Source: a virus
Virus record (IMG/VR): IMGVR_UViG_3300004369_000928
Coordinates: 1 to 30,547 of that record
Length of the DNA: 30,547 nucleotides
Reading direction: 5' to 3' (one strand)
A program made the position numbers and the translations under genes. How positions within the stretch are numbered: the first letter of the stretch is position 1; every line of letters begins with the position of its first letter. Below the pieces are notes generated by a model that had not been told where the DNA came from, did not search any database, and worked only from the letters and a program-made list of their open reading frames with translations. Positions 1 to 30,547 of the stretch are shown in pieces.

Positions 1-2
1 TT

Positions 3-98
3 CACACCTCTTATCGTGGTGTAAAGTATGAGTGCAAGCAAAATGGTGAAGAAGTACATGGTACTTTTTGCTATCGTGGTCATTCTTACAACAAGTGA
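3..98 (+). CDS. DUF4278-like small protein, 3' end only
   Basis: Reading from base 3, an open frame of 31 codons runs to the TGA at 96-98; the start lies before the window. The visible residues contain two copies of a Y-R-G motif (SYRGVKYE and CYRGHSY) about 20 residues apart. This resembles DUF4278, a short domain of unknown function common in cyanobacteria and their phages. The domain call rests on these motifs alone. The next small gene starts 7 nt downstream, so the two are probably co-transcribed. Confidence 0.55.
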   Translation, partial: HTSYRGVKYECKQNGEEVHGTFCYRGHSYNK

Positions 99-105
99 GG
101 CAATT

Positions 106-201
106 ATGGAAGCACTGCAAGTAGTCGGGATCGTATCCCTAAGTTGTGTTGCTGCTATGTCATTACTTTACGGTGAACTAATCCTATTGCATAAAATCTA
201 G
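106..201 (+). CDS. Small single-pass membrane peptide, 31 aa
   Basis: An ATG at 106 opens a 31-codon frame ending at TAG 199-201. A purine-rich stretch (AGTGAGG, 94-100) sits at ribosome-binding distance. Residues 5-28 are hydrophobic (V, I, L, A, S with one Y, G and E), enough for one membrane-spanning helix, and the tail ends H-K-I. No family is recognised. It lies between the DUF4278-like gene and a clear terminator (213-236), so it is the last gene of the incoming transcript. Reality is inferred from start spacing, tight packing and hydrophobicity; such tiny membrane peptides are common in cyanophages but this one could be spurious. Confidence 0.5.
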   Translation: MEALQVVGIVSLSCVAAMSLLYGELILLHKI

Positions 202-212
202 GATGATAAAGG

Positions 213-236
213 AGAGGTTGAGAAACCTCTTTTTTT
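213..236 (+). terminator. Rho-independent terminator after the first small genes
   Basis: A perfect 7-bp stem (AGAGGTT at 213-219, AACCTCT at 224-230) closes a GAGA loop and is followed directly by six T residues. It ends the transcript carrying the DUF4278-like gene and the 31-aa peptide. Confidence 0.85.
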
Positions 237-249
237 GTATCTATATATT

Positions 250-277
250 GGGGAGGCTTGACGCCTCCTCTTTTTTT
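250..277 (+). terminator. Second tandem terminator, overlapping a promoter
   Basis: The stem 250-257/263-270 (GGAGGC with GCCTCC, extended by a G-T and a G-C pair) closes a TTGAC loop and is followed by seven T residues at 271-277. It lies 13 nt after the previous terminator. The loop and first base of the 3' arm form the -35 box of the promoter at 258-286. Confidence 0.8.
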
Positions 278-286
278 GACTATAAT
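258..286 (+). promoter_or_regulatory. Sigma70-type (early) promoter
   Basis: TTGACG at 258-263, a 17-nt spacer and TATAAT at 281-286 match the bacterial sigma70 consensus almost perfectly. Transcription would start near 293, about 17 nt before the first gene of the thyX unit. The same hexamers and spacing recur before gp32 and before the gene at 29372, which suggests a phage early promoter class read by host RNA polymerase. Confidence 0.85.
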
Positions 287-309
287 TACCTTTGTCGAGG
301 TTAATAAGG

Positions 310-471
310 ATGGAACAAAACAGGATTAAAGAACTCATTGCAGCTTTGGAAAATATTGTAGATATGCTAAAATCAGAAGTGTACTCTGATCCATCGGCAT
401 ATATTGATTACACAGAACTTTCTGATTATGATGAGATTTTTGTTGGAGATGATGATGGTTATCCAGATTAA
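310..471 (+). CDS. Acidic hypothetical protein, 53 aa
   Basis: ATG at 310 to TAA at 469-471, first gene after the promoter at 258-286, with an AATAAGG sequence just before the start. The N-terminal 25 residues (M-E-Q-N-R-I-K-E-L, then A-A-L-E-N-I-V) have heptad-like spacing of I and L and are probably an amphipathic helix. The C-terminal half is rich in D, E and Y and ends D-D-D-G-Y-P-D. I do not recognise a family with a known function. It is followed after 9 nt, with a strong AGGAGGT site, by another small gene and then thyX, so it is probably a short early protein of the same operon. Confidence 0.7.
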   Translation: MEQNRIKELIAALENIVDMLKSEVYSDPSAYIDYTELSDYDEIFVGDDDGYPD

Positions 472-480
472 GGAGGTATT

Positions 481-657
481 ATGTACGAAGAATTAGACTG
501 CTTTGAAGAAGCACTTAAACACTTTGGAACTAGAGTTGAGATCATTTGTGCTATGGAATTATCAAGGAGAATAGAGTCTGAAGATGCATATCAAATGATT
601 AAGGATGAACTTAAAGAAGTGAAAAAATGTCGTAAAAGTTTGAAGAAAGTAAAATGA
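481..657 (+). CDS. Hypothetical protein upstream of thyX, 58 aa
   Basis: ATG at 481 is preceded by a near-consensus ribosome-binding site (AGGAGGT, 471-477) that overlaps the previous stop codon. The frame ends at TGA 655-657 and overlaps the thyX start as ATGA, which implies translational coupling. The protein looks fully helical: an acidic first third (M-Y-E-E-L-D-C-F-E-E-A-L), a central segment with I, C, A, M, L, and a strongly basic end with many K residues. No domain with a known function is recognised. Its fixed place before thyX suggests early co-expression but not a specific role. Confidence 0.75.
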   Translation: MYEELDCFEEALKHFGTRVEIICAMELSRRIESEDAYQMIKDELKEVKKCRKSLKKVK

Positions 658-1343
658 ATGATGTTAAATTGATCTCTGTTACACCTGATGCAGAAAAGCA
701 CATGGCCTATTGTGCCCGTGTAAGTAACCCTAAGAATCAGGACAATGAAAAGATTGCTGGTCTTCTTAAGTATTGTATTAATCATCAACACTGGAGCATC
801 TTTGAGCAAGCATTTATGACCCTTGAGATTGAAACTACAAGGGGATTAGCAGCTCAAATACTTCGGCATAGGAGTTTCACATATCAAGAATTTTCGCAGC
901 GATATGCTGATTCTTCTATGCTTGCTAATGAGATTCCTCTTCCAGAACTTCGTAGGCAAGACACAAAGAATCGTCAGAATAGTATCGATGATGTAGATCC
1001 TTTTACTATTCAGAAGTATCAGATCCTGATGCAAGACCATTTCAAAAAAGGAATGGAATTGTACAAGAGTATGCTTGATGATGATATTGCAAAGGAATGT
1101 GCCCGGTTTGTGCTTCCCCTCGCTGTGCCCACCAGGCTATACATGACCGGTTCTGTGAGGTCATGGATCCATTATATCGATTTGCGCTCTGCAAACGGCA
1201 CACAGAAGGAGCATATGGACATTGCTGAGTCTGCACGTTGTATTTTCTGCTGCCAGTTTCCCACTATTGCTGAAGCATTGGGTTGGGACAGGAAAGAAGA
1301 TTGTCCTGAGTGTGTTGATCAATCTGCTATCACGCTTGAATAA
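654..1343 (+). CDS. thyX: Flavin-dependent thymidylate synthase ThyX
   Basis: ThyX makes dTMP from dUMP using methylene-tetrahydrofolate, FAD and NADPH, and so supplies thymidine for phage DNA synthesis. The 229-aa length fits the family. The signature occurs at residues 71-83 as RHRSFTYQEFSQR (family form RHRxxSxxxxSxR, with T in place of the first S). The later block around SVRSWIHYIDLRSANGTQ matches the conserved C-terminal R-S-W-x-H and L-R region. The start at 654 overlaps the preceding stop (ATGA). The gene belongs to the unit driven by the promoter at 258-286. It is followed, after a possible late promoter at its own stop codon, by the carbamoyltransferase cluster. thyX is a frequent cyanophage auxiliary gene. 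Confidence 0.95.
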   Translation: MNDVKLISVTPDAEKHMAYCARVSNPKNQDNEKIAGLLKYCINHQHWSIFEQAFMTLEIETTRGLAAQILRHRSFTYQEFSQRYADSSMLANEIPLPELRRQDTKNRQNSIDDVDPFTIQKYQILMQDHFKKGMELYKSMLDDDIAKECARFVLPLAVPTRLYMTGSVRSWIHYIDLRSANGTQKEHMDIAESARCIFCCQFPTIAEALGWDRKEDCPECVDQSAITLE

Positions 1344-1346
1344 ATA
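1339..1346 (+). promoter_or_regulatory. Candidate T4-type late promoter before the carbamoyltransferase cluster
   Basis: AATAAATA overlaps the thyX stop codon and fits the NATAAATA late-promoter pattern of T4-like cyanophages. It ends 26 nt before the ATG at 1373, similar to the spacing seen at gp4, gp26 and the gene at 6222. The motif is short and AT-rich, so chance occurrence is possible. Confidence 0.45.
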
Positions 1347-1372
1347 ATAAAAAAGTTTTTCAGAGCTTCGTA

Positions 1373-1957
1373 ATGAAGAGAATTAAAAATGTAAGTACTC
1401 ATGAAATTGTTGGGTTGCTCGGTGCTCATGCAGCGATTGCAATGTTCCAAGGAAAAGCAGAAGCTGGTCCTAGAGCACTTGGAAATAGATCTATAATCTT
1501 TGATCCAAGACTTCATAATGGAAGAGTTTATATCAACCGTTTAAAACAAAGAGAATATTGGAGACCTTTTGCGGGGACAATTTTAAAAGAATTTGCTGGT
1601 AACTGGTTTGACTTAAAAGGAATGGAGGATTCTCCATGGATGAGCTATGCAGTAAAGATTAAAGATCCAGAAAAAAATTCTGAATTGATTCCTGCAATTT
1701 TGCATAAAGATCATACTTGCAGAATTCAAACTTTGAGTAAGGAACAAAATCCAATTTTTTGGGGATTGATATATAACTTTTGGAAAAGTTGTGACTGGAA
1801 AACTACTCCTCCTATCATTGGAAACACATCATTTAATATTGCTGGAGAACCTCTTGTACATACAATAGATGATGCAATAAGAACTCTAGAAAATAGTAAA
1901 TTGGAATATCTTTGGATTCCAGAAGAAAGAGAATTAATCGTCGTATCTAACAAGTAA
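1373..1957 (+). CDS. Stand-alone carbamoyltransferase C-terminal (YrdC-like) domain, copy 1
   Basis: This 194-aa protein matches only the C-terminal domain of NodU/CmcH/TobZ-type O-carbamoyltransferases. Landmarks are A-G-P-R-A-L-G-N-R-S at residues 31-40, D-P-R at 44-46, R-E-Y-W-R-P-F-A at 60-67, and later a C-R-I-Q-T-L block and an N-T-S-F-N-I-A-G-E-P block. In TobZ this domain makes carbamoyl-adenylate from carbamoyl phosphate and ATP, and the N-terminal Kae1-like domain transfers the carbamoyl group to an acceptor hydroxyl. Here the domain is encoded alone and precedes an N-terminal-domain gene by 5 nt, reversing the order of fused enzymes. It keeps the family proline in G-P-R-A-L-G, unlike the second copy. 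Partner and acceptor are unknown; activity would require association with one of the N-domain proteins. Confidence 0.85.
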   Translation: MKRIKNVSTHEIVGLLGAHAAIAMFQGKAEAGPRALGNRSIIFDPRLHNGRVYINRLKQREYWRPFAGTILKEFAGNWFDLKGMEDSPWMSYAVKIKDPEKNSELIPAILHKDHTCRIQTLSKEQNPIFWGLIYNFWKSCDWKTTPPIIGNTSFNIAGEPLVHTIDDAIRTLENSKLEYLWIPEERELIVVSNK

Positions 1958-1962
1958 TTAAC

Positions 1963-3144
1963 ATGAAAATATTAGGAATCAATATCTCTCATCATGGATC
2001 CTCTTGTTTGATAGAAGATGGTAAAGTTAAATTTTTTTTGGAAGATGAAAGAACAAGCAGAATAAAGCACTATTGTGTTACTGAAAATTATTTGGGATTT
2101 AAAGCTGGAAAAGTTCCCATTTACTTTTTAGAAGATCTTCTAAAGCATACTAATCATATAGATTATATTGTTTTCTCATCATTTGAAAGAGAAGAAGAAG
2201 ATATTCATACATCTGATGATTTTATTATTGATCAATATCTATCTCGTTTAGAAGAAGGTGGTATTACTTGGGGTGAAGTTGTATTTGATTCTGAGAATCA
2301 CCACATTTATCATGCAGCAAATGGATTTTATGGATCAGGATTTGATGATGCTGTTTCGTTAGTCATTGATGGTGGTGGTGGACTTTACAAAAATGAAGAA
2401 GTCATGAAAAAAGTGACTGGTGGTCCTGATTACTTTAGAGAAGTAGAAAGCATTTATAGATGTAACTACTCTGATGGTATTCAAAAAGTATGGCAGCACT
2501 ATGGATTTGATAGTTCTTCGCCAGAAAGTACTAGTGATGTAATGCCTGATGATATTTTTGTACATGAAGAAGAGAAAGATGTACTTTCAAATTCTTTAAG
2601 TTGTGGTCCTTTGTTTAATAGATTATCGTATTTACTTGGATTTAAGGATGGTAGTGATTCTGGAAAAGTCATGGGTATGGCTTCTTACATCATGAATTTA
2701 AATGATGCACAATTATCTCCATACTGGTGGGATGAATGTGAATGGTTTGTTGAAGAAAATGGTGTTTGGGTGACGAGTGAAGACTTATCTGATGGACTTG
2801 CAGACTCGGATTTTCCTTTCGACAGAAATAATTTTAAAACTGATTTTTATTTGAAGTGTAGAGTAGCAAAAAAACTTCAGGATGAAACGTTTGAGCACAC
2901 TGCAAGACTGATTGAAAAAGCAATTGATCTGACTGGATGTAAGAATATTATTTTAAGTGGAGGATATGCTCAAAATTGTTTAAATAACTATAGATATTTG
3001 GATATATTACCAAAAGGTGTTAAACTGTATGTAGATCCAATAGCAAATGATTCTGGAACTGCATTAGGAGCTGCTCAATGGTTATATTATAAGTTAACCA
3101 AGTCTCAAGAAAAGAATCCACTGACCACTTTATACCTTAGTTAA
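1963..3144 (+). CDS. Stand-alone carbamoyltransferase N-terminal (Kae1-like) domain, copy 1
   Basis: This 393-aa protein covers the Kae1-like N-terminal domain of the O-carbamoyltransferase family and stops before the C-terminal domain. Motifs in order: G-I-N-I-S-H-H-G-S-S near the start, L-E-D-E-R-T-S-R-I-K-H at 26-36, H-H-I-Y-H at 113-117 (HxxxH metal ligands), I-D-G-G-G-G with D136, then S-G-K-V-M-G-M-A-S-Y, L-S-G-G-Y-A-Q-N, and N-D-S-G-T-A-L-G with D363. By analogy with TobZ, the two His and two Asp residues bind the catalytic iron. The protein ends at L-Y-L-S, where full-length enzymes continue into the inter-domain linker, so the split is exactly at the domain border. The next gene, 1 nt downstream, supplies a C-terminal domain; the two are a plausible heterodimer. 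Confidence 0.85.
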   Translation: MKILGINISHHGSSCLIEDGKVKFFLEDERTSRIKHYCVTENYLGFKAGKVPIYFLEDLLKHTNHIDYIVFSSFEREEEDIHTSDDFIIDQYLSRLEEGGITWGEVVFDSENHHIYHAANGFYGSGFDDAVSLVIDGGGGLYKNEEVMKKVTGGPDYFREVESIYRCNYSDGIQKVWQHYGFDSSSPESTSDVMPDDIFVHEEEKDVLSNSLSCGPLFNRLSYLLGFKDGSDSGKVMGMASYIMNLNDAQLSPYWWDECEWFVEENGVWVTSEDLSDGLADSDFPFDRNNFKTDFYLKCRVAKKLQDETFEHTARLIEKAIDLTGCKNIILSGGYAQNCLNNYRYLDILPKGVKLYVDPIANDSGTALGAAQWLYYKLTKSQEKNPLTTLYLS

Positions 3145-3145
3145 T

Positions 3146-3712
3146 ATGAAAATAATAGAGAATGTTTCTACTGTTGATGTTGTAAATAAAATTCTAGATC
3201 AAAAAATTGTAACTCTTTTTCAAGGTAGATCTGAAGCAGGTGAAAGAGCACTTGGGAATAGATCTATCCTTTTTGATCCAAGAAATAAAAACGGAAAAAA
3301 TATTGTTAATATAGTAAAGAAAAGAGAATCATTTCGACCTTTTGCTGGAACGATTCTTTATGAATATGCAAAAGATTATTTTCATATGGGATCCCTTGAT
3401 GAATCACCTTTCATGGGATTTTCTTTGAGGTGTAGGGAAGAAAAGATTAAAGAAATCCCAGCTATAATTCACGTTGACGGAACTTGCAGAATCCAAACTC
3501 TTAAAAGAAAACAGAACCCACATTATTATAAATTGATTTCTCAATTTTATATTATGACTGGTGTTCCTGTTTTGTTAAATACTTCTTTTAATTTGGCTGG
3601 AGATCCTCTTGTAGAAACACCAGAAGATGCTATCGACACTTTAAAAAAATCTAAAATTGATTACCTATATCTTCCTGAGATTAACATGTTGGTGGAAAAT
3701 GAATATGAATGA
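3146..3712 (+). CDS. Stand-alone carbamoyltransferase C-terminal (YrdC-like) domain, copy 2
   Basis: This 188-aa protein is a paralogue of the one at 1373: the starts align (M-K-I-I-E-N-V-S-T against M-K-R-I-K-N-V-S-T) and both then give F-Q-G, a G-x-R-A-L-G-N-R-S motif (residues 32-40), D-P-R and R-P-F-A-G-T-I. It differs by Glu33 where the family has Pro in G-P-R-A-L-G. The later blocks G-T-C-R-I-Q-T-L and N-T-S-F-N-L-A-G-D-P are present, so it is not obviously decayed. It follows the N-domain gene by 1 nt and its stop overlaps the start region of the next N-domain gene, which implies coupled translation and stoichiometric assembly. The substrate is unknown. Confidence 0.85.
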   Translation: MKIIENVSTVDVVNKILDQKIVTLFQGRSEAGERALGNRSILFDPRNKNGKNIVNIVKKRESFRPFAGTILYEYAKDYFHMGSLDESPFMGFSLRCREEKIKEIPAIIHVDGTCRIQTLKRKQNPHYYKLISQFYIMTGVPVLLNTSFNLAGDPLVETPEDAIDTLKKSKIDYLYLPEINMLVENEYE

Positions 3713-4925
3713 TCAAACAGAATGGATTCTATCAATAAGTCTTGGTGCACATGATGGAGCTGTAACTCTTTTAAAAAATGGAAAAGTTGAATTGCATTTA
3801 AAGGAAGAAAGAATTAGTAGATTAAAACATGATTCTAATTTTCCATTTTCTTCTTTTAAAGTTGTTGCGGAGCATACAAAAAGTCTTTCAAAACTTTTAC
3901 TAGGAAATGTTACTCCTGAAATTACGAAAAGTATTTTTTTTCAACTAGAGAAATATAGAATAAGTCTTCTTGAGTTTTCAGAAAAAATTTGTGAATCAAG
4001 TGATGAGCATCATTTATTCCATGCTGCTTCTGGATTTTATTTTTCTGATTTTAATCATGCAATTTGTTTAGTTATGGATGGATGGGGATCCTGTAGCCAT
4101 GGTGCTTATTCTTTAGCATCTGAAGGTTTTCCATTTGATCCTATTGTTGTAGATGAAACTACTAGCATCTATGAAGCTAAATTTCCAGACAAGATAGAAC
4201 TAGTTAAAAAATATGGAGTTTATGATCCTCATAGGATAGATGGATTACATGATTTGCAATGTAATAACTGTCAGTGGGAATCTGGAACAAGCGATGTAAG
4301 AGTTCCATCGGTAAAACAATTTTTTGAGACAAACGATAAGATGGTTGTTTCCAGTCACATGGACATTGGAGTTATGTATGGAGTAGTTAGTGCTTTTCTT
4401 GGATTTGATAATATAGATTGCGGAAAAACAATGGGACTTTCTGCATATGGTGAAGAAGATGATACTCTCCCTCCATTTTTTATTGAAGGAACACTAACTT
4501 CAAATAAAAATTTATTTACTCAAAGTAGAACTTTAGACAAAGAAAATTATCCAGTTTTAAATACAATTAATGAGTCGAAACAAAAACGAGCAAATCTTGC
4601 GTACAAAATACAAAAATCATTAGAGAAAAAATTTATAGAAAGAGTCTCTTATATTGATGAAAATTTTGAATGTAAGAACATCGTTATAAGTGGTGGCTGT
4701 GCATTAAATATAGTTGCAAATGGTTTACTACTTGAAAAGTTTCCTCACTTAAATTTTTTTATTGATCCAATTCCTAATGATTCTGGACAGTCTTTGGGAA
4801 TGGCTTTATTATGGCACTATCAAAATGGTCCAAAGGAAATATCTAAACCTAACACTAATACTACTTTTTTAGGACCACACTATAGTAAAGAAGAATTAGA
4901 AGAAAGAATTAGGGAGGCAGTATGA
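3705..4925 (+). CDS. Stand-alone carbamoyltransferase N-terminal (Kae1-like) domain, copy 2
   Basis: With the start at 3705 the protein has 406 aa. This start is preferred because GGTGGA at 3691-3696 lies 8 nt upstream and because residue 1 then aligns with the paralogue at 4922; an upstream in-frame ATG at 3657 lies deep inside the previous gene. Motifs: L-G-A-H-D-G-A near the start, L-K-E-E-R-I-S-R-L-K-H at 32-42, H-H-L-F-H at 102-106, M-D-G-W-G with D125, C-G-K-T-M-G-L-S-A-Y, I-S-G-G-C-A-L-N and N-D-S-G-Q-S-L-G. All four predicted metal ligands are kept. The end (F-L-G-P-H-Y, then E-E-L-E-E-R-I) matches the first part of the inter-domain linker, and the C-terminal domain is absent. Confidence 0.85.
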   Translation: MNDQTEWILSISLGAHDGAVTLLKNGKVELHLKEERISRLKHDSNFPFSSFKVVAEHTKSLSKLLLGNVTPEITKSIFFQLEKYRISLLEFSEKICESSDEHHLFHAASGFYFSDFNHAICLVMDGWGSCSHGAYSLASEGFPFDPIVVDETTSIYEAKFPDKIELVKKYGVYDPHRIDGLHDLQCNNCQWESGTSDVRVPSVKQFFETNDKMVVSSHMDIGVMYGVVSAFLGFDNIDCGKTMGLSAYGEEDDTLPPFFIEGTLTSNKNLFTQSRTLDKENYPVLNTINESKQKRANLAYKIQKSLEKKFIERVSYIDENFECKNIVISGGCALNIVANGLLLEKFPHLNFFIDPIPNDSGQSLGMALLWHYQNGPKEISKPNTNTTFLGPHYSKEELEERIREAV

Positions 4926-6196
4926 GAGAAATAGAATGGATGTTAGGTATTAATGTTGCTGGACATGGAGGAAGTATTTGTTTGCTTCATAGGGGTGAAC
5001 TAGTTATCTTTTTAAAAGAAGAAAGGATAAGTAGAACTAAAAGAGACCATTCTTGTCCCTTTATATGTGTTAAAGAAATTTTGCAATACACTAATCATCT
5101 TGATTATGTTGTTTTTGCTAATACTAATGATGAAGATCAACAACATTTTAAATCTCTTTTTAGAAAACATAGAATTAGAGTGGATAGTTATTTTGACGAT
5201 GATGTTCTTTCTAGTGATAAGCAACTGTACGTGAGAAATAAGTATTCTACTCACCATTTAAATCATGCTTCTTCAGGATATTATTTGTCTCCCTTTGAAG
5301 AATCTATTTGTGTAGTAATGGATGGATGGGGGCACATTGGTGATCTAATTAGTTTGTTTAACAATGATTTTTATGGTGGTATAGATTTGATTCTTGGTCA
5401 CAGGTTATATGAACACGTTACTATTTTAAAAAAAGAAAGAAGTAATACTTGGAAAGATCAGTGGAAAGTCCTCTACAAAGAAGTAGCTACTGACTGTAAT
5501 CGTGGAAGTGAATATGAAGGAGAATATACAAGTTGGAGTAACATGGAGGGCGATCTAAAAGAATTGTATTCTTCTCAAATTGAACTTGATGAAGAAAATC
5601 TTCGCTTAGTTCCTACAATTAGCAGTGGAGTTATGTATGAAGCAGTCACTGGATTTCTGGGATTTAATGTAGAAGATGTTGGAAAAGTCATGGGACTTTC
5701 TCCTTATGGGAAAGAAGATAAAAATCTTCCACCATTTTTCTGCAATGAAAAATTTGATTCTAATGCTAATTTATTTCATCCATCTTTGCTTTTGAATAAT
5801 GTTATATATCCTGATCTGGATGACTATAGAGATTCATTTGAGAAGAGATCTAATCTTGCATATGCTGTTCAAAATGCATTAGAGAAAAAAGTTCTATACA
5901 TTATAGACAAAGCTATGAAATTAGATCCTTGTAAAAATATAGTCTTAAGTGGAGGAATATTTCACAATATTGTAATTAACGGAATTCTTGTAGAAAAATA
6001 TCCAGATTATAATTTTTTTGCTGATCCTTTATGTGATGATGCTGGTCACTCATATGGATCTGCAAAAATGGTTTATGATGAAGTGACTGGTAATCATGTA
6101 AAAGATAATGTTGATAATCTTTTCTTAGGACCTCATTATGATGTAAGTAAACTAGAGAAAAGAATTCGTAAACATATTCAAAAAGTTAGCAAATAA
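4922..6196 (+). CDS. Stand-alone carbamoyltransferase N-terminal (Kae1-like) domain, copy 3
   Basis: This 424-aa protein overlaps the previous gene by ATGA and has a good AGGGAGG site at 4911-4917. Motifs: L-G-I-N-V-A-G-H-G-G-S, L-K-E-E-R-I-S-R-T-K at 31-40, H-H-L-N-H at 111-115, M-D-G-W-G-H with D134, V-G-K-V-M-G-L-S-P-Y, L-S-G-G-I-F-H-N and D-D-A-G-H-S-Y-G. The last block differs from the N-D-S-G form of the other two copies, and I-F-H-N replaces the usual A-L-N, so the acceptor pocket may have diverged. Like copy 2 it ends in F-L-G-P-H-Y plus a charged helix and has no C-terminal domain. No C-domain gene follows; it would have to share one of the two upstream subunits. Confidence 0.85.
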   Translation: MREIEWMLGINVAGHGGSICLLHRGELVIFLKEERISRTKRDHSCPFICVKEILQYTNHLDYVVFANTNDEDQQHFKSLFRKHRIRVDSYFDDDVLSSDKQLYVRNKYSTHHLNHASSGYYLSPFEESICVVMDGWGHIGDLISLFNNDFYGGIDLILGHRLYEHVTILKKERSNTWKDQWKVLYKEVATDCNRGSEYEGEYTSWSNMEGDLKELYSSQIELDEENLRLVPTISSGVMYEAVTGFLGFNVEDVGKVMGLSPYGKEDKNLPPFFCNEKFDSNANLFHPSLLLNNVIYPDLDDYRDSFEKRSNLAYAVQNALEKKVLYIIDKAMKLDPCKNIVLSGGIFHNIVINGILVEKYPDYNFFADPLCDDAGHSYGSAKMVYDEVTGNHVKDNVDNLFLGPHYDVSKLEKRIRKHIQKVSK

Positions 6197-6199
6197 ATA
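6192..6199 (+). promoter_or_regulatory. Candidate T4-type late promoter
   Basis: AATAAATA overlaps the stop codon of the last carbamoyltransferase gene and ends 22 nt before the ATG at 6222. It fits the NATAAATA pattern with the same short leader as the other candidates in this window. Confidence 0.45.
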
Positions 6200-6221
6200 C
6201 AATTGTCCGGTGCTTTAAATT

Positions 6222-6470
6222 ATGGCTACATATCCTGTTATTAATACAAAAACTGGTGAACAAAAAGAAGTGAAGATGAGCGTTCATGAATGGGATCAGT
6301 GGAAAGAAGACAATCCCGATTGGTTGAGAGATTACTCTGATCCATCAACTATGCCTGGTGTGGGTGAGGTTGGTGAGTGGAAAGACAAGCTCGTCGCCAA
6401 AAATCCTGGATGGAATGATGTGCTTAAGAAGGCATCGGAAGCCCCTGGATCTTACGTCAAACCTATCTAA
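6222..6470 (+). CDS. Conserved hypothetical cyanophage protein, 82 aa, upstream of phoH
   Basis: The 82-aa product starts M-A-T-Y-P-V-I-N-T-K-T-G-E and contains a Trp-rich central part (V-H-E-W-D-Q-W-K-E-D-N-P-D-W-L) followed by D-P-S-T-M-P-G-V-G-E-V-G-E-W-K-D-K-L and N-P-G-W-N. I recall similar small proteins in T4-like cyanophages but know no function. The first segment resembles the start of FmdB-type regulatory proteins, but no zinc-binding cysteines are present, so I do not assign that name. There is no convincing ribosome-binding site before the start. It is 7 nt from phoH and probably co-transcribed with it. Confidence 0.75.
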   Translation: MATYPVINTKTGEQKEVKMSVHEWDQWKEDNPDWLRDYSDPSTMPGVGEVGEWKDKLVAKNPGWNDVLKKASEAPGSYVKPI

Positions 6471-6477
6471 TTCTTTT

Positions 6478-7233
6478 ATGCCTAAAAAGAGAAAGAACAA
6501 TGACCAACCTATTGGAGTTGGACTGACTGCAAAACAGATGAAGCGCAAGAAACCAATTAATACTGATTTCTTGATAGACATTGAACCATTAACGGATAAT
6601 CAGCAGAGATTATTTGATTCATATGCGGATGATAAACAAATAGTTGCATATGGTGCTGCTGGTACAGGTAAAACATTTATTACGCTGTACAATGCTATTC
6701 GAGATGTACTAGATGAAAACTCTCCATATCAAAAGATTTACATCGTTCGTTCTTTAGTTGCAACTCGTGAAATTGGTTTCCTTCCTGGGGATCATGAAGA
6801 TAAATCATCCCTTTATCAGATTCCATATAAGAATATGGTGAAGTATATGTTTGAGATGCCTACAGATACAGACTTTGAAATGCTGTATGGTAATCTTAAA
6901 ACTCAAGGTACTATTTCTTTCTGGTCTACTTCTTTCCTTAGAGGAACAACATTAGATAATGCTATTGTTATCGTTGATGAATTTCAAAACTTGAATTTTC
7001 ATGAACTCGATAGTATAATTACTAGAGTTGGTGAGAATACTCGGATTGCATTCTGTGGTGATGCAACGCAAACCGATTTAACAAAAACAAATGAGAGAAA
7101 TGGAATCGTTGATTTCATGACTATTCTCAGAGCAATGCCTTCATTTGATATTATTGAATTTGGTCTTGAAGATATTGTTAGATCTGGACTTTGCAAAGAA
7201 TACTTAGTAGCTAAAAACGAACTTAAACTCTGA
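6478..7233 (+). CDS. phoH: PhoH-like P-loop ATPase
   Basis: The 251-aa product carries a Walker A motif G-A-A-G-T-G-K-T at residues 59-66 and a Walker B motif I-V-I-V-D-E-F-Q-N-L, with G-D-A-T-Q-T-D-L further on, the standard PhoH arrangement. PhoH is a cytoplasmic ATPase, in E. coli part of the phosphate-starvation regulon. It is nearly universal in marine phages, but its role in infection is unresolved. The start at 6478 is chosen because the longer frame from 6358 runs through the previous gene, while M-P-K-K-R-K gives the usual length of about 250 aa. Neighbours are a small conserved gene before it and a RecB-like nuclease 6 nt after it. No pho box was identified here. Confidence 0.93.
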   Translation: MPKKRKNNDQPIGVGLTAKQMKRKKPINTDFLIDIEPLTDNQQRLFDSYADDKQIVAYGAAGTGKTFITLYNAIRDVLDENSPYQKIYIVRSLVATREIGFLPGDHEDKSSLYQIPYKNMVKYMFEMPTDTDFEMLYGNLKTQGTISFWSTSFLRGTTLDNAIVIVDEFQNLNFHELDSIITRVGENTRIAFCGDATQTDLTKTNERNGIVDFMTILRAMPSFDIIEFGLEDIVRSGLCKEYLVAKNELKL

Positions 7234-7239
7234 TAAATT

Positions 7240-7917
7240 ATGTTTAATCATGTAGAAATTGATCTTCCCAAACTCCAAAGAGAGAATATCGACGGAGTTC
7301 GTTTCTATAAAGTTCCCGATAATGGAGACCTTCTGAAGTTGGTCTCCATTACTTCTATTACCAGTCATCATAATCGTAAGATCTTTGAGAACTGGCGCAA
7401 GAGAGTCGGTAATGAAGAAGCAGATCGTATTACTAAAGCGGCTACAAGTCGTGGAACCGACATGCACACTCTTGTAGAAAAATATCTCTACAATGAAGAA
7501 CTTCCACAAGTTCAACCTCTATCAGATATTTTATTCAAACTTGCTAAACCAGAACTAGCAAAGATTGATAATATACATAGTTTAGAGGGATCGATGTATA
7601 GCAAGCAATTAGGTATCGCTGGGACAGTAGATTGTATTGCAGAATATAACGGCGAACTTGCTATCATCGACTTCAAAACATCCAAAAAACCTAAACCTAG
7701 GGAGTGGATTGACCATTACTTTGTTCAGTGTTGCGCTTATGCGTGTATGTTGTATGAATTGACTGGTATCGTTGTTAAAAAATTTGTTATCTTAATGGCT
7801 TGTGAAAATGGAGAATGTGTCGTCTATGAAGAATACGATAAAGCAAAGTACATCAAACTACTCACCGAGTATATTAGAGAGTTTGTTACTCATCGACTCA
7901 AAACATATGAAAAATGA
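7240..7917 (+). CDS. RecB/Cas4-like PD-(D/E)XK exonuclease
   Basis: The 225-aa protein shows the RecB-family nuclease core: G-T-V-D-C-I (motif Asp), then a strand reaching I-I-D-F-K-T-S-K-K (the D-x-K catalytic pair), then V-Q-C-C-A-Y with the Q-x-x-x-Y motif. These residues bind divalent metal and cut DNA. No iron-sulphur cysteine cluster typical of full Cas4 is evident, and no helicase domain is attached, so a small single-domain exonuclease is the best description. It lies between phoH and gp33 in the replication and transcription block, which suggests a role in phage recombination or host DNA breakdown; that role is inferred. Confidence 0.85.
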   Translation: MFNHVEIDLPKLQRENIDGVRFYKVPDNGDLLKLVSITSITSHHNRKIFENWRKRVGNEEADRITKAATSRGTDMHTLVEKYLYNEELPQVQPLSDILFKLAKPELAKIDNIHSLEGSMYSKQLGIAGTVDCIAEYNGELAIIDFKTSKKPKPREWIDHYFVQCCAYACMLYELTGIVVKKFVILMACENGECVVYEEYDKAKYIKLLTEYIREFVTHRLKTYEK

Positions 7918-8173
7918 AATCACTCAAGAAATAGAAAAAGCTTTTGAGAACAAATTTCTCTGCTCAGCAAAATTTGTTCAAGAGATAGAAAAACTTGTGC
8001 AAAAAGAAAACATGTCGTATATTAATGCGATCATTCATTTCTGTGAACAAAATTCTATTGAACTTGAATCCGTTCCTAAGTTAATTACTAAACCTCTCAA
8101 AGAGAAGTTAAAGTATGAAGCAATGGAGTTGAACTTTTTAAAGCGCACTTCCATGGCAAAATTGGTTTTTTAA
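7907..8173 (+). CDS. 33: gp33-like late transcription co-activator
   Basis: From the ATG at 7907 the product has 88 aa and overlaps the end of the nuclease gene by 11 nt; the longer open frame from 7802 is only a shadow of that gene. The sequence includes M-S-Y-I-N-A-I-I-H-F-C-E-Q-N and a C-terminal K-P-L-K-E-K-L-K-Y-E-A followed by L-N-F-L-K-R-T-S, which I recognise as the gp33 pattern. In T4, gp33 binds the RNA polymerase flap and links the sliding clamp gp45 to the late sigma factor gp55. Its position just before gp59 and near gp32 matches the T4 order 33-59-32. This fits the T4-type late promoters proposed elsewhere in the window. Confidence 0.75.
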   Translation: MKNEITQEIEKAFENKFLCSAKFVQEIEKLVQKENMSYINAIIHFCEQNSIELESVPKLITKPLKEKLKYEAMELNFLKRTSMAKLVF

Positions 8174-8182
8174 TCCAAAAAT

Positions 8183-8213
8183 CGGGCGAAAAAAATCCCG
8201 GTAAATTTTTCGC
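8183..8213 (+). promoter_or_regulatory. Two mutually exclusive hairpins between gp33 and gp59
   Basis: In the 56-nt gap, CGGG (8183-8186) can pair with CCCG (8197-8200), or GCGAAAAA (8186-8193) can pair with TTTTTCGC (8206-8213). The two structures share bases and cannot coexist. The second is followed by GTGTAGG and six T residues at 8221-8226, just before the gp59 start at 8230. It may be an attenuator or translational control element. Confidence 0.55.
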
Positions 8214-8229
8214 GTGTAGGTTTTTTATA

Positions 8230-8817
8230 ATGAATCCATTTGAATGTTATAAGTTGTATCTTTCTTTGAAAAATCACTTTACAAAAGATGCATATGACTT
8301 TCACAAATATTGTGGGAAGAGTAGAGCTTCTATACAATCTTTCTACAAAAGAAAAGATAGGTATTTTTTTGAGAAGTTATCTAGACAAAAAAGTAAAAAA
8401 GAAGTCATTGATTTTTTTGTCTCAAATTTTGTGAGTGCAAGTGATCCTTCTACATTGTGGATTGGACAAATAATTCGAGAGGGTGAACGTAATTATACTG
8501 ACTGGAAAAAAAGAAATCAGGCATTGTCCTATACTTTTAAAAGCGAGATGGAAGATATTCTTTCCACTCAGGGTTTAGATGTTGTATTTGCAAGAGTAAA
8601 AGGACATCCTCCTATTTTAAAAAGACATCTTTCTGGACAAATATCCATAGAAACAATGTCTATACTTGATAAAATATTTGGATTTGTAAAAGACTTTGAT
8701 AAAGATATTCATGATCCAGTATGGGAAACCGTAAGTAAAAAAATTAAAAAGTATTCCCCATTTCTAAATATAGACATATTTGCGTACAAAAAATCTCTGA
8801 GGGAGATAGTGTTATGA
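8230..8817 (+). CDS. 59: gp59-like loader of the replicative helicase
   Basis: The 195-aa product begins with E-C-Y-K-L-Y-L-S-L-K-N-H-F and continues with Y-D-F-H-K-Y-C-G-K, then F-Y-K-R-K-D-R-Y-F-F-E-K-L, which is the gp59 N-terminal pattern. In T4, gp59 binds fork DNA and gp32 and loads the gp41 helicase. The length is close to T4 gp59 (217 aa). The gene lies between gp33 and gp32 as in T4, with two extra genes inserted before gp32. A TAGG sequence stands 9 nt before the start, downstream of the competing hairpins at 8183-8213. The stop overlaps the next start as ATGA. Confidence 0.85.
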   Translation: MNPFECYKLYLSLKNHFTKDAYDFHKYCGKSRASIQSFYKRKDRYFFEKLSRQKSKKEVIDFFVSNFVSASDPSTLWIGQIIREGERNYTDWKKRNQALSYTFKSEMEDILSTQGLDVVFARVKGHPPILKRHLSGQISIETMSILDKIFGFVKDFDKDIHDPVWETVSKKIKKYSPFLNIDIFAYKKSLREIVL

Positions 8818-9149
8818 CTTTTTTCGATTCTGAAATCGTACAAAAAGAATTAAAAGAGATTTCAAATCTACAAGAAAAACTATATGGTTCTATGTTTGAA
8901 TTTCCCTCAATGAATAATGAGAAGAAAATAGAACATATTGAGTGTATGGAGACTTTACTTGAAAAACAAACTGTTTTATATCAAAGATTGTGTCTTTCAG
9001 ATGATCCCGAAGCAAAAGAGATGAAGAAGAGAATACTTGATTCTGCTGCTATGATGGGATTAGATCCAAAAGAAGATATGAACATTTTATTCCGAAATAT
9101 GGTAAAATTATTGAAAACTATGAGACAAAAAATTGAGGCAGGAAGATGA
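8814..9149 (+). CDS. DUF1825-like protein
   Basis: The 111-aa product starts M-T-F-F-D-S-E-I-V-Q-K-E and is helical throughout, with a central E-K-K-I-E-H-I-E-C-M-E-T-L and D-D-P-E-A-K-E-M-K-K-R-I. The N-terminal F-F-D-S-E-I-V-Q block and the size match DUF1825, a family of unknown function found in cyanobacteria and their T4-like phages. It overlaps gp59 by ATGA, with GAGGGAG upstream as ribosome-binding site, and overlaps the next gene by ATGA, so it is translationally coupled inside the replication cluster. A host-derived regulator or replication accessory role is conceivable, but nothing in the sequence specifies it. Confidence 0.7.
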   Translation: MTFFDSEIVQKELKEISNLQEKLYGSMFEFPSMNNEKKIEHIECMETLLEKQTVLYQRLCLSDDPEAKEMKKRILDSAAMMGLDPKEDMNILFRNMVKLLKTMRQKIEAGR

Positions 9150-9742
9150 TTTGTGACGTTTTTGATAATAAGTTTGATCCTTTGTATTTGCATGAATTAT
9201 ATGAAAATACTATCTCAAGACTTCCTTATAATTTCACAAATATTGCAAATAGAAACACTCAACCTTATGGGTATAGTGGATCTCACCGCTTAATTGGATG
9301 TACTATTTTTAGTAGAACGGGAATCAATGATATAATAGATATTGATACAGAAAATTGGAATGCATTTTATGAAATGTTTCAAATGGTTGAAGATATTGTT
9401 GACGAGAGATTTTTCTTGAGTGCTGTATCTGTAAATTTGCAACCATATGGTATCGATGGTACTTGTCATGCTGACGCTGGGGAGGGTGACGATGATGAGT
9501 TTACTATTTTGGTAATGACCAATCCTATATGGAAAAAAGAGTGGGGATCTGGAGCTTTTCAACTGTTAGAAAAATATGATAATAATTCTAAAGTTATTGA
9601 AGAGCATGAATACGTTCCTGGTAGAATTTTAATTATTCCATCACCACATCCTCACCGTGGTCTTGCTCCAACTGAACCTTATGTATATCGGACTTCGGTT
9701 GTGTTCAGAGTCACACCAAATTTTGAAAAACACATCCCTTGA
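9146..9742 (+). CDS. 2-oxoglutarate/Fe(II)-dependent oxygenase
   Basis: The 198-aa protein has the double-stranded beta-helix metal site: H108-A-D110 in G-T-C-H-A-D-A-G, the distal His170 in P-H-P-H-R-G-L-A-P, and Arg182 in Y-R-T-S-V-V-F-R, which would bind 2-oxoglutarate. Such enzymes hydroxylate proteins, nucleic acids or small molecules. The pattern is closest to the prolyl-4-hydroxylase-like group, frequent in marine phages with unknown targets. It overlaps the preceding DUF1825-like gene (ATGA) with GGCAGGAAG as ribosome-binding site and ends just before the gp32 promoter, whose -35 box overlaps its stop codon. Being in the replication cluster, a target in DNA, tRNA or a replication protein is possible; this is inference. 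Confidence 0.88.
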   Translation: MICDVFDNKFDPLYLHELYENTISRLPYNFTNIANRNTQPYGYSGSHRLIGCTIFSRTGINDIIDIDTENWNAFYEMFQMVEDIVDERFFLSAVSVNLQPYGIDGTCHADAGEGDDDEFTILVMTNPIWKKEWGSGAFQLLEKYDNNSKVIEEHEYVPGRILIIPSPHPHRGLAPTEPYVYRTSVVFRVTPNFEKHIP

Positions 9743-9767
9743 CGCTAAATACAAAGTGCTCTACAAT
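9739..9767 (+). promoter_or_regulatory. Sigma70-type (early) promoter of gp32
   Basis: TTGACG (9739-9744), a 17-nt spacer and TACAAT (9762-9767) match the promoter at 258-286 in both hexamers and spacing. Transcription would begin near 9774, leaving a leader of about 39 nt before the gp32 ATG at 9813. Confidence 0.8.
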
Positions 9768-9812
9768 GTGTAGGTGCTCAACAGGCCAAATCCAACTAAT
9801 CCGAAAAATCTT

Positions 9813-10805
9813 ATGTCTTTCGCAAATCTCAAAAAGCAGTCTTCTTTTGGTTCTCTGACTCAGAAACTGGTCAAAGAAGTCGAGAAGCAAAACAACACAG
9901 GCGGTTCTAATACTGACGAACGCCTCTGGAAACCAGAGATGGACAAAACTGGTAACGGTTTTGCAGTCATCCGTTTCCTCCCTGCCCCTGATGGAGAAGA
10001 TCTTCCTTGGGCAAAGATGTACTCCCATGCCTTCCAAGGTCCTGGTGGTTGGTACATTGAGAACTCCTTGACCACTATTGGTGGTAAGGATCCCGTCTCT
10101 GAGCACAATCGCGAGTTGTGGAACAGTGGTATCGATGCTGATAAAGATACTGTCCGCAAGCAAAAGCGTAAACTCTCTTATTATTCTAACATCTATGTTG
10201 TGAAGGATCCTGCAAATCCTCATAACGAAGGTAAAGTCTTCCTCTACAAGTTCGGTAAGAAGATCTTTGATAAGATCATGGAAGCAATGCAACCTGAGTT
10301 TGAAGATGAAGAAGCAATTAACCCCTTTGATTTCTGGGGCGGTGCTAACTTCAAACTAAAACTGAAGAAGGTTGCAGGTTATTGGAACTATGACTCTTCT
10401 GAGTTTGCTGCACCTGGTCCTCTCCTTAAGGATGATGACGCAATGGAAGCAATCTGGAAGAAGCAGTATTCTCTCGCAGAACTGGTTGCAGCAGATAAGT
10501 TCAAGTCCTATGAAGACCTTGAAAAGCGTCTGAATATGGTTCTTGGTAAGAGGTCTTCCCGAGAAGCTCTTCGTGAACAGGAAGATACTTACGATTCCAT
10601 GTATAGTGCTCCTACTACTGAGGAATCAGTTATGGATGAACTTGAGCAGTCTTATCGTAAGAGTAAGGCTACTCCAATGCCTCAGTCAATGAAAGATGAA
10701 CTTGACTCTTTGAGTGAAGGTCGTGACTTCAACAGTCCTGATATTACTGCTGGATCTGAAGAAGATGATGCTCTGTCCTATTTTCAGAAACTCGCTGAGG
10801 GATGA
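9813..10805 (+). CDS. 32: gp32 single-stranded DNA-binding protein
   Basis: The start M-S-F-A-N-L-K-K at 9813 gives 330 aa; an in-frame ATG at 9774 coincides with the expected transcription start and is rejected. The core resembles T4 gp32: a W-Y-I-E-N block, then S-Y-Y-S-N-I-Y-V-V-K-D-P-A-N-P and N-E-G-K-V-F-L-Y-K-F-G-K-K-I-F-D-K-I, and an acidic C-terminal tail that in T4 recruits partners such as gp59. The T4 zinc-finger cysteines are absent; no cysteine occurs in the protein. The basic N-terminal region for cooperative binding is recognisable. The leader lacks a clear Shine-Dalgarno sequence, which is odd for a protein needed in large amounts. It is followed by a strong terminator. Confidence 0.93.
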   Translation: MSFANLKKQSSFGSLTQKLVKEVEKQNNTGGSNTDERLWKPEMDKTGNGFAVIRFLPAPDGEDLPWAKMYSHAFQGPGGWYIENSLTTIGGKDPVSEHNRELWNSGIDADKDTVRKQKRKLSYYSNIYVVKDPANPHNEGKVFLYKFGKKIFDKIMEAMQPEFEDEEAINPFDFWGGANFKLKLKKVAGYWNYDSSEFAAPGPLLKDDDAMEAIWKKQYSLAELVAADKFKSYEDLEKRLNMVLGKRSSREALREQEDTYDSMYSAPTTEESVMDELEQSYRKSKATPMPQSMKDELDSLSEGRDFNSPDITAGSEEDDALSYFQKLAEG

Positions 10806-10866
10806 GATGGACCTATGAAAGGGTATGTCTTACTCTTCTAGTGATAGCAACGTATTATAATATTCT

Positions 10867-10891
10867 AAGGGGTCAATAAGACCCCTTTTTT
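10867..10891 (+). terminator. Rho-independent terminator of gp32
   Basis: AAGGGGTC (10867-10874) pairs with GACCCCTT (10880-10887) around an AATAA loop, followed by T residues to 10891. It separates the plus-strand replication block from the convergent minus-strand baseplate genes; the gp53 stop codon (10890-10892) overlaps the T tract. Confidence 0.9.
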
Positions 10892-11552
10892 ATTTTATTC
10901 TAATATCGTCAACTCTTTTTAAATTTTTGTTGACGTATTGTGAAGATCCTTTTTTATATGCGAATAGATCGTCAGATTCTTGCTCAATTAATTCAAGATA
11001 TTCTACTCTTAATATTCTAATATTTCTTAATGCATCTTGTCTTCTTTCTTCAATCACATAATTTGTAATTGGAATAGTCATATCATTTATAGTTTCATAT
11101 TCACCAGTGCTATAATCAAAATAATCAAAAGTATAATCTTGATCTACTTTTATTCCTCCAGGAAATATAATTTCTCCATCTAGGTTAGAAATTTGTAAAG
11201 ATTCATGGTAAACAGTTTCATAAATTTTATCGTAACTTCCATACTTATCTAACAAATATTTTTCAAAACTCATATTATCCATAGGCCATTCTGACTGTAT
11301 GTTTAATATATTGTTAGATAATAAAACAACCCAGTCTAAAGTTGGATCTCTATAAAATTTGTATGCAATTTGATCTGGTCTTTCATTACCAACAATTGAG
11401 TATTTTTCAAAAGCAGTTAATTGATTAAGAGCTATGCTTCTTAATTTTATTCTTCGGAATAAATTTTTTGCTTGAGTAAAGTTATTAAATTCTCTATTTT
11501 CTCTGTCTAAGTAGAGAATGTTTGGTACATGTTTGAAGTAACCTCTAGCCAT
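10890..11552 (-). CDS. 53: gp53-like baseplate wedge protein
   Basis: The 220-aa product begins M-A-R-G-Y-F-K-H-V-P-N-I-L-Y and contains R-P-D-Q-I-A-Y-K-F-Y-R-D-P-T-L-D-W-V-V-L-L-S-N-N-I, the gp53 hallmark, plus Y-D-K-I-Y-E-T-V-Y-H-E. Around that hallmark the fold resembles a LysM-like region. In T4, gp53 is a wedge component that joins neighbouring wedges around the hub. T4 gp53 has 196 aa, so the length is normal. The start overlaps the gp48 stop by one base (TAATG), so translation is coupled. With gp48 and gp4 it forms a three-gene minus-strand unit. Confidence 0.85.
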   Translation of the reverse strand: MARGYFKHVPNILYLDRENREFNNFTQAKNLFRRIKLRSIALNQLTAFEKYSIVGNERPDQIAYKFYRDPTLDWVVLLSNNILNIQSEWPMDNMSFEKYLLDKYGSYDKIYETVYHESLQISNLDGEIIFPGGIKVDQDYTFDYFDYSTGEYETINDMTIPITNYVIEERRQDALRNIRILRVEYLELIEQESDDLFAYKKGSSQYVNKNLKRVDDIRIK

Positions 11553-13048
11553 TAGAATCCCATTCCTTCGTCGGTTGCAGATATATCTCCATAATCATTT
11601 GCTAATACTGGATCCAATTCAGCGAAAGTCATTGATAATTCATATGAAGTCATTCCAGTATCACTGTAAGTCATATATTGTCCATCAGGAGTATAATTCA
11701 CACTAAAATCTTTTAATGCACATCTTTTAAATCTGTTCATATATTTATGGTTCTGCAAACTTCCTTTAACTTCGGTCATATAAGTTAAATCAAAAACTCT
11801 TGGAGCAAGTAAGAACAAATTTGTCTCCGTTGCTTCTGGAACCATTGAAATTTTAAATGATCTTATAATTTTTTTGATCATTTCTGTTTCATCTGGTTCT
11901 CTTGGAGTCAACCTAAACGTAAAACTAAATGATCTCAATGTTGGTCCTTGGAATAATAATTCTAAGTTGTTGTTTATAGATGCTCCAGATGTTCTGGATA
12001 AGAATCCAGCACCTCCACCAACTGCCATTCTCGTAAAATAAGAGTTGATCAGTGATCTCATCTCTGGTCCAGCTTCATCTGATAATAAATTTTCTATTGC
12101 TTCTTTACCTGTTTTTCCTAATGCTTTAAATCCAGATAGCATTCCCGCATCTGCTGTAGTACTTATCGCATTATACGCAACATTTGCTGCTTGCTGGGTG
12201 AAAGGATCCATTTCTCCTTCTCCCCAAGAGCAAGAGAGAGTATCTGCTGCTCCTCTTTGGATAGGTAAAAAAATTGTTTGCAACAATTTAGCTTCTCTTA
12301 GAGACGCACTTCCAAATCCAAATTTTTGACTTGCTGAGGTAAGACCTGATTTTTGATATGTTTTTATCTCTATTTTAATTCTATCTCCCTTCATTTTTAC
12401 GGGGTAATACAACAGATTTGCACTTTCTTCTCCTTTACTTGATCTGTTTTGTAGTTGAGAATTTTGATTTCCTTGTTGTGTTTTAGTTGTTAATGATTTT
12501 GATGTCTTAGTACTTTTATCATCACCTAAAGGCAAACTTCCACCACCATCCATTGCATCACCAGCATCAGGCGGCGGTTCTTTGTCTACATTACCATTGG
12601 AATTATTATCTTCTGGTGTTTGCCCCCCGTTTTTGTTTCCAGAAGTGTCTGCTTTTATCGGAGAACTAGAACTTTCATTAACTTTAGTCAGAAGAGTTCC
12701 ATCTGCAAAATTTCTAGCAGCTGCACCAGTATTTACTCTTGCGTCTTCAAATAATAGTTGATGAGCTGCTTTATTTCCATCATAGAAAGATGATAAACTA
12801 GTCTCAACACTTTTTTTACCAGTTATTCCATCAACAATCGCAAGAAGAGTTTGACTATTATCTAATGCTACTTGATATATTTCTGTTTTTCCTGATATAG
12901 TATCAAATTCGTAGTAAACTCTATCTGATGTTCCATTAAAAGTTTTTGGACCTAAAACTACAACGTTTGGTTTGGTTTCACTAGCAGTCCAACCAGTTTT
13001 TTTAGCTGCTCTTGTTTTATTTCTTTCTAGAGCTTGATTAATAGCCAT
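11552..13048 (-). CDS. 48: gp48-like baseplate tail-tube cap protein
   Basis: The 498-aa product is assigned to gp48 by gene context and by its C-terminal half, which includes I-F-L-P-I-Q-R-G and a G-P-T-L-R-S-F-S-F-T-F-R-L-T-P-R-E-P-D-E block followed by a tail-tube-like beta region. T4 gp48 (364 aa) sits with gp54 on the hub and starts tube assembly. The extra length comes mainly from a low-complexity S/N/D/Q/P-rich linker at roughly residues 125-210 that separates a small N-terminal domain from the conserved part. There is only a weak purine-rich site before the start. It lies between gp4 and gp53 on the minus strand. Confidence 0.75.
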   Translation of the reverse strand: MAINQALERNKTRAAKKTGWTASETKPNVVVLGPKTFNGTSDRVYYEFDTISGKTEIYQVALDNSQTLLAIVDGITGKKSVETSLSSFYDGNKAAHQLLFEDARVNTGAAARNFADGTLLTKVNESSSSPIKADTSGNKNGGQTPEDNNSNGNVDKEPPPDAGDAMDGGGSLPLGDDKSTKTSKSLTTKTQQGNQNSQLQNRSSKGEESANLLYYPVKMKGDRIKIEIKTYQKSGLTSASQKFGFGSASLREAKLLQTIFLPIQRGAADTLSCSWGEGEMDPFTQQAANVAYNAISTTADAGMLSGFKALGKTGKEAIENLLSDEAGPEMRSLINSYFTRMAVGGGAGFLSRTSGASINNNLELLFQGPTLRSFSFTFRLTPREPDETEMIKKIIRSFKISMVPEATETNLFLLAPRVFDLTYMTEVKGSLQNHKYMNRFKRCALKDFSVNYTPDGQYMTYSDTGMTSYELSMTFAELDPVLANDYGDISATDEGMGF

Positions 13049-13076
13049 TGAAAAGATAATTTGGTCCTAATACAAG

Positions 13077-13529
13077 TTATTTAGAGTACTTAATTCCTAA
13101 TTCATGCTCTGTAATAATTTTGAATTCTAGCGTCCTATCTTTACACCATTCTTCTGCGGCTTTCCATTTTGCTTGATTTACAGCATAGGTTTTTGCCTCT
13201 GTTATAAGAGTCTTTTTAGATTTTTTTCCTTTCTGTGGTGGTTGAGTTTGTTTAAACGGTTTGACTTCTATTACATATTTTTTAACATTACCTGTTCCTT
13301 CTTTAACTTGTATGATAAAATCTGGAAAATACCTATGAACTCTCCTATCAACTGGAGACACATATGGGATACAAAACTCTTCGGATCCCCACTTTAATAT
13401 ATTTTCATTTAAATCACACCATCTGCAAAATTTTCTTTCCCAACTACTTCTACAAATTATATTTTTTGAATCGCCAACGTACTTTTCTGGATATTGTGGA
13501 TGATATTTACTTTTTATTGGTTGCCCCAT
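13077..13529 (-). CDS. 4: gp4-like head completion protein with nuclease-type fold
   Basis: The 150-aa product shows R-S-S-W-E-R-K-F-C-R-W-C-D, then R-Y-F-P-D-F-I-I and Y-V-I-E-V-K-P. This is the E...PD...ExK pattern of PD-(D/E)XK (TnsA-like) nucleases, seen in T4 gp4 (also called gp50/gp65), which completes the packaged head before tail joining. The length matches T4 gp4. It is the first gene of the minus-strand unit; a perfect late-promoter octamer on the minus strand (13560-13567) lies 30 nt upstream of the ATG. The catalytic residues look intact, so nuclease activity on DNA ends is possible. Confidence 0.88.
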   Translation of the reverse strand: MGQPIKSKYHPQYPEKYVGDSKNIICRSSWERKFCRWCDLNENILKWGSEEFCIPYVSPVDRRVHRYFPDFIIQVKEGTGNVKKYVIEVKPFKQTQPPQKGKKSKKTLITEAKTYAVNQAKWKAAEEWCKDRTLEFKIITEHELGIKYSK

Positions 13530-13559
13530 CTCTTATACATAATATACAAGGTTAAAAAT

Positions 13560-13567
13560 TATTTATA
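13560..13567 (-). promoter_or_regulatory. T4-type late promoter for gp4-gp48-gp53
   Basis: The minus strand reads TATAAATA, an exact match to the T4 late-promoter consensus, 30 nt before the gp4 start codon. It is inside a small palindrome (13561-13570) that also overlaps the start codon of the divergent gp54 gene. Confidence 0.7.
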
Positions 13568-13568
13568 A

Positions 13569-14471
13569 ATGCCTTATATACGTCCTAAACATTATGCACA
13601 TGGCGACATAAGAAAAAAGATTCTAAATGTTGCACAGACATCTGTCTTTATGGTGGATATAACTAGTGCAGTTAGAGGTAAACCTTTTGCCAGCGGTCTT
13701 ACTTTTGATGACCAAGAGTTACTTAAAATAATGTGTAGTGATGCTTCTCTTCCTGGTGCTGGAATGGCGACTCATGAAGTCACTGGTGATTTTTCTGGTG
13801 TAACAGAAAAAATGGTTTATCGAAAGATGTTTGACGCAACTCTTGATTTAACTTTTTATGTTGATGTTAATTATGTTGTACCCACTTATCTAGAAAATTG
13901 GTTTAATTATTGTGTTGGTGAAGGTTATGGTGGTTCAGCACTTTCAAAGAGAGATTATATAAACAATAATGCTTATTATCGCATGAATTATCCTCATGGG
14001 TCGCAAGGATATAAAGGTGAAATTTACTTAGTAAAATTTGAAAAAATTGGAACAACTACTCAACCAACCATGGCGTATACTTTTGTAGATGCCTATCCAT
14101 CAAATATTACTTCTACACCAGTTTCTTATAGTGGATCTGATGTTTTGAAATATAATGTTTCTTTTAATTATACTCGTTATGTAAAAGGAACAACAGTATT
14201 ATCAGGTGGTCAATCTCTCCCAGTAATTATGAGTGATGGTGGTGGATCTAGAGGATCTGGTAATCCTGCTGCACCTCAACCACCTGCACCAAATAGAGGA
14301 TCTGATGCTTCGAGAAAGAGTCAAGGAAGTTTGACTCAAGAAGAAAGAGATCGAAATGCGGGGGAAGACTTGAGAAAGAGGGTTAATCCCGATTCTTCTT
14401 TTAAAAAGAATCTTAATAAAGTAACTCCCGAAGATAGAGCATTAATAAAAGAAGAACTTAATGTGTTCTAA
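13569..14471 (+). CDS. 54: gp54-like baseplate tail-tube initiator
   Basis: The 300-aa product has a tail-tube-type middle: P-F-A-S-G-L-T-F, an A-S-L-P-G-A-G-M segment, R-K-M-F-D-A-T-L-D-L-T-F-Y-V-D, and near residue 205 Y-N-V-S-F-N-Y-T-R-Y, followed by a G/S/P-rich linker and a charged C-terminal tail. T4 gp54 (320 aa) caps gp48 and templates gp19 tube assembly, and its fold is that of tube proteins. A paralogous tube protein (gp19-like) is the main alternative; position next to gp4, gp48 and gp53 favours gp54. The gene is divergent from gp4, with 39 nt between the two starts. No clear ribosome-binding site is visible. Confidence 0.7.
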   Translation: MPYIRPKHYAHGDIRKKILNVAQTSVFMVDITSAVRGKPFASGLTFDDQELLKIMCSDASLPGAGMATHEVTGDFSGVTEKMVYRKMFDATLDLTFYVDVNYVVPTYLENWFNYCVGEGYGGSALSKRDYINNNAYYRMNYPHGSQGYKGEIYLVKFEKIGTTTQPTMAYTFVDAYPSNITSTPVSYSGSDVLKYNVSFNYTRYVKGTTVLSGGQSLPVIMSDGGGSRGSGNPAAPQPPAPNRGSDASRKSQGSLTQEERDRNAGEDLRKRVNPDSSFKKNLNKVTPEDRALIKEELNVF

Positions 14472-14477
14472 TACTAT

Positions 14478-14485
14478 AATAAATA
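14478..14485 (+). promoter_or_regulatory. Candidate T4-type late promoter before gp26
   Basis: AATAAATA in the 42-nt gap after gp54 ends 28 nt before the gp26 start at 14514 and fits the NATAAATA pattern. Confidence 0.55.
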
Positions 14486-14513
14486 AAAACATCCGAATTC
14501 ATTATAGAATATC

Positions 14514-15233
14514 ATGCCTTTGCCCAGAATTGTAACGCCAACTTATGAATTGGTATTACCATCTACAGAAAAAAAAGTTAAGTACAGACCTTTTTTGGTA
14601 AAAGAAGAAAAGGTACTGGTCTTAGCTCTAGAAACAGAAGACATAAAAGAGATTACAAATGCAGTTCAATCAGTTCTTGCAAGTTGTGTTCAAACAAAAG
14701 GAGTTAATGTAGCAAAACTTCCTACTTTTGATATTGAATATCTCTTTTTAAATATCAGAGCAAAATCTGTAGGAGAGTCTATTGACGTTAATCTTATTTG
14801 CCCAGATGACGGCGAAACAACTGAGACAGTTACCATTAATGTTGATGAAATAAAAGTCCAAAAAAATGATAAACACAATAATAAAATTGATTTAGGAAAT
14901 GATCTTTTCATGGAAATGAAATATCCTTCCTTGGATGAGTTTATTAAAAATAACTTTGATCCAAATGAAAACATTGATATGGATAAGTCTTTTGATCTTA
15001 TCTCTACATGCATCGATAAAATTTACAATGAGGAAGATGTGTGGGCTGCTTCTGATGTATCTAAAAAAGAGATAAGAGATTTTCTTGAACAGATGAATTC
15101 TGCACAGTTTAAGCAAATTGAAACTTTCTTTAGTACCATGCCTAAACTAGCTCATGAGGTTGAAATAACTAATTCAAATACTGGTGTTACCTCTACTGTA
15201 GTACTTGAGGGACTAGCATCTTTTTTCGGCTAG
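14514..15233 (+). CDS. 26: gp26-like baseplate hub protein
   Basis: The 239-aa product starts M-P-L-P-R-I-V-T-P-T-Y-E-L-V-L-P-S-T and continues K-Y-R-P-F-L-V-K-E-E-K-V-L, followed by D-I-E-Y-L-F-L-N-I-R-A-K-S-V-G and an I-C-P-D-D-G segment. This is the signature of the T4 gp26 base-plate protein family (T4 gp26 has 208 aa). gp26 takes part in assembling the central hub with gp27, gp29 and gp5. It is preceded by a candidate late promoter and followed after 11 nt by the gp51-like gene, an arrangement that suggests coordinated expression of hub and hub-assembly factors. Confidence 0.8.
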   Translation: MPLPRIVTPTYELVLPSTEKKVKYRPFLVKEEKVLVLALETEDIKEITNAVQSVLASCVQTKGVNVAKLPTFDIEYLFLNIRAKSVGESIDVNLICPDDGETTETVTINVDEIKVQKNDKHNNKIDLGNDLFMEMKYPSLDEFIKNNFDPNENIDMDKSFDLISTCIDKIYNEEDVWAASDVSKKEIRDFLEQMNSAQFKQIETFFSTMPKLAHEVEITNSNTGVTSTVVLEGLASFFG

Positions 15234-15244
15234 GAATGGTTCAT

Positions 15245-15406
15245 ATGGACCTCGTTAATTACTTTAAATTAAATTTTGCTTTGATTCAGTATCATAAATA
15301 TTCATTAACAGAGATTGAAAATATGATGCCGTGGGAAAGAGATGTTTATGTCTCTTTATTACAACAACATCTTGAAGAAGAAAAATTAAAGCAAACCACG
15401 GGATAA
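15245..15406 (+). CDS. 51: gp51-like baseplate hub assembly catalyst, 53 aa
   Basis: This short gene begins at 15245 with AGGAA (15232-15236) 8 nt upstream and ends at TAA 15404-15406; an in-frame ATG at 15236 is the alternative start. The product contains H-K-Y-S-L-T-E-I-E-N-M-M-P-W-E-R-D-V-Y followed by L-L-Q-Q-H-L-E-E-E, a pattern I associate with small hub-assembly chaperones of T4-like cyanophages. T4 gp51 is larger (249 aa), so the name denotes position and motif rather than full-length similarity. It resembles the small tape-measure chaperone partners found after gp26-type genes in other phages. The next giant gene starts 1 nt after its stop. Confidence 0.65.
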   Translation: MDLVNYFKLNFALIQYHKYSLTEIENMMPWERDVYVSLLQQHLEEEKLKQTTG

Positions 15407-15407
15407 A

Positions 15408-18400
15408 ATGAATCTTGACGAGTTACTAAAATCTATAAGGGATGAGGGGAAGAAAGAATCTTCCCTTAAAGTAATTCCGGTAGACGATAATGAAAAACTA
15501 GTTGAAGAAAAAATTGATCCAAAAGTTTTAAAACTTTTAGGTTATGACTTTGTTGGCGACTTAACTTACGGTGAATATAAAACCATCTTAAAAGAAAAGA
15601 TGATGGCTCAGAGAATGAATAAATCTGAGGATGATAGTGGAGATGCTGAAGTAATAACAAATGAATATAAAAGAGTAAAACCAAAAGATAACGATAAAAA
15701 ATTTAAAGTAAAGAAGATTAAAATAAAATCAAAAGATATTAATTCCTCAAAAGGTGGTGGTATAAAAAGTCCTGGCGGAGTGAAGAGAACGAAAGTTTCT
15801 TCTCAAAAACTTCTTCCAGGAACTGCTGCTAAAGCTCTTCCTTCTGCAAAAGAACAGGATGAAGAAGGAAGAGATGAAAAACAGAAAAGAAAAAAATCAA
15901 AAGGATCTAAAGGAGATCCTTTATTGAAAAATGTTATAGCAATTAAAAAAACCACGTTACAGATTGTAGATATTCTTAATCAGCAAGGAAAACTTGCTAA
16001 AAAACAATCTCGAAAAGCTGGAGTTGAACAATCTAAATCTAAAAAACGAGAGAGAGAAGCAAAACTTGAATCTGGTATTGGAGCAGGAGTTGGAAAAGTT
16101 GTTTCTGCAGTAACAAAACCATTTACTAATATTTTTGATAAAATAAAGAATTTTCTAATATTTACATTATTGGGCATGGTTGTCCAAGAACTTTTCAATA
16201 TTCTTAAAAATCCAAAGATTTTACTAAAACCTATAGAAGATGCTATTAATGGAGTAATTGGATTTTTAAATAATATTATTAACTTCTTTGATGATAAACT
16301 CATACAACCGATACGAGATCTTGTTAATAAAATTGAGGAGGGAATAAATTTCTTTATTGGAAAACTAAATGATGCTCTTGCTTTTATTCCTGGTGATTTT
16401 AAAATTCCAGAGTTAGATCTTCCAGATATACCTAAGTTACCAAATCTTGAGGAAGTTGATCTTACTTCTCCGGATGAAAATAAAGAAGAAAGTAAAGATG
16501 ATTCTCAAGCAGAACAATCGGAAGATCAACCAGAAAAAAATCAACCTGATGTTTCACCACCTGCTCAATCGGATTCCCAACAACAACCTAAACCTGCTCA
16601 ACCAAAGACAGAAACAAAACCAACAGAAACTAAGGCTGATAGTGGAAAAACACCTGATACTGGTGATAAAGAGGTACAAAAACTAAGCTTCGGTGGTCCT
16701 GTTTCTAGTTTTAGGAGAAGATCCAAACCGGTTCAACCTTTAAAAGTTGGTGGTAGAGTTCTTTCTGTAGAAGAAAAAGAATCTGGTCCAGCTGGAATAG
16801 TCCAGAAAGATTATAAACTTGACAGTGATTTAATCAAAGAAGGTGGACCTGTAAAGAAAAACACTGGAATGACTATAAGTGGTCTCGGAAAAGACACTCA
16901 GTTGACTGCTTTAACTCCTGGAGAATTTGTTCTTGTTCCTGGTGCAGCAAAAGCTCTTGGTCCAAAAACTTTAGAAGGAATCAATAAAACTTTTGGAGGA
17001 GATAATTTATCAAGATCTGCACTTCTTAAAGATGTTAAAGTTAAAAAATTTGAAGGTGGTGGAATGGTACAGTCTGGACTTCGGTCTAGATTTGATACCT
17101 CATTAATAGACAATATTAAACCTAGAAGTTATTATGATACCTCTGAAATTGATAATGTAAAGACACCTAATCAATCAACTGTAAATTCTAAGATTAATTC
17201 TTTAGAAAAACAAATTAAAGTCCTTCAAGAAACTATAAAGCATCTTGCTGGGTTAGTAAAAGTGATTAAAGGTGCAAAGTCAATTTTTAATAAAATATTC
17301 CCTGGTTTTCAGAAAAAAGGAACTGATACTGTTCCTGCTATGCTCACTCCTGGTGAGATTGTTATGAATAAAAAAGCTGTTGATGCAATTGGATCTAAGA
17401 AATTATTAGCACTTAATAAGCAGTTTGGAGGATTTTCTGCTAATAAACCAAAAATTGTTAGTAAATTAGGTCCGAGAGAATTGAGTGAAGTTGGTAATTT
17501 GATGGGAGATCGAGTAATGTATGCTGCAAGTGGTGGTCAAGTTCCTGATCGCCGCGGCCGCCGTCGCCCTCAGCGATCAGCTGATGATAATGCTACAGGA
17601 AGACCTAAACCAGAAAAAAATAATCCTCAGCAAGTAAGTAATCCATATAACATGGTTGTTACTTCTACTGCTATGAGAAATAGAAGTCTATCTATTTCTG
17701 GTGGTATGCACATGGGTGTTGATATTGCTAATGGTAGAGCTGGAGATCCACTTCAAGCATTTACTGATGGTCAAATTACTGGAAATGGAAAACCATCTGC
17801 TGGATATGGAAATTGGGTATCTTGGACTGATACTAAAGGAATTGAGCATTTTTATGCACATATGCAGAGACCTACACCATTTAAAGTTGGAGATAAGGTA
17901 AAGAAAGGAACAAAACTTGGTACTGTAGGAAATACTGGAAATTCTACTGGACCTCACTTACATTGGGAAACAGCAACAAAACCTGGAGATACTGGTAGAT
18001 CAAAAGCAGCTGCTCTTTCTAGATTTAATCCTTTAGCAAAATATAGTCCATATGCACCGTTTGGTGGAACTGGTAAAGCTCCAGCAAGTGATGCTGAAGT
18101 TCCTGGAGATCCTTCTTCTTCTGCTCAAATTGCTGCTAATCAAGAGTCTGATTCTTCAACTCCTAGTTCAGTAAAGGTTGATTGGTCAAAAAGTAGATCA
18201 ATTATAGGAGATTATAGAGCAGATGGTAATAATCCTTTCGGTGAAACTTCAGAAAATGCTAGTTCAAAAACTAAGACTATAGATGCAAAATCTATGTCTG
18301 CTCCTTCGTCTTCAAAAGTTACTTTAGATCCTACAAAAACTGGAGCATCAAATCCAGAAGTTTTTGCAGCTGCACAAAAAGCAAGAGTTGAAGCAAGAGC

Positions 18401-18662
18401 AGCTGGTCTTTCACCCGCAGAAGTTGAAAAGAGAGTTGTTGCTGCTTCTCTTGCAGCAAAACAAAAACAACTAACTAGTCCAAGTGCTCCGGTGAAAAAA
18501 GCACCTCTCCTTTTACCATTACCAATGGGTGATAGTAAGAGTCAAAAACAAGTTAGTGCAGTTGGAACTGGTGGAGGAACTAAACCAATTCATTTTCCAT
18601 CAACAAATCCATCTATGATTGCCCATCGTTTAGCTGTAAAATCAACGTTAGGAATAGCATAG
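15408..18662 (+). CDS. Giant tail/baseplate structural protein with M23 peptidase domain
   Basis: The 1084-aa protein is modular: a charged N-terminal third; I-K-K-T-T-L-Q-I-V-D-I-L near residue 180; a hydrophobic helix in I-F-D-K-I-K-N-F-L-I-F-T-L-L-G-M near 240; an E/Q/P-rich linker near 355-425; two L-T-P-G-E motifs (near 502 and 646) of the type seen in tape-measure-like proteins; an Arg-rich patch near 715-722; and an M23 metallopeptidase at about 765-855 with H-M-G-V-D (HxxxD) and H-L-H-W (HxH) zinc ligands. M23 enzymes cut peptidoglycan cross-links. A late block, V-D-W-S-K-S-R-S-I-I-G-D-Y-R-A-D, recurs in the next protein. It is the likely tape-measure or hub-associated protein that opens the cell wall during injection; the exact T4 counterpart (gp29) is not certain. 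Confidence 0.8.
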   Translation: MNLDELLKSIRDEGKKESSLKVIPVDDNEKLVEEKIDPKVLKLLGYDFVGDLTYGEYKTILKEKMMAQRMNKSEDDSGDAEVITNEYKRVKPKDNDKKFKVKKIKIKSKDINSSKGGGIKSPGGVKRTKVSSQKLLPGTAAKALPSAKEQDEEGRDEKQKRKKSKGSKGDPLLKNVIAIKKTTLQIVDILNQQGKLAKKQSRKAGVEQSKSKKREREAKLESGIGAGVGKVVSAVTKPFTNIFDKIKNFLIFTLLGMVVQELFNILKNPKILLKPIEDAINGVIGFLNNIINFFDDKLIQPIRDLVNKIEEGINFFIGKLNDALAFIPGDFKIPELDLPDIPKLPNLEEVDLTSPDENKEESKDDSQAEQSEDQPEKNQPDVSPPAQSDSQQQPKPAQPKTETKPTETKADSGKTPDTGDKEVQKLSFGGPVSSFRRRSKPVQPLKVGGRVLSVEEKESGPAGIVQKDYKLDSDLIKEGGPVKKNTGMTISGLGKDTQLTALTPGEFVLVPGAAKALGPKTLEGINKTFGGDNLSRSALLKDVKVKKFEGGGMVQSGLRSRFDTSLIDNIKPRSYYDTSEIDNVKTPNQSTVNSKINSLEKQIKVLQETIKHLAGLVKVIKGAKSIFNKIFPGFQKKGTDTVPAMLTPGEIVMNKKAVDAIGSKKLLALNKQFGGFSANKPKIVSKLGPRELSEVGNLMGDRVMYAASGGQVPDRRGRRRPQRSADDNATGRPKPEKNNPQQVSNPYNMVVTSTAMRNRSLSISGGMHMGVDIANGRAGDPLQAFTDGQITGNGKPSAGYGNWVSWTDTKGIEHFYAHMQRPTPFKVGDKVKKGTKLGTVGNTGNSTGPHLHWETATKPGDTGRSKAAALSRFNPLAKYSPYAPFGGTGKAPASDAEVPGDPSSSAQIAANQESDSSTPSSVKVDWSKSRSIIGDYRADGNNPFGETSENASSKTKTIDAKSMSAPSSSKVTLDPTKTGASNPEVFAAAQKARVEARAAGLSPAEVEKRVVAASLAAKQKQLTSPSAPVKKAPLLLPLPMGDSKSQKQVSAVGTGGGTKPIHFPSTNPSMIAHRLAVKSTLGIA

Positions 18663-18666
18663 TAAC

Positions 18667-21600
18667 ATGGCATTACCAGCATTACTCACGGCAGGAAAAG
18701 CATTATTAGGCGGAGCAGGTAAAGATCTGTTAAAAGGTGGTGTTAAAAAAATTACTAAAGGTGCGATAACGAAAACTGGAAAGGATGCTGGTAAAAATTT
18801 AGTAAAAAGTAAAAAAACTACGATAAAAAAAGATAGATTATTAGGTAAAAAAAGTGGTGCCCTTGTAAAAAGTTATGGTTCATCTGCATTAGTTCCTATC
18901 AGTGCTTCTCCTGGAGCAATACAGAAAGTAGACAGTAAAGGTTCTGGCGAGTCTGGATTATTATCTGAAGTTATTGTTATTAATAAAACTACTGTAAAAA
19001 TAAAACAACTTCTTGCTACAAATTTAGCACAACAAAAAGCAGCAGCAGACGCTGAAAGAAAGGCTAATGAAAAAGCAAAGAAGAGATCTAGAGAAGAAGA
19101 ATTAGAAAGTCAAAAACCAACAGCAAAATCATCTAAACCAGGTATTAAAGATCCTGGTGGAAGTATTTTTGATAAAATAAAGAATTTTTTCTTATTTACT
19201 CTTCTTGGAATGTTAGCTCAGTTTTTATTGAGAAATGAAGATAAGATTCTAAAAATTTTAGATTTTATTTCAAAAAATCTTTCTGCTTCAATAAAAATAC
19301 TTCTTGCTACTTTAAAAATATTAAAAGTAGCACCTTTGAAAATTTTAAAAGGTATAGCAAAACTTGGTTTTAAATTATTTGTTAGTGGTCCTTTAGGTCT
19401 TATTGGAAAGGTTATAAAGAAAAGTGCTGGGGTAATATTCAACACATTTAAAGCTGCAGGAAAAGCATTCTTCAAGTTCTTAAAAACTGCAATATTAGGA
19501 GCTCTCAAATTAATTCAAGAGTTAGGTAAACAAGTTGCTAAAACTGCTGTTAAAGTCGGAAGTGAACTAGTAAAAAGAGGAAAACAACTTATTGAATTTG
19601 CTGCTAGAGTTTCTAGAGCATTTACAGGAGCTCTTAAAGGTGGGCAAGGTCTTAAAGGAGCAGCTGGAGCAGTTGTAAAATCGGCAAAAAGATCTTTAAC
19701 TAAAACCTTAACAAAAGAAGCAGCAAAAAAAGCTGCTCAAAAAGCAGGTCAAGAAGTTATTGAAAAAGCAGGTCAAGAAGTTGTAGAGCAAGCTGGGAAA
19801 AAACTTGCTCAAAAAGGTGTAGAACAGGCTGCAAAAAAAGTTGCATCAAAAGGATTAGCATCAAGAATTCCTGTAATTGGTCCACTGATAACTGCTGCAG
19901 TATCTTTGCTTTCTGGAGAACCTGTTGGTCAGGCTCTTTTTAAAGCTGGTGGTGCTGCACTTGGTGGATTTTTAGGATCTTTTATTCCTATTCCAGTTTT
20001 AGGAACTTTAATTGGAGAATTGATTGGTGAATATGTTGGTGATCTTGCATATGTTGCAATTAGTGGTGGTGGAATAGATGCTGTAGGTAAAAAATTACAG
20101 TCTGATCTTACCGCTGCAATGAGTGTTGGTAATGCTGCGATAAAATGGATTGGTGATGGATTTTCTAGACTTTCCGAGGGCATACCAAAACTTTTTGGTG
20201 GTGTTCCTAATTTTGTATGGTTATTGAATCCAACGAACTCTGCTCCTCTTTTCTGGAAATCTTTCTTCACTCGTGACAAAATGTCTGAAAAAAAAGTTGA
20301 GCAAAAAATGTTTGGTGGTTTTATTGGAGAAGTAAAAGATGCTTTTTCTGGTATATTCTCTGCGGGACCTACAAAAGGACCCGCTACTGCATCTGTTTCT
20401 ACTAGTGGACGACCAAAAGATCCTTTCAAACTAAAAGATATTGAGATTTCTAACATACCACTAAAAGATGGAAAGAAATTTATAGGTATAACTGCTAGTG
20501 AAGATGCGCTTGAGGGAATTGGAGGTCTATTTGGTGGCGGTCTTGGTGATGCATTAGGTCTTTCTCGTAATAATCCATCTGGAAGTGGTGTTCAGACAGT
20601 ACAATCTGGTCCTAGTAATTATTCTGCTGCGTCTTATAAAGAAGATCCAGAATTTGAAAAAGAAGTAAATAGACTTGCTCAAAAATATGATATTGATGCT
20701 ACAGACCTTCTTGGTCTGATGGCTTCAGAATCTGGATTGAATCCTCAAGCTAGAAACAAAAGTGGTGCAACGGGTTTGATTCAATTTATGCCCACTACTG
20801 CTAGATCTTTAGGAACATCCACTGCCGCACTTTATAAAATGAACAGAGTGCAACAAATGAAGTATGTTGAAAAATATTTTGATTATTGGAAGCTACCTAA
20901 AGGAGCTACTCCTGGACACTTATATACTTCAGTTTTCTTACCAGCATTTACAAATAAACCAGCAGATTATATTGTTGCTAGGCGTGGTGGATTTAGAGAT
21001 AGTTGGGGTCATCATCCAGCATCATGGTATACTCATAATGCTGGTTTAGATTCAAATGGTGATGGTAGTATTTCTATTGCTGAACTTGGAGCAAGAATTC
21101 AGAAAAAGAAAAAAGAATTTGGTATTACTGGGGGAGGAAAGGCACCAGTTATCGCGAAGGAACCAGTAACTACTGAAACAGAAGTTGCAGTATCTCCTGA
21201 GGTTAAACAGAAAACTAAACAAAAAAAAGAAAATGAATCTGAATATGATACAAGTAAGCACGGAAAACCTGGTGGTCCTAAAATAGGAAAAGGATTTAAC
21301 GCTGGAAAAGGTGATACAAATAGAAAAATATTTTTACACTGGTCTGCTGGAGATTATAATACACCATATAATAATTATCACACTACTTTCTTGGGAGATG
21401 GAACTCCAGTAAGAACAACTGCAAATTATGGTATTGATAAAAATAATCATACTGGTGGTGCAAATACAGGTAGCGTTGGACTTGCTATTGCTGCAATGGC
21501 TTCAGGTCAGGAGCATAATTTTGGAAGTTATCCTCCAAAAGAATCTCAGTTGCAAGCGATGGCTTTAGAAGCAGGATCTCTTGCAAAAGCATGGGGATGG

Positions 21601-22242
21601 AGCGAATCAACAATCGATAAAAATGTAATGACTCATGGTGAGTGGGAAAGATATGCTACTAAAACTGGAAAACTTCCTGGATCACCGCAAAGATGGGATT
21701 TAGATAAAGTTTTCTCACCAAAAGAAAAGATTGGTGCTGGTGGAGATTATATGAGAAAACTAATAAAAAATTATTTTAAAGGAATAAATGATGGTAAGGT
21801 TGAACCCCCTGTAGAAGGAAAAACTATTGAATCTGACTCTCCATCGGGAGATTCAACGCCACCGGCACAGATTGCACAAGATCAGGGGCAAGATACTGGT
21901 CCAAGTATTGAAGTTGATTGGTCAAAAAATAAAGCAATTATAGGAGACTATAGGGCAGACGGTAAAAATCCATATGGTGGTGGTGTAGGATCTGCGAGAG
22001 GATCTGTGAGAAAATCAAAAATGACTATGGGTGTTAATTCTCCCAAATCTTATAATATTAAAGAATCTGCATATTATGATGACCCTACATCTCAACCAAT
22101 CATTGTTCCTATTCCACAAATAAATCAAAAATCAATGAATTCTGCACCAAGACCGATAAATATTCAAACCTCAGGAGTTGCTCCTATGATGATGTTAAAT
22201 AGAGATATAAACAGTATTCTAATGGAAGTAGCTCTGTACTAA
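18667..22242 (+). CDS. Giant tail/baseplate structural protein with transglycosylase and amidase domains
   Basis: The 1191-aa protein shares its scaffold with the preceding one: I-N-K-T-T-V-K-I near residue 105, I-F-D-K-I-K-N-F-F-L-F-T-L-L-G-M near 166, and V-D-W-S-K-N-K-A-I-I-G-D-Y-R-A-D near 1083. Residues about 180-480 are Ala/Lys-rich and hydrophobic and include glycine-rich stretches of membrane character. A lytic transglycosylase (SLT) domain starts near 667, with the catalytic Glu in S-E-S-G-L-N-P and G-A-T-G-L-I-Q-F-M-P. An EF-hand-like loop occupies 795-806. A zinc amidase-type domain starts near 889 (F-L-H-W-S-A-G, N-H-T-G-G-A-N). It would digest both glycan strands and peptide stems of the cell wall. 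It is 4 nt from the previous stop and overlaps gp27 by TAATG. Confidence 0.8.
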   Translation: MALPALLTAGKALLGGAGKDLLKGGVKKITKGAITKTGKDAGKNLVKSKKTTIKKDRLLGKKSGALVKSYGSSALVPISASPGAIQKVDSKGSGESGLLSEVIVINKTTVKIKQLLATNLAQQKAAADAERKANEKAKKRSREEELESQKPTAKSSKPGIKDPGGSIFDKIKNFFLFTLLGMLAQFLLRNEDKILKILDFISKNLSASIKILLATLKILKVAPLKILKGIAKLGFKLFVSGPLGLIGKVIKKSAGVIFNTFKAAGKAFFKFLKTAILGALKLIQELGKQVAKTAVKVGSELVKRGKQLIEFAARVSRAFTGALKGGQGLKGAAGAVVKSAKRSLTKTLTKEAAKKAAQKAGQEVIEKAGQEVVEQAGKKLAQKGVEQAAKKVASKGLASRIPVIGPLITAAVSLLSGEPVGQALFKAGGAALGGFLGSFIPIPVLGTLIGELIGEYVGDLAYVAISGGGIDAVGKKLQSDLTAAMSVGNAAIKWIGDGFSRLSEGIPKLFGGVPNFVWLLNPTNSAPLFWKSFFTRDKMSEKKVEQKMFGGFIGEVKDAFSGIFSAGPTKGPATASVSTSGRPKDPFKLKDIEISNIPLKDGKKFIGITASEDALEGIGGLFGGGLGDALGLSRNNPSGSGVQTVQSGPSNYSAASYKEDPEFEKEVNRLAQKYDIDATDLLGLMASESGLNPQARNKSGATGLIQFMPTTARSLGTSTAALYKMNRVQQMKYVEKYFDYWKLPKGATPGHLYTSVFLPAFTNKPADYIVARRGGFRDSWGHHPASWYTHNAGLDSNGDGSISIAELGARIQKKKKEFGITGGGKAPVIAKEPVTTETEVAVSPEVKQKTKQKKENESEYDTSKHGKPGGPKIGKGFNAGKGDTNRKIFLHWSAGDYNTPYNNYHTTFLGDGTPVRTTANYGIDKNNHTGGANTGSVGLAIAAMASGQEHNFGSYPPKESQLQAMALEAGSLAKAWGWSESTIDKNVMTHGEWERYATKTGKLPGSPQRWDLDKVFSPKEKIGAGGDYMRKLIKNYFKGINDGKVEPPVEGKTIESDSPSGDSTPPAQIAQDQGQDTGPSIEVDWSKNKAIIGDYRADGKNPYGGGVGSARGSVRKSKMTMGVNSPKSYNIKESAYYDDPTSQPIIVPIPQINQKSMNSAPRPINIQTSGVAPMMMLNRDINSILMEVALY

Positions 22243-23582
22243 TGGCTAAGAATCCTACGGGAGCAAATAATCAATCTACTCCCAATATTCTACTATTTAA
22301 AATATATCCTCCAGAAGGATCATCAAAAGAACCAATTGATGTAAGAACTCAGGTTCCTGAAATTAGATATTATGAAGATGTTCTTTCTAATACAGTATCC
22401 ATGTCTGTTGTAGTTGTGGATACTGGTGGATTGGATCAAGAAAGCAAAGAGTCAATGAACGGAATACTTGATGGTCTTCCTATAAAGAGTGGATGTAGAG
22501 TAGATGCTCAACTTGTAGATCCTAATAAAGGTGTTTTGAATCTTACTGGACCAAATTGTTTATATGTGAGTAAAGTTGTTTCTGGTACAAAAGAAACACA
22601 AAAAGATATTTTTCAGTTAGAACTAGTTAGTGTTGAATATCTTATAAATGATTTTGTTAGGATTAGAAAATCATATCAAGGAAAAATTTCAGACAGTGTT
22701 AGATCTATTTTAACCACTTCTGCTCCAGATGGTATAGGAACACAAAAACCAGTTGATGTTGAGGAGACTTTAAAACCATATAGATTTATTGGTAACACTT
22801 GGAAACCTTTTAAAGTTTGTACTTGGTTAGCTGCTAAGTCAAATCCCCAAGAAGGAACAGGACACCAAGCTGGATTTTTATTTTTTGAAACCCATGACGG
22901 ATTTAAATTTAAATCAATTGATTCATTATTGAAAGTTGAACCAACTAAAAAATTTCAATACACTAATACTCCTCTTACTAAAAATGGATATCAAAAAATA
23001 CAATATTATAACATAGAAAAAAATTCTGATTTGGATGAAAATTTAAAAATGGGTACTTATAATAATAAGACTACATATTTTGATCCAGTCTCTTTAAAAT
23101 GGAAAACTCAAGTTTATGGAATAAATGACCAAAAAGAAAATATAAATCTTGCTTCAGATAATGCTGTAATAGTAAATACTCCATTTACTAATGATGATAC
23201 TGTTACTCGATATTACTTTAAAGTTCTTGATATTGGATATCAACCTTTAGGAGATACTCCTCAACAACAATTAAGTCAAGTAAAATCTGATCCAAAATTA
23301 CCCAATCATGATTCTCAAAATATTGATGCTCAATCACTTATGAGGTATCATGAAATTTTTTCCATAAAAACTCATATAACTATATTAGGTGATTTCACTT
23401 TAAGAGCAGGTGAAACGGTGCATTGTGAGTTTCCTGATCTACAAGAAGCTGCTTCAAGAAGACCAAATGAGCAAACAAGTGGTAAGTACATGGTATCAAG
23501 TTTATGTCATAGATTGACGCCGAAGGACTGCCACACTAGTATAACACTGGTGAGAGATTCAATACCAGAACAAAGGAGCTAG
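22242..23582 (+). CDS. 27: gp27-like baseplate central hub protein
   Basis: The 446-aa product begins with a flexible N/S/T-rich segment, then I-L-L-F-K-I-Y-P-P-E-G and I-R-Y-Y-E-D-V-L-S-N-T-V-S-M. It continues with K-P-Y-R-F-I-G-N-T-W-K-P-F-K-V-C-T-W-L-A, a conserved hub motif, and F-F-E-T-H-D-G-F-K-F-K-S-I-D-S-L. T4 gp27 (391 aa) forms the trimeric torus that holds gp5; the position here, directly before the gp5-like gene apart from one small insert, agrees. The C-terminal part contains G-E-T-V-H-C-E-F-P and the DNA encoding R-L-T-P-K-D-C-H holds a possible promoter (23514-23542) for the inserted gene. Confidence 0.82.
   Translation: MAKNPTGANNQSTPNILLFKIYPPEGSSKEPIDVRTQVPEIRYYEDVLSNTVSMSVVVVDTGGLDQESKESMNGILDGLPIKSGCRVDAQLVDPNKGVLNLTGPNCLYVSKVVSGTKETQKDIFQLELVSVEYLINDFVRIRKSYQGKISDSVRSILTTSAPDGIGTQKPVDVEETLKPYRFIGNTWKPFKVCTWLAAKSNPQEGTGHQAGFLFFETHDGFKFKSIDSLLKVEPTKKFQYTNTPLTKNGYQKIQYYNIEKNSDLDENLKMGTYNNKTTYFDPVSLKWKTQVYGINDQKENINLASDNAVIVNTPFTNDDTVTRYYFKVLDIGYQPLGDTPQQQLSQVKSDPKLPNHDSQNIDAQSLMRYHEIFSIKTHITILGDFTLRAGETVHCEFPDLQEAASRRPNEQTSGKYMVSSLCHRLTPKDCHTSITLVRDSIPEQRS
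23514..23542 (+). promoter_or_regulatory. Possible sigma70-type promoter inside gp27, upstream of the CP12-like gene
   Basis: TTGACG (23514-23519), a 17-nt spacer and TAGTAT (23537-23542). The -35 box and spacing are identical to the three strong promoters; the -10 box matches TATAAT at four of six positions. The predicted start near 23549 lies about 39 nt before the ATG at 23588. Confidence 0.45.
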
Positions 23583-23587
23583 CTAAA

Positions 23588-23815
23588 ATGGAAAACATCG
23601 AAGCGCACATTGCAAAAGATAAGGAAATTCTTCAAGATCCCACTACATCTCCCCAACAACGTCGTCATGTAGAAGAAGAACTTCATGAGTTGGAAGTATA
23701 TGCAGAGAATCATAAAGAAGAAATCGCAGCAGGAGATCATCATGATCCTTCTCCATTAGAACTTTTCTGCGAAATGGAACCAGGAGCACCTGAGTGTAAA
23801 ACCCACGATAACTGA
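23588..23815 (+). CDS. CP12-like protein (Calvin-cycle inhibitor homologue)
   Basis: The 75-aa product ends P-L-E-L-F-C-E-M-E-P-G-A-P-E-C-K-T-H-D-N. This matches the C-terminal GAPDH-binding loop of CP12 (L-E-x-[YF]-C, P at the turn, E-C-[RK], acidic end), with Cys61 and Cys70 separated by eight residues as in CP12. The first 50 residues are a charged helix pair with T-S-P-Q-Q-R-R-H-V-E-E-E-L and lack the N-terminal cysteine pair of plant-type CP12. Host CP12 bridges GAPDH and PRK when oxidised and shuts down the Calvin cycle; phage versions are thought to divert carbon to the pentose phosphate pathway. The usual C-terminal Tyr is His here. An AAGGAG site precedes the start. It is inserted between gp27 and gp5-like genes, unusual company for a metabolic gene. 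Confidence 0.7.
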   Translation: MENIEAHIAKDKEILQDPTTSPQQRRHVEEELHELEVYAENHKEEIAAGDHHDPSPLELFCEMEPGAPECKTHDN

Positions 23816-23821
23816 TAGAAA

Positions 23822-26800
23822 ATGCCTTTAGACCAGGATCTAATTAAAAGAGATTTTTTAGGAAAGGATGGATTCATTTGGTGGATCGGTCAGATTCCTA
23901 AGGAAGCTGCCTATGTCGAAAATAAAACAGGTAGACGTGATAGTGCAGATGAAATAAATGGTCCTGGTGAAAGGTATAAAGTAAGGATATTTGGATATCA
24001 TGAAGTTGAATGTGGTCAACCAACATTAACAGATGAAGAATTGCCTTGGGCTACCGTTATGTATCCAGTTACTGCTGGTGGTGGCGGTGGTGCAGCAAGT
24101 CAGTCTGCTAATTTGACTCAAGGAACCATGGTGTATGGTTTCTTTTTAGATGGAAACAATGCACAGCAACCTGTGATTATGGGTTGTTTGGGATATAATC
24201 AAACACAATTTAGCCCTGTTCCAAAAGATCCAATAGATGATTGTACTAAAGGGCAACCATTTGATGGGTATGGTCCCGAGGATAAAGTTCCTGTTACGCA
24301 TGTTAGAGAAGAACCAATATCAGTTATTGAAGGTGAAGAAGTTCAAACTCCTTCAGACAAAGTTGGTGATCCTCCGGGAGCAAGTCAGACTGTAATTACT
24401 ACATCGCCAGAAATAGATACTGGTGGTGGTAAGAATGCCGCAGATAAATCTGCACAGTCAGACAAAGAAGGAGCAGCATCTTTAAAGCAGACCGCAAGGT
24501 GTACTAAAGGTGATGGAATGACTGGTATTTTCACTGATGTGAAAAAAACTTTGAAAGATATACAAGAACTTCAAAGTAAGGCTAATGGGTGGGTTAATTA
24601 TGTAAATGGTCTAGTGGATGATGAACAACAAAAAATACAAGACAAGATTGATAAATTAACTCTTAAAATTACTAGGTTTGTAAAAAGTATTATTAACAAA
24701 GTTAGAGGATATACTGAAAAAAGAATTCAAGAAGAAGCAAAAAATTTATATTACTTAGTTCAACCAAATCAAACTAAAACTGTAAAAACAGCTCAAGATA
24801 AAGTATTAGAATTAATTTCATGTTTATTTGATAAAATTATTAGTGGTCTTATCGAACTCATTGGTGGAGTTCTTAGTAATATGATGAGTAAAGTCGTCAA
24901 TACAACTGAGTGCTTAATTGAAGGAATGATGGGGAATATTCTTGGAAATGTTCTTGGAGGAACAGTTGCTGGAATTCAGTCAATTGCTGATACTATTCAA
25001 AGCACTATTGGTGGAATTGCTGGTTCACTTAGTGGTTCACTTAGTGGAGTTGTAAGTTCTATTATTGGAGCAATAGAAAATATTCTTGCTTTTGGCGCTG
25101 CTTTCCCTTGTCAGGAAGATCAGTCATGCCCAGAAACAGAAGAGTGGAATCTTGCTACTGGTATTGAGGACGCTAATGATCTTTTAGCTATTGGCGACAA
25201 CATGTCCAATCTTGCAAAAAGTGTAACTGATAGTGTTTCTGGTGCTGCTCAAGCAATTCAAGGTGCTGGTGCTGCGATAGGTGCAGCTGGTGCTGATGTC
25301 GCTAATAGTGTTAATAACATAACATCGGGAATTACTGGTGCTCTTTCTCAATTTGGAGGCGGATGTGATGTTGGTCCTGTAAAATGTGGTCCCCCACAAA
25401 TTTCAGTTTTTGGAGGTGGCGCCGGCGCTGGCGGTGGTGGTGCTACTGCGAATGCAATTATAAGTGCTGGTGGTGAATTATTAGCTGTTGAATTAATTGA
25501 TGCTGGTACTGGATTTTTAAGATCTCCTGATGTTAAGGTACAAGATCCTTGTGGTGGAGGATTTGGTGCTGTTGTTGATGTTATAATGACTGGCGAAGAT
25601 GATGAAGATGATGGAGATGGTGGTAGAGATGATGATCCTGGAGATGACGAATTTGATGGTGATGAGGGAGAAGATCCTAGAGATGATGACGGTACTGGAG
25701 GATCTCGTGGAGGATCCCGTGGAGGATCCCGTCGCGGCCGCCCCAGAGGACGTAGAACAGGCGGGGGCAGTAATCGTCCTGGTAGAGGAGCTGGAGAAAA
25801 AGATAGAGGAGATAGAAATGGTGGAGCTAATGGTAGATATAGAGATGAAAGTGGTAACGTAATAAAGGGTACTAAAGGTTCTCCTGAAAGAGGAACGGGT
25901 GGTAATGCTGATGAACTTAATAATCGTAGTTTTGAAGTTACCAGCGATCCCGATGATACCGGACCTTATTTGGTTATGAGAGCAACTCCTTACCGTCCTA
26001 ATGATGGTGTTTTTACCTTATCTTGGGAAGTATGGCCAAATTATGAAGCGAAAGAAGGTGGAGGAGACAAATATACTTATCGCGATGAAGTTGAAATTGT
26101 TAATGATAACTTTGAACTCAAAGACAAATTTAAAACTCCACACAATGAATTAATTGGTGATATTGAAATTACCAACTTTAGACAATGTAAGACTTTTATT
26201 CTTACTGGAGCAACAAAAACTCAACAAACCACTCTTACGCTGAGAGTTTGCCCTGCGGGACAACAAGGTGGTGGAAATAAAAAAATTAAAAAAATTATTG
26301 TAAAAAGACCAGGTTTTGGTTTTAGATCTAGAGAAGATGGATCTACAGGTGCTAATGGAAGACTGTATTCTACTCCAGAGCAAACTCTTGTAATTGATCC
26401 GGAAGGTAATTTTTTACCACCAATTTCACCAGGAACTTTCATAAAACTTTTACCTGGAAGTATCATCACTTCTCCTGGATCTGTTTCTGGATATGGTACA
26501 GTAACAGATCAAGACGAAGATACTGATTTTGATAATGGAGCTGGAATTGTTATTCCTCCTGGACAACCAACTAGAATAGAAAATGAAATAACGTTAACTA
26601 CTGTTGATCCTCGTAAAGTACCAAAAAAATCTGGAGATAATTCAATAGATTCAAAACCTCTTGATGGTAGTGCAAAAGGTGATGCAAAAAAATCTGGTCC
26701 TGATATTGGTCCTGGTGATGGAAGACCATCTGGATATGGAACTCCAGACGTTGATGATATTCAAAATAGTTCTTCTGATGGAAAATATAATGTTAGACTT

Positions 26801-27208
26801 TGTATAGAAGACGTTCTTATTGAGAATGGTGGTGTTAATTATGGTCCAGATGATGACATATACTTAGAACCAGATCATGGTGCTATATTGAAAATGGAAA
26901 CAGGACCATTTGGAAGAATAACTAAGGTAAAAGTTGCTAAAAGAGGATGTGGATTTACTGAGATGCCTAAAATAAGAATAAATAGTCGAACAGGATTTAA
27001 TGCAGATTTAATTCCTCTATTGGAAGTTCAGAGAGTTGGAGAGAAGAATCTCCAAGATATTGCAATCGGTGCTATTGATAGTGGAATTATTACTGTTGTT
27101 GATTGTGTAAACCAAAGGTATGGAAGACCAGATCCATCTGGATCTAGTGCTGATAGTGGTTATTATGAAAAAGGTCAACCTAACGCTGCTGTAAGAGCTA
27201 TTGATTAA
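23822..27208 (+). CDS. 5: gp5-like baseplate hub/needle protein without lysozyme domain
   Basis: The 1128-aa protein starts with an OB-fold-like region (about 1-130) of gp5/VgrG type: D-G-F-I-W-W-I-G-Q-I-P, Y-K-V-R-I-F-G-Y-H, E-L-P-W-A-T-V-M-Y-P-V and Q-P-V-I-M-G-C-L-G. No T4-type lysozyme domain follows. Instead there is a linker, a helical stretch (about 230-340), two Gly/Ala/Ser-rich hydrophobic segments (about 340-430 and 460-510), an acidic tract (about 591-630) running into an Arg/Gly-rich basic tract (about 631-665), and a C-terminal half with repeated G-x-G-F or G-x-N-Y beta motifs near 558, 827, 1003 and 1040. It presumably sits under the gp27 hub, and the beta-helix protein encoded next would be the needle. 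Its stop overlaps the next start (TAATG). Confidence 0.8.
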   Translation: MPLDQDLIKRDFLGKDGFIWWIGQIPKEAAYVENKTGRRDSADEINGPGERYKVRIFGYHEVECGQPTLTDEELPWATVMYPVTAGGGGGAASQSANLTQGTMVYGFFLDGNNAQQPVIMGCLGYNQTQFSPVPKDPIDDCTKGQPFDGYGPEDKVPVTHVREEPISVIEGEEVQTPSDKVGDPPGASQTVITTSPEIDTGGGKNAADKSAQSDKEGAASLKQTARCTKGDGMTGIFTDVKKTLKDIQELQSKANGWVNYVNGLVDDEQQKIQDKIDKLTLKITRFVKSIINKVRGYTEKRIQEEAKNLYYLVQPNQTKTVKTAQDKVLELISCLFDKIISGLIELIGGVLSNMMSKVVNTTECLIEGMMGNILGNVLGGTVAGIQSIADTIQSTIGGIAGSLSGSLSGVVSSIIGAIENILAFGAAFPCQEDQSCPETEEWNLATGIEDANDLLAIGDNMSNLAKSVTDSVSGAAQAIQGAGAAIGAAGADVANSVNNITSGITGALSQFGGGCDVGPVKCGPPQISVFGGGAGAGGGGATANAIISAGGELLAVELIDAGTGFLRSPDVKVQDPCGGGFGAVVDVIMTGEDDEDDGDGGRDDDPGDDEFDGDEGEDPRDDDGTGGSRGGSRGGSRRGRPRGRRTGGGSNRPGRGAGEKDRGDRNGGANGRYRDESGNVIKGTKGSPERGTGGNADELNNRSFEVTSDPDDTGPYLVMRATPYRPNDGVFTLSWEVWPNYEAKEGGGDKYTYRDEVEIVNDNFELKDKFKTPHNELIGDIEITNFRQCKTFILTGATKTQQTTLTLRVCPAGQQGGGNKKIKKIIVKRPGFGFRSREDGSTGANGRLYSTPEQTLVIDPEGNFLPPISPGTFIKLLPGSIITSPGSVSGYGTVTDQDEDTDFDNGAGIVIPPGQPTRIENEITLTTVDPRKVPKKSGDNSIDSKPLDGSAKGDAKKSGPDIGPGDGRPSGYGTPDVDDIQNSSSDGKYNVRLCIEDVLIENGGVNYGPDDDIYLEPDHGAILKMETGPFGRITKVKVAKRGCGFTEMPKIRINSRTGFNADLIPLLEVQRVGEKNLQDIAIGAIDSGIITVVDCVNQRYGRPDPSGSSADSGYYEKGQPNAAVRAID
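25697..25732 (+). repeat. Three tandem 12-bp repeats in the gp5-like gene
   Basis: GGAGGATCTCGT followed by two copies of GGAGGATCCCGT encode G-G-S-R three times. The array lies at the switch from the acidic to the basic tract and is followed by a GC-rich patch with GCGGCCGC at 25734-25741. Near-identity of the units points to recent slippage expansion. Confidence 0.9.
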
Positions 27209-27792
27209 TGTCTAAAAAAAGAAATTACCATACAATACGTTATGGTCAAAAAGATGGAGAACTAAAACTCGGACATATCCATAATGATGATGTTCAATCT
27301 GCTGTTTTGCTTAGATCTGGATATGATTATAGGCATTACATAACTCTTGATGCCGATGATGGACGCAAAGGGTGGACAACTTTTAGAACTCCTGGAACAC
27401 ATCAAACAAGATGTGGAGATGATGTTCCTGATGAAAAACCAGCTTTCTTTGTAGATGCGGTAAATGGTGATATAATATTAAATGCTCCTGAAGGTAGAAT
27501 AAGGCTTCTTGCTAAAAATATAGATCTTGTTGCCGATGGTGAAAATAATTCAGATGGAATTATCACACTTAGTGGTAACGAAGGAATAAGACTTCAAACA
27601 AAAAATCTTACTTGTGAATCTACTGCTATTACAAAAATAGTTTCTTCGGGAATTTTAGAAATGGTTGGTGAAGGTGTTATGAATTGTTATGGAGGAATCA
27701 TGGACATGTGTGATGGAAGATCAAAGGTAAATGGATCAAAGTTTGAAACAGATTTCAATACTCAACAAAAAGGTTCAGCACCTTTAATTTAA
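27208..27792 (+). CDS. Beta-helix baseplate protein, probable needle or gp5 C-terminal domain counterpart
   Basis: The 194-aa product has an N-terminal block (Y-H-T-I-R-Y-G-Q-K-D-G-E-L-K-L-G, then H-Q-T-R-C-G-D-D) and, from about residue 85, short repeating strands with alternating hydrophobic residues: F-F-V-D-A-V-N-G-D-I-I-L-N-A, G-R-I-R-L-L-A-K-N-I-D-L-V-A-D-G and G-I-R-L-Q-T-K. These periods are those of the gp5 triple-stranded beta-helix. It starts on the last base of the gp5-like stop codon, so the two proteins are made together and may form a two-part central spike. No metal-binding tip motif of gp5.4 type (HxH) was recognised. The assignment rests on strand periodicity and position. 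Confidence 0.65.
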   Translation: MSKKRNYHTIRYGQKDGELKLGHIHNDDVQSAVLLRSGYDYRHYITLDADDGRKGWTTFRTPGTHQTRCGDDVPDEKPAFFVDAVNGDIILNAPEGRIRLLAKNIDLVADGENNSDGIITLSGNEGIRLQTKNLTCESTAITKIVSSGILEMVGEGVMNCYGGIMDMCDGRSKVNGSKFETDFNTQQKGSAPLI

Positions 27793-27809
27793 TTTTAATG
27801 AGGTAAACA

Positions 27810-28631
27810 ATGGAAATTAATACAGATTTAACAATAGGCAAAAGGTTATTTGTTGGGGAAGGAAATCCTCTTGTTACTGGATTGGGTCCAACAGAACAAC
27901 GTGGAGCTGCTTATGTTGAAGGTCCAGCAGTTATTGGTGATGCTGGTGCTTGGCCTCCTATTTTACCAGCAGCAACTTGCATGATTGGTCCATTGGTGAA
28001 TAGTGATGCGCCTACTCCTATAATTTTGGGAATTATTCCTTCTTGTCTTCCAGTAAATAATTCTCCATATTCTCTTTCTGTTAGTGGTCCTACTGCTCTT
28101 CTCGGCGCATTAGACGTTGATGCTGATATTAACAATAGTGGAAATATCGGTGCTGGTGGAAATATCATTGCAAAAGGACATGTAATGTCTCAATGTGGTG
28201 GACATATTCTTGCTGCAAAAAAGAACTTTGATATTCCCCACCCATCCAAAAAAGGTTATAGATTAAGACATACTTGTCCCGAAGCTCCTTACAATGATGT
28301 TTACATTAGAGGAAAAGTAGTCAATAAAACTAAGATTGAACTTCCATCATATTGGAAAGATTTTGTTGATATGGACTCTATCTCTGTACAACTTCAACCT
28401 ATTGGAGCACATCAAGACGTTATAGTTAAGCGTATTGATGAAGACTACATATATTTACAGGCAAAAGGTGGAATGCCAATTAATTGTTACTATCATGTTT
28501 TTGCTGAAAGAAATGATGGTGAAAAATTAATTCCTGTGTATAAAGGAAAAACTCCTGCGGATTACCCAGGAAATAATGACGAATATTCAGTTTCTGGATA
28601 TCACTACGACGTAAGACAAACGGAGGATTAA
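27810..28631 (+). CDS. Virion structural protein with shared C-terminal module, copy 1
   Basis: The 273-aa product has an N-terminal G/P/A-rich part with beta character (D-L-T-I-G-K-R-L-F-V-G-E-G-N-P, later D-A-D-I-N-N-S-G-N-I-G-A-G-G-N-I). The C-terminal module of about 130 residues begins F-D-I-P-H-P-S-K-K-G-Y-R-L-R-H and contains V-Y-I-R-G-K-V, L-P-S-Y-W-K-D and C-Y-Y-H-V-F-A-E-R. The same module ends the next protein. I know such domains from structural proteins and tail appendages of T4-like cyanophages but no biochemical function. It has a modest AATGAGG ribosome-binding site. Likely a baseplate-proximal fibre or spike component. Confidence 0.65.
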   Translation: MEINTDLTIGKRLFVGEGNPLVTGLGPTEQRGAAYVEGPAVIGDAGAWPPILPAATCMIGPLVNSDAPTPIILGIIPSCLPVNNSPYSLSVSGPTALLGALDVDADINNSGNIGAGGNIIAKGHVMSQCGGHILAAKKNFDIPHPSKKGYRLRHTCPEAPYNDVYIRGKVVNKTKIELPSYWKDFVDMDSISVQLQPIGAHQDVIVKRIDEDYIYLQAKGGMPINCYYHVFAERNDGEKLIPVYKGKTPADYPGNNDEYSVSGYHYDVRQTED

Positions 28632-28633
28632 TT

Positions 28634-29311
28634 ATGGCTGGCGAAGTTTCATTCCCAACAGAAAATACACCTGTTGGAGGTTCTAAAAATTGTGATGGTC
28701 CTGTAATAGGAACACCACATCCAAGTTTTGACTATATTCATAGAACTACAACTGGTGATGACGATTATCCAGAAGATGCGTGTCCTTTGTGGCTTCAAGT
28801 AAATGGTAAGTTTGATAATCTTCAAGTAACTTCCAATGTAACTGCATCAACATTCAATGGAAATATTAATGTTCAATCTTGGAAAGGATTTGATATTAAG
28901 CATCCCAATAAAGAGAATCATCGTCTCAGACACATCTGTCTAGAAGGACCAGAAGCAGGTGTTTATATCAGAGGTAGACTTACTAATAACAATGTAATCA
29001 ATCTCCCTGAGTATTGGAGAGGTCTAATTGATCCCGAAACAATTACAGTTAGTCTGACTCAAATTGGTTGCTCTCAGGATTTATTTGTAGAAAGTATTGA
29101 GTGGGGAACAACTGTTAAAATTAAGTCTGGAAGTGCTTCAACAATTGATTGTTATTATGTAATCCAAGCTTCTAGAATTGATGGTGAACCTTTGATTGTT
29201 GAATATGAAGGTCAGACACCAGCAGAATACCCTGGAGGCAGCGATCAATTCTCAATTTCTGGATGGGACTACGACAAGAGAGGTCCAGAGCCAACTCCAG
29301 AACCGTCCTAA
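28634..29311 (+). CDS. Virion structural protein with shared C-terminal module, copy 2
   Basis: The 225-aa product has a short unrelated N-terminal part and, from about residue 87, the same module as its neighbour: F-D-I-K-H-P-N-K-E-N-H-R-L-R-H-I-C-L-E-G-P-E, V-Y-I-R-G-R-L, L-P-E-Y-W-R-G, and a Tyr-rich strand before a conserved end (Y-P-G-G-S-D-Q-F-S-I-S-G-W-D-Y-D). C-L-E-G-P-E is the fuller form of the motif that reads C-P-E-A-P-Y in copy 1. The protein ends in a P/E-rich tail. A GGAGG site overlaps the preceding stop codon region, which suggests coupling. It closes the plus-strand baseplate block and is followed by an early-type promoter for the next gene. Confidence 0.65.
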   Translation: MAGEVSFPTENTPVGGSKNCDGPVIGTPHPSFDYIHRTTTGDDDYPEDACPLWLQVNGKFDNLQVTSNVTASTFNGNINVQSWKGFDIKHPNKENHRLRHICLEGPEAGVYIRGRLTNNNVINLPEYWRGLIDPETITVSLTQIGCSQDLFVESIEWGTTVKIKSGSASTIDCYYVIQASRIDGEPLIVEYEGQTPAEYPGGSDQFSISGWDYDKRGPEPTPEPS

Positions 29312-29315
29312 GGGG

Positions 29316-29344
29316 TTGACGCCCACGCCAAACCACCCTATAAT
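29316..29344 (+). promoter_or_regulatory. Sigma70-type (early) promoter before the tRNA region
   Basis: TTGACG (29316-29321), a 17-nt spacer and TATAAT (29339-29344). It would start transcription near 29351 and drive the 68-aa gene and possibly the downstream tRNA genes. Confidence 0.85.
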
Positions 29345-29371
29345 ATATGGGTAATCAACGGAGCACACCTG

Positions 29372-29578
29372 ATGCCTCAAGAAGAATTTCTCTATCGCGT
29401 CGTTATTGATCCTATGCGTAAGTCCTTCTATATGTACTCGGATCAAGGTGATGAGAAAGTAATTGAGTGTGATAATATTGATGAGTTTATGAGTGTTCTT
29501 GAGTATGTGAATGATGTTGCTCCTGATGAAATGATTGCCTATTCCGATCCGATGACTCCCATGACTTACGCGGGGTAA
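29372..29578 (+). CDS. Conserved small cyanophage protein, 68 aa
   Basis: The product starts M-P-Q-E-E-F-L-Y-R-V-V-I-D-P-M-R-K-S-F-Y-M-Y-S and continues as an acidic protein with E-F-M-S-V-L-E-Y-V. It looks like a small alpha/beta fold. I recall similar small early proteins in cyanophages but no known role. It lies immediately downstream of a strong sigma70-type promoter with CGGAG before its start. A weak hairpin and T tract follow before the first tRNA gene, so part of the transcription probably continues into the tRNAs. Confidence 0.75.
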   Translation: MPQEEFLYRVVIDPMRKSFYMYSDQGDEKVIECDNIDEFMSVLEYVNDVAPDEMIAYSDPMTPMTYAG

Positions 29579-29591
29579 TTCCCCCTTTTTT
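29572..29591 (+). terminator. Weak terminator-like hairpin before the tRNA genes
   Basis: GGGG (29572-29575) and CCCC (29581-29584) flank a TAATT loop that includes the stop codon of the preceding gene, followed by C and six T. The stem has only four base pairs, so it may terminate partially and let some transcripts enter the tRNA genes. Confidence 0.45.
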
Positions 29592-29663
29592 GGGACTGTC
29601 GCCTAAAGGTAAAGGTCCTCTGCTTATAACGGAGTGATCTGGGTTCAAGTCCCAGCAGTCCTA
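29592..29663 (+). tRNA. tRNA-Ile (anticodon UAU)
   Basis: A full cloverleaf can be drawn: acceptor 29592-29598 with 29656-29662 (first pair G-U), D-arm GCCT/AGGT, anticodon stem CTCTG/CGGAG around loop CTTATAA with anticodon TAT at positions 34-36, and T-arm CTGGG/CCCAG around TTCAAGT. Discriminator A; no encoded CCA. The unmodified anticodon UAU would read AUA. CAU-type confusion is excluded because the loop reads TAT. It is the first of four tRNA genes here. Confidence 0.88.
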
Positions 29664-29731
29664 CTAAGGAACTTGAGACGTTCCAACCAAAGGTGCCCCA
29701 TAGCAAGCATACTTGGTAAGTCATCCGTCAT

Positions 29732-29816
29732 GGGAGTGTGATGAAACTGGTAAACATTGCGGCCTTAAAAGCCGTTGACCGTAAAGGTCTTGCGGGTTCG
29801 ATCCCCGCCACTCCTA
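29732..29816 (+). tRNA. tRNA-Leu (anticodon UAA)
   Basis: Acceptor GGGAGTG with CACTCCT (first pair G-U), anticodon stem GCGGC/GCCGT around loop CTTAAAA (anticodon TAA), a long variable arm with TGACC/GGTC pairing typical of class II tRNAs, and T-arm GCGGG/CCCGC around TTCGATC. Discriminator A, no encoded CCA. It reads UUA. Confidence 0.92.
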
Positions 29817-29837
29817 CTGCACTAAATAAGTGCGAGC

Positions 29838-29911
29838 GCCAATTTAGCTCAGCTGGATAGAGCAGGGTTTTTGTAAAGCTCAGGTCAACGGTTCAAGTCC
29901 GTTAATTGGCT
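29838..29911 (+). tRNA. tRNA-Thr (anticodon UGU)
   Basis: Acceptor GCCAATT with AATTGGC is fully paired; D-arm GCTC/GAGC, anticodon stem GGGTT/AGCTC around loop TTTGTAA (anticodon TGT), T-arm AACGG/CCGTT around TTCAAGT. Discriminator T, no encoded CCA. It reads ACA. Confidence 0.92.
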
Positions 29912-29993
29912 TTCCTCGGACGTAACTGAGGAAACTGGGTTTAATTTTTTAATTAGATCCTTAGGAATGTGTCTTTTTAGATGTTGGATGCAA

Positions 29994-30021
29994 GACCCTT
30001 AATTATCGAGATCTCGGGGTC
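29994..30021 (+). other. Hairpin and palindrome in the tRNA spacer
   Basis: GACCC (29994-29998) can pair with GGGTC (30017-30021); between them lies the perfect palindrome CGAGATCTCG (30007-30016). There is no T tract after it, so it is not a typical terminator. Confidence 0.6.
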
Positions 30022-30070
30022 ATGTTTACAAGGATCTTGAGACATATTCTAAAAAATACGTTTGATTGTT

Positions 30071-30098
30071 GGGAATGGCGGAATGACCAATCCAAAAC
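30071..30098 (+). repeat. 28-nt direct repeat, copy 1 (hairpin-forming)
   Basis: This element is repeated at 30188-30215 with one difference in 28 positions (C at 30079, T at 30196). GGAATGG (30072-30078) can pair with CCAATCC (30087-30093) with one internal mismatch, leaving an 8-nt loop; the variable base is in the loop. Confidence 0.85.
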
Positions 30099-30187
30099 AA
30101 CAGTTAAACATGATGGAAATAATGTTTCTGACCTCCTAGCGTGTGTTATGCAAACTTAAGTTATTTCTATCAAAACTTTGGGTCGCT

Positions 30188-30215
30188 GGGAATGGTGGAA
30201 TGACCAATCCAAAAC
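30188..30215 (+). repeat. 28-nt direct repeat, copy 2 (hairpin-forming)
   Basis: Second copy, 117 nt after the first and 12 nt before tRNA-Leu(UAG). The hairpin arms are identical to copy 1. Confidence 0.85.
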
Positions 30216-30227
30216 GGCGATCCTATC

Positions 30228-30309
30228 GCTTAAGTGGCGGAATTGGTAGACGCGCTTGGTTTAGGTCCAAGTGGAGTAATCCGTGGAGGTTCAAGTCCTC
30301 TCTTAAGTA
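30228..30309 (+). tRNA. tRNA-Leu (anticodon UAG)
   Basis: Acceptor GCTTAAG with CTTAAGT (first pair G-U), D-arm with GGCGGAATTGGTAGACGC of leucine type, anticodon stem CTTGG/CCAAG around loop TTTAGGT (anticodon TAG), a long variable region, and T-arm GGAGG/CCTCT around TTCAAGT. Discriminator A, no encoded CCA. It reads CUA. Confidence 0.92.
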
Positions 30310-30325
30310 CTTTATTCATCCAATT

Positions 30326-30493
30326 ATGAAAATTAATCTCTGGTATTCAGAAAACAGAAGACAGTGGCGTTGGACATTGTGTGATGATAGTGAAAGAATG
30401 AGACAAGAATCGGGGCAGCAACCCTTTCTTCGTGATGCGATGGAAGATGTTGCAAATACAGTAGAATATATCTTAGAATCAAAACAAAAATAA
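30326..30493 (+). CDS. Small hypothetical protein, 55 aa
   Basis: From the ATG at 30326 the product is M-K-I-N-L-W-Y-S-E-N-R-R-Q-W-R-W-T-L-C-D-D, then an acidic helical part ending Y-I-L-E-S-K-Q-K. The Trp/Arg-rich start looks like two short strands, followed by a helix. The open frame extends upstream to 30143, but that part lies over tRNA-Leu and the repeat element, so the start is placed after the tRNA. No strong ribosome-binding site is visible. I recall similar short proteins in T4-like cyanophages; the function is unknown. Confidence 0.7.
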   Translation: MKINLWYSENRRQWRWTLCDDSERMRQESGQQPFLRDAMEDVANTVEYILESKQK

Positions 30494-30507
30494 GTAATAA
30501 TACTTAA

Positions 30508-30547
30508 ATGAAAAGTGATTTTTATATAGATAGAGTAGATAAAGAGG
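30508..30547 (+). CDS. Start of a further gene, truncated by the window end
   Basis: An ATG at 30508 opens a frame (M-K-S-D-F-Y-I-D-R-V-D-K-E) that continues past the window end. Thirteen codons are too few to identify a product. Confidence 0.35.
   Translation, partial: MKSDFYIDRVDKE

Follow-up and report, generated by a model that had tools for sequence, protein, structure and literature searches.

Separately encoded and multiplied domains of a class III O-carbamoyltransferase in a T4-like cyanophage locus

Five consecutive genes of a cyanophage encode the two halves of a class III O-carbamoyltransferase as separate proteins, having two YrdC-like C-terminal subunits (C1 and C2) and three Kae1-like N-terminal subunits (N1, N2 and N3) in the order C-N-C-N-N, and their identity as stand-alone halves of this family, with the transfer subunit multiplied, is confirmed. 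The window, meaning the whole stretch of DNA analysed, is a 30.5 kb piece of the genome of a marine T4-like cyanophage. Catalysis in this family takes two steps: carbamoyl phosphate and ATP are turned into carbamoyl-AMP by the YrdC-like domain, after which the iron-binding Kae1-like domain moves the carbamoyl group onto an acceptor hydroxyl. The reading that we favour, with a probability of roughly 0.6, is a split O-carbamoyltransferase in which C1 and C2 would act as activating subunits and N1 to N3 would transfer to different acceptors within C-N complexes.

Table 1. Positions of the split carbamoyltransferase genes and of their flanking genes in the window.
Gene	Positions	Strand	Profile match and remarks
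thyX	654..1343	+	PF02511 1.8e-45; left flank, kept in S-SCSM1, S-RIM44 and Sf-FP1
C1, YrdC-like subunit, type I, 194 aa	1373..1957	+	PF16861 7.5e-48, 162.7 bits
N1, Kae1-like transfer subunit, type I, 393 aa	1963..3144	+	PF02543 3.6e-16, 60 bits
C2, YrdC-like subunit, type II, 188 aa	3146..3712	+	PF16861 9.9e-61, 204.6 bits
N2, Kae1-like transfer subunit, 406 aa	3705..4925, alternative start 3699	+	PF02543 5.3e-32, 112 bits
N3, additional Kae1-like transfer subunit, no C of its own, 424 aa	4922..6196	+	PF02543 7.2e-21, 75.4 bits
RbpA-like transcription factor	6222..6470	+	phrog_385 transcriptional regulator 2.4e-31; right flank
phoH	6478..7233	+	PF02562 2e-42; right flank

All five proteins lie above the Pfam cut-offs (24 bits for PF02543, Carbam_trans_N, and 27 bits for PF16861, Carbam_trans_C), and against phrog_1601, a fused model of 528 positions, the C proteins match the last third and the N proteins the first two thirds. 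Regarding their spacing, C1 and N1 are 5 bases apart and N1 and C2 a single base, C2 and N2 overlap by 8 to 14 bases depending on the N2 start (ATG at 3705 or 3699), and N2 and N3 overlap by 4 bases, the N3 start lying in the N2 stop (ATGA). The sequence-only reading had described five tightly packed genes in this order, as is borne out by the ORF positions and the Pfam domains. The TobZ-like layout, with N then C on one polypeptide, is absent in the window, and the set was filed as a split variant instead of an ordinary class III member because its domains sit on separate ORFs, C first. Compared to TobZ, NodU, CmcH, GdmN, NovN and VtdB, both domains are homologous, sharing the Kae1-like fold, the HxxxH + D + D ligands, the general-base His and RALGNRS; however, they are located on separate proteins, with the C gene first and with two C and three N subunits. 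According to the GdmN structure paper, both catalytic domains are retained in every class III carbamoyltransferase holoenzyme characterised (PMC9633730).

C1 resembles the C-terminal halves of VtdB, NovN and GdmN, with matches from 7e-29 to 2e-25. RALGNRS, reported earlier for both C proteins, was recovered in the C-domain alignment as GPRALGNRS in C1 and GERALGNRS in C2, and the conserved YrdC-like active-site residues (RALGNRS, K-R-E and NTSFN) are all present in the two of them. Among the stand-alone C domains of the viral loci collected, all 14 checked residues are intact in 72 of 74. C2, which is 60% identical to the C2 of S-SCSM1, is the most conserved of the five proteins, with a dN/dS of 0.05-0.13 within the window lineage.

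The iron ligands HxxxH + D + D and the general-base His, whose roles have been described for GdmN (H27 being the base; PMC9633730), are all present in N1, N2 and N3, so that the alignments agree with the earlier claim of HxxxH and two Asp in the three N proteins; in N2, H16, H102, H106 and D125 align with H20, H120, H124 and D143 of the TobZ chain. The four metal ligands are found in 117 of 118 stand-alone N proteins of the viral loci, the exception being cut by a contig end. AlphaFold2 models of N1 (pLDDT 90, pTM 0.92) and N3 (pLDDT 88, pTM 0.88) align with TobZ (3ven) with a VIA Z of 29.6 over residues ~1-366 and of 28.8 over residues ~0-386, respectively; the scores are 28-30 against the Kae1-like domain of TobZ, GdmN and NovN, where the alignments run from residue 1 to 364-386, and about 20-21 against TsaD. 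As the models cover the Kae1-like domain of TobZ end to end, and N3 additionally keeps the linker helix beyond it, the split falls at the natural domain border, as had been proposed. Relatives of N1 are also present in viral contigs, as seen by an alignment search.

All five genes are under purifying selection. Comparing the window with locus L014, dN/dS is 0.16 for C1, 0.20 for N1, 0.05 for C2, 0.29 for N2 and 0.22 for N3, values that are rough, since dS is above 1 and near saturation. Along with the intact active sites in all five proteins, this selection upholds the view that none of them looks dead.

The distribution of gene orders was surveyed with N and C profiles on 181 sequences, comprising viral loci and the window. 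The C-N-C-N-N order occurs in eight of them, window included, being found in L014, L015, L017, L019 and L107 and at contig edges in L020 and L106; this recurrence indicates that the order is not due to chance. Other architectures are C-N-C-N (11), C-N (12), N-C as two genes (9), N-C-N (10), C-N-N-C-N (1), C-N-N-C-N-N (1) and a fused NC with an adjacent lone N (8), while 104 loci are fused-only. At the same thyX-to-phoH locus, S-SCSM1 carries thyX-C-N-C-N-epimerase-rbpA-phoH (C-N-C-N, PQC12_gp175-178), and S-RIM44 and Sf-FP1 carry thyX-C-N-rbpA-phoH; all have split C and N genes as in the window, but S-SCSM1 has one N fewer and an added nucleotide-sugar epimerase, and the other two have a single pair. 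The comparison of fused and split forms in cyanophage genomes, suggested earlier as a check, gives mostly split homologues at the same locus and fused forms elsewhere, an outcome that speaks against the suspected error. The latter, the fused 'Nol-like carbamoyltransferases' (phrog_1601; P-SSM2, S-CAM8 and S-SSM7), belong to the same family and phage group, some of them at glycan gene clusters, but are single chains, some with one lone extra N nearby (S-SSM7 and Sf-FS3).

Of the 80 closest bacterial loci, 76 contain just one fused gene and another a tandem of three, while the remaining three show a lone C near a contig start; in 292 cyanobacterial genomes, the PF16861 matches all lie in frames of at least 489 aa, save fragments of one broken gene. 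Within the genomes and loci sampled, splitting is a phage trait, and it probably arose more than once, given that it is seen in both gene orders and on different branches of the C tree. The breaking of an ancestral fused gene by decay or sequencing error, with which the abundance of fused homologues in phages would agree, is extremely improbable and was rejected, as a C-before-N order cannot result from frameshifting of a fused N-C gene, and the arrangement recurs in independent assemblies and isolates with intact sites and purifying selection.

Phylogenetic trees built with IQ-TREE from 73 C domains and 97 N domains, and evaluated by bootstrap/SH-aLRT support, separate two types of pairs. In the C tree, both C1 and C2 of the window lineage group with their namesakes in the S-SCSM1 group. 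In the N tree, the N1 genes of the window and S-SCSM1 groups share one clade (95/88), and N2 and N3 share the other (100/99) with N genes that are paired with C2-like C genes; within the window lineage, N3 and N2 are sister groups, with moderate support (72/80). Six fixed differences separate the N2 and N3 clades, a low number due to the great divergence of both. Judging from these topologies, the set looks less like a free pool of subunits than like two old modules, C1-N1 and C2-N2, of which the N2 side would have given rise to N3. This two-module history rests on the bootstrap/SH-aLRT support, because a single clade of window-lineage C1 and C2 is compatible with the AU test on the short C domain (p 0.21), as is the grouping of the L002/L009 C genes with those of L052/L097 (p 0.28).

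The ancestry that pairs C1 with N1 and C2 with N2 would also fit two fixed heterodimers, with N3 as a non-transferring partner of regulatory or structural function, for example replacing one N in the dimer. In the GdmN homodimer, part of the acceptor pocket comes from the partner monomer (PMC9633730), and C-N-C-N sets without a third N exist. However, N3 still has the general-base His and the full set of four metal ligands, is under purifying selection and is kept in every C-N-C-N-N genome seen, and the surplus N genes elsewhere are intact, making this alternative unlikely. In the favoured reading of three transferring subunits, the non-covalent C-N complexes would recreate the domain interface of TobZ and, judging from ancestry, C1 would serve N1, and C2 would serve both N2 and N3.

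Several signals are consistent with an activating subunit shared in this way. In no intact cluster of the 181-sequence survey does C outnumber N, and whole-record searches of 19 records, part of which are fragments, always gave at least as many N as C. A surplus of N is seen in the NC+N, N-C-N, C-N-C-N-N, C-N-N-C-N and C-N-N-C-N-N architectures, and lone extra N genes occur at about five places in the N tree: N3 of the window lineage, the inner and fourth N of L124/L125, the N-C-N of L117 type, the N' of L057/L081 type and the N' of S-SSM7/Sf-FS3 type.

A second signal is the rate of divergence. The C domain is more conserved than the N domain in fused enzymes too, so that only the excess of C2 conservation counts. 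In fused homologues, the N-to-C divergence ratio has a median of 1.42 and a 95th percentile of 1.74; it is 1.2 for C1/N1 pairs, 1.4-6.6 (median 2.0) for C2/N2 and 2.1-6.8 for C2/N3, the most extreme ratios coming from the lineage in which C2 is accompanied by two N proteins.

Thirdly, when L105 and L107 are compared with L106, the downstream flank is mostly 94-100% identical in DNA (about 97%) and phoH is 100% identical in amino acids, whereas N1, N2 and N3 are 64-66% and C2 94% identical in amino acids, and the DNA identity jumps to 97-99% at the end of N3. This allele pattern, from one clean genome pair, is the trace expected if specificity genes were exchanged as alleles next to an activator that stays the same; a recombination event confined to C2 could also play a part, the dS of C2 being low as well, and no excess of N hypervariability was found in the S-SCSM1-type pair L120/L122. 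Taken together, the N-only surplus, the C2 conservation and the hypervariability of N alleles lend indirect support, at the level of sequence comparison, to the earlier proposal of few activators and many acceptor subunits. Once separate, transfer subunits would be able to duplicate and to be exchanged as alleles, with a single activator left unchanged. A further, tentative proposal with somewhat less than an even chance is a combinatorial O-carbamoylation, in which the slow-evolving C2 would dock with several interchangeable, hypervariable Kae1-like subunits choosing the acceptor, the phages swapping alleles as with serotype-determining genes.

A lasting complex may not be needed if C releases carbamoyl-AMP and N picks it up, by analogy with TsaC and TsaD. 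The YrdC-like and Kae1-like proteins of tRNA t6A synthesis by TsaC/TsaD are separate (PMC10321239), and carbamoyl-AMP in GdmN was seen only in the Kae1-like domain (PMC9633730). Nevertheless, the tight coupling of the genes (gaps of 1-5 bases or overlaps) and the fused forms in close relatives argue for proximity of the two sites, so that such independent enzymes seem a rather remote prospect. The likeness to TsaC/Sua5 and TsaD, a separate YrdC-like adenylate maker and Kae1-like transferase, is one of outline, as they are other families, and N1 aligns better with TobZ, at a Z of about 30, than with TsaD, at about 21; the window proteins have no TsaC or TsaD family match in Pfam, where they hit PF02543, PF16861 and, below threshold, HypF_C_2, and an NCBIfam search gave partial NodU/HypF matches only.

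Regarding the acceptor, the adjacent thyX raises the question of DNA modification through carbamoylation of a hydroxymethylated pyrimidine. A phage carbamoyltransferase of the same family, found by MetaGPA, yields 5-carbamoyloxymethylcytosine, and in modified contigs the carbamoyltransferases are accompanied by homologues of thymidylate synthase (PMC8670742). That enzyme, however, is a single chain of 63 kDa with RALCNTT where TobZ, as well as the window C proteins, has RALGNRS, positions 421 and 423 of TobZ being the discriminating ones (PMC8670742), and C1 and C2 have G and R there instead of C and T. Thus, the residues marking the 5hmC carbamoyltransferase clade are absent, and a DNA role is very unlikely; in addition, the ThyX beside the set is flavin-dependent (PF02511), unlike the hydroxymethylase relatives of PF00303 type, and neither a hydroxymethylase nor a TET-like gene was seen among the window genes scanned.

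The likeliest acceptor is a sugar or glycan hydroxyl, which might belong to a phage-made nucleotide sugar, a host surface glycan or a virion glycan. This is favoured by the sugar-related genes that neighbour the S-SCSM1-type set and the fused relatives: a dTDP-glucose 4,6-dehydratase/epimerase-like gene lies between N2 and rbpA in S-SCSM1 and its relatives, and fused relatives lie within heptose/epimerase gene clusters in P-SSM2, S-SSM7 and Sf-FS3. In the window, no sugar gene adjoins the five-gene set. Virion proteins or glycans are also possible acceptors, as C2-like C-N pairs elsewhere are located near sulfotransferase-like and 2OG-Fe(II) oxygenase-like genes and, in L110, near tail-fibre-like genes. 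The carbamoylation may then be used in a surface- or restriction-type arms race.

In the open-licence papers searched, no description of the split form or of a surplus of transfer subunits was found; the S-SCSM1 paper is silent on carbamoyl genes in its main text, and a cyanophage comparison lists carbamoyltransferase genes only at 1524-1803 bp (PMC3037559). If true, a natural split with surplus transfer subunits would add two-subunit members to the class III carbamoyltransferases, offering a ready test of whether the handover of carbamoyl-AMP needs one chain and a modular tool to direct carbamoylation, and would hint at a fast-diversifying modification, so far overlooked, in viruses that abound in the ocean. 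Current annotation gives the genes concerned the general label 'Nol-like' or places them in pyrimidine synthesis, and the public annotations of S-SCSM1 and S-RIM44 present the parts as separate 'Nol-like carbamoyltransferase' genes.

The strongest clue to the acceptor, suggesting a sugar, is a dTDP-glucose 4,6-dehydratase/epimerase-like gene placed directly 3' of N2 in the S-SCSM1-type loci, as seen by scanning in locus L114, by annotation in S-SCSM1 and by position in the other loci, where L119, L121, L134 and L001 have it in the same place as L114. In the lineage whose thyX-phoH locus bears N', this gene is separated from the rbpA-like one by a radical SAM gene, which possibly belongs to the same pathway as the carbamoyltransferase genes.

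C2-like C-N pairs are also located away from the thyX locus, in contigs L110, L113, L115 and L128, being close to sulfotransferase-like genes in the first three, to a tail-fibre-like gene in L110 and to a 2OG-Fe(II) oxygenase-like gene in L128.

Comparing two phages (L105:92-4612 and L106:334-4858), a sharp mosaic is seen, as their N1, N2 and N3 alleles differ strongly, whereas C2 is near-identical and the sequence from rbpA onward almost identical, which looks like an exchange of specificity-gene alleles.

Phage carbamoyltransferases, from S-SZBM1 and S-MS29, have been described as pyrimidine-synthesis (PyrB-like) enzymes (PMC9146016, PMC10436341). This assignment looks wrong for S-MS29, because its annotated 'carbamoyltransferase' aligns with the N and C domains of the window. 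As for bacteria, Fictibacillus solisalsi (L188) carries three fused O-carbamoyltransferase genes in tandem.

Regarding other genes of the window, the phrog_274 name may be a misnomer for the gene that matches it, whose similarity to 2OG-Fe(II) oxygenases is weak and falls short of the Pfam cut-off. The paralogous pair adjoins tail genes.

Coordinates of neighbouring and other genes
Feature	Position	Match or setting
Epimerase-like gene	L114:3998-5023	
Radical SAM gene	L081:7342-8130	PF04055, about 2e-10
Radical SAM gene	L010:5447-6238	PF04055, about 2e-10
'DNA endonuclease V' gene	window 9146-9742	phrog_274, 2.7e-14
Two neighbouring paralogues, function unknown	window 27810-28631, 28634-29311	each phrog_17490 and phrog_28536
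tRNA gene cluster with four members (Ile, Leu, Thr, Leu)	window 29592-30310
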